From: Proteocatella sphenisci DSM 23131
GTDB lineage: Bacteria > Bacillota > Clostridia > Peptostreptococcales > Filifactoraceae
Direction: 5' to 3'
Length of the DNA: 64,000 nucleotides
NCBI RefSeq assembly: GCF_000423525.1
Contig: NZ_AUID01000009.1
Coordinates: 1 to 64,000 of the forward strand
Shown here: positions 1-64,000 of the stretch, piece by piece
Layout of the letters: every line of letters starts with the position of its first letter
Numbering within the stretch: position 1 is the first letter of the stretch
Notes under the pieces: generated by a model
What the model was told of the DNA's origin: nothing
Database searches by the model: none
The model's input: the letters and a program-made list of their open reading frames with translations, nothing else
Position numbers and translations under genes: made by a program

Positions 1-86
1 TCTGATATATGCGGACCATAGTCTGCCTTGTCTTCGCCCCCAATTCCTGCAAAAAACTGATTTATATAGTGTATAGCTTTTTTCAT
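1..86 (-). CDS. grdH: Betaine reductase component B subunit GrdH, N-terminal fragment (cut by window edge)
   Basis: Only the first 28 codons are present. They read MKKAIHYINQFFAGIGGEDK and onward, the conserved N-terminus of the selenoprotein subunit of glycine/sarcosine/betaine reductase component B (GrdB, GrdF, GrdH). In the family this subunit carries a UGA-encoded selenocysteine far downstream, outside this window. Its ribosome-binding site AAGGAGGATA at 91-100 overlaps the stop codon of the preceding grdI, so the two are translationally linked. Assignment to the betaine type rests on the BCCT transporter and the GrdI-like partner upstream; a sarcosine-type GrdF cannot be excluded from 28 residues. 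Confidence 0.8.
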   Translation of the reverse strand, partial: MKKAIHYINQFFAGIGGEDKADYGPHIS

Positions 87-98
87 CTCATATCCTCC

Positions 99-1424
99 TT
101 AGAATTCCCTCATTGTCTTGGTTGACCATCCTGCTACCTGGTCTCCACAGAACATGGCATTATTTTCCATAATTACAGAACCATCTTCTCTTACTGAAGA
201 TCCTAAAACTTCATCATCTGCCCATCCGCCTGAAAGTCCGTCTCTGGCAAGTGACTCAAGCTCACCTATTACAGCTGACGCTGGAGCAAGCTCTATTATC
301 TGAGATACGTTGCCTGTCGAAACAAGTGCGTCTGCTTTTTTATCAAGAGTAACAAGTGGCTGCGACGCACCATCTCTTCCTGTACACTCATTGCTTATTC
401 CCACTACTTTTACACCTGCATCTTCAAGCGCTACTATGCATCTTATATAGTCGGCATCGGGATTACCGTATCCTTCTTCTGTAACTATGGCCCCATCTGC
501 ACCCAGAGATTTTGCAATCTGTGCTACAAATATTGCTGCTCTTTCTTTTTGCTCAAGTGAAACGTTTAGATTTGACATTATCACTCCCAAAAAGTTTATC
601 GTCTTTCCATGCTCAGTGTAAAGCTCTCTTATAGTCGGGAAATTTTGAAGGTCATATGTTGACCATTTGGATGAAGCCGGCATAAAGCTTCCTGAAATTA
701 TTGCTCCGTCCAGAACTTCTGATGGACTCATGAAGGTTGGTACATATTTGTTCATATCCCATCCATAAATCATTGCATTGTAGCCAAGTTCTTCCATCTG
801 TGACTGAGGTTGCATAACCAGGACTACTGAAGGAAGCTTGTTTATTTCTTCACTTCTTTTTGTTACAGGATCCAGCTCATAAACGTCTATGGCTTCTGGC
901 TCAAGGTCCTTTACTGCCTGTCCTATAAATTCTGCAAGTTTGTGGGCGGCCCATCTAAGTGCTTTATTCTTTTTCTGCTGCTCGTATCTTTCAAATTCCT
1001 CATCAGTATCTGCAACCATACATATATTTATGAGTTTTGAGTAATATGTATATTTGGCACCAGCATTCATATCTATCATTCCATCTCCAAAGCTTCCCCA
1101 GTGCTTTCCAACGGCCAGAACGCTGCAGCCCTTAAGTGCATGAACCCTTCCTTGTCCAGTTGGCATAACTTCACCTGTTATCCCAGGAAAAAGTGTCCTT
1201 CCATCAGGTCTTATCCTTGGCTCTACGGCCTCTTTTACAGGAACTATCCTTACATCATCACCAGGTCTTGCTATTACAATATCTACATCTGTTATATGAT
1301 TCTCTTCTTCTTTTATAAAAGCCAGCGCAGCTTCTTTATCTATACTAAGAATTCCATCTTTGTATGATGTCTCATTTCCAAGTCTGACATCTTTTACATA
1401 AAAATTACCTATTTCCAGTTTCAT
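99..1424 (-). CDS. grdI: Betaine (or sarcosine) reductase component B, GrdI/GrdG-type subunit
   Basis: The 441-residue protein belongs to the GrdE/GrdG/GrdI family, the substrate-binding partner of the selenoprotein subunit in amine reductases; the betaine enzyme converts betaine to acetyl phosphate plus trimethylamine using selenoprotein A and component C. The glycine-type GrdE is known to self-cleave at an internal Cys near residue 242 to make a pyruvoyl group. Here the equivalent stretch (about residues 240-256, DGAIISGSFMPASSKW) has no Cys, which fits an unprocessed betaine or sarcosine subunit. A conserved NECTGRDGASQ block has Cys347. The gene sits between a BCCT betaine carrier and grdH in one operon; the carrier decides for betaine over sarcosine. 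Confidence 0.82.
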   Translation of the reverse strand: MKLEIGNFYVKDVRLGNETSYKDGILSIDKEAALAFIKEEENHITDVDIVIARPGDDVRIVPVKEAVEPRIRPDGRTLFPGITGEVMPTGQGRVHALKGCSVLAVGKHWGSFGDGMIDMNAGAKYTYYSKLINICMVADTDEEFERYEQQKKNKALRWAAHKLAEFIGQAVKDLEPEAIDVYELDPVTKRSEEINKLPSVVLVMQPQSQMEELGYNAMIYGWDMNKYVPTFMSPSEVLDGAIISGSFMPASSKWSTYDLQNFPTIRELYTEHGKTINFLGVIMSNLNVSLEQKERAAIFVAQIAKSLGADGAIVTEEGYGNPDADYIRCIVALEDAGVKVVGISNECTGRDGASQPLVTLDKKADALVSTGNVSQIIELAPASAVIGELESLARDGLSGGWADDEVLGSSVREDGSVIMENNAMFCGDQVAGWSTKTMREF

Positions 1425-1447
1425 ATTTTGCTCCTTTCAAATTAAAA

Positions 1448-3043
1448 TTATTCTGCCGCAACAGCCACACCAATTTTCGTTTCTATTTCAATTTCTATTT
1501 CGCTTGCTTTTTCTAATAGCTTTTCCACTACGTATTCAGATTCACTTTCTGCGACATCTTCTCTAAGGACTTTTACAAGTGATACCATTGCTAATAGCAT
1601 TATGAATGCAAAGGGAAATGCTGCGACTATAGATATGGTCTGTAACATCTGCAGTCCATTACTGCTTCCAATCATAAGTGACAGGGCCAGCGAAGACTGT
1701 ATTATTCCCCATACAAATTTGCGCTTTGTATCTGGATTAAGATCCCCATTAGAACTAAACATCCCCAGTACAAAAGTTGCAGAATCTGCAGATGTAACAA
1801 AGAATGTGCAAAGTAACAAGATTGCTACCATAGAAATTATCGATCCAGCAGGATACTCTCTCATTACTACAAAAAATGCTGTTGAAGTAGATTTTATAGC
1901 TTCTGATGCGACTCCAGAACCAAGGTTGAATCCCATTCCTCCAAATACAGCGAACCATATAAATGAAGCCAGAGTTGGTGCTAGTAATACTCCTGTTATA
2001 AATTCTTTTATCGTTCTTCCTCTTGATATCCTGGCTATAAATGTCCCAGTAAATGGTGCCCATGCTATCCACCAGGCCCAGTAGAATATTGTCCAGCCTC
2101 CATACCAGCTTGTATCTCCAAAAGCTCCAAGTTGGAATGAATTTTGAGCAAGGTCCCTAAAATATACCCCTATTCCCTCAACAAAAATATTCATGATATA
2201 AACTGAAGGTCCTATTATAAAGGCCCCAATCACAAGAATTGAAGCAATTCCCACGTTGAGATTTGAAAGGAATTTTATTCCTCTGTCCAATCCTGTTATA
2301 GCTGAAATCATAAATGCTACAGTTACAACCACAACTATGATTACCTGAACCATACTGCTTTCTGGTATCCCAAACAAGAAGTTAAGCCCACTGTTTATCT
2401 GATAGGTTCCAAGACCAAGTGAAGTTGCTACTCCAGCTACAGTTGCAAATATAGCTAATATATCTATCATTTTGCCTACCCAGCCACTTACTATTTTTTC
2501 TCCAAAAAGAGGTATAAATACGCTACTTATGAGACCTGGCTTGTTTTTTCTAAACTGCATATAGGCAAGCGCAAGTGCAAGTACGCTATAGTTAGCCCAG
2601 GGGTGCAGTCCCCAGTGAAGAAACGATTTGGATACAGCAAACTCTTGTGCTGCCAGTGTACCAGCTTCTGCACCAAGTGGCGCCATAAAATGATTGAGCG
2701 GCTCCGCAGCTCCCCAAAATACCAGACCAATCCCCATTCCTGCCGAAAAAAGCATTGCGAACCATGAGATGTTGCTGTACTCGGGTTTTGAATCATCTGG
2801 CCCAAGTCTTATATTCTTGTATTTCGAAAAAAAGCCTATCCATATAGCAAAAATAACAAATGATGACATAGATAAGGTATAGAACCATCCAAACTCATTT
2901 ACCAGAAATCCAAATACCCCATTTCCTACTTTTTCAAAATTATCTGGAGCCAATAGCCCCCATAAAACGATTATCAGCGTGAAAGCCAATGATATGTAAT
3001 ATACTGAGTTGTCTTTTTTTACATTCAACTTGTTTTTTTCCAC
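1448..3043 (-). CDS. BCCT-family glycine betaine transporter
   Basis: A 531-residue integral membrane protein with about 12 hydrophobic segments and the hallmarks of betaine/carnitine/choline transporters. The glycine-rich segment GMGIG is at residues 102-106, followed by FWGAAEPLNHF; choline carriers of this family often have Asp at the last position of that motif, so Gly favours glycine betaine. The Trp-rich box YWAWWIAWAPFTGTF and the RISRGRTIKEF loop are also present. The C-terminal tail is charged (repeated EIE). It is the first gene of an operon with grdI and grdH, 23 bp before grdI, so it most likely supplies betaine as electron acceptor rather than only as osmolyte. Sodium coupling is inferred from the family. 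Confidence 0.9.
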   Translation of the reverse strand: MEKNKLNVKKDNSVYYISLAFTLIIVLWGLLAPDNFEKVGNGVFGFLVNEFGWFYTLSMSSFVIFAIWIGFFSKYKNIRLGPDDSKPEYSNISWFAMLFSAGMGIGLVFWGAAEPLNHFMAPLGAEAGTLAAQEFAVSKSFLHWGLHPWANYSVLALALAYMQFRKNKPGLISSVFIPLFGEKIVSGWVGKMIDILAIFATVAGVATSLGLGTYQINSGLNFLFGIPESSMVQVIIVVVVTVAFMISAITGLDRGIKFLSNLNVGIASILVIGAFIIGPSVYIMNIFVEGIGVYFRDLAQNSFQLGAFGDTSWYGGWTIFYWAWWIAWAPFTGTFIARISRGRTIKEFITGVLLAPTLASFIWFAVFGGMGFNLGSGVASEAIKSTSTAFFVVMREYPAGSIISMVAILLLCTFFVTSADSATFVLGMFSSNGDLNPDTKRKFVWGIIQSSLALSLMIGSSNGLQMLQTISIVAAFPFAFIMLLAMVSLVKVLREDVAESESEYVVEKLLEKASEIEIEIETKIGVAVAAE

Positions 3044-3166
3044 AATACTCTCCCTTCATTTTTTAAAATAAATCAGTATTTTTATAAAGCAGAATGATCT
3101 TTATAGGCTCCTTTCTAATTTGTAATCATGATTAATTAATGATTCAACTCGTCTCTTTCTGATAAT

Positions 3167-3195
3167 ATAATATCAAACTTTATAATAAACGTCAA
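3167..3195 (-). promoter_or_regulatory. Promoter of the BCCT-grdIH operon
   Basis: On the minus strand TTGACG (3190-3195) and TATTAT (3167-3172) are separated by 17 bp. The start of transcription would leave a leader of about 115 nt before the transporter gene. No sigma-54 type GG/GC element was seen here. Confidence 0.6.
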
Positions 3196-3255
3196 CTACT
3201 ATTATTAATAATTTGAATAATTTTCATAAAATTTATAAATATCTGTTTTTTAAAA

Positions 3256-3290
3256 AAAATACGAACTGCTTATGCGCAGTTCGTATTTTT
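3256..3290 (-). terminator. Terminator after etfA
   Basis: A perfect 15-bp stem (AAAAATACGAACTGC and its complement) with a 5-6 nt loop and T-rich flanks on both sides. It separates the etfBA transcript from the betaine operon. Confidence 0.85.
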
Positions 3291-3324
3291 AAGAATTATT
3301 TATGGTTTTTCGAAAATCTCATAA

Positions 3325-4368
3325 TTATTTTTCGTTTGCTTCTTTTTTAACTTTCTTTATAAGATCAGTCACAAGCGGAAGAATTTTTGCTACATCTCCC
3401 ACAAGACCAAGATCTGCTACTTCAAATATAGCTGCATCTGGATTTTTGTTTACAGCTATTATAAGTTCTGATTCTTCCATTCCAGCAACGTGCTGTATAG
3501 CTCCTGAAATACCACACGCCATATAAACTTCTGGTCTTACAGTCTTTCCTGTCTGTCCTACCTGTCTGTCTTTGTCAAGCCATCCAGCATCTATTACTGC
3601 TCTTGATCCTGAAACAAGTCCACCTATTGTATCTGCAAGCTCATAAAGTGGTCCAAGATTATCTTTTCCACCTACTCCTCTACCAGCTGATATAAGCATG
3701 CCAGCTTCATCTATGTTTGCTTTTGCTTTTGTTTCCTTAACATATTCAAGGATTTCTACGTTCATATCTCCTGCTTCAAGTTTTGCATCAAATGCTACTA
3801 TTTCACCTTTTCTGTTATGATCTGATGCCATTTTTTGCATAACACCAGGTCTTACTGTAGACATCTGTGGTCTAAAGTCAGGGCAAGCTATAGTTGCCAT
3901 TATGTTACCGCCAAATGCGGGTCTTGTCATAAGAAGATTCTTAGTTTCATCTTCAATGTCAAGGCTTGTACAGTCAGCTGTAAGTCCTGTATGGACTCTT
4001 GCTGAAACTCTTGGAGCAAGGTCTCTTCCTATTGAAGTCGCTCCAAAAAGAACTATCTCCGGATTTTCCTGCTTTATAATACCTACCAGAGCTTTTGTGT
4101 AAGGCTCTGTAACAAAAAGCTCCAGCATCTTATCATCTGCTATTACAACTTTATCTGCTCCATGAACAATAAGGTCTCTTGCAATATCTGTTACATCATG
4201 TCCTAAAAGTGCTGCGGTTACACTAACTCCCAATGTATCTGCTAACGATCTTCCTTTTCCCAGTAGTTCCATAGATACTTTTTGAACTTCTTTATTTCTC
4301 TGCTCTATGAATACTAATACTCCTTTATATTCTGAAAGGTTCACCTGAATACCTCCTGCTTTCTTCAA
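3325..4368 (-). CDS. etfA: Electron transfer flavoprotein subunit alpha
   Basis: 347 residues. EtfA with EtfB forms the FAD heterodimer that passes electrons between NADH, ferredoxin and butyryl-CoA dehydrogenase. The C-terminal FAD domain is clear: SAGRGVGGKDN, LVSGSRAVIDAGW, RQVGQTGKTVRPEVYMACGISGAIQH and the terminal VNKNPDAAIFEVADLGLVGD block are all intact. The N-terminus is the adenine-nucleotide alpha-hydrolase-like fold. It follows etfB and bcd on the same strand, the usual clostridial grouping for the bifurcating Bcd/Etf complex. Bifurcation is inferred from context and family. Confidence 0.95.
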   Translation of the reverse strand: MKKAGGIQVNLSEYKGVLVFIEQRNKEVQKVSMELLGKGRSLADTLGVSVTAALLGHDVTDIARDLIVHGADKVVIADDKMLELFVTEPYTKALVGIIKQENPEIVLFGATSIGRDLAPRVSARVHTGLTADCTSLDIEDETKNLLMTRPAFGGNIMATIACPDFRPQMSTVRPGVMQKMASDHNRKGEIVAFDAKLEAGDMNVEILEYVKETKAKANIDEAGMLISAGRGVGGKDNLGPLYELADTIGGLVSGSRAVIDAGWLDKDRQVGQTGKTVRPEVYMACGISGAIQHVAGMEESELIIAVNKNPDAAIFEVADLGLVGDVAKILPLVTDLIKKVKKEANEK

Positions 4369-4405
4369 AATTTATATTTTATACGCCTGTTTGATATGTT
4401 AATAA

Positions 4406-5188
4406 CTATATAAGGTATTTTTCCTGAAGCTTGTCAACTATAATCTGAGCTGCTTCTTGTGGAGAAACATCGAATAATTTACCCGCTGTTTTTGCACCTT
4501 TTGTGAATGATTTTTTAACTTTTGTAGGTGATCCTTTAAGCCCAAGGTTGTTTGGATCAACTTCGATGTCGTTTACAGACCAAATTTCAACTTTATCTCC
4601 TTCAAACGCTTCAAATATTCCCTGAACGTTCATATATCTTGATTCGTTAAGCTCTTTAAGCGCAGTTATAAGGCAAGGCGTCTGAACTTTTATCATCTGA
4701 TATCCATCTTCAAATGATCTTTTTACAACAATTGATTTATCATAAGCTTCTATTTCTTCAACGTAAGCTACTGAAGGAATGTTAAGATGCTCAGCTATCT
4801 GTGGTCCAACTTGCGCTGTATCACCGTCTATTGCCTGTCTTCCTGCGATTATCAAGTCACAGTCTATTTTTTTTAGTGCCCCTGCTAAAGCTGATGATGT
4901 TGCCCATGTGTCTGCTCCTGCAAATGCTCTGTCTGTAAGCAGTATTGCTCTGTCTGCTCCCATTGCAAGCGCTTCTCTAAGTGCAAGGTCTGCCTGAGGA
5001 GGTCCCATTGTAAGCACTGTTACATGAGAACCATTTTTGTCTTTTATTCTAAGGGCAGCTTCTAGTCCTGCCTTGTCATCTGGGTTTATTATTGACGGAA
5101 CTCCATCTCTTATAAGAGTTCCAGTTTTAGGGTCAAGCTTTACCTCTGTAGTATCAGGTACCTGTTTTATACAAACTACTATATTCAT
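4406..5188 (-). CDS. etfB: Electron transfer flavoprotein subunit beta
   Basis: 260 residues. Typical EtfB start (NIVVCIKQVPDTTEVKLDP), the LALREALAMGADRAILL segment, and the AGRQAIDGDTAQVGPQIAEHL flavin/nucleotide site found in EtfB proteins of bifurcating complexes. It lies 16 bp after bcd and 37 bp before etfA, so the three are one transcription unit. In butyrate-forming clostridia this complex couples NADH oxidation to reduction of crotonyl-CoA and ferredoxin at once. Confidence 0.95.
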   Translation of the reverse strand: MNIVVCIKQVPDTTEVKLDPKTGTLIRDGVPSIINPDDKAGLEAALRIKDKNGSHVTVLTMGPPQADLALREALAMGADRAILLTDRAFAGADTWATSSALAGALKKIDCDLIIAGRQAIDGDTAQVGPQIAEHLNIPSVAYVEEIEAYDKSIVVKRSFEDGYQMIKVQTPCLITALKELNESRYMNVQGIFEAFEGDKVEIWSVNDIEVDPNNLGLKGSPTKVKKSFTKGAKTAGKLFDVSPQEAAQIIVDKLQEKYLI

Positions 5189-5204
5189 TTTATTCCTCCC
5201 GTAT

Positions 5205-6344
5205 TTATTTCAATAAGTTTGCTGCTATTACCATTCTTTGAACTTCTGAAGTTCCTTCGTAAATCTCTGTTATCTTTGCATCTCTCATCATTCTCTCGAT
5301 TGGGTACTCTCTTGTGTAGCCGTATCCTCCGAATAACTGCAGACATTTTGTTGTAACTTCCATAGCTGTTTCAGAAGCTATAAGCTTTGCTGTTGCAGCC
5401 TCAACACTATATGAAAGACCTCTGTCCTTACAGTCTGCCGCTTTGTAAACAAGTAGTCTTGCCGCTTCTACCTTAGCTGCCATACTTGCAAGCTGGAACT
5501 GTGTATTTTGGAACTGAGATATCGATTTTCCAAATTGTTTTCTTTCTTTTACATAAGCTATGGTCTCATCCATTGCTCCTTGAGCAATTCCAAGAGCTTG
5601 AGCTGCTATACCAATTCTTCCTCCGTCAAGAGTCTTCATAGCTACCTTAAATCCCTGGCCTTCTTTTCCAAGAAGATTTTCTTTAGGTACTCTTACATTT
5701 TCAAATACCAGCTCACATGTAGCCGAACCTCTGATCCCAAGTTTTTTCTCTTTAGGTCCAAATGTAAATCCTGGCATGTCTTTTTCAACTATAAAGGCTG
5801 ATATTCCTCTTGTTCCTATTGATTTGTCAGTCATAGCCATAACTATATATGTATCTGCGTACATAGCATTTGTTATGAATATCTTTGTTCCGTTAAGGAT
5901 GTAATGATCTCCATCTAATACCGCTGTTGTCTGTTGCCCGCCTGCATCTGTTCCAGCATTTGGCTCAGTTAGTCCAAAAGCCCCCATCTTTGAGCCGTTT
6001 GCAAGTGGCACAAGATATTTCTGCTTTTGTTCTTCAGTTCCAAAATCCACAAGCGGACCTCCACCAAGTGATGTGTGCGCTGATACTATAACTCCAGTTG
6101 TAGCACATACTCTTGATAGTTCCTCCACTGCCATGGCATAAGCTACATAGTTTGCACCTGCTCCTCCATACTGCTTTGCAAATGGTATTCCCATAATTCC
6201 AGCCTTAACCATTTTTTCTACAGTTTCTACTGGAAATCTTTCCTCTTCATCAACTTCTGCTGCTAAAGGTTTAACTTCATTTAATGAAAATTCTCTTAGC
6301 ATCTGTCTAAGTAGTAATTGCTCCTTAGTTAAAGTAAAATTCAT
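5205..6344 (-). CDS. bcd: Butyryl-CoA dehydrogenase (short-chain acyl-CoA dehydrogenase)
   Basis: 379 residues, the usual length of the family. The sequence shows the acyl-CoA dehydrogenase signatures FGLTEPNAGTDAGG, the FAD segment GTKIFITNA, the KKLGIRGSATCELVFENVRVP block, and the catalytic base Glu at about position 363 in EIYEGTSEVQ. It reduces crotonyl-CoA to butyryl-CoA with electrons from EtfAB. Co-location with etfBA, thlA, hbd and crt supports butyrate rather than branched-chain or fatty-acid use. A ribosome-binding site AGGAGG precedes the ATG. A terminator hairpin lies directly upstream, so the unit has its own promoter or depends on read-through. Confidence 0.93.
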   Translation of the reverse strand: MNFTLTKEQLLLRQMLREFSLNEVKPLAAEVDEEERFPVETVEKMVKAGIMGIPFAKQYGGAGANYVAYAMAVEELSRVCATTGVIVSAHTSLGGGPLVDFGTEEQKQKYLVPLANGSKMGAFGLTEPNAGTDAGGQQTTAVLDGDHYILNGTKIFITNAMYADTYIVMAMTDKSIGTRGISAFIVEKDMPGFTFGPKEKKLGIRGSATCELVFENVRVPKENLLGKEGQGFKVAMKTLDGGRIGIAAQALGIAQGAMDETIAYVKERKQFGKSISQFQNTQFQLASMAAKVEAARLLVYKAADCKDRGLSYSVEAATAKLIASETAMEVTTKCLQLFGGYGYTREYPIERMMRDAKITEIYEGTSEVQRMVIAANLLK

Positions 6345-6394
6345 CTTATTTCCTCCTGTTAATTAATAATTAAACAATATTTATTACAAAATAA

Positions 6395-6427
6395 ACTCCT
6401 TATCCTATCTAGAGCATGATAAGGAGT
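6395..6427 (-). terminator. Terminator between thlA and bcd
   Basis: Inverted repeat ACTCCTTATC (6395-6404) / GATAAGGAGT (6418-6427), followed on the minus strand by TTTATTTTGT. It would end the thlA transcript and partly insulate bcd-etfBA. Confidence 0.75.
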
Positions 6428-6465
6428 CTACTATTGTTATCATGGTTATTTGTTATTGTCAGTGT

Positions 6466-7644
6466 CTATCTTTTTACTATAAGGGCTGTTCCCATTCCCC
6501 CACCTATACAAAGTGTCGCAAGTCCTGTCTTTTTGTCTGCTCTCTTCATTTCATATAAAAGAGTTGTAAGAATACGAGCTCCTGAAGCTCCGATTGGATG
6601 TCCAAGCGCTATGGCTCCTCCGTTTACGTTTACCTTTTCCATATCAAACTCGAGTGCTTTTGAAACTGAAAGAGCCTGTGATGCAAATGCTTCGTTAGCT
6701 TCTACAAGTTCTATATCATTCATAGCCATCCCAGCCTTATCAAGGGCTTTTCTCACGGTTGGAACTGGTCCATAACCCATTACTGAAGGTTCAACTCCAC
6801 AAGTAGCATATGACACTATAGTAGCCATTGGCTCAAGTCCTAGCTCGTCAGCTTTGTCTTTTGACATTACTATAAGCATGGCTGCTCCATCATTGATTCC
6901 CGAAGCATTTCCTGCTGTAACAGTACCACCTTTTTTGAAAGCTGGCTTTAATTTTGCAAGTTTTTCCATAGTCATGCCTGGTTTTATGAATTCATCTTTA
7001 TCTATTATCACATCACCTTTTCTAGTTGATATAACTACAGGTACGATCTCATCATCAAACTTGCCTTCTTTTTGTGCTTTTTCAGCTCTTAGCTGACTGT
7101 TAAGTGCAAGATCATCTTGCATTTCTCTTGTAAGTTCATATTTTTCAGCAAGGTTTTCTGCTGTTATTCCCATATGATATCCTTCAAATGCATCAGTAAG
7201 GCCATCGTTAACCATAACGTCTACCATGTTAACGTTTCCCATTCTTGCTCCCCATCTTGCAGAGTTGGTAACATATGGAGCATTGCTCATACTCTCAGAT
7301 CCACCAGCAAGTATTATATCTGCATCTCCAAGCGCTATAATCTGTGCGGCCATAGAAACAGCCCTAAGTCCTGATCCACAAACTATATTTACACCCATAG
7401 CAGGTTTTTCTACTGGTATTCCAGCATCAATACTTATCTGTCTTGATACGTTTTGTCCAAGTCCTGCAGAAAGTACATTCCCTATTATCGACTCATCTAT
7501 CATATCTGGACTTATCTTAGCTCTTTTAATAGCTTCTTTTGCCGCTACTGCTCCTAGTTCTCTTGCTCCCATAGGAGTAAGTCCTCCACCAAAACTACCT
7601 ACTGCAGTTCTTGCTGCACTTACTATTACAACTTCTCTCATCAT
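6466..7644 (-). CDS. thlA: Acetyl-CoA acetyltransferase (thiolase)
   Basis: 392 residues. Condenses two acetyl-CoA to acetoacetyl-CoA, the first step of the butyrate branch. The nucleophilic Cys89 lies in [12 protein letters not shown]; the base His is in [12 protein letters not shown] and the second active-site Cys in [12 protein letters not shown] near the C-terminus. Two Met codons start the frame after a GGAGC ribosome-binding site; either may be used. The gene is monocistronic by appearance: a promoter with a long leader lies upstream and a hairpin terminator downstream. Confidence 0.95.
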
Positions 7645-7710
7645 ATTGCTCCTTCCAAAATCAAGTGTTACAACGCACTAGTAATCAATACATATAATTT
7701 TATATGATTC

Positions 7711-7772
7711 AGCAGAACATGCAAGCAGAAGTTGAATTAACTTCAAAGTACTGCTTTTATCCATGCTCTGCT
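7711..7772 (-). promoter_or_regulatory. Long multi-segment hairpin in the thlA 5' leader
   Basis: Nested complementary segments stack into one long hairpin: AGCAGA (7711-7716)/TCTGCT (7767-7772), CATG (7718-7721)/CATG (7762-7765), AAGCAG (7723-7728)/CTGCTT (7751-7756) and AAGTT (7729-7733)/AACTT (7739-7743). It sits in the roughly 200-nt untranslated leader between the thlA promoter and start codon. It does not end in a T-run, so it is not an obvious terminator. It matches no riboswitch I recognise. Confidence 0.55.
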
Positions 7773-7860
7773 GTATTTCAATCTAATATTGACGAATCAC
7801 CGTTAACCTTAACTATAAATAATACATGAGTATCCTTTACGAAAATTGCCTGTTAGGTAT

Positions 7861-7890
7861 ACTATATTATATTTGGTTTGAGTATGTCAA
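7861..7890 (-). promoter_or_regulatory. Promoter of thlA
   Basis: Minus strand TTGACA (7885-7890) and TATAGT (7861-7866) with an 18-bp spacer. It fills the 318-bp gap between hbd and thlA together with the structured leader; no gene is seen in that gap. Confidence 0.65.
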
Positions 7891-7962
7891 GGGTTTTCTT
7901 CGTTACTAATATGTCGAACATCGTGCATTTTTTATGAAAGTAACCTTTATGTTTGGATAAAT

Positions 7963-8802
7963 CTAATAGTTATAGAATCCTGCTTTTGTCTTTCTTCCTA
8001 GAAGATTTGCTCTTACCATCTTTTTAAGAAGTGGATGTGCTCTGTATTTTGTGTCTCCAAATTCGCTGTAAAGTACTTGCATTATAGCAAGGCAAACATC
8101 CAGTCCTATAAGGTCTGCAAGAGCAAGTGGCCCCATTGGATGGTTTGCTCCAAGTTTCATAGCTTCATCTATGTCTTCTTTTTTTGCAACTCCATCGGCA
8201 AGTATTCCAACCGCTTCATTTATCATAGGTACAAGTATTCTGTTAACTACAAAACCTGGTCCTTCTTCTATTTCTACAGGCACTTTGCCTACAGCCTTTG
8301 AAAGTTCAAAAACTTTGTTAAATATATCTTGGTCAGTTACCTGCCCTTTGATAACTTCTACAAGTTTCATTGCAGGAACTGGATTAAAGAAATGCATTCC
8401 AATTACTCGCTCTGGTCTTGATGTTGTCGAAGCCACCTCTGTAATTGAAAGTGAAGAAGTGTTAGTTGCCATTATTGCATCTTCTTTTGCGATTTTTTCA
8501 ATTTCAGCGAAAGTAGATTTTTTAGTTTCCATATCTTCTGCTATAGCCTCTATGAATATATCTGCATCTTTGCACTCTTGGTATTCAAGCGCAACACTTA
8601 TATTAGACAGTATTTCCTCTTTTTTTGCCTCTTCCATCTTGCCTTTTTCAACCTGCTTTGAAAGAGATTTTGTAATAGAACTGATAGCTCTGTTTAGTGA
8701 AGCTTCTGATCTTCCTTTAAATATTACTGCGTATCCTGCCTGTGCAAAAGTCTGAGCTATTCCTGCTCCCATTGTTCCTGTCCCAACTACACAAATTTTC
8801 AT
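7963..8802 (-). CDS. hbd: 3-hydroxybutyryl-CoA dehydrogenase
   Basis: 279 residues, standard length. Reduces acetoacetyl-CoA to 3-hydroxybutyryl-CoA with NAD(P)H. The Rossmann motif VVGTGTMGAGIAQTFAQAGY opens the protein; the catalytic region ITEVAS and IGMHFFNPVPAMKLVEVI and the C-terminal helical domain with GPLALADLIGLDV and FYNY end are intact. It lies between crt and thlA on the same strand but has its own promoter with a dyad at the -35 region. Confidence 0.95.
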   Translation of the reverse strand: MKICVVGTGTMGAGIAQTFAQAGYAVIFKGRSEASLNRAISSITKSLSKQVEKGKMEEAKKEEILSNISVALEYQECKDADIFIEAIAEDMETKKSTFAEIEKIAKEDAIMATNTSSLSITEVASTTSRPERVIGMHFFNPVPAMKLVEVIKGQVTDQDIFNKVFELSKAVGKVPVEIEEGPGFVVNRILVPMINEAVGILADGVAKKEDIDEAMKLGANHPMGPLALADLIGLDVCLAIMQVLYSEFGDTKYRAHPLLKKMVRANLLGRKTKAGFYNY

Positions 8803-8860
8803 GTTTTCGCCTCCAAATAAGTATTATATTCAAGTGCTACCGTTAACGTTTCCTAAAAAC

Positions 8861-8890
8861 ATTATTGCACACTTGATAAATAAGTGTCAA
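8861..8890 (-). promoter_or_regulatory. Promoter of hbd with overlapping dyad operator
   Basis: Minus strand TTGACA (8885-8890) and AATAAT (8861-8866), spacer 18 bp. An inverted repeat ACACTT (8869-8874)/AAGTGT (8882-8887) with a 7-bp centre lies across the -35 and spacer, a position suited to repression. The regulator is unknown; the arms do not match the TTGTTAA half-site of Rex closely. Confidence 0.6.
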
Positions 8891-8908
8891 TACCTTTTGC
8901 TTTTTTAT

Positions 8909-9685
8909 TTATTTTTTAATGAATACAGGTTTTCTTTTTTCAAGAAAAGCCGCCATTCCTTCTTTTTGGTCTTCTGTAGAAAAACATAGTCCGAAAAGAC
9001 TGGCTTCTATCTCTATGGCTGTGCTAATATCAGTCTGAGATCCACGTTCGATTGCTTCTTTGGCATATGCAACTGCAAGTTGCGCATTAGAAGAGATTTT
9101 TTTGGCCATTTCAAGAGCAGTTTCCATAAGTTTTTCTGGCTCAGTAATGTGATTTACCAGACCTATTTCTTTGGCCACCTGCGCGTTTATAATATTTCCA
9201 GTAAATATGAGTTCCTTTGCTTTCCCTGGACCTACAAGCCTTGACATCCTCTGGGTTCCAGAAAATCCCGGTGTAATTCCAAGACCTACTTCGGGCTGAC
9301 CGAACTTGGCTTTTTCTGAGGCAATCCTTATGTCACATGCCATTGCAAGCTCACAGCCACCACCAAGTGCGAATCCATTTACAGCCGCAATTACAGCTTT
9401 TGGCATTTCTTCAAGCTTTCTAAATATCGATGCCCCAAATTTACCGAACTCTTTGCCCTCAGAAGCATTCAAAACACTCATCTGAGCAATGTCTGCACCT
9501 GCTACAAAGGCTTTTCCTTGGCCAGTTATGATAATCACGTTCACATTATCATCATTTGCCGCTTCATCAACAGCTTCCCCAAGCTGACTGAGCAGGTCCG
9601 TATTAAGGGAGTTAAGGGCTTCTGGCCTGTTAAGCTTTAAAACCAGGACGTTTTCAATGTACTCTTTCAAAATAAATTTTTCCAT
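8909..9685 (-). CDS. crt: Crotonase / 3-hydroxybutyryl-CoA dehydratase
   Basis: 258 residues of the enoyl-CoA hydratase family. It dehydrates 3-hydroxybutyryl-CoA to crotonyl-CoA. The oxyanion-hole region AFVAGADIAQM and the GGGCELAMACDIRIA and FGQPEVGLGITPGFSGTQR segments carrying the two catalytic Glu are intact. It is the promoter-proximal gene of the butyrate set and is divergent from the Rrf2 regulator. With hbd, thlA and bcd-etfBA it gives a complete acetyl-CoA to butyryl-CoA route in 6.4 kb. Confidence 0.93.
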   Translation of the reverse strand: MEKFILKEYIENVLVLKLNRPEALNSLNTDLLSQLGEAVDEAANDDNVNVIIITGQGKAFVAGADIAQMSVLNASEGKEFGKFGASIFRKLEEMPKAVIAAVNGFALGGGCELAMACDIRIASEKAKFGQPEVGLGITPGFSGTQRMSRLVGPGKAKELIFTGNIINAQVAKEIGLVNHITEPEKLMETALEMAKKISSNAQLAVAYAKEAIERGSQTDISTAIEIEASLFGLCFSTEDQKEGMAAFLEKRKPVFIKK

Positions 9686-9743
9686 ACTTTTTCTCCTTTC
9701 ATTTTATAAATCTCATACTCAACTTTTCTTAAGGTCCATCCTC

Positions 9744-9772
9744 ATAATATCATTGATTTACTAAATTTTCAA
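9744..9772 (-). promoter_or_regulatory. Promoter of crt
   Basis: Minus strand TTGAAA (9767-9772) and TATTAT (9744-9749), spacer 17 bp. A perfect 12-bp palindrome ATCCATATGGAT (9776-9787) lies just upstream, between this promoter and that of the divergent Rrf2 gene. Confidence 0.6.
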
Positions 9773-9822
9773 CAAATCCATATGGATATTAGATGCTCTT
9801 GTTTTTTTATGGGCTTATACAA

Positions 9823-9851
9823 TTGATATCAAAACGAAGCTATGATATAAT
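9823..9851 (+). promoter_or_regulatory. Promoter of the Rrf2 regulator gene
   Basis: TTGATA (9823-9828) and TATAAT (9846-9851) with a 17-bp spacer, 20 bp before the start codon. The -35 forms part of a palindrome TTGATATCAA, which could be an autoregulatory site. Confidence 0.65.
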
Positions 9852-9871
9852 CCATTTAAAGAGGTGTAATT

Positions 9872-10309
9872 ATGAAAATTTCAACTAAAGGCAGATATGT
9901 TCTGCGTATGCTTCTGGACCTTTCTGAACACAAGGGAGAGGGCTACGTAGCTCTTAAAGATATAGCTAAAAGACAGGGAATATCCAAAAAATATCTTGAA
10001 CAGATAATCCCTCTTCTTAATAATGCTGATATGCTTGTTGCAAGCCGTGGATATCAAGGAGGCTATATGCTAGCAAAAGATCCTTCCATGTATACAGTAG
10101 GAGATATACTTCGAATAACAGAAGGCAGCATTGCTCCTGTATCGTGTCTTGAGGGAAACAATTCTACTTGCGAAAGAGAAGGACAGTGCATGACCCTTTA
10201 TGTCTGGCAGGGTCTGGATAAAGTTATTTCAGAGTATCTTGACAGTATCACACTCCAGGATATTTTGGACAAGCACAGAAAAGAATTTATTTTTGATTTC
10301 AGTATTTAA
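9872..10309 (+). CDS. Rrf2-family transcriptional regulator, IscR-like three-cysteine type
   Basis: 145 residues. A winged helix-turn-helix fills about residues 1-65 (KISTKGRYVLRMLLDL, LKDIAKRQGISKKYLEQIIP, ASRGYQGGYML), the standard Rrf2 DNA-binding domain. Cysteines at 92, 100 and 106 are spaced almost as in IscR (92, 98, 104), where they hold an iron-sulfur cluster; the Bacillus CymR lacks this set. So an Fe-S-sensing role is plausible. The gene is convergent with cysK, a common target of CymR/IscR regulators, and divergent from crt. Control of cysteine or Fe-S metabolism is inference from context. Confidence 0.85.
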   Translation: MKISTKGRYVLRMLLDLSEHKGEGYVALKDIAKRQGISKKYLEQIIPLLNNADMLVASRGYQGGYMLAKDPSMYTVGDILRITEGSIAPVSCLEGNNSTCEREGQCMTLYVWQGLDKVISEYLDSITLQDILDKHRKEFIFDFSI

Positions 10310-10363
10310 AACAATAAAGAAAGCATGTTCCATATGGAACATGCTTTCTTTATTGTTTTAAAT
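10304..10363. terminator. Bidirectional terminator, perfect 60-bp palindrome
   Basis: Every base from 10304 to 10333 pairs with 10334 to 10363, centred on CCATATGG. The palindrome includes the stop codon of the Rrf2 gene and abuts that of cysK. T-runs and A-runs within the arms make a terminator in both directions. Confidence 0.9.
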
Positions 10364-11290
10364 TTATATAAACATCGGCGTAGATAGGTATCGTTCTCCA
10401 TTATCTGGTAAAATTACAACTATAACCTTGCCTTCATTTTCTTTTCTTTTTCCAACTATCTCCGCTGCTTTTAGTGCCGCACCTGAAGATATTCCCGCAA
10501 GTATTCCTTCTTTTGTTGATATAGCTTTAGCCATTTCAAAAGCATCTTCATTTTCTATTGTTATTATTTCATCATAAATCTGAGTATCAAGTGTTTCAGG
10601 TACAAAACCCGCACCCAAACCTTGAATCTTATGTGGCCCTGGTTTCCCTCCCGAAAGTATCGGTGAAGCTGCCGGCTCTACTCCAATAACTTTAATATCA
10701 GGATTTTTACTCTTAAGATATTTACCTGCCCCACTTATGGTACCGCCAGTACCTATACCAGCTATGAATATATCTACTTCACCATCAGTATCATTCCATA
10801 TTTCTGGTCCTGTAGTTTCAAAATGTATCTTTGGATTAGCCGGGTTGTTAAACTGGCTTGGAATAAAGCTGTTTTCTATTTTTTCTGCCAGTTCTGCTGC
10901 TTTTTCTATAGCACCTTTCATCCCTTTTGTTCCCTCAGTCAAAATTACTTCTGCACCGTAAGCTCTAAGCAGGTTTCTTCGTTCCACGCTCATAGTCTCT
11001 GGCATAGTGAGTATTACTTTGTATCCTCTCGCAGCTGCTGCCGAAGCAATTCCTATTCCTGTATTTCCGCTCGTAGGCTCAATTATAACAGTTCCTTCTC
11101 TTATTAAATTTTTTTCTTCTGCATCTTTTATCATTGCATTTGCAATCCTGTCTTTAACACTACCAGCAGGATTGAAATATTCTAATTTTACGAGCACTGT
11201 TGCCTTTATGTCAAATTCTTTTTCTAAATTTGCAAGCTCTACTATCGGTGTGTTTCCTACCAGGTCCTTTATTCTTTTGTATGTTTTCAT
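10364..11290 (-). CDS. cysK: Cysteine synthase (O-acetylserine sulfhydrylase)
   Basis: 308 residues, normal length. A PLP enzyme making cysteine from O-acetylserine and sulfide. The PLP-binding Lys is in [15 protein letters not shown] (about residue 46), the substrate loop is [10 protein letters not shown], the phosphate-binding glycines are in [15 protein letters not shown], and SSGAALKAA lies near the C-terminus. The gene has its own promoter with GTAGGT repeats in the leader. Nothing in the sequence suggests the CysM or cystathionine synthase subtype. Confidence 0.93.
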
Positions 11291-11317
11291 ATTAAACTCC
11301 TTTTCTCGGAAATAATA

Positions 11318-11336
11318 ACCTACTAAACCTACCTAC
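11318..11336 (-). promoter_or_regulatory. Repeated GTAGGT motif in the cysK leader, candidate operator
   Basis: On the plus strand ACCTAC occurs at 11318, 11327 and 11331, within 19 bp and about 10 bp downstream of the inferred transcription start. It is a candidate binding site for the neighbouring Rrf2 regulator. No consensus was checked. Confidence 0.35.
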
Positions 11337-11349
11337 TTTATATGTTTCA

Positions 11350-11378
11350 ATTTTAATCCTTTTTTTTAACTTTGTCAA
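11350..11378 (-). promoter_or_regulatory. Promoter of cysK
   Basis: Minus strand TTGACA (11373-11378) and TAAAAT (11350-11355), spacer 17 bp. It starts just after the end of the YeiH remnant. Confidence 0.7.
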
Positions 11379-11395
11379 TATAATGTCTTGATTTT

Positions 11396-11698
11396 CTACC
11401 AAATTTCCATCAATCTTTGCATTATAAGACTTACTGCCGTTATTCCAGTCCAGCATGCAAATCCCATAATTAGAGGTTTCCCACCTGTTCTGACAAGTTT
11501 TATAACATCTGTGTTAAATCCGATTGCAGCCATAGCAAGTATTATAAAGAATTTACTCACTTCTCTTATAGGTGCAAATATCTCTATGGGCATTCCTATT
11601 GAAACTGCTACAGGATACATTGATCCCAATGCCCAGGATGGAACCGCAATCAAAATACAAATTAAGACTCCTGCAAAATTATTTTTGATGTTTTCCAT
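11396..11698 (-). pseudogene. Internally deleted YeiH/UPF0324-family membrane protein remnant
   Basis: An open frame of 100 codons from an ATG preceded by a GAGG site. The first 33 or so residues (GVLICILIAVPSWALGSMYPV) resemble the first helix of YeiH-type putative sulfate exporters; from about residue 45 (REVSKFFIILAMAAIGFNTD through TGGKPLIMGFACWTGI) they match the family's C-terminus. Full-length members have about 330-340 residues, so some 230 internal residues are missing without a frameshift. It is probably a decaying gene; a functional two- or three-helix protein is less likely. It sits next to cysK, fitting a former sulfur-related role. Confidence 0.65.
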
Positions 11699-11786
11699 TT
11701 TTGTCCTCGTTTCAATGAATAAAAATATGTGTAAATTTTTTCTCATTGAACAGTTTCACCCATTTTCACCTTAATGTACAATGTTT

Positions 11787-12707
11787 TTAATACGTGCTTT
11801 CTATTTCTTTTATTTTTTTGTATAGCAATTCGTTTACCGGCGATTCTACGGAGTGTTCCTTAGATAGATTTATGACCGTTCCCGAAAAAAGCTCTACTTC
11901 TGATTTACGTTTTTCAATTCCATCTTGACGCATTGATGGCATATTTTCAGGGTCTAGTGAATCTACAATACTTAAATAATCCTGAAGTTCTTTTTCCGTA
12001 ACGTTGGCTCCTTCATATTCAGATAATTTTACTACCTCTCTCATCGCTCCAATCATCATATACCTTGGTTCTCCTGGGCTCTGTATAGTCTTGTATGTTC
12101 CTTCATTTACCATAACCACCTGATTCACACCCACATTAAGCATGAATTTACTCCACATTCTGTGAATGATGTCTTTTTCTCTTGTGTAAGGCAGCTGGAC
12201 CTTTTCAAAAAAATCGCACAGGCTGTCGAGCCTTTCTCTCTTTTGTTTATCCTCACTTTGTATCCCAACTATAAGCTCTCCCATTTTAGAATAAGAAAGA
12301 TCATTCCCAAGTTTTACAGCATCCATCCCCTGTGCCACGCAGTGTATAATCCTCTCTTTTCCATATCTGTCCGAAATAATTTTTTCGCTTGAGATTCCAT
12401 TTAGCACCGATATTATCGTTGTGTTATCGCCTATCTGATTTTTTGCCGTTTCAAGCGCTTCTTCAAGTCTTGTAGATTTAACTGCAAAAATTACAAGATC
12501 TGCCGGCTCGCCTTTAAGGTCTTCTGAAATATAGCTAAAGTCACAGACTTTACCATTACATAAAGATACTTCCTGATTGTATTTTTTTATTCTGTCGTCA
12601 CTTGCAATAAAAGAGACTGCAGACTTTCCCATTTTTTCTGTAAAATGATAACCAAACAATATACCAAGAGCTCCCCTGCCCACTATTACTACTTTTTTTA
12701 TTTCCAT
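11787..12707 (-). CDS. 2-dehydropantoate 2-reductase (PanE/ApbA family)
   Basis: 306 residues. The N-terminal NADP Rossmann motif is VVIVGRGALGILFGYHF. The middle NxxS-type segment (VISVLNGISSEKIISDRYG) and the C-terminal helical domain (WSKFMLNVGVNQV, with the conserved Lys and Asn) are the ketopantoate reductase pattern. It would make pantoate for CoA synthesis, agreeing with coaX and a pantothenate-type transporter elsewhere in the window, but no panB or panC is nearby. The family also includes reductases of unknown substrate, so the specific function is moderately sure. Confidence 0.75.
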   Translation of the reverse strand: MEIKKVVIVGRGALGILFGYHFTEKMGKSAVSFIASDDRIKKYNQEVSLCNGKVCDFSYISEDLKGEPADLVIFAVKSTRLEEALETAKNQIGDNTTIISVLNGISSEKIISDRYGKERIIHCVAQGMDAVKLGNDLSYSKMGELIVGIQSEDKQKRERLDSLCDFFEKVQLPYTREKDIIHRMWSKFMLNVGVNQVVMVNEGTYKTIQSPGEPRYMMIGAMREVVKLSEYEGANVTEKELQDYLSIVDSLDPENMPSMRQDGIEKRKSEVELFSGTVINLSKEHSVESPVNELLYKKIKEIESTY

Positions 12708-12743
12708 AATTATAACCTCGTTTACAAATTAATTTAAATTCAA

Positions 12744-14345
12744 CTATATATTTCTTAATACCTTCAAATCTTTTTTTATTTTCCTTTTTTCATTATACAT
12801 CTTCTCGTCGGCATTGTTTACAATTGCATCGATATATTCATTAGAATCAAATCTGAATGTTTCAATACCATGGCTTGCACTAATTAAATAATTCCTATTT
12901 TCCGTCTCATTCACATTTTTGTATTCTTTAATAATACGGTTCCAAATTTCTTCCGATTGGTCTTCATCAAGGCCTTCAAATATTATCAGGAATTCGTCGC
13001 CTCCCAGCCTGGCCACAAAGTCATTATTTCGGATATTTTTTTCAATTCCATTTACTACACTTAAAATAAGTTCATCCCCTGCTTCATGTCCCAGAGCATC
13101 ATTTACTTCCTTCAATCCATTTATATCAATAAAACAAACACTAATCTGACCGTCGTTTTTAGACATTTTCTTATATAGCTGGGCCAATTTTTCAAACCCG
13201 GCACGTCTATTATATGCTCCTGTCATGACGTCATATTCCGAAAAATACTTTATCCGTTCTCTCTCATTTTTATTAATAGAAATTAGCATTGCTATAATAA
13301 CAGACACCATAAGAATAAGGAGATACCAGATATAATTATCCTTGATTACGCCCATAAGCATTTGTCCCAAGCTTTGAGTGAACAATTTGCCGTTTTGTGT
13401 TTCTGTTGGCAGGTAAGAAACCAGCATCCAGTCTCCTGAGCCAAGAACTATATCATAAGCTGAGTTGTCTATTGCAAACGCTCTGTTTGTAATAATATTT
13501 GAATATATAAAAGCACCATTTCCACTCAACAGGTATCCATCTTTATTGTTTTGCATGTTTTCCCACTCATCAGGATAATTATTGCTAAAGCTCTGATTTA
13601 CTCTTTCAGGATACATAAAGGACCATTCATTGTTACTGTTTTTACTGTCATAAATCCAGTAGCCATTATTATTTAGCATGAATATTATGCCATTACTTCC
13701 AGACGATACTTCTTTTACCTGTTCCAGCATATCATCTGCAGAATAATTCAAAATAAAAATTCCATTAAATTTTCCATTTTGATCATAATATGGCATCGAA
13801 ACCCTTAGCATCGGCTTAATTGGCTCTTCTATGGTATTATTTTCCATATTCAAATCTAAAGTGGATATGTAAATTTGATTTTTCGATAAATTGATAGTAT
13901 CCGTAAAATAATACCTGTCTTTTTTATTTTGCAGATTTGCTTTATCAACAATAATTGCTTCATTTTTCTTATAATTTACCCTTACAACTTCATTTCCATC
14001 TGCATCTATAAATCTGATTTGATCATAGGTTTTTTTTCTATTTGAAAATGCCAGCCATTGTTTCTCAATTTCAAAATAGTTTCCGTCACCTTTGTCATAC
14101 ATACGAAAGCAATCTGACACATATAATAAATCACTGGTGATTTTATTTATTTTATTAGTAACAATCTTATTTTCTACTTCAATAAGCCTCTGTTCATTGT
14201 TCAATAGCTCATTTTTCTTACTTTCATTCAACGCATACTGTAATAGTGAAGTAATAGAAAAAAAGACTGAACTGAATATCAGGAAAAAAATCAATGTATA
14301 TTTTAAAAAAGTCTTCTTATCTTTAATTAATATTGTTTTTATCAT
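12744..14345 (-). CDS. Membrane diguanylate cyclase with extracellular dCACHE sensor and GGDEF domain
   Basis: 533 residues. A transmembrane helix at about residues 15-37 and another at about 335-357 flank a large extracellular region of dCACHE type (WLAFSNRKKTYDQIRFID, FNGIFILNYSADDML, GDWMLVSYLP). The cytoplasmic GGDEF domain begins near 375 (YDVMTGAYNRRAGFEKL) and has an intact RLGGDEF active site. The RxxD inhibitory site RNND lies five residues before GGDEF. It should synthesise cyclic di-GMP in response to an external ligand, with product feedback. It forms the opposing activity to the HD-GYP protein at 51188-52858. It stands alone with no clear operon partner. Confidence 0.9.
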   Translation of the reverse strand: MIKTILIKDKKTFLKYTLIFFLIFSSVFFSITSLLQYALNESKKNELLNNEQRLIEVENKIVTNKINKITSDLLYVSDCFRMYDKGDGNYFEIEKQWLAFSNRKKTYDQIRFIDADGNEVVRVNYKKNEAIIVDKANLQNKKDRYYFTDTINLSKNQIYISTLDLNMENNTIEEPIKPMLRVSMPYYDQNGKFNGIFILNYSADDMLEQVKEVSSGSNGIIFMLNNNGYWIYDSKNSNNEWSFMYPERVNQSFSNNYPDEWENMQNNKDGYLLSGNGAFIYSNIITNRAFAIDNSAYDIVLGSGDWMLVSYLPTETQNGKLFTQSLGQMLMGVIKDNYIWYLLILMVSVIIAMLISINKNERERIKYFSEYDVMTGAYNRRAGFEKLAQLYKKMSKNDGQISVCFIDINGLKEVNDALGHEAGDELILSVVNGIEKNIRNNDFVARLGGDEFLIIFEGLDEDQSEEIWNRIIKEYKNVNETENRNYLISASHGIETFRFDSNEYIDAIVNNADEKMYNEKRKIKKDLKVLRNI

Positions 14346-14422
14346 TTAGTTTTTACCTGCTTTTTATTTTTCACCTTTATTTTACCACATATCCAAAAAT
14401 CAACAAACAAATAACTTCCGCA

Positions 14423-14457
14423 AAAAAACCCCAGAAACAAAGTCCCTGAGGTTTTTG
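14423..14457 (-). terminator. Terminator after rpsI
   Basis: Stem AAAAACCTCAG/CTGGGGTTTTT (minus strand, one G-U pair) with an 11-nt loop, followed by Ts, 14 bp after the rpsI stop. Confidence 0.85.
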
Positions 14458-14470
14458 TATAAAGATATTT

Positions 14471-14863
14471 CTATCTTTTTGAGAACTGAGGAGCTCTTCT
14501 AGCTGCCTTAAGTCCATATTTCTTTCTTTCTTTCATTCTTGCATCTCTTGTAAGGAATCCTGCTGCTTTAAGAGCTGGTCTTAATTCTGCATCTGCCTTT
14601 AAAAGCGCTCTTGATATTCCGTGTCTGATTGCTCCAGATTGTCCACTGAACCCTCCGCCGTTAACATTTACAAACACATCATATTTTGATAATGTATCAG
14701 TCATCTGAAGAGGTCTGCGAACGTCTCTCTTAAGAGTTTCATATCCAAAAAATTCTTCTATGTCTCTTCCGTTAATAACAATGTTTCCTTGTCCTGGTAA
14801 AAGTCTTACTCTTGCAACAGAGCTTTTTCTTCTTCCAGTTCCATAATATTGTACCTTAGCCAT
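14471..14863 (-). CDS. rpsI: 30S ribosomal protein S9
   Basis: 130 residues, standard length. Opens with [18 protein letters not shown] and ends with the invariant SKR tail after RRAPQF, which reaches the P-site tRNA in the ribosome. The conserved [19 protein letters not shown] block is present. It is 17 bp after rplM, the universal bacterial pair, and is followed by a terminator. Confidence 0.98.
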
Positions 14864-14879
14864 GAATTTTTCTCCTTTC

Positions 14880-15311
14880 TTAAATTGTTTCTAAAGTTTC
14901 AAGTTTTTGTGCTTGGTGAGTGTGCTCTGGTCCAACAAACAACTTAAGTCTCTTCATCATAGGAGATCTTAATTTAGTTTTTGGCAGCATACCATTTACA
15001 GAAGCCTTAAGAACTTCTTCCGGTTTCTCTGCAAGCATTCTTCTCAAAGGAGCTTCCTTCATGTTACCGATATAACCTGTATGGTGTCTGTATATTTTCT
15101 GATCTAATTTCTTTCCTGTTACAGCTATTTTTTCTGCATTTACTACTACTACAAAATCTCCGCCATCAACGTGTGGAGTATATGTTACTTTGTGCTTTCC
15201 TCTTAAGATAGTTGCTATCTCAGTTGAAAGTCTTCCTAATGTTTTTCCCTCTGCATCGACAATAAACCATTTTCTTGTAACTTCTGCAGGTTTAGAAATG
15301 TAAGACTTCAT
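14880..15311 (-). CDS. rplM: 50S ribosomal protein L13
   Basis: 143 residues. Recognised by [52 protein letters not shown] and [21 protein letters not shown]. First gene of the rplM-rpsI operon. A consensus promoter lies inside the end of truA and the leader can fold, so autoregulation by L13 is possible as in other Firmicutes. Confidence 0.98.
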
Positions 15312-15339
15312 TCTAATTCCTCCTTAAACAAATAAACCA

Positions 15340-15392
15340 ACTATTAGTGTATGAATAAAGTCCGGGGCAGTGGACATATAGTTTACACATTC
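15340..15392 (-). promoter_or_regulatory. Structured leader of rplM, candidate L13 autoregulatory RNA
   Basis: Two nested stems: GTCC (15360-15363)/GGAC (15372-15375) and GTGT (15347-15350)/ACAC (15385-15388), between the promoter and the AGGAGG site. Position fits the L13 leader known in Firmicutes, but I cannot verify the consensus. Confidence 0.45.
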
Positions 15393-15398
15393 TTTAAG

Positions 15399-15427
15399 AT
15401 TATAATGCATTTAAAGCTCATTGTCAA
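15399..15427 (-). promoter_or_regulatory. Consensus promoter of rplM-rpsI inside truA
   Basis: Minus strand TTGACA (15422-15427), 17-bp spacer, TATAAT (15399-15404): a perfect housekeeping promoter overlapping the last codons of truA. Confidence 0.85.
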
Positions 15428-16157
15428 TAGAATAGCTCACTTTTTTTAGATACAGACCCATTGCCGGAGCTGTGGGTCCTGCAAATTCTCTTGACTTTGA
15501 CTCCAAAATTTTTTCAACATTTATATCTTGACCCTTGCCTGCCTCTATTAATGTTCCTGCAATTATCCTTACCATGTTATAGAGGAAACCGTTTCCGGTT
15601 ATTTCCATTTCAATTATATCACCGTATTTTTTAAGTTCCAGAGAGTATACCGTCCTTACAAATTTCTTAGCGGATGAGCCTTCGGATTTGAATGCCGAAA
15701 AATCATGTTGCCCGACAATCATAGCTGCCTGTTTTCTCATGCTTTCTATGTCAAGGTCTCCTTTAACGTAATATGATCTGTTTTTTTCAAAAGATCTTCT
15801 CACTGAGCCTGTCTGTATTCTGTAAATATAAGTTTTCTCTTTAGCTACAAATCTTGAATGAAAGCTCTCATTTACTAGGGTGCTTTCTATTATTCTGATA
15901 TCATCATTCAGTTTCGAATTCAGGGCATATTTGAGCCTTTCAGGGGCTATAGTGGTGTCCGTGTGAAAATTGACCACTTGGCCAAGTGCATGAACTCCCG
16001 CATCAGTTCTTCCAGATGCTATCAGTTTTGGTTTTTTTCTTGTAATTTTCTCGATTGCATCTTCAATTGCAGCCTCAACCGTATTTAAACTCCCCTGTTT
16101 CTGCCATCCATAAAAAGATGTGCCTATATATTCTATAGTAAGTTTTATATTCATCAA
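15411..16157 (-). CDS. truA: tRNA pseudouridine(38-40) synthase
   Basis: 248 residues. Modifies uridines 38-40 in the tRNA anticodon arm. The catalytic Asp is in ASGRTDAGVHALGQV (about residue 52); NFHTDTTIAPERL, RSYYVKGDLDIESM and FLYNMVRIIAGTLIEAG are the family's conserved blocks. It precedes rplM, as in many Firmicutes (ecf-truA-rplM-rpsI order), but no ecf genes precede it here; upstream on the other strand is an unrelated small gene. Confidence 0.97.
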   Translation of the reverse strand: MMNIKLTIEYIGTSFYGWQKQGSLNTVEAAIEDAIEKITRKKPKLIASGRTDAGVHALGQVVNFHTDTTIAPERLKYALNSKLNDDIRIIESTLVNESFHSRFVAKEKTYIYRIQTGSVRRSFEKNRSYYVKGDLDIESMRKQAAMIVGQHDFSAFKSEGSSAKKFVRTVYSLELKKYGDIIEMEITGNGFLYNMVRIIAGTLIEAGKGQDINVEKILESKSREFAGPTAPAMGLYLKKVSYSIDNEL

Positions 16158-16273
16158 TCTGTACTCCTCATGCTTATTAACTTACATAAGTATAACAAAA
16201 TTTTACAGGAAATTCAAATCAATTTATGCTGAAATTTTTTTGATTTTTTTAACAAATTTTATCACATTAGATG

Positions 16274-16302
16274 TTGCAATTTTTAGATAATTGTAATATA
16301 AT
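16274..16302 (+). promoter_or_regulatory. Promoter upstream of the small gene at 16352
   Basis: TTGCAA (16274-16279) and TATAAT (16297-16302) with a 17-bp spacer. The -10 is 50 bp before the ATG. Confidence 0.6.
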
Positions 16303-16351
16303 GTTTTATAACAATATCGCAAATAAATTAAATGAGGGGGTTTGATTATTT

Positions 16352-16657
16352 ATGGTACCACGTTTGCTTTTACTTTTTGCATTTTTTATTGTTTCATGCA
16401 AAGTTTTTCAGCTTATACATATTGAAATATTTAAAAAGAATCTGTGTGATGATAATTTTTACAGTGGTGGTTTGGCTGGTTCTTCTGAAAAATCGGAAAT
16501 TATGCAAAAATCTTCTGTAAGCTTAAATCTTCGCAGATCAAAAAGGCCAGACAAGGTCAGACCCGCTGCTAAACATAGGATTTCTAACCCTTCAACCAGA
16601 ACTGTTACATATTCTTCCTACCAAGCATACAAAAAATCAGGTACTGGTTTTAGATAA
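16352..16657 (+). CDS. Hypothetical small protein with N-terminal membrane segment and basic tail
   Basis: 101 residues, not recognised. A hydrophobic run at residues 3-16 (PRLLLLFAFFIVSC) could be a signal anchor; Cys16 is in a weak lipobox-like context (IVSCK), without the usual small residue pattern. The rest is hydrophilic, Ser/Thr/Lys/Arg-rich and low in complexity (RRSKRPDKVRPAAKHR). Support for a real gene: a promoter with -10 TATAAT, a GAGGGGG site 11 bp before the ATG, coding-like codon use, and a terminator 10 bp after the stop. The upstream in-frame alternative at 16332 is in another frame and rejected. Confidence 0.5.
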   Translation: MVPRLLLLFAFFIVSCKVFQLIHIEIFKKNLCDDNFYSGGLAGSSEKSEIMQKSSVSLNLRRSKRPDKVRPAAKHRISNPSTRTVTYSSYQAYKKSGTGFR

Positions 16658-16667
16658 AACTTTTCTT

Positions 16668-16692
16668 AAGATGAGCTTTGCTCATCTTTTTT
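16668..16692 (+). terminator. Terminator after the small gene
   Basis: AAGATGAG (16668-16675)/CTCATCTT (16681-16688) with a 5-nt loop and following Ts, 20 bp before the MFS start. Confidence 0.85.
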
Positions 16693-16711
16693 CGCGTGCG
16701 GAGGTGTCTAA

Positions 16712-17926
16712 GTGCCATCTAAATACAAATTTGACAACGTCAAACTATTTTATTTCATTTCTTTTTCAGCTTCATTTTCTCAGGGAATTTTCAGTATGTT
16801 TGCAGGTCTTTATCTCATTGACATAGGATACAGTGAGTCTATATCTGGTAATATACTTTCTATAAACACTCTGGCCGTAGCTATTGGATCAATAATAAGT
16901 GCTTATCTCATAGAAAGAATCGGACGTAAAAAAAGTTTTTATCTGAGCTGCATCCTTATATCGGTCTCCATGGTTCTTATGGTCGCTTTTACAAATCTGC
17001 CCTCTATTGCTTTATTTGTTGTCATAAATGGATTTGGCCTAAGTATAAGGGCCACAGCCGAAGGACTTTTTCTGGCCGAAAATACACAGCCCTCAAACAG
17101 GCTCAAAGCTTTCAGCCACAATTTTGTAGTTACTTTTTTCGGTTTTATGACTGCATCTTTTGCAGGTGGACACCTGAGTACATTTTTAAGCGATACTCTC
17201 ATGATCGAAAATACAATTTTTTACATATCTTTAATATCTTCGCTCTTTACAATGCTCTTCCTCTTCCCAGTTAGCTATATTACTGAAAATAAGCCAGCAA
17301 AAACGCGAAGCCTGAGCGAATGTCTAAAAGGATACGCAATTATTAAACGTCCCGATATTGCGCTTTATATCCTTTATTATTCCTTAACAGGTATTGGCGC
17401 CGGTATGGTGGTCCCCTTCTTCAGTATCTATCTCAAGTATTCTATGTCTCTTAAAGATGCATCTATAGGTTCTATACTTTCCTTTTCGCAGTTCGGATGT
17501 ATAGCTGGAGGACTTTTGCTTCCATACCTTACAAAAAATATGGGCAGACATAAGACAGCCATTATATGCCAGATTCTCAGTATTCCCTTTTTGATAAGCA
17601 TAGCCTTTCCTCAGGGCATAATTCTCGTATACATATCTTTCTTCATGAGAAACGGCCTGATGAATATGGCGACGCCTCTTAATACCAGCATATTTATGGA
17701 CCTGGTAGAGCCTGTAGAGCGTTCTAATTTCAGCAGCCTTCTTTCTCTTTTTTCGAGTCTGTCAAGAGCTGGAGGTATAAGCATGGGCGGATATATTATG
17801 GAGCATTTCAGTTACCACACTCCCTATTACTTTACTACACTCCTATACATAAGTGCCATTGGCGTTTTTATATATGCAAGCAAAAAATCAAATGCAAATA
17901 AAACCAAATCTGGCATCTGCGCATAA
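16712..17926 (+). CDS. Major facilitator superfamily transporter, substrate unknown
   Basis: 404 residues with about 12 hydrophobic segments. The loop between helices 2 and 3 has the MFS signature ERIGRKKSFYLSC; a second pseudo-repeat motif is LTKNMGRHKTAIICQ. It resembles multidrug/sugar-efflux-like MFS members, without a clear substrate motif. The start is GTG at 16712, six bases after GGAGGTG; no better ATG exists. It lies alone after a terminator and ends at a hairpin shared with convergent lysS. Confidence 0.8.
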   Translation: MPSKYKFDNVKLFYFISFSASFSQGIFSMFAGLYLIDIGYSESISGNILSINTLAVAIGSIISAYLIERIGRKKSFYLSCILISVSMVLMVAFTNLPSIALFVVINGFGLSIRATAEGLFLAENTQPSNRLKAFSHNFVVTFFGFMTASFAGGHLSTFLSDTLMIENTIFYISLISSLFTMLFLFPVSYITENKPAKTRSLSECLKGYAIIKRPDIALYILYYSLTGIGAGMVVPFFSIYLKYSMSLKDASIGSILSFSQFGCIAGGLLLPYLTKNMGRHKTAIICQILSIPFLISIAFPQGIILVYISFFMRNGLMNMATPLNTSIFMDLVEPVERSNFSSLLSLFSSLSRAGGISMGGYIMEHFSYHTPYYFTTLLYISAIGVFIYASKKSNANKTKSGICA

Positions 17927-17960
17927 AAAAATCCTCTCCATGGTGGAAAGGATTTTTTTT
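17925..17960. terminator. Bidirectional terminator between the MFS gene and lysS
   Basis: Inverted repeat AAAAAATCCTCTCCA/TGGAAAGGATTTTTT with A- and T-runs in the arms. Pairing is better for the minus (lysS) transcript, where the mismatch becomes a G-U pair. Confidence 0.8.
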
Positions 17961-17973
17961 GTGATTTTTTATA

Positions 17974-19464
17974 TTATTCTGCTGATTCGTCTTTTATAGG
18001 TTTCATTGTCGGAAATGGAATTACGTCTCTTATGGATGCTGAGTTAGTAAGCAGCATTATAACTCTGTCTATTCCTATTCCAAGGCCTCCTGTAGGTGGA
18101 AGTCCAACTTCTATTGCGTTAAGGAAGTCTTCATCCATATCATGCGCCTCGTCATCTCCAAGCTCTCTTTGTTTCATCTGATCTTCAAATCTGCCTCTTT
18201 GATCAATTGGGTCGTTAAGCTCTGAAAACGCATTTGCTATCTCCCAGGTATTTACGAATGCTTCAAACCTATTTGTAAGTCTTGGATCATCTGGATTTCT
18301 CTTTGAAAGTGGAGAAATTTCTACCGGGTGGTGAGTTATGAATGTTGGTTCTATCAGATGCTGCTCTCCGTATTCTTCAAATAAAAGGCTTATTATATGT
18401 CCTCTTGTCATCTGTGAAGCTGTAAGTTCCAGACCTTTTTCTTTTGCTGCAGCTATTGCGTCTTCGTCTGTCTGTATCTTGTAAAAATCTACTCCAGCGT
18501 ATTCTTTTACAGCATCTATCATTGTCATTCTCTTCCAAGGTGGCTTGAAGTCTATCTCTTTTCCCTGATAGTTAACCAGTGTACTTCCCGTTGCAGCCTC
18601 CGCCATATGAGCTACAAGGTTTTCTGTAAGTACCATTATCTCTTCGTATCCAACATAAGCCCAGTAAAGCTCCATGGCAGTATACTCTGGATTGTGCTTT
18701 ATAGACATTCCTTCGTTACGGAACATTCTGCCCATCTCGTAAACTTTTTCAAAACCGCCTACAACAAGTCTCTTGAGATAAAGCTCATTTGCTATTCTCA
18801 AGTACATGTCTATATCAAGTGTATTGTGGTGCGTAACAAAAGGTTTTGCATTTGCTCCACCCGCTATTGTGTTTAGTATAGGTGTATCTACCTCTATGAA
18901 CCCTCTTTGATCAAGGTAGTCTCTAAGGGCTTTAGTAGCTTTGTTTCTTAAAAGGAATGCTTTTTTTACTTCTGGATTTACTATCAGATCGACATATCTT
19001 TGTCTGTATCTCATATCTTGGTCTTTAAGCCCTGAGTGTTTATCAGGAAGTGGTTGCAGCGATTTAGTAAGAAGTACAGCTTCTGTAGCTCTTATAGATA
19101 TTTCGCCTTTTTGTGTCTTAAATACAGTTCCTTTTATTCCTATTATATCTCCAATGTCATAAGTTATGAAATCATTGTAGCTGTCTTCACCTATCTTGTC
19201 TGATCTTACATATATCTGAACACGGCCTTCATAATCCTGAATAGTTACAAATGTAGCTTTTCCATGCTCTCTCATTAGCATTATTCTTCCGGCTACTGCA
19301 ACATCTGTGCCTTCGAGTTCATCAAACTTATCGAATATATCTATGCTGTGGTTTGTAAAATCAAATTTTTCATGAACATAAGGATTTTTGCCTTGTTCCT
19401 GAAGCTTTTTAAGCTTATCGATTCTTACCTGCACAAGTTCGTTATAATTAGCTTCAATTCCCAT
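17974..19464 (-). CDS. lysS: Lysyl-tRNA synthetase (class II)
   Basis: 496 residues. N-terminal OB-fold anticodon domain ([21 protein letters not shown]) and class II catalytic core: motif 1 region [20 protein letters not shown], motif 2 [20 protein letters not shown], motif 3 [16 protein letters not shown]. Charges tRNA-Lys. Last gene of the coaX-dusB-greA-lysS series, the common Firmicutes order, and ended by a terminator. Confidence 0.98.
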
Positions 19465-19534
19465 TTTTTATCCTCCTGTTTTTAGTATTTTATTTGATGC
19501 CCTATAGTGGCTACGAAATCTTTCGTATTACAAA

Positions 19535-20026
19535 CTATCTTCTTATCCCAACTACCTTTGCCTTTGCAACTCCATCGGGTACATTTATATTTGTCTTATC
19601 TCCAACTTTTTTTCCAAGAAGCGCACTGCCTACAGGTGATTCATTTGAAATTCTATCCTCTGAAGGATCTGCCTCAGCTGAACCTACTATTGTATATTCT
19701 TCAGTTTCTACAGTCTTGTCCCCAGGATACTTGATTTCAATTTTAACTACTGAACCTACAGTAACCTTCTCATGATCTATAGTTGACTCATCTATTATCT
19801 TGGCAGCGCCAAGCTGATTCTCAAGTTTGAAAATTCTTTCTTCCATCTGAGCCTGCTCATTTTTGGCTTCATCATATTCAGCATTTTCTGAAATATCTCC
19901 AAAAGATATAGCAACCTTTATTCTCTCAGCAACCTCTGCTCTCCTTACAGCTTTAAGATATTCCAGTTCTTCTACTATCCTGTCATATCCTTCCTGAGTT
20001 AAGAGTATTTCCTTATTCTTATCCAT
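19535..20026 (-). CDS. greA: Transcription elongation factor GreA
   Basis: 163 residues. An N-terminal antiparallel coiled coil (LTQEGYDRIVEELEYLKAVRRAEV through EQAQMEERIFKLENQL) with the acidic tip DISENAEYDEAK, and a C-terminal FKBP-like domain (VGSVVKI, YTIVGSAEADPSEDRISNESPVGSALLG). It rescues backtracked RNA polymerase. It lies 70 bp before lysS and 65 bp after dusB on the same strand. Confidence 0.97.
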   Translation of the reverse strand: MDKNKEILLTQEGYDRIVEELEYLKAVRRAEVAERIKVAISFGDISENAEYDEAKNEQAQMEERIFKLENQLGAAKIIDESTIDHEKVTVGSVVKIEIKYPGDKTVETEEYTIVGSAEADPSEDRISNESPVGSALLGKKVGDKTNINVPDGVAKAKVVGIRR

Positions 20027-20091
20027 TTTCCCGTTTCCTCCAGTGTATATTAAGTATTTATAATCTTACATATTTTTAATATTATACAGAA

Positions 20092-21066
20092 CTAGTCATT
20101 TTGTGTCAAGCTGGCCCTATAGTCTCTCATCATTTGTTTTACTTCATCAGCACTGTTGATGTGGTTTATATCATCTCGCATTTTGGCACTTCCATACATG
20201 CCCTTGAGATACCATCCCAGATGTTTTCTCATTTCTCTGACGGTTTTATCTTCTCCTTTATACTTTATAGAGAGATTGTAATGTTCCAGCATGACGTCTA
20301 TTTTCTCTATATCAGATACTTCTTTTATTTCATTTCCACCCATAAAGTCCTTTATCTGGCTGAATATAAAGGGATTGCCCTGTGATCCTCTGCCTATCAT
20401 ATAGGCATCAGCTCCAGTTTTTTTTATGATAGAACTTGCATCTTCAATGGAGAAAATATCCCCATTGGCTATAACAGGGATCTTGACACTTTTCTTGACT
20501 TTTTCAATTATGTCCCAGTCAGCTTTTCCACTGTAATACTGCTCTCTTGTTCTTCCATGGATAGTTATGCAATCAACTCCTGCTGCTTCTGCATTTAGAG
20601 CAAATTCTACCGCATTTATAGAGTTTTCGTCCCATCCTTTTCTAAACTTTACTGTCACCGGAAGTTTTGAGGTTTTTTTTACTGAATCAATTATGCTAAA
20701 AGCAAGCTTAGGGTCTTTCATCAGTGCTGAACCCTCATTATTTTTGGTTATTTTGGGAGCCGGGCATCCCATGTTTATATCTATTATTTTAAATCGTCCA
20801 AGGTCACTTAATATAGAAGCCGCTTCTGCCATATATTCTGGCTCATGGCCAAATATCTGAACGGCAACGTCTCCTTCTTCGGGTTTTACCTCTAGCATAG
20901 AAAAAGTATTATCATCACCATAACTTAATGCCTTTGCATTTATCATTTCCGTATATAGTAATGAAGCTCCATATTTTTTACAAATCACTCTGAAGGGAAA
21001 ATCTGTTACACCTGCCATAGGTGCCAGAAAAGTTTCTCCCTGAGTAACAAAATTGCCTATTTTCAA
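20092..21066 (-). CDS. dusB: tRNA-dihydrouridine synthase
   Basis: 324 residues. FMN-dependent enzyme reducing uridines in the tRNA D-loop. Motifs: APMAGVTDFPFR at the start, DINMGCPAPKITKNNEGSALM with the catalytic Cys, TIHGRTREQYYSGKADW, IPVIANGDIFSIEDA and YMIGRGSQGNPFIF. DusB subtype follows from the gene order with greA-lysS. It is 11 bp after coaX, so the two are co-transcribed. Confidence 0.95.
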   Translation of the reverse strand: MKIGNFVTQGETFLAPMAGVTDFPFRVICKKYGASLLYTEMINAKALSYGDDNTFSMLEVKPEEGDVAVQIFGHEPEYMAEAASILSDLGRFKIIDINMGCPAPKITKNNEGSALMKDPKLAFSIIDSVKKTSKLPVTVKFRKGWDENSINAVEFALNAEAAGVDCITIHGRTREQYYSGKADWDIIEKVKKSVKIPVIANGDIFSIEDASSIIKKTGADAYMIGRGSQGNPFIFSQIKDFMGGNEIKEVSDIEKIDVMLEHYNLSIKYKGEDKTVREMRKHLGWYLKGMYGSAKMRDDINHINSADEVKQMMRDYRASLTQND

Positions 21067-21077
21067 ATCTCTACTCC

Positions 21078-21854
21078 TTATTTGCTCTGTTTATTCTTTT
21101 CATATATCATTTTCAGTCCTTCGAGGGTAAGGTTCTTGTCTACTATACTTACGTTTTTTGTTTCAGATATTATAAGACTTGACAAACCCCCAGTTGCAAC
21201 AACTTTAACATTTTCTTCTCCGGACTCCTCTATCATTTTTTCTACGATGTTGTCTACCATACCTACGTATCCAAAAAATATACCAGCTTGAAGTGCAGTT
21301 GTCGTATTTCTTCCTATAACTTCGGTGGTTTCAATTATTTCCACTTTATGAAGTTTTGAAGCTCTTTGAAAAAGTGCTTCACTGGATATTTTAATTCCTG
21401 GAGTAATTGCTCCCCCAAGATATTCACCTTTTGCATTTATATAACAAAATGTAGTAGCTGTTCCAAAGTCAATGAGTATAAGTGGAACTCCGTATTTCTC
21501 AACTCCGGCTACAGCATTTACTATCCTGTCTGCTCCTACCTGGCTTGGATTTTCGTACTTTATATTTATACCGGTCTTTATTCCAGGCCCAATAATCATA
21601 GGCGTTTTCTGGATATATTTCATCACGAAGTTTTCGAGTGAGTGCATAACCTCAGGTACAACTGAGGATATTATTACATCTTCTATCGATGAAAAACTTA
21701 TGCTGTCTATCAAGAAAAGTTGGGCTATAATAGCGCCATATTCATCTGAAGTCTTGTTTATATCCGTTCCTATTCTAAAACTATTTTTTAGGATATTGCC
21801 TTCATAGACTCCCACAACTATATTTGTATTTCCAACATCTACAACTAATAACAT
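21078..21854 (-). CDS. coaX: Type III pantothenate kinase
   Basis: 258 residues. First step of CoA synthesis, not inhibited by CoA in this type. The ASKHA phosphate loop VDVGNTNIVVGVYEG opens the protein; GPGIKTGINIKYENPSQVGADRIVNA, LIDFGTATTFCYIN with GGAITPGI, and VVATGGLSSLI are the family blocks. It follows a pantothenate-type ECF S component by 46 bp, so vitamin uptake and phosphorylation are linked. Confidence 0.95.
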   Translation of the reverse strand: MLLVVDVGNTNIVVGVYEGNILKNSFRIGTDINKTSDEYGAIIAQLFLIDSISFSSIEDVIISSVVPEVMHSLENFVMKYIQKTPMIIGPGIKTGINIKYENPSQVGADRIVNAVAGVEKYGVPLILIDFGTATTFCYINAKGEYLGGAITPGIKISSEALFQRASKLHKVEIIETTEVIGRNTTTALQAGIFFGYVGMVDNIVEKMIEESGEENVKVVATGGLSSLIISETKNVSIVDKNLTLEGLKMIYEKNKQSK

Positions 21855-21900
21855 ATTTTTTCTCCAAGTTTAAGACTTAAATTTCTATTGTTTTTATATA

Positions 21901-22497
21901 TTAATTTTTTACCACTTTCTTTATTGCCATTACCGATGCCGCTGTCACAATCGCTGCGACTATCATCTCTGGAAGACCGTTTGTGGTAGCTATTCCCATA
22001 AAGAATGCGAATGCTCCCCCTTGCGGAAGCCCAAGCGAATCAACTATTCTCTGCGCATAAAGTACATATGCAGAACCTAGAACTAATACTGTATTTACAA
22101 GTGTTCCAAATGCTCCTGACATAAATAGTACAGTTTTTTCGTTTTTTATGACTTTTTTTACTGCAATATAGAAATAATATGTCAAAATACCTATCAGTAC
22201 TCTGGGAACCACAGATACAAGTGGATTCAGAAATATGAACGATATTGGGGTTGGCGTCATGAAACTTTTTATCATTGAAGAAATTCCAAATATGAGTCCT
22301 ACCATAGCTCCTACAAAAGGGCCTTCTACTATAGCTCCAATTATTACTGGTATATGCATTGTAGTTACATTTGCAAGCCCAATTGGAATAAATCCAAGAG
22401 GTGTGAATCCAAGGACAACCGAGATTGCACCAAGCATTCCTGTGATAGTCATTTTTTTCGTTCTTCCACTTCCCGTACTTGTTTTTTGAGTTACCAT
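21901..22497 (-). CDS. panT: ECF transporter S component, probably pantothenate-specific
   Basis: 198 residues, five or six hydrophobic helices. After a polar start, the first helix GMLGAISVVLGFTPLGFIPIG and the LANVTTMHIPVIIGAIVEGP segment are typical of ECF S components of the PanT/FolT kind. Such proteins bind a vitamin and work with shared EcfA, EcfA' and EcfT subunits coded elsewhere. The pantothenate assignment rests on its place directly before coaX and on the family. A hairpin and GGAGGA site precede the ATG. Confidence 0.78.
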   Translation of the reverse strand: MVTQKTSTGSGRTKKMTITGMLGAISVVLGFTPLGFIPIGLANVTTMHIPVIIGAIVEGPFVGAMVGLIFGISSMIKSFMTPTPISFIFLNPLVSVVPRVLIGILTYYFYIAVKKVIKNEKTVLFMSGAFGTLVNTVLVLGSAYVLYAQRIVDSLGLPQGGAFAFFMGIATTNGLPEMIVAAIVTAASVMAIKKVVKN

Positions 22498-22645
22498 TTT
22501 AATTAATCCTCCGTTACGGCTCCTTATGGATGCCGTTCTAATAAATTTGTTAACATTATCTTTGATTTGATTTCACATAGGAATATCAATCTAACTTCAT
22601 TATTATATGACATATTTTTGATTTTTTCTACTTTTTATTCAATTA

Positions 22646-23608
22646 TTACAGAGTATTTTTTTTAATTTCCATAAATCCTTTTATTTTATTTATGCTTTGT
22701 GCATTCTTTACAGCCTCTATAACTGCTTTCCTTACAGCTATCTGAGCTGCTATACATATTTGATCTATAGAGCATTCAATCATTCCGGTGGCTGCTGTGA
22801 ATATTGTATCTCCGTCCATAGAAGTATGTATTGGACTGATACTTTGGGCTAATCCGTTGTGAGCTACCTGAGAAACCTTCTGACATCCTGCCTTGTCAAG
22901 CCTTGCGTTAGTTATTACGCACCCTATAGTTGTGTTTCCGTTCATAAACTCTCTTTCATTAATACCTCCAAGTATTATTTCGGCAGTATTAACAAAATTT
23001 CCTTCAGGATTAAGTGCTCCGGCTATTATCCCGGTTTCATCAAATACATCCCCCACCGCATTTACACACATGAGGGCCCCTAATTTCAATCCATTTCCAA
23101 ACTCTGTCTCATAGTATCCTATTCCACTTTTCATTGAATTTTCAGGCCCCATTATCTTCCCTACTGTGGCCCCGCATCCGGCCCCATAATTGCCTAGCTC
23201 GAATTCTTCATTTAAATTCTGGCAGGCTTCATAGCCCATTTTTATATCCGGTCTTATGTTTGATTTGCCTATGCCCAGATCAAATATTATGGCCTGTGGT
23301 ACTATGGGCACTATGACGTCTCCTACGCAAACTCCTTTGCCATGTTCCTCCATATACCTCATAACTCCGCCCGCAGCATCCAGCCCATAAGCTGAACCTC
23401 CTGAAAGTACTATAGCATTAACTTTGTCCACAGTCCTTCCCGGCCTGAGCAATTCCGTTTCTCTTGATCCTGGTGAAGACCCTCTAACATCGAGTGAAGC
23501 TGTGGCTCCTTCTTCAAATGCAATCACCGTAACCCCTGTAAGCGCATCCATATCTTGAGAGTGACCAATCTTAACTCCCCTTATTCCTATCCTTGATGTT
23601 TTTTGCAT
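22646..23608 (-). CDS. P1 family aminopeptidase (DmpA/L-aminopeptidase-like)
   Basis: 320 residues of the self-processing P1/DmpA group of N-terminal nucleophile-fold hydrolases. GVKIGHSQD, TASLDVRGSSPGSRETELL, NAIVLSGGSAYGLDAAGGVM, GNYGAGCGATVGK and the NGNTTIGCVITNA block, which in the family holds the residue at the autocleavage site, are all present. It probably releases small N-terminal residues from peptides or esters, fitting peptide catabolism. It is flanked by the ftsH terminator and a gap before panT, so it may be its own transcript. Confidence 0.85.
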   Translation of the reverse strand: MQKTSRIGIRGVKIGHSQDMDALTGVTVIAFEEGATASLDVRGSSPGSRETELLRPGRTVDKVNAIVLSGGSAYGLDAAGGVMRYMEEHGKGVCVGDVIVPIVPQAIIFDLGIGKSNIRPDIKMGYEACQNLNEEFELGNYGAGCGATVGKIMGPENSMKSGIGYYETEFGNGLKLGALMCVNAVGDVFDETGIIAGALNPEGNFVNTAEIILGGINEREFMNGNTTIGCVITNARLDKAGCQKVSQVAHNGLAQSISPIHTSMDGDTIFTAATGMIECSIDQICIAAQIAVRKAVIEAVKNAQSINKIKGFMEIKKNTL

Positions 23609-23646
23609 ACAAATTCTCCAGTTTTTTTATATTTAAAGTTAAAAAA

Positions 23647-23673
23647 ACAGACTGGAAATATACTCCAGTCTGT
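23647..23673 (-). terminator. Terminator after ftsH
   Basis: ACAGACTGGA (23647-23656)/TCCAGTCTGT (23664-23673), 7-nt loop, then a run of seven Ts on the minus strand. Confidence 0.88.
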
Positions 23674-23702
23674 CCCTGTAATTTCCCTAAAAATAAATAT
23701 TT

Positions 23703-25670
23703 TTATTCTTCAGGATTTTTTTCAGTTTTCTCTTCTTCTGCATTAGCATTAGCATCAGCAGTTTCAGTTTCAGACTTATTCTCTAAAGACTCAGAGTCTT
23801 CCAGAGTTTTTTGGGTCTCTTCACCATTAAGATCTATCTCATTTTCACTAAGATCCAGCTCGCCATTGAATGCTTTAAGATAATTTTTAGCGTCAAGAGT
23901 CTCGTATTTGAGAAGTGCCTGCGCTACAAGATGAAGCTTGTCCGTGTTTTCTTCAAGCAGTTTCAATGTAGTCTGGTATGCTTCGTCTACAAGTATCTTT
24001 ATTTCTTCATCAATTATAGATGCTACTTCTTCTGAGTAATTTCTCTTTGTTGCAAAGTCTTTTCCAAGGAAGACTTCTTCTGAAGGATCTACAAATGCCA
24101 TGGCTCCAAGCCTGTCGCTCATTGCATATTTAGTTACCATGCCCCTTGCTATCTGAGCAACTCTTTCAAGGTCATTACTTGCACCAGTTGAAATATCCCC
24201 AAGTATGAGTTTTTCTGAAACTCTACCTCCAAGAAGATGTACCATATGTTCTTTGAGTTCAGTTTTGGTCATGTAGTATCTGTCTTCTTCTGGAAGGATC
24301 ATTGTAAATCCTCCAGCTTTGCCTCTAGGTACTATAGTAACCTGATGAACTGGGTCTGTGTAGGGAAGCATAGTTGCTACTACCGCATGCCCTGCTTCAT
24401 GATAAGCTGTAAGTTTTCTTTCTTTTGGGCTTATTACTCTTGATGTTTTCGCAACCCCAGCTATCACTTTTGTTATAGCTTCTTCTATTGTCTGATTATT
24501 TATTTTGAGTCTTCTTTTCCTTACTGTAAGCAGTGCAGCTTCATTCATAAGGTTTTCCAGGTCTGCCGGTGTAAATCCAGGCGTACCTTTGGCTATATGT
24601 TTAAGATCTACGTCTTCAGCAAGTGGTTTGTTCTTTGAATGAACTTTTAGTATAGCTTCTCTTCCTTTTACGTCAGGAGATCCTACCATTACCTGTCTGT
24701 CAAATCTTCCCGGTCTCAAAAGAGCTGGGTCAAGGATATCTGGTCTGTTTGTAGCTGCCATGATTATAACGCCTTCATTGAGCCCAAACCCATCCATCTC
24801 AACCAGTAGCTGGTTTAGAGTCTGTTCTCTTTCGTCATGTCCTCCGCCAAGTCCTGCCCCTCTTCGTCTTCCAACTGCATCTATCTCATCTATAAATATT
24901 ATGCTTGGTGCGGATTTCTTAGCCTGTTCAAAAAGGTCTCTTACTCTTGATGCTCCAACCCCTACAAACATTTCAACGAAATCAGATCCTGATATTGAAT
25001 AAAATGGAACGCCTGCTTCTCCTGCAACCGCTTTACTCAGATATGTCTTACCAGTTCCTGGAGGACCTACCAGAAGTACTCCTTTAGGTATTCTCGCTCC
25101 AAGTTCAATGTATTTTTGTGGACTCTTGAGAAAATCCACTATTTCTTCAAGTTCTTCTTTTTCTTCATCCAGACCTGCAACGTCTTTAAAGGCTATCTTT
25201 GGAGAACCATCTTCTTTGTGAATCTTGGCTTTTGATTTTCCAAAGCCCATAACTTTTGAGCCTCCACCTTGTGACTGCTGCATGAACATATACCATACTC
25301 CAACCATTACAAGCAGCATAAGCAGTGTAGGCAGCATGCTTATTATCCATGATGGCTGAGGAGGATCTTGTCCCGTTACTTTAAGTGCTCCTGTTTCTGT
25401 CTGAGTAAGAATAATCTCAGTCAGCTTGTCATTGTTGATAGCATAAGGAACCAGAGTACTGAATTCCGTGTTATCTTTTTTAAGCTTTCCTGTTACTTTG
25501 TTTTCCATTATTGTGAGTTCAGTTATCTGTTCACTCTGAAGTTTTGTGTAAAACTCCGAAAACGATAATTCCTGGACTTCCTGTGCTGGGCTTCCTAGCA
25601 GATTTATCATTGATACTATTAAGACGAATAACAGTATATAAAACGTCGCCCCTTTAAATAATTTTTTCAA
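23703..25670 (-). CDS. ftsH: ATP-dependent zinc metalloprotease FtsH
   Basis: 655 residues. Two transmembrane segments (about 5-25 and 108-130) around an extracytoplasmic domain, then AAA+ ATPase with Walker [12 protein letters not shown], Walker [17 protein letters not shown] and [23 protein letters not shown], then peptidase with zinc motif AYHEAGHAV. The C-terminal 45 residues are Glu/Ala-rich and disordered-looking. Degrades membrane and regulatory proteins. The start overlaps the end of tilS by 4 bp, so they are translationally coupled. Confidence 0.98.
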
Positions 25671-27094
25671 ATTCCTGCTCCTCCTTGTGGATCATTGATT
25701 TTAATATTTCTGATACTTATTCTTATAACTTCTTTTGTGGAATCTGAAATCTTGGCCTCTTCGCTCATGCAGTATCCTGCAAGCCAGAGTATTTTTTCAT
25801 CATCACAAATAACTGGGATACTGTTCCTTTTTTCAAGAGGAACTTTGTTGTCGATTAATATGTCCTTGACCTTTTTGGTCCCCCCCAGTCCAAGAGGTTT
25901 TATTTTGTCACCATTTCTACGATTTCTTATGGTTAGTTTTCCTGATATATTCTCCACATCAAATGACTTGGTGGAATTACCAGTAGCAAACATTTTGGAT
26001 TTTTCTTTAGAAATCCTATGTGCCTCTACCCTTATACCCAATTCTTCTATTATTATGGACTTATTAACTGGAATTTCAATCTCGTATTCAATTGTTTCAT
26101 TTTTAATTTCTTTTCTTGTGATATAGAGATAACTCCCCTTCTTATCAGCTATGATTCCTTTGGGAAGGTTTATCTTTGCTTCTTTTTTAGCATTTTGCAT
26201 TAAATCCAGTATATCATCCAGATGGACCGTTTCAAGGCCCTTATAGGTTCCTTCTATATCTTTGTAGGCATTTCTTAATATGCGCTTGGTAATTGATATA
26301 TCCTCATATTCGATAAGGTCCAAATCTATTCTTACTGTATCCTTATCTATCAATGAGGACATGATTTTACATCTTTCATCGGCCGTTTTTTCTATATAGC
26401 AACTGTCTTCTCTCAGGCCGTTTGCCATTCTTGAGAGTATTTCTTTTATGTTTGAAGCATATTCACGCTCAATATATGGAAGCAAATGTATTCTTATTTT
26501 ATTTCTTGTATATTCATCTTCCAGATTGGTGTGATCTATTCTTGCTTCCAGTTTGTTATCTTTGCAGTAATTTTCTATATCATGTTTAAGGACATCCATA
26601 AGTGGGCGTATTATTCCATCTGGTCTTTTATAGTCCATCCCCTTAATTCCATTGAGGCCCGTGCCTCTCATTATCCTCATCATTACAGTTTCAGCCTGAT
26701 CGTCGAGGTTGTGAGCAACAGCGATTTTGTCTGCTCCTACTTCTTTTTTGAGCTGAAAGAGCATCTCGTACCTTAAAATCCTTGCCGCTTCTTCCATGGT
26801 AAGTTTTTTTTCTTTGGCATAGGAGGGAACGTCCACAGATTTAAGAAAGCACCTTATCCCCAGCGACTCACAAAACTCCATAGCGTAGAGCGCGTCCTTG
26901 TGCGCTGCAATTCCTCTTATCTGGTGATTAAAGTGAGCAGCATATAAAGTGAAACCGTACTCTTTGCTCATTTTGCTGAGGATATGGATCAGACATACTG
27001 AATCCGGCCCCCCTGAGAGCGCTACGATTATCTTGTCTCCTTTTTGAATTAAACTTTCACGTCTTAGCGTATCCATGACCTTATTTTCTATCAC
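25667..27094 (-). CDS. tilS: tRNA(Ile)-lysidine synthetase
   Basis: 475 residues. Converts C34 of tRNA-Ile2 to lysidine. PP-loop motif [18 protein letters not shown] near residue 25; [41 protein letters not shown] and the C-terminal domain [23 protein letters not shown]. Overlaps ftsH by 4 bp. Many Firmicutes have hpt between tilS and ftsH; it is absent here. Spacing to the DUF1934 gene upstream is 27 bp. Confidence 0.96.
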
Positions 27095-27121
27095 CAGGTT
27101 CCATCTCCTTTTCGAGTTATT

Positions 27122-27553
27122 TTAGATCACTTCGATCTTCATAACATTTTTACCCTGAAACAGTCCCTTGAGAGATATACTGTACTCTACTTCAAGATCG
27201 AGTTTAAATGGTTCGTCTTGTTGATTGAAGGAAATGCGATTTGTCAATATCTCCAGGGGTATATTACCCATAGGAGTGGTCATCAGGCTCTCGAACCTTC
27301 TTTTATTCTCAAACACCATTTCAGAATCATGCTTTCCTATTCTTTTAAGTTCTACCTTATTGCTGGTCATTTTTATCTTTGTTGTAGTATCTTCAAGACC
27401 CGAAAGTTCACTTTCTTCATATACCAAATAATGGTTGTTATTCTTTTTAGTGTATTTTGCTTCTGTCGTCAGTTCTATTACGTCTGAAATGTTTGTAGCA
27501 TTATCGTGCTGAACTGTTTTTATCTTAATTACAATATCTTTCAAGTTTTTCAC
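27122..27553 (-). CDS. DUF1934 family protein (YwiB-like beta-barrel)
   Basis: 143 residues. The pattern of short beta strands, the central KIKMTSNKVELKRIG and the block PMGNIPLEILTNRI before the C-terminal LDLEVEYSISLKGLFQGKNVMKI match DUF1934, a predicted lipocalin-like small barrel of unknown function conserved in Firmicutes. It lies between murI and tilS on the same strand. No catalytic residues can be named. Confidence 0.8.
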   Translation of the reverse strand: MKNLKDIVIKIKTVQHDNATNISDVIELTTEAKYTKKNNNHYLVYEESELSGLEDTTTKIKMTSNKVELKRIGKHDSEMVFENKRRFESLMTTPMGNIPLEILTNRISFNQQDEPFKLDLEVEYSISLKGLFQGKNVMKIEVI

Positions 27554-27610
27554 CTATTTTCAATTATTCAAATACATCATATCAAAAAAAAGCCTTTTTA
27601 TCAATAATAA

Positions 27611-28426
27611 TCAATATTTTTGTATCTCTACCACAGAAATGTTATCAAATGGTTTTTGAATAAAGTTCTGCCCTATATTCATGAACCTCTCCGGCATGTC
27701 AGAAACAAAATATTTATAATCTGGCTTTTGTGTCTGATTATTTATCAGATTTTTTTCTTCAAGCAGCTTTTTAAGATCAAGCGCTGTTTCTTCCGCTGGA
27801 TTTACCAGCTTTATCTTATTTCCCGTAATCTTTTTTATTGTGCCTGCAAGAATTGGATAATGCGTACATCCCAGCACCAAAGTATCAATATCAGTCCCGT
27901 TGAAGGCGCTCAGATAGTCTTTTGCAGTAAGAAGAGCAACTTCAGTGTCTGCCCAGCCTTCTTCTACTATAGGCACAAAGAGTGAGCACGGTTTTGAATA
28001 TACATCTATTGTGCTTACCAGTTTGTGTATCTCCATCTCGTAGGCTTTTGAAAAAACTGTACCCTCTGTACCTATAACCCCAATCTTGTTGTTCCTTGTG
28101 CTTATTACAGCCCTTTTAGCTCCAGGCTTTATAACTCCTATTATGGGTATGTTATAGCGTTCCTGGGCTTTTTCCAGGCTTCTTGCGCTAGCGGTATTAC
28201 AGGCTATTACTATTGCCTTTATGTCTTTCTCAAGAAGGAAATTTATAGACTGATAGGTATATTTGGTAACGGTCTCTGAAGACCTCGTACCATAAGGTAC
28301 TCTTGCAGTATCTCCAAAGTATACTATATTTTCATTTGGAAGCACCTTGGAAATTTCTTTGAGCACAGTAAGCCCCCCAAGCCCCGAATCAAATACTCCT
28401 ATTGATTTTGTTCTCATATCTTCCAT
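27611..28426 (-). CDS. murI: Glutamate racemase
   Basis: 271 residues. Makes D-glutamate for peptidoglycan. The two catalytic Cys lie in VIACNTASARS and VLGCTHYPIL, with IGVFDSGLGGLTVLKEI at the start and GDTARVPYGTRS. It follows ddl by 14 bp, forming a wall-precursor pair. A second Met upstream (MEDMRTK) is the annotated start; MRTKSIGV is the alternative. Confidence 0.96.
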   Translation of the reverse strand: MEDMRTKSIGVFDSGLGGLTVLKEISKVLPNENIVYFGDTARVPYGTRSSETVTKYTYQSINFLLEKDIKAIVIACNTASARSLEKAQERYNIPIIGVIKPGAKRAVISTRNNKIGVIGTEGTVFSKAYEMEIHKLVSTIDVYSKPCSLFVPIVEEGWADTEVALLTAKDYLSAFNGTDIDTLVLGCTHYPILAGTIKKITGNKIKLVNPAEETALDLKKLLEEKNLINNQTQKPDYKYFVSDMPERFMNIGQNFIQKPFDNISVVEIQKY

Positions 28427-28440
28427 TCATTTTCTCCTTG

Positions 28441-29478
28441 CTATAATTGCTCGAATGAAAGTTCTATCAACTTAGTTATAAGTTGTTTGTATGAAACACC
28501 ATCATGCTCCATTAGTTTTGGATACATACTTATTTTAGTAAAACCTGGCATTGTATTTATTTCATTCAAAATCACGCTTCCATCTTTTCTGTCTATAAAA
28601 AAATCTACTCTTGAGAGTCCTGTGCACTCAAGCGCTCTGTAAGATTTTTCTGCTATTTCTTTTATTTCTTTTATTTGCTCCTTAGTAATCTCAGCTGGAA
28701 TCTGAAGCTTGGATGTGCTTTTTACATATTTTGTTTCATAGTCATAAAAATCATCGTTAATGATTATCTCGCCAGGTGTGGATACTATTATATCATCTTG
28801 ATTACCCAGTACAGACACTTCAATTTCTCTTGCGTCCACGCCTTCTTCAATCAAAAGCTTTGTATCGTACCTAAATGCTGTCTTTATTGCATTCTCGAGT
28901 TCATTGTAGTTCTTTACTTTGGTGATTCCAACGCTTGATCCCATATTTGCCGGTTTAACAAAAAGAGGATAAGTAAATCCTTCTAAAGCTCCCCGCACAT
29001 CCTCTGTATCATGATTTTTTTTCACAACAACATATCTGCTTTGTCTTACATCTTCCGCATTAAGAATCTGTTTTGTGTATATCTTGTCCATACAAAGCGC
29101 TGAACTCATCATTTTGCAGCCTACATATGGAATCCCCGAGTAGTCGAGTATCCCCTGCAGCCTCCCATCTTCACCGTAAGGCCCGTGAAGTACAGGGAAT
29201 ATACAATCCAGTTCAACTGACATATCTGTCCCATATATACCTGCAGGGTTTTCATTTCCAAGTATATCAACCCTGCTGTCTGATACAGCGCTTTCCCAGC
29301 TACAATCCAGCATCATATCCGGACTGCCTGTAAAATGTCTGAATTTGCCCTCTTTAGTTATACCTATAAGATAGACTTCATATTTATCTGTGTCTATATT
29401 GTTATATATCGAATTTGCAGATATACACGATACCTCATGCTCTGCTGATTTTCCACCAAACAAAATTCCTATCTTCAT
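28441..29478 (-). CDS. ddl: D-alanine--D-alanine ligase
   Basis: 345 residues, ATP-grasp ligase forming the D-Ala-D-Ala dipeptide of peptidoglycan. N-terminal ILFGGKSAEHEVSCISA, FPVLHGPYGEDGRLQG, KPANMGSSVGITKVKN and C-terminal CTGLSRVDFFID and LNEINTMPGFTKISMYP are intact. The KMM-type loop (GCKMMSSALCMDK) fits D-Ala rather than D-lactate specificity, but I cannot exclude a variant. It is 4 bp after ispE. Confidence 0.96.
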   Translation of the reverse strand: MKIGILFGGKSAEHEVSCISANSIYNNIDTDKYEVYLIGITKEGKFRHFTGSPDMMLDCSWESAVSDSRVDILGNENPAGIYGTDMSVELDCIFPVLHGPYGEDGRLQGILDYSGIPYVGCKMMSSALCMDKIYTKQILNAEDVRQSRYVVVKKNHDTEDVRGALEGFTYPLFVKPANMGSSVGITKVKNYNELENAIKTAFRYDTKLLIEEGVDAREIEVSVLGNQDDIIVSTPGEIIINDDFYDYETKYVKSTSKLQIPAEITKEQIKEIKEIAEKSYRALECTGLSRVDFFIDRKDGSVILNEINTMPGFTKISMYPKLMEHDGVSYKQLITKLIELSFEQL

Positions 29479-29482
29479 ATTT

Positions 29483-30367
29483 TCACCTGTTCTCTATAAT
29501 TAAAATTGAGTCCTTCACTGTTTTTGTCATGTAAACATCTCTGTAAATTTTTGAAAAATACTCATATGCTTTTTGCATATCATACTTGTCTTCAAATATC
29601 CCAAATACAGTTGACCCACTCCCTGTCATCATGGCTTTTGGACACCCGTACTCCAGGTGGAGCTTATCTATTATACCTTTCATTTCAGGAACAAATGTTA
29701 AACTTGTTTCATAGAGGACATTACCCATATTTTTGTATAGATTTTCTGTGTCATCTTCATTTATGGCTCTTACAAGCTCTTTGTTGTCAGGATTTTGAGG
29801 CAATTTATCCAGATTAAGCCTTTTGAATATCTGCGAAGTTGAGATTCCCCAGTCAGGCTTTACAATTAATATATCAAGGTCAAGATCTTTGAGCTGAGTG
29901 AATTCTTCTCCTATCCCTTGAGCCAAAAGAGTCCCTCCCCTGAGACAAAAGGGCACATCTGCCCCCAGTTCGAGTCCAATCTCCATAAGCCTGCCAACAC
30001 TGAGAGGATTTGAATTTAGATAGTTCAGCCCTGCCAATACTCCAGCAGCGTCTGCACTTCCTCCTCCCATTCCCGCACCCGAGGGAATATGTTTTTCTAT
30101 AAATATATTATATCCCTGGCAAGATTCAGTCTCTTCAAGAAATCTCTTCGCTGCTTTAAATCCTATATTTCTTGCGTCAAATGGAATTTTATCCGTGTTT
30201 CCCGAAATTGCTATCTGACCTGTATTATTTTTAGATATGAAAATTTTGTCACTTATATCAACTGTCTGCATTACCATAGACAGAAGATGATAGCCATCTG
30301 ATCTTTTTCCTTTTACTTCAAGGGAAAGATTTATCTTTGCTCTGGCTATGATATTTATGCTGTTCAT
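29483..30367 (-). CDS. ispE: 4-diphosphocytidyl-2-C-methyl-D-erythritol kinase
   Basis: 294 residues, GHMP kinase of the MEP isoprenoid pathway. ARAKINLSLEVKGKRSDGYHL opens the protein, the ATP loop is IPSGAGMGGGSADAAGVL, and the third motif MMTGSGSTVFGIF lies near the C-terminus. It starts the ispE-ddl-murI-DUF1934-tilS-ftsH series, with AGGAAATA before the ATG. Confidence 0.96.
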   Translation of the reverse strand: MNSINIIARAKINLSLEVKGKRSDGYHLLSMVMQTVDISDKIFISKNNTGQIAISGNTDKIPFDARNIGFKAAKRFLEETESCQGYNIFIEKHIPSGAGMGGGSADAAGVLAGLNYLNSNPLSVGRLMEIGLELGADVPFCLRGGTLLAQGIGEEFTQLKDLDLDILIVKPDWGISTSQIFKRLNLDKLPQNPDNKELVRAINEDDTENLYKNMGNVLYETSLTFVPEMKGIIDKLHLEYGCPKAMMTGSGSTVFGIFEDKYDMQKAYEYFSKIYRDVYMTKTVKDSILIIENR

Positions 30368-30490
30368 ATATTTCCTCTTTCAAATTTCTATTAGATATTC
30401 TATTATACTATTACTTTAGTATTTTTTCTATAGAATAATATCATTTTATATAGTCAATTCAAACAAATCCAATTGTTTTTGAACGTAAAA

Positions 30491-30526
30491 AATCACTATT
30501 CAATATATATGTATCGAATAGTGATT
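30491..30526 (-). terminator. Terminator after veg
   Basis: AATCACTATTC (30491-30501)/GAATAGTGATT (30516-30526) with T-rich sequence downstream on the minus strand. It begins 5 bp after the veg stop and separates it from ispE. Confidence 0.85.
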
Positions 30527-30530
30527 ATGT

Positions 30531-30776
30531 TTAATCTCTTATTAATTTGATCTGGACGTTTGATGTCAAAATGTCCGAGTAGCTATAAGATACCCTACTT
30601 ATGACTTCATCATCAATCCCATATTTAACTATAAATATGCTGGGATAAGTAGCTTCTAGCAAGCCTGTTCTTGTGACTATTTTTTTTCTTCCTTTGTTAG
30701 CCTTTACGACTATCTTTTTACCCACATATTTCCCTATACCTTTTTTTATATCTTCTGTAGTAAGTGCCTTATTCAT
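30531..30776 (-). CDS. veg: Veg family protein
   Basis: 81 residues beginning MNKALTTEDIKKGIGKYVGK. Veg proteins are small SH3-like barrels conserved next to ispE in Firmicutes; in Bacillus Veg affects biofilm gene expression, though the direct activity is unclear. The motif VKANKGRKKIVTRTGLLEATYPSIFIVK is well conserved. A TTG five codons upstream is in frame, but it overlaps the GAGGGGG ribosome-binding site, so ATG at 30776 is chosen. Two promoters lie upstream. Confidence 0.93.
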   Translation of the reverse strand: MNKALTTEDIKKGIGKYVGKKIVVKANKGRKKIVTRTGLLEATYPSIFIVKYGIDDEVISRVSYSYSDILTSNVQIKLIRD

Positions 30777-30803
30777 TTTACACCCCCTCAATATTCTATA
30801 TTA

Positions 30804-30832
30804 ATATTACCACAAAGAGGAGTATCTGTCAA
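30804..30832 (-). promoter_or_regulatory. Proximal veg promoter
   Basis: Minus strand TTGACA (30827-30832), 17-bp spacer, TAATAT (30804-30809). Confidence 0.75.
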
Positions 30833-30845
30833 GACATAAATTTTT

Positions 30846-30874
30846 ATTTTATATCAATTTCAAGCATATGTCAA
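30846..30874 (-). promoter_or_regulatory. Distal veg promoter
   Basis: Minus strand TTGACA (30869-30874), 17-bp spacer, TAAAAT (30846-30851), giving a tandem arrangement with the proximal promoter. Confidence 0.6.
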
Positions 30875-30934
30875 CACTTATTTTTTTTATTTATACTTTT
30901 TTCGCAAAATGTTGATTTATTAATGTCTTTGTGA

Positions 30935-30972
30935 TTTAAAACTGCCCAGCATTTAGACTGGGCAGTTTTAAA
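30935..30972 (-). terminator. Terminator after typA
   Basis: Perfect 15-bp stem TTTAAAACTGCCCAG/CTGGGCAGTTTTAAA with an 8-nt loop, 26 bp after the typA stop. Confidence 0.88.
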
Positions 30973-30997
30973 TTTCAAGCTATATCAATTGTGTTTA

Positions 30998-32821
30998 TTA
31001 TTTATTTCTATTTTTCGCTCTCATGTTTTTATCTAGAATCTTCTTTCTGATTCTTATAGATTTTGGAGTTATTTCTACAAGCTCATCATCTTCTATGAAC
31101 TCTATAGTTTCCTCAAGTGACATCCTCTTTGGAGGTGAAAGCTTTAGAGATTCATCAGTACCAGATGCTCTCATATTTGTAACTTGTTTTCTCTTGCATA
31201 TGTTGACGTCTATATCTCCTGCCTTGGCATTTTGACCTACTATCATACCCTGATATACATCTTGTCCCGCGTCTATAAAGAGTATACCTCTGTCCTGTGC
31301 ATTAAACAGGCCATAGGCAACCGCTACGCCAGTTTCCCATGCAACAAGAGAACCTATGTTTCTCGTTATTATATCGCCTTTATAAGGCTCATAGTTTTCA
31401 AACAGTGTATTTAGTATTCCATTTCCTTTTGTATCAGTCATGAACTCTGATCTGTATCCTATAAGACCTCTTGTAGGAATAAGAAACTCTAGTCTTACAT
31501 AAGTTCCTTTTGATTGAGTCATGTTTACCATTTCACCTTTTCTTGATCCCAGTTTTTCCATTACAGGTCCCATAAAGTCATTTGGCACATCTATTATAAC
31601 TCTTTCTATTGGCTCAAGTCGATTACCTTTTTCATCTTTTTTGAAAAGAACTTCCGGTTTAGAAACCTGGAATTCATAACCTTCTCTTCTCATAGTTTCC
31701 ATAAGAATTGTAAGGTGAAGCTCCCCTCTTCCAGATACTTTAAAAGTATCCGCTGTGTCGGTTTCTTCAACTCTAAGGGCTACATTAGTCTTAAGTTCTT
31801 TCATAAGTCTGTCTCTGAGCTGTCTTGAAGTTACAAACTTTCCTTCTCTTCCTGCAAAAGGACTGTCATTTATGCTGAAGGTCATCGCTATTGTTGGCTC
31901 CGATATTTTTACGAAAGGAAGGGCCTCTTTTGTAGTTAAATCCGTAATTGTATCACCTATATTTATATTTTCAATACCTGCTATTGCAATTATATTTCCT
32001 ACATTGGCAGATTCAACTTCTACTCTGTTAAGACCTATATAATCATAGACCTTACCTATTCTTGCCTTATATCCGATTTCAGGATCAGCATAGTTTACAA
32101 CATACATTTCATTTCCAGTCTTGATAGTTCCTCTTTGTACTTTACCAACTCCGATTCTTCCTACATACTCATTATAGTCTATAGTTGAGATCAGTATCTG
32201 AGGAGTACCGTCTAAATCTCCTACCGGTGCAGGTATATGCTCTACTATCTTTTCAAACAGGTCATGCATATTTTCTTTAAGCTGGTCTGGTTCTAATCCA
32301 GCTTGGCCCGCTCTGGCTGATGCAAATATAAATGGAGAATCAAGTTGAATTTCGTTTGCATCAAGTTCCATGAATAATTCAAGAACTTCATCTACAACTT
32401 CTGCAGGTCTGGCTTCAGGTCTGTCTACCTTGTTTACGCATATAATTGCAGGCAACTCAAGTTCAAGAGCTTTTTTTAGAACAAACTTTGTTTGAGGCAT
32501 AGGTCCTTCAAAAGCGTCAACTACAAGCACAACCCCGTCAACCATCTTGAGAATACGTTCAACTTCTCCCCCAAAATCGGCATGTCCTGGAGTATCTACA
32601 ATGTTGATTTTCGTATCTCCATACATTACTGCTGTATTCTTGGAAAGAATTGTAATTCCTCGCTCTCTCTCAAGATCATTTGAATCCATTACTCTTTCAT
32701 TCACTTCCTGATTTTGTCTGAAAATATTACTCTGCTTTAAAAGCGAATCTACAAGAGTTGTTTTACCGTGGTCAACGTGCGCTATAATAGCTACATTTCT
32801 GATATCATTTCTACTACTCAA
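30998..32821 (-). CDS. typA: Translational GTPase TypA/BipA
   Basis: 607 residues. G-domain motifs: G1 [16 protein letters not shown], switch region [14 protein letters not shown]3 [16 protein letters not shown]4 [11 protein letters not shown]. Domain II and the EF-G-like C-terminus ([18 protein letters not shown]) follow. It acts in ribosome assembly and stress or cold growth. A monocistronic gene, divergent from the parvulin gene. Confidence 0.98.
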
Positions 32822-33144
32822 AGTTACACATCCTTCTTTTTTTTTAATAAAAAATTATATATATATTAACAAATTTCATCTGTCTAATTTGCTATTAACT
32901 TATATATTATAGCACAACAGTTCAACTATTACTATTTTTTTTACTTAATATTTTTGATATTTTTGTTGCAAAATCTATTTTCCTCTATTATTCACAAAAA
33001 TAATTTCACTTTACTATGGAAAAAAGTCCTGTTATTTGGTAACATATAAATAGCACTATAATTATTTTACCAATGATTTCGGATATAAGCTATAAAATAA
33101 AACTTTTATCTGCTTTTATTGAATACAAACCCAAGGAGAAAAAA
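32822..33144. other. Intergenic region between typA and the parvulin gene
   Basis: 323 bp of very AT-rich sequence holding the divergent regulatory regions. A TATAAT at 33056-33061 (plus strand) is a likely -10 for the parvulin gene, but no good -35 is at the right distance. A TATAAT also reads on the minus strand near 32911 upstream of typA. No RNA gene or conserved frame was recognised. Confidence 0.5.
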
Positions 33145-33888
33145 ATGGAAAATAAAGTACTAGCAAAAGTTGGAAATTACGAAATAACAGATGCAGAGAT
33201 TGCATTCATGCTTCAGAGCCTGAATCCACAGGTTGCGTCTCAGTTTATAGGACCAGAAGGAGAGGAAAGACTTCTTCAAGAGATAATAAATCAAAAACTT
33301 CTTCTTTGCGAGGCAGTAGAAAGCAAGTTCGAAGAAAATGAAGATTTTATAGAAGAATTCGCAAAACTTAAAGAAAATTTTCTTTCTCAGTACTCTGTAA
33401 AGAAAATATTAGGAGCAGTTACTGTTTCAGATGAAGAAGCAAAAGAATTCTACGAAGCAAACCCGAATCTTTTCGTTACTCCAGCACAAATAAGAGCAAG
33501 TCACATACTTGTAGCAGAAGAAGATAAAGCTAATGAGCTTTACGCAAAAATCCAATCTGGCGAAAGTTTTGAAGAACTTGCAATAGACAATTCTACATGC
33601 CCATCGGGTGTAAATGGAGGAGATCTTAATTTCTTCAGCAAAGGACAGATGGTTCCTGAGTTTGAAGATGTAGCATACACACTTGAAATTGGACAGATTT
33701 CTGAGCCAGTAAAGACTCAATTTGGATATCACATAATAAAACTTACTGAAAAGAATGAAGATCAGCAGCATTCTTTCGAAGAAGTTCTTCCAAATATAAT
33801 TCAAAATCTTACAGCGCAAAAGCAAAACGAAACATACTTTGCTCATATAGAAGCACTTAGAACAAAATATACAATAGAGCAGTTATAA
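33145..33888 (+). CDS. Cytosolic parvulin-type peptidyl-prolyl cis-trans isomerase
   Basis: 247 residues. The central PpiC rotamase domain covers about 115-210: IRASHILVAEEDKANELYAKI, FEELAIDNSTCPSGVNGGDLNFFSKGQMVPEFEDVAY, and TQFGYHIIKL. An N-terminal SurA-like helical arm comes first. There is no signal peptide or lipobox, unlike PrsA, so it should act in the cytoplasm. The ATG at 33145 is preceded by AAGGAG; the in-frame extension to 33073 lacks a ribosome site. A strong terminator follows. Confidence 0.88.
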   Translation: MENKVLAKVGNYEITDAEIAFMLQSLNPQVASQFIGPEGEERLLQEIINQKLLLCEAVESKFEENEDFIEEFAKLKENFLSQYSVKKILGAVTVSDEEAKEFYEANPNLFVTPAQIRASHILVAEEDKANELYAKIQSGESFEELAIDNSTCPSGVNGGDLNFFSKGQMVPEFEDVAYTLEIGQISEPVKTQFGYHIIKLTEKNEDQQHSFEEVLPNIIQNLTAQKQNETYFAHIEALRTKYTIEQL

Positions 33889-33901
33889 TAAAACCTTCAA
33901 A

Positions 33902-33938
33902 AGCATGGCCCAGGGCAACCTGAGCCATGCTTTTTTTG
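33902..33938 (+). terminator. Terminator after the parvulin gene
   Basis: Outer stem AGCATGGC (33902-33909)/GCCATGCT (33924-33931), inner CAGG/CCTG, then a run of Ts. Confidence 0.9.
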
Positions 33939-34047
33939 ATTCTGTATTGATTTTTTTTTTTAGCTGTGATAGTATGTATTAGTCTCACGAGTACACATGT
34001 GTTTTACTCGCAAACAAAACAAAGGAAATCATAAAGAGGTGCGAATT

Positions 34048-35253
34048 ATGAGCTTAATAGTACAGAAATTTGGTGGCTCTTCTGTCGCCGACAAAGATAG
34101 GATTTTTAATGTTGCAAACATTGCAACACAGGCTTTTTCTGAGGGAAACGATGTAATCGTAGTACTTTCAGCTCAAGGAGATACAACAGATGATCTTCTT
34201 GCTAAAGCAGGCGAAATAAACTCCAACCCAACGACGCGCGAGATGGATATGCTGCTTTCAACAGGCGAGCAAATTTCTATCTCACTGCTTGCAATGGCTA
34301 TACAGGCGCTTGGTTTTCCAGTAGTTTCACTCACCGGATGGCAGATAGGCCTGAGAACAGATTCAAACCATTCCGCAGCAAGAATTAAAAGCCTTACAAA
34401 TACTCGAATACAAGAAGAACTATCAAATAGAAAAATAGTTATAGTTGCCGGCTTTCAGGGTATAAACAAGTCATATGATATAACCACGCTTGGAAGAGGC
34501 GGAAGCGACACTACAGCAGTGGCACTGGCTGCTCAGCTAAGAGCCGACCTGTGCCAGATATACACAGATGTAGATGGGATTTACACCGCAGATCCAAGAA
34601 AAATCAAAAATGCAAAAAAACTTGATCATATTTCATATGACGAAATGATTGAGCTTGCAACAATGGGGGCTCAGGTATTGCACAATCGCTCTATTGATCT
34701 CGCAAAAAGATATAATGTCAATTTGGAAGTATTATCTAGCTTTTCAAGACTTCCAGGAACAATAGTAAAGGAGAATGACCAAATGGAAAAGATGTTAGTA
34801 AGAGGAATAGCTAAAGATGAGGATGTTGCAGTAATAGAACTTATAGATGTAAAAGACATCCCCGGGATAGCTTTTAAGGTTTTTTCTCTGATAGCCAATA
34901 AAAAAATAAGCGTAGATATGATACTTCAGTCTACAGGAAGAAACGGAAACCGTGACATCAGCTTTACAATCTCAAAGAGTAACGTAGAAAATGCCGTAAA
35001 GGCACTCGATGAACTCAAGCCCATATTAGGCTTTACTGAAGTATCAGTTAATGAAGATGTCGCTAAAATTTCTCTGGTAGGAACAGGCATGATAAACAAT
35101 GCCGGTATAGCTGCCGGAATGTTTGAAGCTCTTTCTAACTCTGACATAAATATCCAGATGATATCTTCATCAGAGATTAAAATATCTATCCTTATAGACA
35201 AAAAAAACGCCGACAGAGCCGTTCAGGCCATACACGATCATTTCTTCGATTAA
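34048..35253 (+). CDS. lysC: Aspartate kinase
   Basis: 401 residues. Phosphorylates aspartate at the entry to lysine, threonine and methionine synthesis. Catalytic part: VQKFGGSSVADKDRIFNV, VVLSAQGDTTDDLL, TLGRGGSDTTAVALAA, CQIYTDVDGIYTADPR, then two ACT regulatory domains (about 255-401) with KDIPGIAFKVFSLIANKKI and NAGIAAGMFEALSNSDINIQMISSSEIKISILI. ATG at 34048 has AAAGAGGT at the right spacing. The length of 401 with one catalytic part fits Bacillus LysC-like class. The leader is too short for a lysine riboswitch. Confidence 0.95.
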   Translation: MSLIVQKFGGSSVADKDRIFNVANIATQAFSEGNDVIVVLSAQGDTTDDLLAKAGEINSNPTTREMDMLLSTGEQISISLLAMAIQALGFPVVSLTGWQIGLRTDSNHSAARIKSLTNTRIQEELSNRKIVIVAGFQGINKSYDITTLGRGGSDTTAVALAAQLRADLCQIYTDVDGIYTADPRKIKNAKKLDHISYDEMIELATMGAQVLHNRSIDLAKRYNVNLEVLSSFSRLPGTIVKENDQMEKMLVRGIAKDEDVAVIELIDVKDIPGIAFKVFSLIANKKISVDMILQSTGRNGNRDISFTISKSNVENAVKALDELKPILGFTEVSVNEDVAKISLVGTGMINNAGIAAGMFEALSNSDINIQMISSSEIKISILIDKKNADRAVQAIHDHFFD

Positions 35254-35284
35254 AAAACAATAGTTTACCCTGCAAATTAAAAAT

Positions 35285-35327
35285 AGAGATTCCATGGCTT
35301 TTTTATAGCTCAGAGGAATCTCTTTTT
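35285..35327. terminator. Terminator between lysC and the convergent acetylation pair
   Basis: AGAGATTCC (35285-35293)/GGAATCTCT (35315-35323) followed by TTTTTG on the plus strand; A-rich on the left, so partly bidirectional. Confidence 0.8.
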
Positions 35328-35349
35328 GATTTATATATTTTATTTCATC

Positions 35350-36546
35350 TTACTCAATAGTCCTTATGCTCCTGAAAACATAAAGAACTAGATCTGGTTT
35401 GTATTCAAGTGCGTATTCTTCTACCGATTTGTCCTTATAATACCTCATGTCCAGCATTCTGGTCTCCGATGCCATTGTAGACATAAAAGCAGAGAAAGGA
35501 ATGCCAAACGAATCTTTTACTATAAGCAGTTTCAAATCGTTAACACTGCGTTTATTTTCTATTATCACTTCTGGATAATCTGCTCCAAAATATGATACAT
35601 ATCGGTTTGTGAATATATCTCTGTCCTTAAGTATATCGTTGTTTATAATAGCCTCAGTAAAATCTCCCTCAAATTTATCGGTACTGTCCTTCTTTTTTAT
35701 CGTGACGCTGTAGTCAGTTTCAAATTTAGGAGTCACAAGCGTAAAATCATCAACTCCGCTGTAGTATTTTCCCACTCGCCTTCCTTGAGAACCAAGAAAG
35801 TTGTTTTCATAATAATCCGTTTTGTAATTGCCCAAATTTGTATAAAAACCATCAGGATCCATGTCTATATCAAATAAAGTTTTTATCTTTTCAACTGTCC
35901 TGCCAACGCCCCAAAAAGCAGTCTCTATCCTCCAGTGATGATCCGTATCATAAAACAGCCTGCTCTTGTCAATACCGGCATCATCAAGCAGATTTCTCAG
36001 ATCTATGGTATCTACTCCCGAATTTCTAAGACCCGCTACTATCTTATCTGAGTTCTCATTAGAATAATCTGTAACGGCAGGATTTATTTTAGTAAATCCT
36101 TTGATGTATTTTATGGGAGTCTGAACATACAAAAGATCTATGTTGTTTTTCTCCAGTGCTTTGCTCAGTGATACTATTTCATTAACAGCCAATTCATTGT
36201 CTTCTTTAAATGAAGAAAAATGAAGCTTTCCACCATTGTCCTTTATTATGTTATAAGAAGTGTCTACGTCTATTATATATTGCCTGTCAACAAAGCGTTC
36301 TGTCATACCATACAGATTTATAAAGTTGTTCTGACCAACCAAATTTGAAGAAAATCCATTTTCTATTCCTCCTGTGATACCCTTCATCAGTCCATTTATT
36401 CCATGACTTGAAGCCCCTACATCTCTTATGGATATATAAGTATCCTTTGCAACACTTACAGAATTTACTGTTATGCTGAGGAGTCCTGTTATACCGATAA
36501 AAGCGAAAAATGCTGCTACAGCCGCTCTTTTAAGTGTAATCTTCAT
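35350..36546 (-). CDS. DHHW/AlgX-like SGNH-type extracytoplasmic protein, partner of MBOAT acyltransferase
   Basis: 398 residues. An N-terminal hydrophobic segment (about 8-30) acts as signal anchor. The catalytic-looking features of the AlgJ/AlgX SGNH-hydrolase-like family are present: FYDTDHHWR with D200, D202, H203, H204, and VKDSFGIPF with Ser346. Such proteins receive acyl groups from an MBOAT protein and place them on extracellular polymers. It starts 12 bp after the MBOAT gene, so the two form an operon. The polymer modified here is unknown; alginate itself is not implied. Confidence 0.82.
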   Translation of the reverse strand: MKITLKRAAVAAFFAFIGITGLLSITVNSVSVAKDTYISIRDVGASSHGINGLMKGITGGIENGFSSNLVGQNNFINLYGMTERFVDRQYIIDVDTSYNIIKDNGGKLHFSSFKEDNELAVNEIVSLSKALEKNNIDLLYVQTPIKYIKGFTKINPAVTDYSNENSDKIVAGLRNSGVDTIDLRNLLDDAGIDKSRLFYDTDHHWRIETAFWGVGRTVEKIKTLFDIDMDPDGFYTNLGNYKTDYYENNFLGSQGRRVGKYYSGVDDFTLVTPKFETDYSVTIKKKDSTDKFEGDFTEAIINNDILKDRDIFTNRYVSYFGADYPEVIIENKRSVNDLKLLIVKDSFGIPFSAFMSTMASETRMLDMRYYKDKSVEEYALEYKPDLVLYVFRSIRTIE

Positions 36547-36558
36547 ATGTGCTCCTCA

Positions 36559-37986
36559 CTAAAAGTTGAAATATATAAATGGGTTGTAGGTGCCTTTTAT
36601 AAGATAGGCTGCAGATACCATAAAAAGTAGCGTCAAGACCGATATAAAGCTTATCTCCATAGCGATTACATTTTCTCCAGCATTTTGCCTTTTATGATAC
36701 CGACTCATTGCCATTGATATCAGTGGGAAACAGGCAATTATACCTGCAACATATACAAACCTGTAGTCATGCAAATAAAGCATAGCAATTGGCTCTAAAG
36801 CGAATTGTCCATTCATGGCAAACATAGATTTGATAAAATCTACAGCATAAGTTATGCTCTCAGACCTAAACAACACCCAGCCAAATATCACAATTGTCAT
36901 TGTATATATGTGTCCCAAAACCTTACTCTTTTGAAGAATTTTTTCAAGTCCGGTAAATTTTTCTATTATTATAAATGTGCCAAAATATATACCCCATACT
37001 ATAAATGTCCAGTTGGCTCCATGCCATATTCCCGTACAAAGCCATACAACAGCAATATTTCTCAGCTGTATGAGTTTGCCGCCTCTGCTTCCTCCAAGTG
37101 GAATATAAACATAATCCCTGAACCAGCTTCCAAGCGATATATGCCACCTTCTCCAGAAATCAGAAATAGATTTTGCCATATAAGGGTGATTAAAGTTTTC
37201 CGGAAAATGAAATCCAAACAACTTTCCAAGCCCTATTGCCATGTCTGAATATCCTGAAAAATCAAAGTAAATTTGCAGAGTATATGCAATTGCTCCCATC
37301 CATGCAAGCATTAGAGAAACCGAGTCAGCCGGGAAGCTGTATGCCTTGTCTGCTATAAGTGCAAACTGATTTGCAAGTATGACTTTTTTGGCTATACCAA
37401 GTATAAATCTTGATGTCCCTTGAACAAAATCATCTTCTGTAGCATTTCTTTGCCTTAGTTCCTTGGCTATAGTTTCATATCTTACTATAGGCCCTGCTAT
37501 AAGTTGAGGGAAAAATGAAATATAAAGTCCTACATCAAAAGGGTTTTTAAAAGCTTCAGCTTTTTTTCTGTGGACATCTATAACATAAGAAATCCCCTGA
37601 AATGTAAAAAATGATATTCCTATAGGAAGGGCAATATGAGGCACGCCAAGCTCCAGAGAAAATAAGGAATTTAAATTACCTACTATAAATCCCGCATATT
37701 TGAATACCGCAAGCAGTCCAAGATTGAATGAAAGCATTAAAATAAGTATATATTTCTTTTTGTCATGACTATAATCCAATTCAATTTCACGCGCAAACCA
37801 ATAATTGGCAAGTATGCACCCTGCCATTACAAAAACGAACAGTGGTTCTCCCCATGCATAAAATATAAGGCTAAAAACCAGAAGCAGCCTGTTTCTTTTT
37901 GAATGCTCCTTAGTAAAGCGATAGTATAACAAGATGAGAAGGGGAAGAAAAAAGAATAAGAAAAATGTGCTCGAAAAAAGCATCAA
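36559..37986 (-). CDS. MBOAT family membrane-bound O-acyltransferase (AlgI/PatA-like)
   Basis: 475 residues, multi-pass membrane protein. The MBOAT signatures are intact: ALPIGISFFTFQGISYVIDVHR, FFPQLIAGPIVRYETI, FWRRWHISLGSWFRDYVYIPLGGSRGG and the catalytic His in WLCTGIWHGANWTFIVWG. It should pass acyl groups, usually acetyl, across the membrane to the DHHW protein encoded next. The gene lies 27 bp after the sirtuin gene; that neighbour is probably unrelated. The target may be an exopolysaccharide or wall glycan. Confidence 0.9.
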   Translation of the reverse strand: MMLFSSTFFLFFFLPLLILLYYRFTKEHSKRNRLLLVFSLIFYAWGEPLFVFVMAGCILANYWFAREIELDYSHDKKKYILILMLSFNLGLLAVFKYAGFIVGNLNSLFSLELGVPHIALPIGISFFTFQGISYVIDVHRKKAEAFKNPFDVGLYISFFPQLIAGPIVRYETIAKELRQRNATEDDFVQGTSRFILGIAKKVILANQFALIADKAYSFPADSVSLMLAWMGAIAYTLQIYFDFSGYSDMAIGLGKLFGFHFPENFNHPYMAKSISDFWRRWHISLGSWFRDYVYIPLGGSRGGKLIQLRNIAVVWLCTGIWHGANWTFIVWGIYFGTFIIIEKFTGLEKILQKSKVLGHIYTMTIVIFGWVLFRSESITYAVDFIKSMFAMNGQFALEPIAMLYLHDYRFVYVAGIIACFPLISMAMSRYHKRQNAGENVIAMEISFISVLTLLFMVSAAYLIKGTYNPFIYFNF

Positions 37987-38013
37987 AGTCTCCTCTCAAA
38001 TGATTATATTTTT

Positions 38014-38742
38014 TTATAAAAAATTTTTAAATACCTGTCCGATTTTATTATCAATGACAAGCGATGCCCTGCAGTTTTTACTCGTAGAGCCTTTGTTTAT
38101 AAGCACCAGATCCTTGCCCGAAAAATAATCCACAAGACTGGCAGCTGGGTATACTCCAAGAGAAGTCCCTCCAATTATGAGCATATCCGCTCTTGATATA
38201 TGCTTTACTGCCTGTTCTACAATTTCATTGTCAAGCCCTTCCTGATAAAGTACTACGTCAGGCTTGATTACTCCACCACATTCACAACGTGGTACATCTT
38301 TAGTCCCAAGTATATAGGTAATATCATAAAATTTGCTGCATTTCATACAGTAGTTTCTGTGAACCGAACCATGAAGCTCCAGCACATTTTTACTTCCAGA
38401 TTTTTGATGAAGGTTATCTATATTTTGAGTAACTATGGCCTTGAGCTTTCCCTTTTTCTCAAGCTCAGAAAGCGCAATATGTGCATAGTTTGGCTTCGCA
38501 TCAGGAAAAATCATCTTATCTCTGTAAAACCTGTAAAATTCCAAAGTGTTTTTCATAAAAAAATCATGAGACAATATTGTTTCTGGAGGATACTTGTATT
38601 TTTGACTATAAAGACCGTCTATACTCCTAAAATCAGATATTCCACTCTCTGTCGAAACTCCCGCACCTCCAAAAAATACTATGTTGTCACAATGCGAAAC
38701 AAGCTCAATAAATTTTTCAATTGATGAATCCAAAGTTATCAC
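38014..38742 (-). CDS. NAD-dependent protein deacetylase, Sir2 family
   Basis: 242 residues. NAD motif FFGGAGVSTESGISDFRS, VTQNIDNLHQKSGS, catalytic His in LELHGSVHRN, a zinc site of four Cys (CMKCSKFYD and CECGG), and IIGGTSLGVYPAASLVDYF. This is the bacterial CobB/sirtuin pattern. The substrate probably includes acetylated metabolic enzymes; desuccinylase Y/R residues were not examined. The gene precedes the MBOAT pair on the same strand. Confidence 0.92.
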   Translation of the reverse strand: MITLDSSIEKFIELVSHCDNIVFFGGAGVSTESGISDFRSIDGLYSQKYKYPPETILSHDFFMKNTLEFYRFYRDKMIFPDAKPNYAHIALSELEKKGKLKAIVTQNIDNLHQKSGSKNVLELHGSVHRNYCMKCSKFYDITYILGTKDVPRCECGGVIKPDVVLYQEGLDNEIVEQAVKHISRADMLIIGGTSLGVYPAASLVDYFSGKDLVLINKGSTSKNCRASLVIDNKIGQVFKNFL

Positions 38743-38761
38743 TCCTGACTTAAATTATAAA

Positions 38762-38791
38762 AAAGTCACACCTTCTATTTGAAGTGTGACT
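38762..38791 (-). terminator. Terminator after rplT
   Basis: Stem GAAGTGTGAC/GTCACACCTTC (38765-38775 and 38781-38790), followed by Ts on the minus strand, between rplT and the sirtuin gene. Confidence 0.8.
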
Positions 38792-38817
38792 ACTTTACGT
38801 GTTTATATACAAACTAC

Positions 38818-39174
38818 TTATTGTATTGCTTTCTTTGCTGTTTCAACGATCTGTGCAAATCCTGCTGGATCGTGGATAGCCATTTCTGAAAGCATTTTTC
38901 TATTTATAGTTATGTTTGACTTCTTAAGTCCATTCATGAATTTTGAATAACTTAGTCCGTGCATTCTTGTTCCTGCGTTTATTCTTGCAATCCAAAGTTT
39001 TCTGAAATCTCTCTTCTTAAGTTTTCTTCCTTTGTATGCGTGAGCTAGTGCCTTCATTACGAATTCGTTAGCTGGTCTGTAAAGTTTACTTCTTGATCCT
39101 CTGAAACCTTTTGCAAGCTTCAGTATTTTCTTATGCTTTTTACGTGCATTTAGTGCTCTTTTAACTCTTGCCAT
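38818..39174 (-). CDS. rplT: 50S ribosomal protein L20
   Basis: 118 residues. [52 protein letters not shown] and [15 protein letters not shown] are characteristic. L20 also represses its own operon by binding the infC leader in many bacteria; a leader with a terminator hairpin is present here. Last gene of infC-rpmI-rplT. Confidence 0.98.
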
Positions 39175-39194
39175 TTATCTATACCTCCTTCTTT

Positions 39195-39392
39195 TTATAT
39201 ATATGGTAATAATCTTGCAATTCTAGACTGATCGCCTTTTGACATTATAGCTGATTTTCTAAGTTTTCTCTTAGTATTAGAACTTTTCTTTGTTAAGATA
39301 TGTCTTTTGTAGGCTTTTGATCTCTTTAATTTTCCGCTTCCTGTTGCTCTGAATCTCTTCGCAGCTCCACGGTGAGTTTTCATCTTAGGCAT
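39195..39392 (-). CDS. rpmI: 50S ribosomal protein L35
   Basis: 65 residues, basic. [20 protein letters not shown], the conserved [17 protein letters not shown], and the C-terminal RIARLLPYI. It lies 17 bp after infC and 20 bp before rplT. Confidence 0.98.
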
Positions 39393-39409
39393 AACTGTAT
39401 CCTCCTCGC

Positions 39410-39922
39410 TTAAATTTTCTTTGGTTCCATCATCAGTACCAAGCTGTTTCCTTCAAATTTAGGATCCTTATCAGGAACTCCCGATTCTCCAACCAGCTCG
39501 ATAAATTTATTAATAACTTGGTATCCTATCTCCTTGTGTCCAAGCTCACGGCCTCTGAATCTAACAGCTACCTTTACTTTGTCACCATCTTCCAAGAATC
39601 TACAAGTCATTTTCGCTTTAGTTTTAAGGTCGTTCATTTCAATTACTGGTCTCAGTCTTATCTCTTTAACTACAACTACTTTTTGTTTCTTCTTTGATTC
39701 TTTTTCTTTTTTTGCTGCCTCGTATTTGAATTTACCCAAATCCATAATCTTACATACCGGTGGTACTGCATTTGGGGATATCTTTACAAGGTCAAGATTT
39801 TTCTGACTAGCCATCAATTGAGCGTCCTTGGTTGGTACTACTCCAAGCTGCAGCCCATTCTCGTCAATAAGTCTTACTTCCTTATCACGAATTTGCTCAT
39901 TAATTTGTTGTTCTTTAATAAT
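39410..39922 (-). CDS. infC: Translation initiation factor IF-3 (AUU start)
   Basis: About 170 residues. The C-terminal domain is plain ([42 protein letters not shown]). Conserved N-terminal domain codons extend upstream of the first ATG without a break: [17 protein letters not shown] and [16 protein letters not shown]. No ATG, GTG or TTG fits before them; two ATT codons at 39920-39922 and 39917-39919 stand 6-9 bp after GGAGGTG. AUU start is the known device for IF-3 self-repression. The first ATT is chosen; the second is equally possible. Confidence 0.93.
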
Positions 39923-39924
39923 TT

Positions 39925-40107
39925 TTCACCTCCAAATTTTTCATGCTCAGCTTTGTTATCTTTTCTATATTATTAAAAAAGGGCGAATAGTATATACTAT
40001 CCGCCCAAAATTATAATCTTAAATACTGCACAATTTTAAAATTAATCTTGTAAACCCTATAAACTTAAAGCAATAAGGTGAGAAGCGGTCTTCTACTTAA
40101 TCAACAT
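39925..40107 (-). ncRNA. infC leader, L20-type autoregulatory attenuator
   Basis: Between the promoter and infC. The RNA ends in a strong hairpin (39981-40006; minus strand GGGCGGATAGTA pairing with TACTATTCGCCC with one G-U) followed by six Ts, about 55 nt before the start. Upstream is an AGAAG/CTTCT stem (40081-40094) and the AAGTTTATAGGGTTT segment typical of firmicute L20 leaders. Excess L20 would favour termination. Confidence 0.75.
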
Positions 40108-40112
40108 TGATA

Positions 40113-40141
40113 ATTATACATGTATTATCCATATATGTCAA
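40113..40141 (-). promoter_or_regulatory. Consensus promoter of infC-rpmI-rplT
   Basis: Minus strand TTGACA (40136-40141), 17-bp spacer, TATAAT (40113-40118). Confidence 0.88.
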
Positions 40142-40151
40142 TGCCTTGTCT

Positions 40152-40910
40152 TTAAAATATTTTTTTCCCTCTATAATAATAAGCATATATTTTTTCAAAG
40201 TCCTGGTCTGTAAATATTTTCTGGGCCACAGCATTATCTTCTTGAACGTCTGCTATAACAACTTTTATCCCTCTTGAAAGTCCCTTGCAGAGCATACCTT
40301 TGAGCAGTTTTTTACCATAGTCCAGGTTTCTGTATTTTGGGGATACAAACAAGTCGTTTATTATCATATACTCGTCAATAAAGGTAACATAGCCCATGGC
40401 TATAACCCGTTCTCTGTCTACTATTGCAAAGAACATATTCTCAAGCATGCTTTTTTGTATATTGTCTTCAAAAAAAGATTTTTGCCCTGGGTGCATGTCA
40501 GTAAGATGCTGGTAGTCACTTAGCCACTCGTCATTAAGGCTGGTGTCTACGAATATCCCCTGCTCAATAAAATTTGCGAATGCAAAAAGTTCTTTTTCCC
40601 TGTTTTCAAGATTGAGTGCAAGTACCACCCCAGGGTTTGATATTTCAAATCCACTCCTGACCATTTCCATCTCAAGATGTTCAAATTCCTTTGAGAATAC
40701 AACTCTGTAATATGGGTTTATGTCATTCTTGGATAGTTTTTTTAAGTGCCTGTCCATTATATTAACTATTTCATTCTTTTCAGGAGGAATTAGCATATTT
40801 ATTGTACAGACATTTGCCGTATTGAAATATCTTATTAAAAAACCATTATCTATCGTTATGCCAGATGAAGGATTAGAATTCATCAAAAGTTCTTCTATTC
40901 TTTGTATCAT
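40152..40910 (-). CDS. GNAT family N-acetyltransferase, substrate unknown
   Basis: 252 residues. The C-terminal half (about 120-252) carries the acetyl-CoA fold: FFAIVDRERVIAMGYVTF, INDLFVSPKYRNLDYGKKLL, then VVIADVQEDNAVAQKIFTDQDFEKI. The pyrophosphate loop is R-N-L-D-Y-G-K, a slightly divergent form. The N-terminal half (about 1-110) resembles another degenerate GNAT unit. It lies between thrS and infC, 52 bp after thrS. No substrate can be named. Confidence 0.75.
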   Translation of the reverse strand: MIQRIEELLMNSNPSSGITIDNGFLIRYFNTANVCTINMLIPPEKNEIVNIMDRHLKKLSKNDINPYYRVVFSKEFEHLEMEMVRSGFEISNPGVVLALNLENREKELFAFANFIEQGIFVDTSLNDEWLSDYQHLTDMHPGQKSFFEDNIQKSMLENMFFAIVDRERVIAMGYVTFIDEYMIINDLFVSPKYRNLDYGKKLLKGMLCKGLSRGIKVVIADVQEDNAVAQKIFTDQDFEKIYAYYYRGKKIF

Positions 40911-40962
40911 CGAATCAGCGCCCTTCTAACTATATTTTATGATATTATAACATAAAATTTAA

Positions 40963-42870
40963 TTAAATTCTATCCTTTGATTCTTTAACCAGCTTGTCCA
41001 CGAATTCCTGAATGCTTAGTGAACCCAGTTCTCCACCGTCTCTTGATCTTACAGATACATTTCCTTCGTTAACTTCTTTTTCTCCAACAATTATCATATA
41101 TGGTACTTTTTCCATCTGAGCTTCTCTTATCTTGTAACCTATTTTTTCTGCTCTGTCATCGATTGTAACTCTTATTCCTGCATCAAAAAGTTTCTTGTAA
41201 AGATCGTCTGCATAGTCCATGAACTTGTCAGATATAGGAAGAATCTTTGCCTGAACTGGAGAAAGCCATACAGGGAATTTTCCTGCGTATTGCTCTATAA
41301 GGATTCCTATAAATCTTTCTATACTTCCAAATGCAACTCTGTGAATCATTATAGGTCTGTGCTTTTCGCCGTCTTTTCCTGTGTAAGTCAGGTCAAATCG
41401 CTGTGGAAGCTGATAGTCAAGCTGGATTGTTCCACACTGCCAAGTTCTTCCTATACAGTCTCTAAGATGGAAATCTATCTTAGGCCCGTAAAATGCTCCG
41501 TCTCCTTCGTTGAGTCTATAGTCTAATCCAAGCTCCTCAAGAGCGGCTTTTAGTGCTGCTTCTGCCTCATCCCACATTGATATTTCACCAAGGAAGCTCT
41601 CTGGTCTTGTAGAAAGTTCTACGTGATAAGAGAATCCAAACTGCTTGTAAACCTTGTCTATCAGCTGCGCAACACCCTTTATTTCATCCTTGATCTGTTC
41701 AGGAAGCATGAATATATGTGCATCGTCTTGCGTAAATGCTCTTACTCTCATAAGTCCATGAAGGGCTCCTGAAAGCTCATGTCTGTGAACCCTTCCAACT
41801 TCTCCCATTCTTATAGGAAAATCTCTGTAAGACCTCATTTTTGTCTTGTAGGCAAGCATGCCTCCAGGACAGTTCATAGGCTTGATGGCAAAATCCTCAT
41901 CATCTATCTGTACTGTATACATATTTTCCTTGTAGTGGAACCAGTGACCAGAAGTTTCCCAAAGTTTTCTGTTAAGTATGATTGGTGTTTCAATCTCAAC
42001 ATAACCAGCCGCTCTGTGTACTTCTCTCCAGTATGTCATAAGTTCATTTTTGAGTATTGTTCCATTTGGAAGGAAGAATGGGAATCCAGGTCCCTCTTCT
42101 AATATTGTAAACAGTTCCAGTTCTTTTCCAAGTTTTCTGTGGTCTCTTTTTTTAGCTTCTTCTATCATTTCAAGATATTCATCAAGAAATTTCTTTTTCT
42201 CAAAAGATATACCATAGACTCTTTGAAGCATCTTATTGGACTGGTCTGCTCTCCAATATGCACCTGCAACACTTGTAAGTTTTAATGCCTTTACTTTTTT
42301 AGTATTTGAAAGGTGTGGCCCTGCACAAAGATCTACAAAGTCTCCCTGTCTGTAAAAGGAAAGTCTCTGCCCTTCTTTTGCAAGATCCTTTATAAGCTCT
42401 ATCTTATAGTCTTCATTTCTTTCTTTCATCAGCGCTATGGCCTCATCTTCATCAAGCTCAAATCTTTCAATATCAAGCTCTGATTTCACTATTTTTTTCA
42501 TTTCAGCTTCAATTTTTTCAAGATCTTCAGGAGTAAGTCTGTAGTCCAGGTCTATATCATAATAGAAGCCATTTTCTACAGCTGGACCTGTTCCAAGCTT
42601 TGTGTCCGGAAACAGATTTTTGATTGCATGGGCCATTATATGAGTGGAAGTATGCCAGAAAATATCTTTTCCATCTGCATCATCAAATTTTAAAAAGTCA
42701 ATCTTTCCGTCTTCTTCTATGAGATGATTGGTTTCTACTACCTCTCCGTTAAATTTTGCACCTACTACCGCTCTTCCAAGTCCTTCACTTATTGAATTAG
42801 CAACATCCAATACGCTTACCTTTGATTCAAACTCTTTTATTGAGCCATCTTTTAACTGTACTTTAATCAT
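40963..42870 (-). CDS. thrS: Threonyl-tRNA synthetase
   Basis: 635 residues. TGS domain (MIKVQLKDGSIKEFES), HxxxH editing domain (TSTHIMAHAIKNLFPD, GPAVENGFYYDID, LCAGPHLSNT), class II core with FAIKPMNCPGGMLAYK, RMGEVGRVHRHELSGALHGL, and C-terminal anticodon domain (LPISDKFMDYADDLYKKL). A GTG four codons upstream is in frame but overlaps the GGAGG site, so ATG at 42870 is the start. Controlled by the T-box leader just upstream. Confidence 0.98.
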   Translation of the reverse strand: MIKVQLKDGSIKEFESKVSVLDVANSISEGLGRAVVGAKFNGEVVETNHLIEEDGKIDFLKFDDADGKDIFWHTSTHIMAHAIKNLFPDTKLGTGPAVENGFYYDIDLDYRLTPEDLEKIEAEMKKIVKSELDIERFELDEDEAIALMKERNEDYKIELIKDLAKEGQRLSFYRQGDFVDLCAGPHLSNTKKVKALKLTSVAGAYWRADQSNKMLQRVYGISFEKKKFLDEYLEMIEEAKKRDHRKLGKELELFTILEEGPGFPFFLPNGTILKNELMTYWREVHRAAGYVEIETPIILNRKLWETSGHWFHYKENMYTVQIDDEDFAIKPMNCPGGMLAYKTKMRSYRDFPIRMGEVGRVHRHELSGALHGLMRVRAFTQDDAHIFMLPEQIKDEIKGVAQLIDKVYKQFGFSYHVELSTRPESFLGEISMWDEAEAALKAALEELGLDYRLNEGDGAFYGPKIDFHLRDCIGRTWQCGTIQLDYQLPQRFDLTYTGKDGEKHRPIMIHRVAFGSIERFIGILIEQYAGKFPVWLSPVQAKILPISDKFMDYADDLYKKLFDAGIRVTIDDRAEKIGYKIREAQMEKVPYMIIVGEKEVNEGNVSVRSRDGGELGSLSIQEFVDKLVKESKDRI

Positions 42871-42899
42871 ATTATCCTCCACTTTTAAATTATGGTATT

Positions 42900-43090
42900 A
42901 AAAAATCCCACGAGCATATAAGCTCATGGGACGTGTATACGTGGTTCCACCCAAGTTTGTTCTCTTATGGCTGTATCGGGCCTCCCGCTCATTACTAATG
43001 AGTGCTCTAAGGTGGTTTTCATAGTTATATTTACCAGAAACTCTCAGCTAAATGTTTCTTCTCTGTAGATAACAAATCACTATTACTCGT
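42900..43090 (-). ncRNA. T-box riboswitch of thrS
   Basis: The minus strand leader contains the T-box core TGGGTGGAACCACG (42940-42953), a terminator stem CCCATGAGC/GCTCGTGGG with a T-run (about 42901-42931), an upstream GCTGAGAGTTTC segment, and a likely specifier ACC (Thr) in the ATGAAAACCACC loop near 43014-43025. Uncharged tRNA-Thr would stabilise the antiterminator and switch thrS on. Confidence 0.93.
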
Positions 43091-43160
43091 CTTTTCAACG
43101 CATTATATTATATATCTTAACAACAATTATATTATCAAGAAATATTTTTGTCAACAGTAA

Positions 43161-43766
43161 TTACCACAAAAATTGCATCACTACTGCCTGAAATAGTCCA
43201 ATCGCGGCTCCAAGAAAGCCTCCTAGAACCTCTATATGTTTAAGTTCCGACTTTGCGACACTTAAAATTATCTCTTCTATCTTTTCAAGTTCAAACTGAT
43301 TAATCTTTTCCTCGACCATTTCGCCTATATTTACATTTTCTCCGGCTTTTTTTATCAATTCTCCAGATTTTTCATCTATGAATACTGATATTTCCTTATC
43401 TACAACATCTCCAAACATTCCCATTGCCATCATTTTAAGGCTCGATGGAAGTATGGACATCTTTTCGTCTATAACAGTTGATATCTTTCCTTTGATCTCA
43501 TCTGCTATCCAATTCTTGTTTTCATCGGTAAGAAGTTTTTCGCCTATCTCGTCCATAGATATCAGTTCATCATGAACTGTCTGTCCAATGTTTCTGGCTA
43601 TATCAAATCTTCGCTTTGGTATAAGCCCTATGATATGAAAGTTTATAAGTGGTATTTTTACTGGCAAAAGTGGACGAAATAAAAGCTTGATAGCTATGAC
43701 ATTAGTCATCCAGCCTATAAGACCACCAACCACCACCATAAACATAATTTTTAAAAATAACTGCAT
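43161..43766 (-). CDS. DUF445 family membrane protein
   Basis: 201 residues. N-terminal transmembrane segment with GGLIGWMTNVIAIKLLFRP, then HIIGLIPKRRFDIARNIGQ and the helical middle region, ending in a second membrane segment GGFLGAAIGLFQAVVMQFLW. This is the short clostridial form of DUF445 (B. subtilis YheB is longer). Function unknown; related to spore or envelope proteins in Bacilli. Its ATG directly follows the nusB stop (TAAATG). Confidence 0.8.
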   Translation of the reverse strand: MQLFLKIMFMVVVGGLIGWMTNVIAIKLLFRPLLPVKIPLINFHIIGLIPKRRFDIARNIGQTVHDELISMDEIGEKLLTDENKNWIADEIKGKISTVIDEKMSILPSSLKMMAMGMFGDVVDKEISVFIDEKSGELIKKAGENVNIGEMVEEKINQFELEKIEEIILSVAKSELKHIEVLGGFLGAAIGLFQAVVMQFLW

Positions 43767-44177
43767 TTACTCACCTTTTTTCGTTGATTCAAATATATTT
43801 CTTAAAACCTTATTTATGAATTTAAAGGCCTTTTCTTCTGAGAACAGTTTTGCAAGTTCTACCGCTTCGTTTATAGACACCGCTTCAGGCACATCATCAA
43901 AATAAAGCATCTCTGTCGTTGCTGCCCTTATTATACTAAGATCTATTTTACCTAGTCTTTCCATCTTCCACTTCTGAAGATTTTCAGAAATAGCAGCATT
44001 TACTTCTTCTTTATTATCAAAATAAGTTTCAAGTATTCTTTTTGCAAATTTCAAATTTTCTTTATCAAGTTCATATTTATCAAAATACTCGTTGATATAT
44101 GAAGTCTCATCTTCTTTTTGCACAACCATTTCATACAAAAGCTCTACGGCTTTTTGACGTTCATCTCTTCTTCCCAT
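43767..44177 (-). CDS. nusB: Transcription antitermination factor NusB
   Basis: 136 residues, all-helical RNA-binding protein. MGRRDERQKAVELLYEMVVQ, LSIIRAATTEMLYFDDVPEAVSINEAVELAKLFSEEKAFKFINKVL. It forms antitermination complexes on rRNA with NusE. It follows the Asp23 gene by 10 bp, a conserved pairing in Firmicutes. Confidence 0.95.
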   Translation of the reverse strand: MGRRDERQKAVELLYEMVVQKEDETSYINEYFDKYELDKENLKFAKRILETYFDNKEEVNAAISENLQKWKMERLGKIDLSIIRAATTEMLYFDDVPEAVSINEAVELAKLFSEEKAFKFINKVLRNIFESTKKGE

Positions 44178-44187
44178 ATTTTCTCCA

Positions 44188-44559
44188 TTATTCTGATACG
44201 TTTTTTTGCTTATCAGGTTTTTCTGACTTTATAACTACTCCATGCACATGAACGTTAACTTCAATAACTTGTCTTTCAGTCATTGATTCTATAGCGTTTT
44301 TTACATTTTCCTGTACTTTTTTTGCAATTTCTGGAATTATTTGACCATATTCTACATCAATAATTATAGTCACGGCTATTTTCTCTTCATCAAGAACCAC
44401 AGAAACGCCCTTGTTGAATTTCTTCCCTCTGAATATTTCCAGCAGTGCATCTGCTATTCCACTGTATACCCCTGCTACACCCTTTATTTCATCCGCCGCT
44501 ATATTTGATATAGTAACGATTACATCTTCTGATATATTGATATTTCCCATCTCGCTCAT
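44188..44559 (-). CDS. Asp23/Gls24 family envelope stress response protein
   Basis: 123 residues. MSEMGNINISEDVIVTISNIAADEIKGVAGVYSG is the Asp23 (DUF322, YqhY/YloU) core, with VILDVEYGQIIPEIAKKVQ and VNVHVHGVVIK. These proteins are linked to envelope or fatty-acid homeostasis in Firmicutes; YqhY is next to accBC in Bacillus. Here it lies between plsX and nusB, also a lipid context. ATG at 44559 has AGGAGGT; a longer frame starting 12 codons earlier has no ribosome site. Confidence 0.92.
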   Translation of the reverse strand: MSEMGNINISEDVIVTISNIAADEIKGVAGVYSGIADALLEIFRGKKFNKGVSVVLDEEKIAVTIIIDVEYGQIIPEIAKKVQENVKNAIESMTERQVIEVNVHVHGVVIKSEKPDKQKNVSE

Positions 44560-44634
44560 ACTACGACCTCCTGATTTTGTATATAATTCATACATATCAT
44601 TATATCAAACTTTACCTCAAGTGGCAAAATATTT

Positions 44635-45630
44635 TTAAATCTCTGATATGTGCGACTTGAGATCTTCAATATAATTGGAATCTTTAAATTTCTTTGCCTG
44701 AAGGATTGCATTTGTAATAGCAAGTGCCTTTGAATTTCCATGGGCCTTGAGTACTACACCATCAACTCCTAAAAACGGAGCTCCACCTATTGCATCAGCA
44801 CTAAATCCGTCTTTTAACTTTCTCATGTCATTCTTGATCATAGCCCCTGCAATTTTTCCCTTTGCAGATGACATCATGACGTCTTTCATCATATTCATAA
44901 TAGTTGAAGCTACGCCTTCGGTAGTCTTCAAAACTATATTTCCTGTAAATCCATCAGTTACAGCTACGTCCACTGTGCCTTCAGGCATATCTCTGCCTTC
45001 AATATTTCCATAAAAATTAATCTGAGTGCTTTCTTTCATGAGTAAATAGGCTTCTTTTGTAAGGTCATTGCCTTTGCCTTCTTCTGAGCCATTATTCAAG
45101 AGTCCTACCGAAGGATTTTCTATGCCAAGCACATTTTTCGCATAGAGTGATCCCATTACTCCAAATTCAAGTATATTTCTTGCCTTACACTCTGCGTTTG
45201 CACCTATGTCAAGCAGGACCGTATATCCTTTTGGATTTGGAAAAAATCCAGTAAGCGCAGGTCTGTCAATCCCTTTTATTCTTCCCACTACAAAAAGACC
45301 TCCCACGAGTATTGCCCCTGTGCTCCCAGCGCCCAGGAACGCATCCACTTTTTTGTCTTTTAAAAGTTTCATTGCAATAACAAGAGAAGAATCTTTTTTT
45401 GATCTGACAGCTCTTGTAGGAGCATCGTCAAATTCTATTACTTCAGTAGCATTTACAACTTCTATTCCCGATCTGTCTTTAGTTTTTTTATCTATGATTT
45501 TATTTATTTCATCTTCTTTTCCAACAAGGACTACCGTTATGTCTGGATTTTTGCTTACAGCATCAAGCGCTCCGACAACTATCTCATATGGTGCATGGTC
45601 TCCACCCATAGCATCTACAGCTATTCTCAT
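44635..45630 (-). CDS. plsX: Phosphate acyltransferase PlsX
   Basis: 331 residues. Makes acyl-phosphate from acyl-ACP for phospholipid synthesis. MRIAVDAMGGDHAPYEIVVGAL, AFLGAGSTGAILVGGLFVVGRI, LLDIGANAECKARNILEFGVMG, VAVTDGFTGNIVLKTTEG and IGGAPFLGVDGVVLKAHG are the family blocks. The ATG at 45630 follows CAGGAGGATACG. An intrinsic terminator lies only 20 bp upstream, between rpmF and this gene. No fapR is present. Confidence 0.96.
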   Translation of the reverse strand: MRIAVDAMGGDHAPYEIVVGALDAVSKNPDITVVLVGKEDEINKIIDKKTKDRSGIEVVNATEVIEFDDAPTRAVRSKKDSSLVIAMKLLKDKKVDAFLGAGSTGAILVGGLFVVGRIKGIDRPALTGFFPNPKGYTVLLDIGANAECKARNILEFGVMGSLYAKNVLGIENPSVGLLNNGSEEGKGNDLTKEAYLLMKESTQINFYGNIEGRDMPEGTVDVAVTDGFTGNIVLKTTEGVASTIMNMMKDVMMSSAKGKIAGAMIKNDMRKLKDGFSADAIGGAPFLGVDGVVLKAHGNSKALAITNAILQAKKFKDSNYIEDLKSHISEI

Positions 45631-45647
45631 CGTATCCTCCTGCATAA

Positions 45648-45679
45648 TAAAAAAAAGCATGTAGTGTCCACCTACATGC
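45648..45679 (-). terminator. Terminator between rpmF and plsX
   Basis: GCATGTAG (45657-45664)/CTACATGC (45672-45679) with a 7-nt loop, then eight Ts on the minus strand. It ends directly before the plsX ribosome site. Confidence 0.85.
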
Positions 45680-45689
45680 CGGTAAAAAT

Positions 45690-45866
45690 TTACTTCGCTA
45701 TTACTTCTACGCCTTTATAAAATCCACATTCAGGACAAACTCTATGTGATAATTTTAATTCGTTACACTGTGGGCATTTTGTTAAACCCTTTGCACTGAT
45801 CTGCATAACTGTCGCTCTTCTTGAACGTGTTGCAGATTTAGCCATTTTACGCTTTGGAACTGCCAT
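45690..45866 (-). CDS. rpmF: 50S ribosomal protein L32
   Basis: 58 residues: MAVPKRKMAKSATRSRRATV, then a zinc ribbon with Cys pairs CPQC (31, 34) and CPEC (44, 47), ending KGVEVIAK. The ATG at 45866 is preceded by GGAGGTG. This is the zinc-binding (C+) form. It lies 17 bp after yceD, the usual yceD-rpmF-plsX order. Confidence 0.97.
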   Translation of the reverse strand: MAVPKRKMAKSATRSRRATVMQISAKGLTKCPQCNELKLSHRVCPECGFYKGVEVIAK

Positions 45867-45883
45867 TTATGTCCACCTCCTTT

Positions 45884-46396
45884 TTATTTAATCATTTCTT
45901 TTAGTTTATCAAATCTGACATCAATATTATCGTCTGACATACTGCATTTGCACTGGACTTTATTGAAGTTACTTCCACATACTGGACACATACCCAAGCA
46001 ATCCTCTTTACAAAGTAGTTTATAAGGTATCTGATTCAAAATCTCAATAAAGCAGAGATCCATCAAATCTACATGATTCTCAGAAATAACGTAAGTATCA
46101 TATTCTTCTGAAAAAATCTCATTTCCTGATACCAAATATACAATTACGTCCTCACTGACTGATACGTCTGCATCGTCTAAACATCTTGCACACTGGCCCT
46201 TAACCTTAGCTGATAGCTTCGCATTTAACACCAATCGATCATCAGTTTTAACTATAATTCCATTTAAAACAACCGGTGAAGAAAATCTGAGATCATGTTT
46301 ATTGTTATTCGTCTGATCCATATCAAAGCTCACATTTACTGCCAGAGTGCTTCTCTCGCCGGACAAAATTCCACTTAAATTCATCATGTTCATCAC
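45884..46396 (-). CDS. yceD: YceD/DUF177 family protein
   Basis: 170 residues. DUF177 proteins are conserved before rpmF and are implicated in 23S rRNA accumulation. LNAKLSAKVKGQCARCLDDADV and the C-terminal Cys cluster CKEDCLGMCPVCGSNFNKVQCKC suggest zinc binding. Several Met codons open the frame (MMNMMNLSG); the exact start is uncertain by a few residues. Co-transcribed with rpmF. Confidence 0.9.
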   Translation of the reverse strand: MMNMMNLSGILSGERSTLAVNVSFDMDQTNNNKHDLRFSSPVVLNGIIVKTDDRLVLNAKLSAKVKGQCARCLDDADVSVSEDVIVYLVSGNEIFSEEYDTYVISENHVDLMDLCFIEILNQIPYKLLCKEDCLGMCPVCGSNFNKVQCKCSMSDDNIDVRFDKLKEMIK

Positions 46397-46462
46397 CTCT
46401 TATTTATCACAAACATTATACATAAATAAAAAATATTTGTCAAGTTTAATTGCCTTACAAGT

Positions 46463-46494
46463 TAAAATCAATAAGGTCGCCCTTATTGATTTTA
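46463..46494 (-). terminator. Terminator after ackA
   Basis: Perfect 14-bp stem TAAAATCAATAAGG (46463-46476)/CCTTATTGATTTTA (46481-46494), 4-nt loop, with the T-rich arm toward yceD. Confidence 0.85.
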
Positions 46495-46514
46495 AGCATT
46501 TTATGATATTTGAA

Positions 46515-47711
46515 CTATTTTACTAATTCTAAAGTATCTCTTGCAATCATAACTTCTTCGTTAGTTGGAATACAAAGTACTTTTACTGCTGAATCAGCTG
46601 CAGATATAACTTTTTCTTTTCCTCTTACTTTGTTTTCAACTTTATCTATTGATATTCCAAGTCTCTCAAGTCCGCCACAAATTTCTTCTCTTGCGTCAAT
46701 TGAGTTTTCTCCAAGTCCAGCAGTGAATACTATCACATCTACTCCGCCCATTTCAGCCATGTAAGATCCGATGTACTTCTTAACTCTCTTGTAGTATGTC
46801 TCAAGCGCTATAGCTGCTCTTTCGTTGCCTTCAGAAGCTGCATTTTCGATATCTCTGAAGTCTGAACTTACGCCCGACATACCAAAGACACCTGATTTTT
46901 TGTTCATTACGTCATTTATTCCGTCTGCATCAAGATTAAGCTTTTTCATAAGGAATGTTACTATTGCAGGATCCATGTCCCCACATCTAGTTCCCATTAT
47001 AAGGCCCTCAAGCGGAGTAAATCCCATTGATGTATCAACTACTTCTCCACCGTCAACAGCAGCTACAGAAGCTCCGTTTCCCAGGTGACAAGTTATTATT
47101 TTTAAATCCTTTATATCTTTTCCAAGCATTTCAGCCGCTCTGTAGCTCACGTACTTGTGTGAAGTACCGTGGAATCCGTATCTTCTTACTCCAAAATCAG
47201 TATAGTACTCGTAAGGGATTCCGTACAGGTATGATGATTTTGGCATTGTCTGATGGAACGCTGTATCAAATACCGCAACCATTGGTATAGTTGGCAGTAT
47301 TTCTCTGCATGCATTTATTCCTATTAAGTTTGGCGGGTTGTGAAGTGGAGCAAGCTCTATACATTCTTCGAGTGCTTTTACAACTTCATCAGTAATAATT
47401 ACTGATGATGCAAATTTTTCTCCTGCATGAACAACTCTGTGTCCAACAGCATTGATTTCATCCATACTCTTGATTGCGCCATATTCTTTGTTAACAAGTG
47501 CATCCATTACATGCTTAAGTGCATCTTTGTGATCTTGCATTGGCTCTTCAATTATTTCTTTGTCTCTTCCTGGTGTCTCATGCTTTAGAACGGAACCATC
47601 TATTCCTATTCTTTCAACAAGACCTATAGCCAGTACAGACTCGTCTGTCATATCAATCAGCTGATATTTTAGTGATGAACTTCCGCAGTTAATTACTAAT
47701 ACTTTCAGCAA
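46515..47711 (-). CDS. ackA: Acetate kinase
   Basis: 398 residues. Makes ATP and acetate from acetyl phosphate, the product of betaine/glycine reductase. [68 protein letters not shown] and [14 protein letters not shown] are the kinase motifs. Only a TTG (47709-47711) fits the start, with GGAGGG before it; no ATG is near. No pta gene is adjacent. The gene lies directly after tRNA-Sec on the same strand. Confidence 0.96.
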
Positions 47712-47773
47712 TTTCCCTCCATCTTATATATGTAACACAACTAAATAATCATGTTATTATACTTTATAAAAAT

Positions 47774-47870
47774 TGGCGGGAATATGTGGGAATCGAACCC
47801 ACCCAAGAAGCTACTAACCCCTCGAACTGGTGTTGAAGACCAGCGGGCACACCAGCACCCATCTACTCCC
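47774..47870 (-). tRNA. selC: Selenocysteine tRNA (anticodon UCA)
   Basis: 97 nt with encoded CCA. The anticodon loop CTTCAAC gives UCA, flanked by a CTGGT/ACCAG stem. The D stem has 6 pairs with a 4-nt loop, the variable arm is long, and the T arm is GTGGG-TTCGATT-CCCAC; the acceptor stem is extended, with its eighth pair mismatched. These are features of tRNA-Sec rather than a UGA suppressor or tRNA-Ser. It decodes UGA with SelB in the grd selenoproteins. selA, selB and selD are not in the window. Confidence 0.95.
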
Positions 47871-47881
47871 AATCGCTATTA

Positions 47882-47910
47882 ATCTTAACATAGATTTTTT
47901 GTCATTTCAA
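47882..47910 (-). promoter_or_regulatory. Promoter of selC
   Basis: Minus strand TTGAAA (47905-47910), 17-bp spacer, TAAGAT (47882-47887), 12 bp before the tRNA 5' end. Confidence 0.7.
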
Positions 47911-47980
47911 GATATTTTTACAATATACGGTAATTTTTGTGTAAAAAATTTAATGATTCAGTTTTTGCTGTCTTATATTT

Positions 47981-48865
47981 TTACAGTTTCATGGGGTCAT
48001 ATTCTTCTACAAACCCTTCTCCAAGGACCTCTCTTACTTCAGCTATGGTAATAAAAGCATTTGGATCTATTTCCATTATTACCTGTCTTAGCAGTGGAAG
48101 TTCTTTTTGAGAAAGCACTACAAATATCATTTCTTTTTCCAATTTTGAGTACATGCCTCTCGCCTTGAGAGCCGTAGTACCTCTTCCAACAGTATTCATT
48201 ATGGACTCAGCAATTTCATCACTTCGCTCAGAAACTATAAATGCCGCCTTTGCAGAGCTTCCACCTTCGAGTACAAGTGTAACCATTTTGGTTGTAACTA
48301 TGACAGATATTATTGCATACATGGTATTTATAATTCCAAATACAAACATTCCTCCAACTATTATAATTGCGTCTATTAAGAGCATTACTTTTTGGATAGG
48401 AAGGTCCGGCTTTATAAATTTGAATATAGCTGCAAGCATATCTGTGCCACCTGTCGTAGCTCCTGCCCTTATAACGAGTCCTACCCCGATTCCTACCAGC
48501 ACCCCTCCAAAAAGACTTGAAAGTAATAGATCGTCTATATGGGCAAAGGGATTGGATAAAATTTCACACCCCCACAAGGATATAGAAAGAAATATCACCG
48601 CATAAAGCGATTTTTTTGCAAAAGCAAAACCCCTCTGTTTTATACTAACCGCAAACAAAGGTATGTTAAGAATAGCATTGGTAAGCCATATTGGAACCCC
48701 ATTTTCAAAGAGTCCAAAAGATATTTTCTCAACAATTATTGCTATCCCCGTAAGCCCACCCGTAACAAGACCTGGCGGTGATAAGAACCAGGTTATTCCA
48801 AAAGCCAGAATAATAGATCCTGCTAATATCATTATAATTTCACTTAATTTTAAAGTACTTTTCAT
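47981..48865 (-). CDS. YitT family membrane protein (DUF161/DUF2179)
   Basis: 294 residues. About five or six membrane helices (residues 8-180: GSIILAFGITWFLSPPGLVTGGLTGIAIIVEK, GVLVGIGVGLVIRAGATTGGTDMLAAIFK) followed by the cytoplasmic DUF2179 domain (AAFIVSERSDEIAESIMNTVGRGTTALKARGMYS). A common Firmicutes family of unknown transport role. No operon partner is certain; the nitroreductase lies 20 bp upstream on the same strand. Confidence 0.88.
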   Translation of the reverse strand: MKSTLKLSEIIMILAGSIILAFGITWFLSPPGLVTGGLTGIAIIVEKISFGLFENGVPIWLTNAILNIPLFAVSIKQRGFAFAKKSLYAVIFLSISLWGCEILSNPFAHIDDLLLSSLFGGVLVGIGVGLVIRAGATTGGTDMLAAIFKFIKPDLPIQKVMLLIDAIIIVGGMFVFGIINTMYAIISVIVTTKMVTLVLEGGSSAKAAFIVSERSDEIAESIMNTVGRGTTALKARGMYSKLEKEMIFVVLSQKELPLLRQVIMEIDPNAFITIAEVREVLGEGFVEEYDPMKL

Positions 48866-48885
48866 TTTTTCCTTTCTATCAGGCT

Positions 48886-49629
48886 TTATTCATCCTGAGC
48901 TTCAAAATTTCTTAAGTATATTTCTGCTGACCTGCTCATTTCTTTGGAAAAATCGGACATGTATTTTCTTTTGCAGAATTTTGATACATAGTCTTCAAAA
49001 TCAAAATCACTTTCTTGAGATCTTTGTGTAAACATCTCTACATGTTCTTCTTTAGAAAGTCTTTTGTATGAATTCTCATGTACTATAAATCTCTTTTCAA
49101 ATCTGACAGGCTTTTTTCGTTCCTTCTGCTGATAAATCGGATACCCAAATACCACCATAGACGCAGGCATGACATACTCATCCAGATTGAGCAGTTTTAT
49201 GTGCTTCTCCGCGTTTTCAAGTATATCTCCTATGTAACAGGACCCAATCCCCAAAGACTCCGCAGCAACCACCGCATTTTGGGCCGCCACTACTGCATCC
49301 TGACAGGCCAGCAGTAAATCTCCTTTACCAGGTTTTCTCGGAGACATGCCCGCAAATTCATAGGAATCCAGCCATCTTCTGCAGTCAGCAAGAAAAATAA
49401 GCACCATAGGGGCCTTTGCTATAAAAGGCTGATTATCACAGCTGATTGCAAGTTCATCTTTTAATTTCTGATCAGTAATATCCAGTATTGAATAAAGCAT
49501 CTGATTTCCTGCTGTAGGAGCCTGAAGTGCAGCTTCAATTATCAAAGATTTAATTTCTTCAGGTATTTCTCTTTCCTCATATGCCCTTACCGATTTTCTC
49601 TCAAAAAGCGCTTTAAGTATAGAATTCAT
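48886..49629 (-). CDS. Nitroreductase family protein
   Basis: 247 residues. FMN-binding pattern: ALFERKSVRAYEEREIPEE at the start, ALQAPTAGNQMLYSI, DAVVAAQNAVVAAESLGIGSCYIGDI and MVVFGYPIYQQKERKKPVRF. It probably reduces flavin, quinone or nitro compounds with NAD(P)H; the natural substrate cannot be read from sequence. The C-terminal 50 residues are charged and extend beyond the minimal domain. It shares strand and short spacing with the YitT gene. Confidence 0.88.
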   Translation of the reverse strand: MNSILKALFERKSVRAYEEREIPEEIKSLIIEAALQAPTAGNQMLYSILDITDQKLKDELAISCDNQPFIAKAPMVLIFLADCRRWLDSYEFAGMSPRKPGKGDLLLACQDAVVAAQNAVVAAESLGIGSCYIGDILENAEKHIKLLNLDEYVMPASMVVFGYPIYQQKERKKPVRFEKRFIVHENSYKRLSKEEHVEMFTQRSQESDFDFEDYVSKFCKRKYMSDFSKEMSRSAEIYLRNFEAQDE

Positions 49630-49674
49630 ATATTTCTCCTCCTTAGTAAACTGAAAAAATTCCGAAAAGAAAAA

Positions 49675-49702
49675 AGTATACCATTATTTAAAACAGTATA
49701 CC
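49675..49702 (-). terminator. Terminator after the iminopeptidase gene
   Basis: GTATAC (49676-49681) pairs with GTATAC (49696-49701), extended by AAG/CTT-type flanks, then a run of Ts on the minus strand. Confidence 0.65.
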
Positions 49703-49729
49703 CTTAAATACAAATTTATTCACTGAATT

Positions 49730-50611
49730 TTATTCGTTATCTTCCATCCATTTATTCAGTATCTTCATGTACTTTTCGTTTTCCTCTACAAAGGGCATAT
49801 GTCTGCTGTACTGGAAAAGTTCCCAAACAGATCCCTCTATTGAATCATTTAAAACTTTTGCAATAAAAGGCGTACAAAGATCAGAAATTCCACTTGTTAT
49901 AAGCGTTGGAACTTTTATATCCTTTATCTTTTCTCTGTATTCCCATCCCTTGAGCGTTCCTGTAGGTGTAAACTCATTTGGTCCCCAGGCGGTTATATAA
50001 GCTTCCGTTCCTTTTACTTTTGGGCGAGTCAGGCACGCTGGATCATCTGGTCCAAATACTGGAGCGCAGTGACGCAGCATAAACTCATCATTTGCCGCAA
50101 TATAGGCAGGATCACCATAATTTCCAGTTGCTTCAGCCTTCGCTATAGCATCTTGCATATCTTGAGGAAGAAGTTTAACCATCCTTCTTTGCTCGCTTTC
50201 CCAAAGGTCTGCTGATGCAGGCGAACTTGAAAGTATAACACTTAATATTCCTTCTGGTTTGTAGTCACACAGGTATTCTATTGCCTGCATTCCTCCCCAT
50301 GACTGGCCAAGAAGATGAATTTCATCAAGTCCCAGATGGTCACGAAGAGCAATCAGCTCATCTATCCATGTCTTTGAATTCCAAAGATCTGGGCGTGATG
50401 GAGTCGCAGAAAGTCCACATCCAAGCTGATCATACATGATAATCTGACGTCCTTCATCCGCAAGCGCATCAAGTACCTCAAAGTAGTTGTGAGCAGATCC
50501 TGGTCCTCCGTGTAAAAGCACAAGCGGCTTTTTGTTTCCCTTCTGCTCTCCCACTATTCGATAATAAGTCTTATATTCCAGATAGGGCATATATCCTTCA
50601 ACGATTTTCAT
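49730..50611 (-). CDS. pip: Proline iminopeptidase (alpha/beta hydrolase)
   Basis: 293 residues of the S33 peptidase family. LVLLHGGPGSAHNYFEVL is the oxyanion HGGP motif; the nucleophile Ser is in LLGQSWGGMQAIEYL; MYDQLGCGLS, the late Asp region (SGISDLCTPF) and the catalytic His in YSRHMPFVEE follow. It removes N-terminal proline from peptides, apt for a peptide-fermenting anaerobe. It is a single-gene unit with a terminator behind it. Confidence 0.9.
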   Translation of the reverse strand: MKIVEGYMPYLEYKTYYRIVGEQKGNKKPLVLLHGGPGSAHNYFEVLDALADEGRQIIMYDQLGCGLSATPSRPDLWNSKTWIDELIALRDHLGLDEIHLLGQSWGGMQAIEYLCDYKPEGILSVILSSSPASADLWESEQRRMVKLLPQDMQDAIAKAEATGNYGDPAYIAANDEFMLRHCAPVFGPDDPACLTRPKVKGTEAYITAWGPNEFTPTGTLKGWEYREKIKDIKVPTLITSGISDLCTPFIAKVLNDSIEGSVWELFQYSRHMPFVEENEKYMKILNKWMEDNE

Positions 50612-50693
50612 TATAATTCCTCCTGTTAATTTTTTAATGTTTTAATGTTTAAATTATAACATTGTAGGAGAAAGATTTCAACCCAGGGTTTTT

Positions 50694-51164
50694 TTAATAA
50701 ATTTTTCTCTCCTGCTCGGCATACTCTCTAAACAGCAGCAGGCAATCTTGTCTGCCTTCTTCTTTAAATTTAAGTACAGTTTCGTCTGACATGTCTTTTT
50801 TTATAAAATGATAAATAAAGTCATCTCTGAATCCGATTTCATCTGCGTCCTCGGGCCTGCAACCATAAACCACCTCTTTAATATTGGCCCATATAATAGC
50901 CGAAAGACACATGGGGCATGGATACCCCGTTGCATAAATAATGCAGCCACTCAGATCATGCGTACCCTTTATCTTAGCTGCTTCTCTTATAGCATTTATC
51001 TCGGCGTGCGCGGTTGGGTCATGGTCTCCTAAAACCGTGTTAGATGCTAGTGATAATAAATTGCCTTCTCTGTCTATTACAGCTGCCCCAAAAGGTCCGC
51101 CAAGATTTTTGTTCATCGTTTCTCTTGCAAGTTCAATTGCTTTGTTAATAATGTCTTTTTTCAT
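50694..51164 (-). CDS. guaD: Guanine deaminase-like nucleobase deaminase
   Basis: 156 residues, the length of Bacillus GuaD. Zinc/catalytic motifs HAEINAIREAA (His, Glu) and PCPMCLSAIIWANI (two Cys). The start GGPFGAAVIDREG and DPTAHAE follow the same pattern as GuaD rather than TadA, and the C-terminal EYAEQERKIY tail may close the active site as in GuaD. Guanine to xanthine is the likely reaction; other purine deaminases are possible. It is 23 bp after the HD-GYP gene. Confidence 0.82.
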   Translation of the reverse strand: MKKDIINKAIELARETMNKNLGGPFGAAVIDREGNLLSLASNTVLGDHDPTAHAEINAIREAAKIKGTHDLSGCIIYATGYPCPMCLSAIIWANIKEVVYGCRPEDADEIGFRDDFIYHFIKKDMSDETVLKFKEEGRQDCLLLFREYAEQERKIY

Positions 51165-51187
51165 AATGTTAATTCACTTTCTTGTTT

Positions 51188-52858
51188 TTATCTTCCTTTT
51201 TTGATTTTTTGCTTGTATTCTACCTGTTTCCTGAATAGAAATCTCAGTATGTCATCTCTGGTCGTTGAGGACATATCTACATAATTTAGTACATAGACCA
51301 TGTTTCCAACAGAATTATACATCTTTGCTATACGGCACTTTACTTTTTTTACTCCCGACTTTTCTGCGGTTTCTTTATCTAATATGACATCAAAGCTACC
51401 CCCGAGATTTTCTGTGATTTTTTCACTGTCTTGTGGATCAACCTTGAATACAAGTGTATCTCCACCCAGTTTCATCATATCTACGTCCATTTCAAATCCA
51501 TCTTTTTTCAGTTTTATTATACTCTCTAAAACAAGTGAGAAAAATTTATCTGTAGGAGTGTATGATATCTGCGAAAGTTCTATGCTCTCTGGTGACAGAT
51601 TTTCTATACTGCACTTGAATTCGTAGAAGTCCTTATTTTCAGAAAAACTTATGGTAGGCAGGAAAATTCTAGAAACTATCCAACTCGGATTATATTCAGC
51701 TCCTGAGGCCAATATGAATATAGCCTTTTCATTTTTAAGTACTATATTTCCTTGAAGCGTGCATATATTTTTAAAATCTCCAAAGTAGAATCTTAAAGAA
51801 GCATTGATTATGAATTTAGATTTTTTCATGACCATAGTCCGTGTATTTTCATAATTGTCTTCTATTGCATTTATTGCAGCTCTTGCTATGTCTGGATCAA
51901 ACTGCTGACCACTAAGCATTTTAAGCTCCCCTATTATCTCATGTGGCTCTTTTGCGTCTATACCCGGTCTCTTGCTCATCATAAAATCTATACTTTCAGC
52001 GGTAGCTACTATTCTGCTCAGATATGGTATTTCTTCTCCACAGAGTCCATCTGGATATCCTTTGCCATCATATCTTTCATGATGATACTTTACAATATTA
52101 GGTACGTCATTAAAAAAGGTCATTCCATAAAGGGATGATTTTAGAAGGTTGTACCCATTTATACAATGCTTGTTTACTATTTCTTTTTCCTTGTCAGTAA
52201 GTTTTTCTGGTCTGTTTATTATCGAGTCTGGAATAAATAGCTTTCCTACATCGTGCAAAAGTGCTGCTATATATAATATTTTGGTATCTCTCTCATTTAT
52301 TTCAAGTTCATTTGCTATCTTTATACTCCAGTTTGCTACATTTGACATATGATGTGGCATCAGGGGGTCTTTTGCCGACAGCATCTCGCAATAAGCATCA
52401 ATAAGATAATACAGCTTCTCATAATTTGTTATAACAGCTTGTATATTGTATAGAAAATATTCTGCCGTTATAAGATTTATCTCAGAAATTATATTGTCAG
52501 TAACTATTTTGTTTTCAAATTGAAGATTCATTGTGGCAATATAAATCTTGGGCTCAATTAAAGGATTTACCGCTGATACGTATATGTTTGTCTTTTCTCC
52601 GATTTGAGATACATGTATTTCTGTAAAGCCACTGGTCTTTACTGGATCATTTTCTGACACAAAATTCTTAAATGATTCAATATCTTCTTTTAACGCAAGC
52701 GCCTCTACTGTATTATAGATATATTCTATAGACGTAAAATCAGGATTAAATATAAGGAACTGAGTATTTTCGCTTTTCCCAAGTACACTGTGCCTTGATA
52801 TAAACTCATCAAAAAAACTGGAAACATCTACAAACCCGTCTAACATGAATGCTTTCAT
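51188..52858 (-). CDS. HD-GYP domain protein, probable cyclic di-GMP phosphodiesterase
   Basis: 556 residues. The HD-GYP domain spans about 170-330: ALLHDVGKLFIPDSII, EIVNKHCINGYNLL, VKYHHERYDGKGYPDGLCGEEIPYLSRIVATAE, all metal and GYP residues intact. The N-terminal 150 residues show no domain I recognise. The C-terminal part (about 345-540) is a beta-rich region that may hold a PilZ-like domain (INASLRFYFGDFKNICTLQG, LPTISFSENKDFYEFKCSIENLSP), not certain. It is opposite in role to the GGDEF protein at 12.7 kb. Confidence 0.88.
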   Translation of the reverse strand: MKAFMLDGFVDVSSFFDEFISRHSVLGKSENTQFLIFNPDFTSIEYIYNTVEALALKEDIESFKNFVSENDPVKTSGFTEIHVSQIGEKTNIYVSAVNPLIEPKIYIATMNLQFENKIVTDNIISEINLITAEYFLYNIQAVITNYEKLYYLIDAYCEMLSAKDPLMPHHMSNVANWSIKIANELEINERDTKILYIAALLHDVGKLFIPDSIINRPEKLTDKEKEIVNKHCINGYNLLKSSLYGMTFFNDVPNIVKYHHERYDGKGYPDGLCGEEIPYLSRIVATAESIDFMMSKRPGIDAKEPHEIIGELKMLSGQQFDPDIARAAINAIEDNYENTRTMVMKKSKFIINASLRFYFGDFKNICTLQGNIVLKNEKAIFILASGAEYNPSWIVSRIFLPTISFSENKDFYEFKCSIENLSPESIELSQISYTPTDKFFSLVLESIIKLKKDGFEMDVDMMKLGGDTLVFKVDPQDSEKITENLGGSFDVILDKETAEKSGVKKVKCRIAKMYNSVGNMVYVLNYVDMSSTTRDDILRFLFRKQVEYKQKIKKGR

Positions 52859-52882
52859 ATGTATGTCCTCTCTTTTTTATAC

Positions 52883-52918
52883 AAAAGCACAGGTCTGTAT
52901 AATAAGACCCGTGCTTTT
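52883..52918 (-). terminator. Terminator after stnC
   Basis: 14-bp stem AAAAGCACGGGTCT/AGACCTGTGCTTTT (minus strand, one G-U pair), 8-nt loop, followed by Ts. Confidence 0.88.
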
Positions 52919-52948
52919 ACATATTTTTGTCTTACATTCCCAAGTTTT

Positions 52949-55900
52949 TTACAGAAGCTGGTTATTTTTCATAAATTCTTTGAATGTCTTTCTTTCGAAA
53001 CTTGTATTTGTAGCTGTTTCAACAAGCTTTGAGACCTTGGCAGGTTTTAGAACAGCCTCTGATACTGGATAACTCCAGAACTTATCTGCTTCAAGTTTTG
53101 CAAGTCCTTTGTATGCTGGATTAAAGTTTCCAATAGCTTCTTGAATATCCTCTATTTTGTCAAATCCAAAGTCTGGCTCAAGAACCCTTGCTATATCCAT
53201 AGCTATCTTCCAGTTGGATCCTGCTATGCCATTATTAAGGGCTTTTCTTGATCTTTGGATTCTTCTTTCTGCATTTGTATATGATCCTTCAGATTCTGCA
53301 AAGCTCGCTCCAGGAAGTACAATATCAGCTATCTTTGCCATGTCTGACATATTGATATCTTGAACTACTACAAGCTCGAGTTTTGAAAGATCTACATCAC
53401 AGATGTTCTCTCCAAATGATATTATCCCTTTTACAGTTCCATTTTCTATTTTTTCAAGAAGCTCTGCCTTATCTGTACAGATTCCAAGATCAACTAGTCC
53501 CTGGCTGTTGGCATTTTTCTTCATCTGGATTATTCCAGCTCTTGGTCTGTTTACATGACCTGCCATAACTGCAGTATTTACAAGAGAAAGTGCACCGTCA
53601 TAGCTAAGTTCTCCCTGATTGTATACTGTCATAGCTGTTTTTGCTCCTGTGTACATATCCGCGATTTTTTGTGCTTCTTCGCTTATCTCAATTCCTGCAA
53701 GTGATGCTTTGTGTTCATCTGTTGCGATTTTTGAGTTTTTAGCTACTGCTTTTTCTATCTGAAGAAGGAAATCTGTAGAGTCTGTATGAACAGAGATTGT
53801 CGCTATTTCATCAAGAAGCGTATGTTTGTCATTGATTACAACAAGTTTTGCACCATCAAGAGCAGCCTGTCTTATCTTGATTCCAATTATAGTGTTGTTT
53901 ATCATGATGTCTGATCCTGCAACTATTATCATCTCTGTTGACAGAAGTTCTTCGTAGCTTGATGTTGAAGCGTCTGTTCCAAGTACATCTGCAAGTGCCG
54001 ATTTTTCAGCATTCATACTGTATACCTTTGAAGCTCCGAAAAGTTTTTCTCCAAGAGTCTTTACTGCAAATATATCTTCGTTTGTGTACTTGTCTGAAAC
54101 AAGGATTGCAAGGCTCTGTGGTCCATTAAGACTTACAAGGTTCTGCGCCTTTTTAGCTGCTTCTACAAGTGCACTTTCAAGAGTCGCTTCTTCAAGTTCT
54201 TTGTCTCTTCTGAGAAGGGCTGATTTTATTCTGTCATAGCTGTGAGCCACGTCATATCCAAATCTTCCTTTTGCACAAAGTCTTCCGTCGTCAACCTTGC
54301 TTGAATTGTCAGACTCTATTCTCATTATCATTTCGTTTCTTGTGTTTACTTTTATGTTACAGCCTACGCTGCAGTTTGAGCATACTGTATTTGTTATTTC
54401 AGCAATAACTGGAACTGGCTTTTTAATCTTCATTCTTTCCTGAAGTGCTCCCGTTGGACAAACGCTTACACATTGTCCACATGAAATACATCCTGTTTCA
54501 TTCAAGGGCATCTCCACAGCTGGTTTAACTATTGTGTCAAATCCTCTGTGTACAAGTCCAAGCGCGCTTACGCCCATAACTTCTTCACATGTTCTTACAC
54601 AAAGTCCGCAAAGTATACACTTGTCAGGGTTTCTGTCTATGAATGGATGTGAGTTGTCCTCTTTACGTTTGTGCATTTCTCCTTCAAACTTTTCAGGTTT
54701 GATGTCATATTCATTTGAATATTTTAGGAGTTTGCACTCATAAAGATCCATACATCCGCACTCAAGACATCTTGCCCCTTCTTCCATAGCCTGCTCATCA
54801 GTGTAATTAGTAACTACTTCTTCAAAGTTGTTTCTTCTTACATCTGGATTCACATGATCTCTGTGGGGTCTGTAAGTTATTTCTCTGTCCTCAAAATCAT
54901 CGGCGCTCATGCCTTCGATTTCTGAGTAGAAAGGTTTTTTGTATGCAACCATGTCGCCGTCCATGTATGTCATTATAACCTGGGCTGCTCTTTTTGCATC
55001 TCCTATTGCTGCTATCGCTATATCTGCACCTTTGTTAGTTGCGTCTCCTATTGCAAATACTCCCTCAACATTTGTTCTAAATGTTTTTTCGTCTGCTGCA
55101 ACAGTTCCTCTTCTTGTAAGTTCTATCTCTTCAAATCCCTTTGGATTAACTATCTGTCCAATAGCGCTTATTACGCAGTCAACTACAAGCGTCTGCGTCA
55201 CTCCTTCTTTTGGAATCGGCGATCTTCTTCCACTTGCATCTGGCTCTCCAAGCTCCATTACCTGAAGTGTCATCTCAAGCTGGCCGTTTTCCAGCTTTTT
55301 GATTTCAATCGGGTTTACAAGCTCTTTAAATATAACGCCTTCTTCTTCTGCTTCTACAATCTCTATTTCTTCTGCAGGCATCTGATCTTTAGTTCTTCTG
55401 TATACGTTGTATACTTCTTTTGCTCCAAGTCTCACTGAAGTTCTGCAGGCGTCCATAGCCGTGTTTCCACCACCTACTATTGCCACTTTTTCTCCGGCTT
55501 TAAAAGGCTTGTTGGTAACATAGTTTTCAAGGTATTCTATACCACCAATTACGCCTTCTGCTTCTTCGCCCTTGCAGCCAAGTTTTGTACTGCTCCATGC
55601 TCCAATTGCTAAAAGAGTTGCATCAGCTGTGTCGTTGATATGCTCAAAACTTATGTCTCTTCCTACTTTTGTATTAGGAACAAGCTTTGCGCCCATCTTC
55701 TCTATTACATCTATCTCTTTTTGAAGAATTGATTTTGGAAGTCTGTACTGGGGTATTCCATATCTCAGCATTCCACCTAATTTGGGCATCTGATCGTATA
55801 TTGTTACGTCATGGCCTTCCATAAGCAGGAAGTACGCTGCTGAAACTCCACCAGGTCCTCCACCTATTATATTTACTTTTTTCCCTGTTTTCGCCTTAAG

Positions 55901-56461
55901 CTCTGGAATATACATCTCTTCATTTGCATGATCATGGTCTGCTGCAAAGTATTTTAAATTTGCTATTGCTATCGGCTCATCTATAAGCCCTCTTCTACAG
56001 GCAGTCTCACATGGATGAGGACACACTCTTCCTATACTTGCAGGAAGTGGCAGTTTATCTTTGATTACTTTATTAGCTTCATCAAACTGTCCATTTGCTA
56101 TTAGTCCTACATATGCCTGGCAATCTGTATTTCCAGGACAGGCAATAACGCATGGTCCCTGACAGTCTCCTGTGTGATCTGACATAAGAAGCTCAAGCGC
56201 TACTTTTCTGGCTTCTATTGTTCTTTTTGTATTAGTTTTTATTATCATGTTATTTGAAGCATCTGTTGCACATGATCTCATAAGCTTTGGCATTCCTACA
56301 GCTTCAACTACGCAAAGTCCGCATGATCCATAAGCTTTGATTCTCTCATCATGGCAAAGTGTTGGTATTTCTATATTGTTTTCTCTTGCGATATCGAGAA
56401 TTGTCTGTCCACTGTAGCCAGTAACTTCTATTCCATCTATATTAAGTCTGATTTTTGACAT
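52949..56461 (-). CDS. stnC: Stn-type transhydrogenase large subunit: fused 2Fe-2S, GltD/NfnB-like, ferredoxin and degenerate molybdopterin domains
   Basis: 1170 residues. In order: [2Fe-2S] NuoG-like domain with C36, C47, C50, C64; a GltD-type Cys-rich linker (C100, C104, C108, C114, C147, C151, C155); an FAD/NADP module (IIGGGPGGVSAAYF at 198, IVGGGNTAMDACR at 328), as in NfnB; Cys-rich ARCLECGC (565-576); a 2[4Fe-4S] ferredoxin (615-669); a [4Fe-4S] site CSNCSVGC with C729; then a molybdopterin-oxidoreductase-like region without a Cys or Sec metal ligand and without a C-terminal cofactor domain. This layout matches StnC of the Sporomusa-type electron-bifurcating transhydrogenase. It follows stnB by 14 bp. 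Confidence 0.85.
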   Translation of the reverse strand: MSKIRLNIDGIEVTGYSGQTILDIARENNIEIPTLCHDERIKAYGSCGLCVVEAVGMPKLMRSCATDASNNMIIKTNTKRTIEARKVALELLMSDHTGDCQGPCVIACPGNTDCQAYVGLIANGQFDEANKVIKDKLPLPASIGRVCPHPCETACRRGLIDEPIAIANLKYFAADHDHANEEMYIPELKAKTGKKVNIIGGGPGGVSAAYFLLMEGHDVTIYDQMPKLGGMLRYGIPQYRLPKSILQKEIDVIEKMGAKLVPNTKVGRDISFEHINDTADATLLAIGAWSSTKLGCKGEEAEGVIGGIEYLENYVTNKPFKAGEKVAIVGGGNTAMDACRTSVRLGAKEVYNVYRRTKDQMPAEEIEIVEAEEEGVIFKELVNPIEIKKLENGQLEMTLQVMELGEPDASGRRSPIPKEGVTQTLVVDCVISAIGQIVNPKGFEEIELTRRGTVAADEKTFRTNVEGVFAIGDATNKGADIAIAAIGDAKRAAQVIMTYMDGDMVAYKKPFYSEIEGMSADDFEDREITYRPHRDHVNPDVRRNNFEEVVTNYTDEQAMEEGARCLECGCMDLYECKLLKYSNEYDIKPEKFEGEMHKRKEDNSHPFIDRNPDKCILCGLCVRTCEEVMGVSALGLVHRGFDTIVKPAVEMPLNETGCISCGQCVSVCPTGALQERMKIKKPVPVIAEITNTVCSNCSVGCNIKVNTRNEMIMRIESDNSSKVDDGRLCAKGRFGYDVAHSYDRIKSALLRRDKELEEATLESALVEAAKKAQNLVSLNGPQSLAILVSDKYTNEDIFAVKTLGEKLFGASKVYSMNAEKSALADVLGTDASTSSYEELLSTEMIIVAGSDIMINNTIIGIKIRQAALDGAKLVVINDKHTLLDEIATISVHTDSTDFLLQIEKAVAKNSKIATDEHKASLAGIEISEEAQKIADMYTGAKTAMTVYNQGELSYDGALSLVNTAVMAGHVNRPRAGIIQMKKNANSQGLVDLGICTDKAELLEKIENGTVKGIISFGENICDVDLSKLELVVVQDINMSDMAKIADIVLPGASFAESEGSYTNAERRIQRSRKALNNGIAGSNWKIAMDIARVLEPDFGFDKIEDIQEAIGNFNPAYKGLAKLEADKFWSYPVSEAVLKPAKVSKLVETATNTSFERKTFKEFMKNNQLL

Positions 56462-56475
56462 TTTCGGCCTCCTCC

Positions 56476-58230
56476 CTATGCTTTTATTACTGCATCAAAT
56501 TTGCAGCTTTCGATACATTTTCCACATTTTATACAAAGATCGTGATCTATTACATGAAGCTTCTTAACTGAGCCTTCGATTGCATCTACTGGACAGTTAC
56601 GTTTACACAGTCCACAGCCTATACACTTATCTTCAAGTATGTTGAAAGTAATAAGTGATTTACACTGAGCTGCTGTACATTTTTTGTTGTAGATATGATC
56701 CTCGTATTCGTTTCTAAAGTATCTGATTGTACTAAGAACAGGGTTTGGAGCTGTCTGACCAAGTCCACAAAGTGAACCGTCTTTTATTTTTTCTCCAAGA
56801 TCTTCAAGAAGCTCTATATCTCCGTCTTTTCCTTCGCCTTCACATATTCTGTTAAGAATTTCGAGCATTCTCTTTGTACCAATTCTACAGTGTATACATT
56901 TTCCACATGATTCTTTTCTTGTAAAATCAAGGAAGAATCTTGCCATGTCAACCATACAGGTAGTTTCGTCCATAACAACCATACCACCCGAACCAACTAT
57001 CGCACCAGTTTGTGCTATGCTTTCGTAGTCAACTGTTGTATCTATTATACTCATAGGGATACATCCGCCTGATGGGCCTCCAAGCTGGACTGCCTTAAAC
57101 TGCTTTCCGTCTCTTATTCCACCACCGATATCATAGATTATTTCTGATATTGGCATTCCCATAGGAACTTCTACAAGTCCACCTTTTTCAATTTTTCCAG
57201 TAAGTGCGAATACCTTTGTTCCCGGGCTCTTTTCAGTTCCCATGGCAGCAAATTTTTCTCCGCCGTTTCTCATTATCCAAGGCACGTTTGCAAGTGTCTC
57301 AACGTTGTTGATGTTAGTCGGCTTGTCCCAGTATCCTTTTTGTGCAGGAAATGGTGGTTTAAGTCTAGGCATTCCTCTTTCACCTTCAAGTGAAGCTATA
57401 AGTGCTGTCTCTTCCCCACATACAAAAGCTCCTGCTCCTGCTTTTATTCTCATGTTGAATTTTGCGCCTTCTATCCCAAATATGTTGTCTCCCAGGATTC
57501 CTCTTTCCATTGCCTGTTTTATTGCATTTGTAAGTCTTATTATAGCAAGTGGGTACTCTGCTCTTACATATACGATACCCTCTTCTGCTCCGATTGCATA
57601 TGCCCCAATCATCATTCCTTCTATAAGACCATGAGGGTCTCCTTCTATTACGGCTCTGTCCATGAATGCTCCTGGGTCACCCTCGTCAGCATTACATACA
57701 AAGTACTTTGGAGTTGCATTTGAAGCAAGCGCCGCATTCCACTTGAACCACGTCGGGAATCCTGCTCCACCTCTTCCTCTAAGACCCGATTTTTTTATTT
57801 CATCTATTACATCTTTTCTGCTCAGCTCAGTGAAACATCTTCTTGCAGCTTCGTATCCACCAGCCTCCATGTATTCATCAATGCTCTCAGGGTCAATAAT
57901 TCCGCAGTTTTTAAGTGCTATCTTAACCTGTTTCCCCTGCGCAATAACGTCTTCTTTTAGTATTACAGCATCAGCTACTGGGACAGAATTCTTTATGTGA
58001 CTTTCAACTATTTTTTGCGCAATGGCTTCATCTACCTTTACATATGTAGTCTTGTTGCCTTCATTGTCTATTACGTCCACTATTGGCTCCAGATAGCAAG
58101 TTCCTATACATCCGGTTATTTCAACACTGGCATCGAGTCCCTGTCCCTTTATCTGAGCGTTGAGGTAATCAGATATCTTTCCCGCTCCTGCTGCAAGTCC
58201 GCAGCTTCCTTGTCCAACAAGAATTCTCAT
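56476..58230 (-). CDS. stnB: Stn/NuoF-like NADH-binding flavoprotein subunit
   Basis: 584 residues. An N-terminal thioredoxin-like [2Fe-2S] domain (CGLAAG, CIGTCYLEP, about 1-100); the NuoF core with NADH/FMN motif GLRGRGGAGFPTWFKW and VCNADEGDPGAFMDR; the SLBB region; the N3-type [4Fe-4S] site ESCGKCIHCRIG with a distal Cys in SLCGLGQ; and a C-terminal 2[4Fe-4S] ferredoxin (CIGCGLCKRNCP, CIKCGKCIESC). The same architecture occurs in HydB and StnB, which bifurcate electrons at the flavin. Its ATG overlaps the stnA stop (TAATG). Confidence 0.9.
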   Translation of the reverse strand: MRILVGQGSCGLAAGAGKISDYLNAQIKGQGLDASVEITGCIGTCYLEPIVDVIDNEGNKTTYVKVDEAIAQKIVESHIKNSVPVADAVILKEDVIAQGKQVKIALKNCGIIDPESIDEYMEAGGYEAARRCFTELSRKDVIDEIKKSGLRGRGGAGFPTWFKWNAALASNATPKYFVCNADEGDPGAFMDRAVIEGDPHGLIEGMMIGAYAIGAEEGIVYVRAEYPLAIIRLTNAIKQAMERGILGDNIFGIEGAKFNMRIKAGAGAFVCGEETALIASLEGERGMPRLKPPFPAQKGYWDKPTNINNVETLANVPWIMRNGGEKFAAMGTEKSPGTKVFALTGKIEKGGLVEVPMGMPISEIIYDIGGGIRDGKQFKAVQLGGPSGGCIPMSIIDTTVDYESIAQTGAIVGSGGMVVMDETTCMVDMARFFLDFTRKESCGKCIHCRIGTKRMLEILNRICEGEGKDGDIELLEDLGEKIKDGSLCGLGQTAPNPVLSTIRYFRNEYEDHIYNKKCTAAQCKSLITFNILEDKCIGCGLCKRNCPVDAIEGSVKKLHVIDHDLCIKCGKCIESCKFDAVIKA

Positions 58231-58751
58231 TATGCTTCCTCCTTGTCTTTTGCTCTTATATCAGCAATTATTTTCTTTGTAGATTGCGGCGTTAGTTTTC
58301 CATAAGTTTCCCCATTTATCATCATTACCGGCGATAAACTGCAGCATCCCAGACACGCAACGTTTATAAGCGTAAAGAGTTCGTCTTCACTTGTTTGACC
58401 ATCGCCTATTCCAAGTTCTTCATGGATTGCTTCTTCTATCCTCTCAGACCCGTTTACGTGACAGGCAGTACCATGACACAGCATTATAAGGTTTTTTCCT
58501 ACTGGATTCATTCTAAACTGAGTATAAAATGTCAGTACTCCGTATATTTTAGCTGGTTTTATACCAGTATGTTCTGCAATATATTCTATGGCCTCCATGG
58601 GAACATAATTGTATATCTCTTGAACACCTTGCAATATAGTAATCAGACTTCCTTTTGTATCCTTGTATTTTTCAACGATTTCAACAATAAGGCTAAGGTC
58701 TACACTACCTGTTTTTATATTTTCTTCACAGCAGCATTGCACAAGATTCAC
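58230..58751 (-). CDS. stnA: Stn/NuoE-like [2Fe-2S] subunit
   Basis: 173 residues, NuoE/HydC family. Helical N-terminus (LITILQGVQEIYNYVP, GIKPAKIYGVLTFYTQF) and thioredoxin-like [2Fe-2S] fold with CHGTACHVNG and CLGCCSLSPVMMINGETYGKLT. It would carry electrons beside the NuoF-like partner. First gene of the stnABC operon; a promoter should lie in the 217-bp gap shared with hemW but is not obvious. An unusual QCCCEE lies at the N-terminus. Alone it could equally be HydC; the StnC fusion decides. Confidence 0.9.
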   Translation of the reverse strand: MNLVQCCCEENIKTGSVDLSLIVEIVEKYKDTKGSLITILQGVQEIYNYVPMEAIEYIAEHTGIKPAKIYGVLTFYTQFRMNPVGKNLIMLCHGTACHVNGSERIEEAIHEELGIGDGQTSEDELFTLINVACLGCCSLSPVMMINGETYGKLTPQSTKKIIADIRAKDKEEA

Positions 58752-58968
58752 TCTCCTTCATAAGTTTTTAATTTGATTTTAACAGAAAATTTACAAATCT
58801 CTCTACAGTCTATATGTTAACATTTATATAAAAATATGTAAATAATTTTTAATTTTAATTTTTGCTGAAGTAATAAGTTTCTATTATATAAGTTATACTT
58901 AATTTTAGGATGATTTGTTTGGTATTTTGGTTTATAATTGTAATATAGTATTATTAAGGAGAAAAAAA

Positions 58969-60090
58969 ATGAAACCACTTAGCCTCTATATCCACATTCC
59001 TTTTTGCAAACGCAAATGTTCTTATTGCGACTTTGTTTCTGTTGCAAAACCATTTTCCTTTCAGGAAACCTACATCGATGCACTTATAAATGAAATGCGT
59101 CTTCAAGCTGCAATTTCAGCTTCACATAAAATAGATACCATATATATAGGGGGCGGTACCCCCAGCTTTTTAGAAGAGTCTCTCATAGAAAAACTTTTAT
59201 CTGCCCTTTCTGATAACTTTTGTACAGATTTTGTCAGGGAATATACATTTGAGTGCAATCCCGAATCTCTTAGTCCCCAGAAATTGGAAATACTGAAAAA
59301 GCATGGGGTTAACAGACTGAGTTTTGGCCTTCAGACCACTGACAGTTCAGAACTCGAGCTTTTGCGAAGGTCACATGACTTTGAAACTTTTATTGGTTCA
59401 TTCAAACTTGGCAGAGACCATGGCTTTAAAAACATAAGCGTAGACCTCATGTTCGCACTTCCCTCCCAGACTATGAGTTCTCTTTCAAAGAGCCTTGAGG
59501 ATATAATTTCTATATCACCAGAGCACATTTCTTGTTACTCTCTCATAATTGAAGAAGGCACCCTTATGAACAAGTGGGTAAATGAAGGAAAAGTCACTCC
59601 AGTCGATGATGACACCTATGTTGAGATGTACAGATATATCGTATCTCATCTAGAAAATCATGGATACCATCAGTATGAAATCTCAAATTTTTGCAAAGAC
59701 GGATATGAATCACTCCACAACAGCGCTTACTGGCTAAGACAGAATTACCTTGGACTTGGCGTTGCCGCTCATTCGATGATTGACAATAAAAGATTCTCTA
59801 ATACAGATAACATCACCAATTATATAAATTGCCTTGATGGCGGAAATCTTTCTGTTGAAGAAGGTTCTTTAGAGCTGCTTTCTTCCAATGACATCATAAA
59901 TGAAACAATCTTTCTCGGGCTCAGGATGAACAGAGGAATAAAACTTAAGGAGCTTCCGCTTGAGGCCCTTGATAAAGTGGATGGCCTTGTCAAAAACAAG
60001 CTTGTTGAAATTGAAGAAGACAGGATAAGACTTACCCAGAAAGGACGCGAAATCAGTAATACCATTTTTGTTGAACTTATGACCGACTGA
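58969..60090 (+). CDS. hemW: Radical SAM heme chaperone HemW
   Basis: 373 residues. Start KPLSLYIHIPFCKRKCSYCDF with the CxxxCxxC cluster site; TIYIGGGTPSFLEE, FECNPESL, NRLSFGLQTTDSSEL, SVDLMFALPSQTM and the HemN C-terminal domain (HQYEISNFCKDGYES, NYLGLGVAAHS). This is HemW rather than coproporphyrinogen dehydrogenase by length and motif. ATG at 58969 follows AAGGAG. Upstream an in-frame ATG at 58915 has no ribosome site. Confidence 0.94.
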   Translation: MKPLSLYIHIPFCKRKCSYCDFVSVAKPFSFQETYIDALINEMRLQAAISASHKIDTIYIGGGTPSFLEESLIEKLLSALSDNFCTDFVREYTFECNPESLSPQKLEILKKHGVNRLSFGLQTTDSSELELLRRSHDFETFIGSFKLGRDHGFKNISVDLMFALPSQTMSSLSKSLEDIISISPEHISCYSLIIEEGTLMNKWVNEGKVTPVDDDTYVEMYRYIVSHLENHGYHQYEISNFCKDGYESLHNSAYWLRQNYLGLGVAAHSMIDNKRFSNTDNITNYINCLDGGNLSVEEGSLELLSSNDIINETIFLGLRMNRGIKLKELPLEALDKVDGLVKNKLVEIEEDRIRLTQKGREISNTIFVELMTD

Positions 60091-60129
60091 GAGAATTTTC
60101 CTTTCAGGAGGTTTTTTAAGGAGATTTTT

Positions 60130-61686
60130 ATGAAAAAAAATAATTACAAAGAAGCTGCAGGCATATATTCAAGCAAGCTTTCTATTCTTTACAAAAGTAT
60201 AATAACAGGTTTTCTTGCAGGGGCTGTAGTAATACTTTACAGACTTATTCTTATAAAGGCAGAACATCTCTCCTTTGAGATGTATGCTTATGTGAGAGAA
60301 CATATTATCTATATTCCCCTTGCACTGGCTTTACTGGGTTGTTTTGGATACATTACTGGAATTTTGGTGTCAAAATACAAACTCATAAACGGAAGCGGAA
60401 TCCCCCAGGTAAAAGGAATAATTATGGGCTATTTTGAAGACAGCTGGTTTAGCACCCTGGTTTCTAAATTCATTGGAGGAGTCTTGTCCATATTTGCCGG
60501 ACTGTCTCTTGGAAGAGAAGGCCCTTCTATTCAGCTTGGCGCATGTGTTGCACAAGGGGTTGGAAACAAACTTGCCAAGTCACGTACAGAAAAAAAGATA
60601 CTTATAGCCAGCGGTGCAAGCGCCGGGCTCTCCGCTGCATTTAATGCCCCACTTGCTGGAACTATATTTGCCATGGAAGAGATATATAAGTATTTTTCTC
60701 CTGTCATACTTCTTTCTGCAATGGCTTCTGCAATGACTGCCGATTTTCTTTCAAAAATGGTATTTGGCCTGGATCCAGTCTTTAGTTTTAATGTAACTTC
60801 AGTAATCCCTCTTTCTGGATACTGGATGCTCCTTATACTAGGCATCGCCCTTGGATTCATGGGCGCTTTTTATAATAAAATGCTCATCTTTTCTCAGCAT
60901 CTTTACAAAAAAATCCCACTTCTAAGCGCAAAAACAAAACTACTCATGCCATTTTTACTTGCTGGAATACTTGGAGTAGTTTTTCCCCTGGCTCTTGGTG
61001 GAGGTCATGTAATAGTTGAGCAGCTAAATCCTTCTACAGGGATCACTCTGCTGGTTCTTATCTTATGTATAAAATTTGTATTTTCAATGATCAGCTTTGG
61101 CTCAGGAGCACCCGGGGGTATATTTTTCCCGCTTCTGATAATGGGAGCTCTGATCGGATGTATATTTGGAAATATTGCTATATCTTATGCCGGATTTAAT
61201 TCAGAGCTCTTTTACAACTTTATAATACTGGCCATGGCCGGTTATTTTACTGCAATAGTAAGAGCTCCTATAACTGGGATAGTTCTTCTGGTGGAAATGA
61301 CAGGTTCTTTTACTCATCTTCTTTCACTTACCGTAGTTTGTATAGTAGCCTATGTAGTGGCGGATCTTTTGGAGAGCCCCCCTGTATATGAATCACTTCT
61401 TGAAAGCCAGATTGCTAAAAATTCTTCCCCTCTTGATAAAAAAGACGACGGGAGAAAAATAACCATGGAAATGGTAGTACATTATGGTTCATCCGCCGAT
61501 GGAAAAACAATCAAAGAACTCGAATTCCCATCAAATTGCCTGCTCATAGCCATTAGACGGCGCGGCGGAGATATCATACCAAACGGCAATACAATTGTAA
61601 TGCCAGAGGATTCTCTCGTTTTTATAACTGATCAATCCAAAGAGTCATGCCTTAGAGAACTAATGGAAAAAACTATGACCGCTTAA
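60130..61686 (+). CDS. CLC-family chloride/proton antiporter with C-terminal TrkA-C (RCK) domain
   Basis: 518 residues. Selectivity-filter motifs GSGIPQVKG, GREGPSIQLGACVAQG (gating Glu), and GSGAPGGIFFPLLIMG. The internal proton Glu position FNAPLAGTIFAMEEIYKYF matches the Glu-Glu of the E. coli exchanger, favouring a Cl-/H+ antiporter over a channel. After PPVYESLLES a TrkA-C domain follows (about 440-510: GKTIKELEFPSNCLLIAIRRRGG, GNTIVMPEDSLVFITD), a ligand-binding regulatory module. It lies 40 bp after hemW on the same strand. Confidence 0.92.
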   Translation: MKKNNYKEAAGIYSSKLSILYKSIITGFLAGAVVILYRLILIKAEHLSFEMYAYVREHIIYIPLALALLGCFGYITGILVSKYKLINGSGIPQVKGIIMGYFEDSWFSTLVSKFIGGVLSIFAGLSLGREGPSIQLGACVAQGVGNKLAKSRTEKKILIASGASAGLSAAFNAPLAGTIFAMEEIYKYFSPVILLSAMASAMTADFLSKMVFGLDPVFSFNVTSVIPLSGYWMLLILGIALGFMGAFYNKMLIFSQHLYKKIPLLSAKTKLLMPFLLAGILGVVFPLALGGGHVIVEQLNPSTGITLLVLILCIKFVFSMISFGSGAPGGIFFPLLIMGALIGCIFGNIAISYAGFNSELFYNFIILAMAGYFTAIVRAPITGIVLLVEMTGSFTHLLSLTVVCIVAYVVADLLESPPVYESLLESQIAKNSSPLDKKDDGRKITMEMVVHYGSSADGKTIKELEFPSNCLLIAIRRRGGDIIPNGNTIVMPEDSLVFITDQSKESCLRELMEKTMTA

Positions 61687-61715
61687 TAAATTTCCTCTTG
61701 TAATTACGAAAATTT

Positions 61716-62354
61716 CTAGGCTATTTTTTCGTCACTTTGGCGACTGTCAAGAAGTGCATTATAAGCTTTTTTGTGCATAACTTTGTTTATTTCCTGAGTC
61801 ATAGTTCCAATTGGACAAAACGTGCACCATGTACGAGGCTTGTAAAAATGCATTGTAGTTATTCCAATTATTGCTGAGGTAAGCATCATGCTGTAAAATC
61901 CAAATGCAAACTGGACTATCCACGGGGATACTCCCACAATTTCTGGTGCATTCCAGGCAAATTTAAAAGTCCAAAGAATTGTTATCACTTCCCTTAGATT
62001 TCTTGACCCTTCAAATACCAGATATGTGTTAAAGACCATATTAAAGAACATAGTCATGAAAAATATTAAAAATCCATACCTGAAAGCCTTCCCTGCGAGA
62101 AATTCCGGGGTAGGTCTTTTTTTTGAAAGTTTTTTCCTCTCACCCAGTATATTAAAAAGCTGACTCCTTCCACAATAAGAGTTGCAATAAAGTTTCCCTT
62201 TTCCCATAAAGGTAAGTATAAGCGGAACCATGAAGCATATCATCCCCAGCCATGCAAACATGATATTGAATAAACCTAGAATAAAATATAAAACTGTTGC
62301 TATCCACAGGTAATCATTCCATTTCTTATTTTTCATTTTCAAATTCAATCTCAC
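61716..62354 (-). CDS. NapH-like 4Fe-4S membrane protein
   Basis: 212 residues. Four or five hydrophobic helices with two Cys clusters in the loops: LYCNSYCGRSQL (about residue 60) and WCTFCPIGTMTQ (about 175), as in NapH/MauN/RdxA-type Fe-S membrane electron carriers, here without the C-terminal ferredoxin domain. The partner ferredoxin is encoded next door. The start is uncertain: GTG at 62354 or ATG at 62336; neither has a strong ribosome site. Function probably membrane electron transfer; acceptor unknown. Confidence 0.72.
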   Translation of the reverse strand: MRLNLKMKNKKWNDYLWIATVLYFILGLFNIMFAWLGMICFMVPLILTFMGKGKLYCNSYCGRSQLFNILGERKKLSKKRPTPEFLAGKAFRYGFLIFFMTMFFNMVFNTYLVFEGSRNLREVITILWTFKFAWNAPEIVGVSPWIVQFAFGFYSMMLTSAIIGITTMHFYKPRTWCTFCPIGTMTQEINKVMHKKAYNALLDSRQSDEKIA

Positions 62355-62383
62355 TTTCTAATAATTCCATATGATAATTTTAT

Positions 62384-62569
62384 TTATTTTTTCTCCATTG
62401 CTATGGCATTGGCCGGACATACTTTTGTGCATAGCGTACATCCAACGCACTTGTCTATATCAATTACAGCAACTATACCTTTAAATATAGATATTGCATC
62501 TTTTGGGCATTTGTCTGCACAGGCTCCACACGCTACACATTGTTTATGATTTACAACTGCTTTTTTCAT
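62384..62569 (-). CDS. 2[4Fe-4S] ferredoxin
   Basis: 61 residues. Two classic clusters: CVACGACADKC (C11, C14, C17, C21) and CVGCTLCTKVC (C41, C44, C47, C51). The ATG at 62569 has GGAGAATAT; longer frames lack a ribosome site. It lies 29 bp before the NapH-like gene on the same strand and probably donates or accepts its electrons. Confidence 0.9.
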   Translation of the reverse strand: MKKAVVNHKQCVACGACADKCPKDAISIFKGIVAVIDIDKCVGCTLCTKVCPANAIAMEKK

Positions 62570-62719
62570 ATATATTCTCCTTTTTTTGACCTTACAATAC
62601 CCATAATATATTAAACTCAGATTGATTGTATGTAACATTGTTACATTCATCTATAATATAGTATAATAAAATACAATAAGTATATATAATAATTAAATAT
62701 TTTATCAAAGAGGTGAATT

Positions 62720-64000
62720 ATGAAATTTAACGAATTCGAATACAAAAGACCTGATTTTGAGATTACAAAAACTGCTCTGGAAAATTTAATAATGTCCATG
62801 AACGAGTCAGTTTCATTTGGAGATTTTAAAGGAAATATGGATGAAGTCAACAAGAAAAGAAACACTATACAGTCCATGGAAACGCTTGTTAGTATACGCT
62901 ACAGCATAGATACCCGTGATACTTTTTACAGCAGTGAAAAAGAATACTGGGATGAAATCTCTCCACAATATGAAGAAATTAATTCAAAATTTTATAAGGC
63001 GGTAACTCAGTCAAAGTTCAGAAAAGAGCTCGAAAAAGAAATTGGAACTCAATTTATTAAGATAGCTGAGTATTCTCTAAAGTCCTTTGATCCTTGTATA
63101 ATCGAAGATCTGAAAGAAGAGAACAAACTGACTTCTGAATATACCCGTCTGCTCGCATCGGCCAAGATAATATTTGAAGGCGAGGAGAGGAATCTCTCGG
63201 GAATGGGGCCTTTTATGACATCCAAAGACCCAAGCGTCAGAGAAAATGCAAGCCAAAAATACTACGGTTTTTTTGAAGAAAATGAAGATAAATTTGATGA
63301 TATATTCAGCCAGCTTGTCAATGTAAGGCACTCTATGGCTTGCAAACTGGGATTTGAAAACTTTACCGAACTTGGATATATCAGGATGCTGCGTACCGAC
63401 TACAATGCGGACATGGTTTCCAAATTTAGAAATCAAGTAAGCCAATATATAATCCCCTGCGTATCAAAACTCTTTGAAAGACAACGAAAAAGACTTAATC
63501 TTGACAAGCTCAGATATTTTGATGAGAACTATGAATTTGAAACTGGAAACCCTGAACCTAAGGGTGATTCAAAATTCATAATAGATAATGGCATAAAAAT
63601 GTACCGCGAGCTTTCCAAAGAAACCAAAGAATTCTTTGAATTTATGACAGAGCACGAGCTCATGGACCTTGAAACTAAAAAAGGCAAAAGCGCAGGAGGA
63701 TACTGTACCTATATACCCGATTATAAATCACCCTTTATATTCTCCAATTTCAACTCTACAGACGCCGACATAGATGTGCTTACCCATGAAGCCGGCCATG
63801 CTTTTCAGGTGTATCAGTCCAGATGGATAGACATACCTGAAATCAATTTCCCGACATATGAGAGCTGTGAAATACACTCTATGAGTATGGAGTTTATAAC
63901 CTACCCATGGATGGAGCTTTTCTTTAAAGAAGATACAGATAAATATAAATATGCACATATGGGAAGTACTTTAAAATTCATCCCCTATGGAGTCCTGGTT
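62720..64000 (+). CDS. M3 family oligoendopeptidase, 3' end cut by window edge
   Basis: 427 codons are present and the frame is open at the edge. The zinc motif is LTHEAGHAFQVYQS (HExxH), with YESCEIHSMSMEF downstream supplying the third ligand Glu, as in PepF/M3 peptidases. N-terminal helical part EFEYKRPDFEITKTALE is typical of short clostridial M3 oligoendopeptidases (about 560 residues). It degrades small peptides in the cytosol, feeding amino-acid fermentation. ATG at 62720 follows AGAGGTG. Confidence 0.92.
   Translation, partial: MKFNEFEYKRPDFEITKTALENLIMSMNESVSFGDFKGNMDEVNKKRNTIQSMETLVSIRYSIDTRDTFYSSEKEYWDEISPQYEEINSKFYKAVTQSKFRKELEKEIGTQFIKIAEYSLKSFDPCIIEDLKEENKLTSEYTRLLASAKIIFEGEERNLSGMGPFMTSKDPSVRENASQKYYGFFEENEDKFDDIFSQLVNVRHSMACKLGFENFTELGYIRMLRTDYNADMVSKFRNQVSQYIIPCVSKLFERQRKRLNLDKLRYFDENYEFETGNPEPKGDSKFIIDNGIKMYRELSKETKEFFEFMTEHELMDLETKKGKSAGGYCTYIPDYKSPFIFSNFNSTDADIDVLTHEAGHAFQVYQSRWIDIPEINFPTYESCEIHSMSMEFITYPWMELFFKEDTDKYKYAHMGSTLKFIPYGVLV

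Follow-up and report, generated by a model that had tools for sequence, protein, structure and literature searches.

In the tufB operon of Escherichia coli, tRNA genes are co-transcribed with a protein gene located downstream, and a selDABC cluster has reportedly been found in Eubacterium acidaminophilum. For a subset of genomes, PMC5330540 places the gene for selenocysteine tRNA (selC) near selA and selB as part of a selABC operon, with few exceptions. More unusual positions, in which selC is nested in or overlaps selB, are described in PMC13188914 and PMC8124441, and PMC10950094 reports that transcription starting at the tRNA promoter of E. coli glyV-X-Y reads through into datA past a leaky terminator or attenuator. 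Open-access literature searches for selC together with ackA (acetate kinase), and for selDABC, pointed to no publication on a linkage of selC to ackA, as judged from search summaries. Here we analyze such a linkage in Proteocatella sphenisci DSM 23131.

The selC gene and its junction with ackA

The genome of P. sphenisci (2.41 Mb in 45 contigs, 98.7% complete) was examined with a focus on the window, i.e., a 64,000-nucleotide stretch of contig C8. The only tRNA gene recognized there by ARAGORN is a tRNA-Sec gene with the anticodon TCA on the minus strand (Table 1). Residues 47778 to 47870 match the Rfam family RF01852 with 70 bits, well above the gathering score of 47, and the gene possesses the UCA anticodon, the long variable arm, and the encoded CCA end that define a tRNA-Sec. 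Its predicted fold is tRNA-like in shape, with a z score of −3.0 and only 1 of 200 shuffled sequences being equally stable. In a genome-wide search, selC was the single match to RF01852 above the gathering score; the runner-up reached 41 bits, and matches at or below this value were read as ordinary tRNAs. The tRNA-Sec gene is thus real, and as well formed as the first-pass annotation, prepared from the sequence letters of the window, had described it.

Table 1. Features surrounding the selC-ackA junction of P. sphenisci (positions refer to the window)
Feature	Position	Strand	Evidence or remark
YitT-like membrane protein gene upstream of selC	47981..48865	-	weak match
Promoter-like site of selC: TTGAAA, 17-nt spacer, TG-extended TAAGAT	47882..47910	-	9 of 12 match; score p 0.02
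selC, tRNA-Sec, UCA anticodon, encoded CCA	47774..47870	-	ARAGORN; Rfam RF01852 70 bits; fold
T-run, one base past CCA	47768..47772	-	possible weak terminator or 3′-processing site
selC-ackA gap, 62 nt	47712..47773	-	hairpin terminator absent; promoter score not above chance
Ribosome-binding site GGAGGG in the gap	47715-47720	-	
ackA, acetate kinase, TTG start	46515..47711	-	TIGR00016 549 bits
15-bp A+T-rich hairpin after ackA	46462..46495		terminator-like on the plus strand only
Promoter match TTGACA-17-TATAAT (12 of 12) ahead of the gene downstream of ackA	46415..46443	-	
Next gene after ackA, kept beside ackA in relatives	45884..46396	-	no NCBIfam match; presumably DUF177

The gene downstream of selC encodes an acetate kinase, its product exceeding the curated cut-off of TIGR00016 (293 bits) by a wide margin. 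The TTG start of ackA lies 62 nt from the 3′ end of the tRNA on the same strand, which bears out the initial description of selC as directly preceding ackA at this distance; with a shared strand, a short gap, and no hairpin terminator in between, the two genes have the layout of a tRNA-mRNA unit. The accompanying statement that no terminator separates them holds for hairpin terminators, but the CCA end and one further A are followed by five T's, on which that description was silent and which may terminate part of the transcripts. Beyond ackA follow a strong hairpin and the perfect promoter match; the latter would begin a separate unit, leaving selC and ackA as a unit of two. The YitT-like gene upstream of selC is replaced by other genes in relatives. 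Elsewhere in the window, a T-box leader (positions 42924 to 43107, minus strand; RF00230, 103 bits) precedes a gene for a 639-residue protein (40963 to 42882) that we take to resemble threonyl-tRNA synthetase.

The selC-ackA junction in related genomes

Among 198 genomes surveyed across the order, tRNA-Sec was recovered in 152 (E values up to 2e-11) and AckA in 182 (E values up to 1e-130), with the positions of both genes being listed for 124 genomes. In seven of the 124, ackA immediately follows selC in the same orientation. Six of these linked genomes are found among the nine selC-bearing genomes of the family (G000, which is the genome studied here, G002, G005, G006, G008, and G009), these six being related, so that the counts are not independent; the seventh, G143, belongs to another family. 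The three family genomes possessing selC without the junction are G003, G004, and G007, and tRNA-Sec above the threshold was absent from G010 and from G001, the latter being 88% complete and split into 820 contigs. In a first set of 30 selC loci, ackA followed immediately in five, and none of 80 ackA loci from outside the family carried a tRNA-Sec, in a set from which the nearest relatives are possibly missing. The junction is also present in Acetoanaerobium noterae (Filifactoraceae, Peptostreptococcales), with a gene order and flanks matching those of G005.

The region upstream of selC is variable. An unbroken selD-selA-selB-selC-ackA array exists in G008 and G143. In G005 and A. noterae, selB and selC are separated by a 1.77-kb insertion, which in G005 harbors two genes; selC is preceded by other genes in G006 and G009, and the contig of G002 breaks off 118 nt ahead of selC. 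Among the six family genomes, the upstream neighbors include selB, two genes after selB, a YbaK-like gene with others, and the YitT-like gene, whereas the junction is constant. The selDAB genes are located elsewhere in G000, G001, G002, and G009, and their flanks are not the same in the genus of P. sphenisci as in G002/G009. A SelB tree separates the groups G000/G001, G002/G006/G009, and G005/G008 with supports of 95/99, a grouping consistent with vertical descent.

Since two of the seven linked genomes retain the complete array, the locus of P. sphenisci resembles the remainder of a sel operon from which selDAB was lost and in which the junction of selC with ackA was kept. The simplest history, in which the order of events is our reconstruction, would start from an ancestor of these genera that carried a selDABC-ackA array, with selDAB being removed later while selC stayed beside ackA. 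The AckA tree is poorly resolved, and the junction in G143 may be ancestral or independent. The gene had initially been termed isolated, which is accurate insofar as neither selA, selB, nor selD is nearby; it misses that relatives (G008 and G143) carry selDAB directly upstream of selC. The early interpretation was correct in its core, its frame of an isolated selC now giving way to that of a sel operon that was broken ahead of selC and retained the selC-ackA junction.

Further observations were made in the course of the survey. In eight genomes of family f11, ackA and selC are on one strand, with ackA about 38 to 46 kb upstream, and in five genomes of family f4 ackA lies 6 to 10 kb upstream of selC; the two genes thus occur in a common chromosomal region in more genomes than those with the direct junction. 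The tRNA-Sec of G003 and G007 (loci L135 and L139) has 95 nt and a clearly different sequence, and the corresponding SelB proteins form a long branch far from the other SelBs of the family; in this genus, the Sec machinery may have a different origin or evolve rapidly. A protein encoded at positions 52949 to 56461 of the window is a fusion-like polypeptide of 1,170 residues with matches to the glutamate synthase small subunit, NuoG, and part of the formate dehydrogenase alpha subunit, and its gene adjoins NuoF- and NuoE-like genes; a similar protein is encoded upstream of selC in G006 and G009.

Promoter-like and terminator-like signals

Promoters were scored by the best site in a restricted range of positions, with extra credit for a TG preceding the −10 element and dinucleotide-shuffled sequences for comparison. 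The promoter-like site of selC ends 11 nt before the tRNA, and the score in this region reached p values of 0.05 or lower in all seven linked genomes (0.02 here, exactly 0.05 in G006), each of which has a TG-extended site; among unlinked selC genes, 10 of 37 passed. A simple promoter scan also finds the selC site, with the regional total of 8 matches against 9.3 in shuffled sequences being a chance number; because such matches are no commoner than in shuffles, the case for the promoter rests on its position and recurrence. On these grounds, the promoter originally assigned to selC is probably genuine. Before ackA, none of the seven linked genomes passed (p values of 0.09 to 0.99). As the score finds sites at only 10 of the 37 unlinked selC genes and is therefore insensitive, this result is weak evidence against a promoter of ackA.

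A hairpin followed by T's was found after selC in 27 of 36 unlinked loci versus one of the seven linked loci, namely that of G143; in the six linked family genomes it was absent throughout. Fisher's test against the unlinked loci gave p values of 0.001 (0/6) and 0.005 (1/7), with relatedness being ignored. The lack of a hairpin terminator is not specific to linkage, since it is shared by G003 and G007, two of the three unlinked family selC genes. A T-run of five or more residues, no further than one base from CCA, occurs in five of the seven linked loci and in none of the 36 unlinked ones; it comprises seven T's in G002, G006, G008, and G009 and is missing in G005 and G143. This element could act as a weak terminator or mark a site at which the 3′ end is processed.

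The genes, their order and conservation, and the promoter-like and terminator patterns are read directly from the sequences. They lead us to propose, with a probability of roughly 0.6, that selC and ackA would form one tRNA-mRNA transcription unit. RNA polymerase would start at the TG-extended promoter about 11 nt before selC and transcribe the tRNA; the T-run after CCA would stop perhaps part of the transcripts, and the remainder would continue into ackA, which has a ribosome-binding site of its own and no recognizable promoter. Processing would then excise the tRNA from the joint transcript, leaving the ackA mRNA. The junction itself would derive from the selD-selA-selB-selC-ackA array that is intact in G008 and G143, with selDAB having been relocated in the lineage of P. 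sphenisci. Read-through into ackA had been suggested at the outset; it is allowed by the anatomy of the locus and backed by the conservation of the junction, although read-through as such is something that we infer. The model fits G143 poorly, where a hairpin terminator is present and the gap extends to 242 nt.

The main competing explanation is that the two genes are neighbors by inheritance only, the selC transcript ending at the T-run with the folded tRNA serving as the hairpin, and ackA being transcribed from an unrecognized promoter in the gap or inside selC. The T-run could indeed end transcription, and its confinement to linked loci speaks for this explanation, as do a bare TATAAT within the gap of this genome and the p value of 0.09 for the ackA gap of G005. 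In usual terminators, however, the stem is directly adjacent to the T-run, whereas the stem of the tRNA lies four or five bases away. Moreover, T-runs also occur 3′ of CCA within tRNA clusters of this genome (tRNA-Ser at locus L010 and tRNA-Pro at L011), with the next tRNA following after a few bases, so that such a run need not stop transcription. The gap of just 46 to 48 nt in three genomes and the persistence of the junction through several exchanges of the upstream gene argue in the same direction. We grant inheritance without joint transcription a sizable but minor chance of being correct.

Plausible metabolic connection of AckA to selenoprotein reductases

Acetate kinase converts acetyl phosphate into ATP. 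Acetyl phosphate is the compound made by glycine reductase, as described in PMC3091704. Joint expression of selC and ackA would make metabolic sense, because AckA gains ATP from acetyl phosphate formed by the Sec-dependent glycine, betaine, or sarcosine reductase. GrdA is encoded in all seven linked genomes and in none of the four family genomes without the junction that were searched (G003, G004, G007, and G010), a contrast that is confounded with descent and includes G004 with a completeness of only 79%. The initial proposal that AckA uses the product of selenoprotein reductases is plausible in this light. Glycine reductase does not require the junction, since GrdA is present in 114 of the 198 genomes of the order and the junction in seven. 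Nor does acetyl phosphate need to come from this reductase in P. sphenisci, as both Pta and PduL occur in its genome. Specifically, Pta scored above the cut-off in G000, G003, G004, G007, G010, and G143 but failed to do so in G002, G005, G006, G008, and G009, and PduL is present in G000, G002, G003, G005, G006, G007, and G008; most of these genomes thus have other routes to acetyl phosphate. The idea that the linked genomes have no other source was rejected, given Pta in G000 and G143 and PduL in five of the seven (G000, G002, G005, G006, and G008).

Contig C8 opens with genes for component B of glycine/sarcosine/betaine reductase and a betaine-type transporter. It begins inside a GrdB-like gene (window positions 1 to 1424; match 6 to 83), as does contig C7, and such contig starts reflect assembly breaks at repeated reductase genes.

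A strong form of the transcription-unit model can be formulated, in which the ackA gene of these Stickland fermenters would be promoterless and expressed only by read-through from the promoter of the tRNA-Sec gene. The T-run would determine how much transcription continues, and AckA would thereby be dosed together with the capacity for making the selenoprotein reductase that supplies its acetyl phosphate; this version appears doubtful. Still less probable is that the tRNA-Sec in the 5′ part regulates ackA, either through its processing or Sec-charging state altering the ackA output or through the T-run acting as an attenuator. The conserved T-run next to CCA and the metabolic tie of AckA to Sec enzymes would suit such control, yet the T-run is missing in G005 and G143, and any regulatory purpose of the junction is speculative.

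Selenocysteine decoding in P. sphenisci

The genome contains a complete selD-selA-selB cluster, including a SelB scoring 388 bits (cut-off 242); selB, whose absence the first-pass annotation had named as what would speak against Sec use, is thus present. The cluster is located on contig C4, at least about 84 kb from selC as computed from contig positions, in agreement with the early statement that selC is far from selA, selB, and selD; selC adjoins selA and selB in G008 and G143 and not here, where they lie on different contigs. The RF01852 search of the genome found no tRNA-Sec beside the selDAB cluster. In-frame UGA codons are present in selD (close to the start), in a downstream peroxiredoxin gene, in grdA (one TGA, with GrdA on contig C12 reading through CFVU), and in grdB on the same contig (TSTUGTCTRCG), the genes named being those retrieved by targeted searches. 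The full selDAB cluster and these four genes with in-frame UGA give good support to Sec decoding, and the recoding of UGA anticipated by the first-pass annotation can be considered probable. SelB and UGA-containing Sec genes thus accompany the tRNA-Sec in this genome, and that selC is a relic in a cell not using Sec, for which its distance from selAB might be cited, is hardly tenable in view of the complete selD-selA-selB set, the in-frame UGA codons in grdA, grdB, selD, and the peroxiredoxin gene, and the well-formed tRNA.

The predicted RNA fold 3′ of the UGA is a clear hairpin in selD and a weak one in the peroxiredoxin gene; the evidence for SECIS elements is accordingly uneven. A single scan of the window, in which reading frames were extended across TGA, revealed no convincing selenoprotein gene, so that the warning of UGA-containing genes being prone to mis-annotation applies elsewhere in the genome. 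The one long TGA-continued case, which joins 58915 to 60090 with the neighboring 60130 to 61686, was rejected, as the two parts belong to different families.

A 21.7-kb plasmid of Terrisporobacter petrolearius (NZ_CP154621.1; locus L197) carries selD, selA, selB, a tRNA-Sec gene (19802 to 19899), prdA, prdB, prdC, and prdD, and thus combines the Sec-decoding genes with those of a Sec enzyme, proline reductase, in portable form. Such a plasmid has already been described for Terrisporobacter in PMC10564238.

Comparison with known systems

If selC and ackA form one unit, a tRNA for genetic code expansion and an energy-conserving enzyme would share a promoter in amino-acid-fermenting anaerobes, with the tRNA as a constant 5′ segment of a metabolic mRNA, and the locus would offer a simple system for studying tRNA processing versus mRNA production from one transcript. 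The recurrence of the pairing in several related amino-acid fermenters suggests that both genes are expressed from a single transcript, which would tie an energy-yielding enzyme to the capacity for building the selenium enzymes that feed it. It also indicates that selC can stay when the rest of the sel operon moves, perhaps since the downstream gene depends on the selC promoter.

The arrangement is a variation on known tRNA-mRNA units and selABC operons. It involves the same machinery genes as bacterial selABC or selDABC operons, selD-selA-selB-selC being contiguous in G008 and G143, whereas in P. sphenisci selDAB is remote and selC is joined to ackA. The selC genes nested in or overlapping selB likewise occupy an unusual position that is proposed to couple expression, but their partner is selB and the genes overlap, while the partner here is ackA. 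As with glyV-X-Y and datA, read-through from a tRNA promoter would have a downstream effect, on the selC side by our proposal; there the downstream element is a DNA site, here it is a coding gene. Like the tufB operon of E. coli, the locus has the tRNA first and a coding gene next with no hairpin terminator between them; unlike that operon, the locus, whose co-transcription is a proposal, combines tRNA-Sec with a fermentation enzyme in place of a translation factor.
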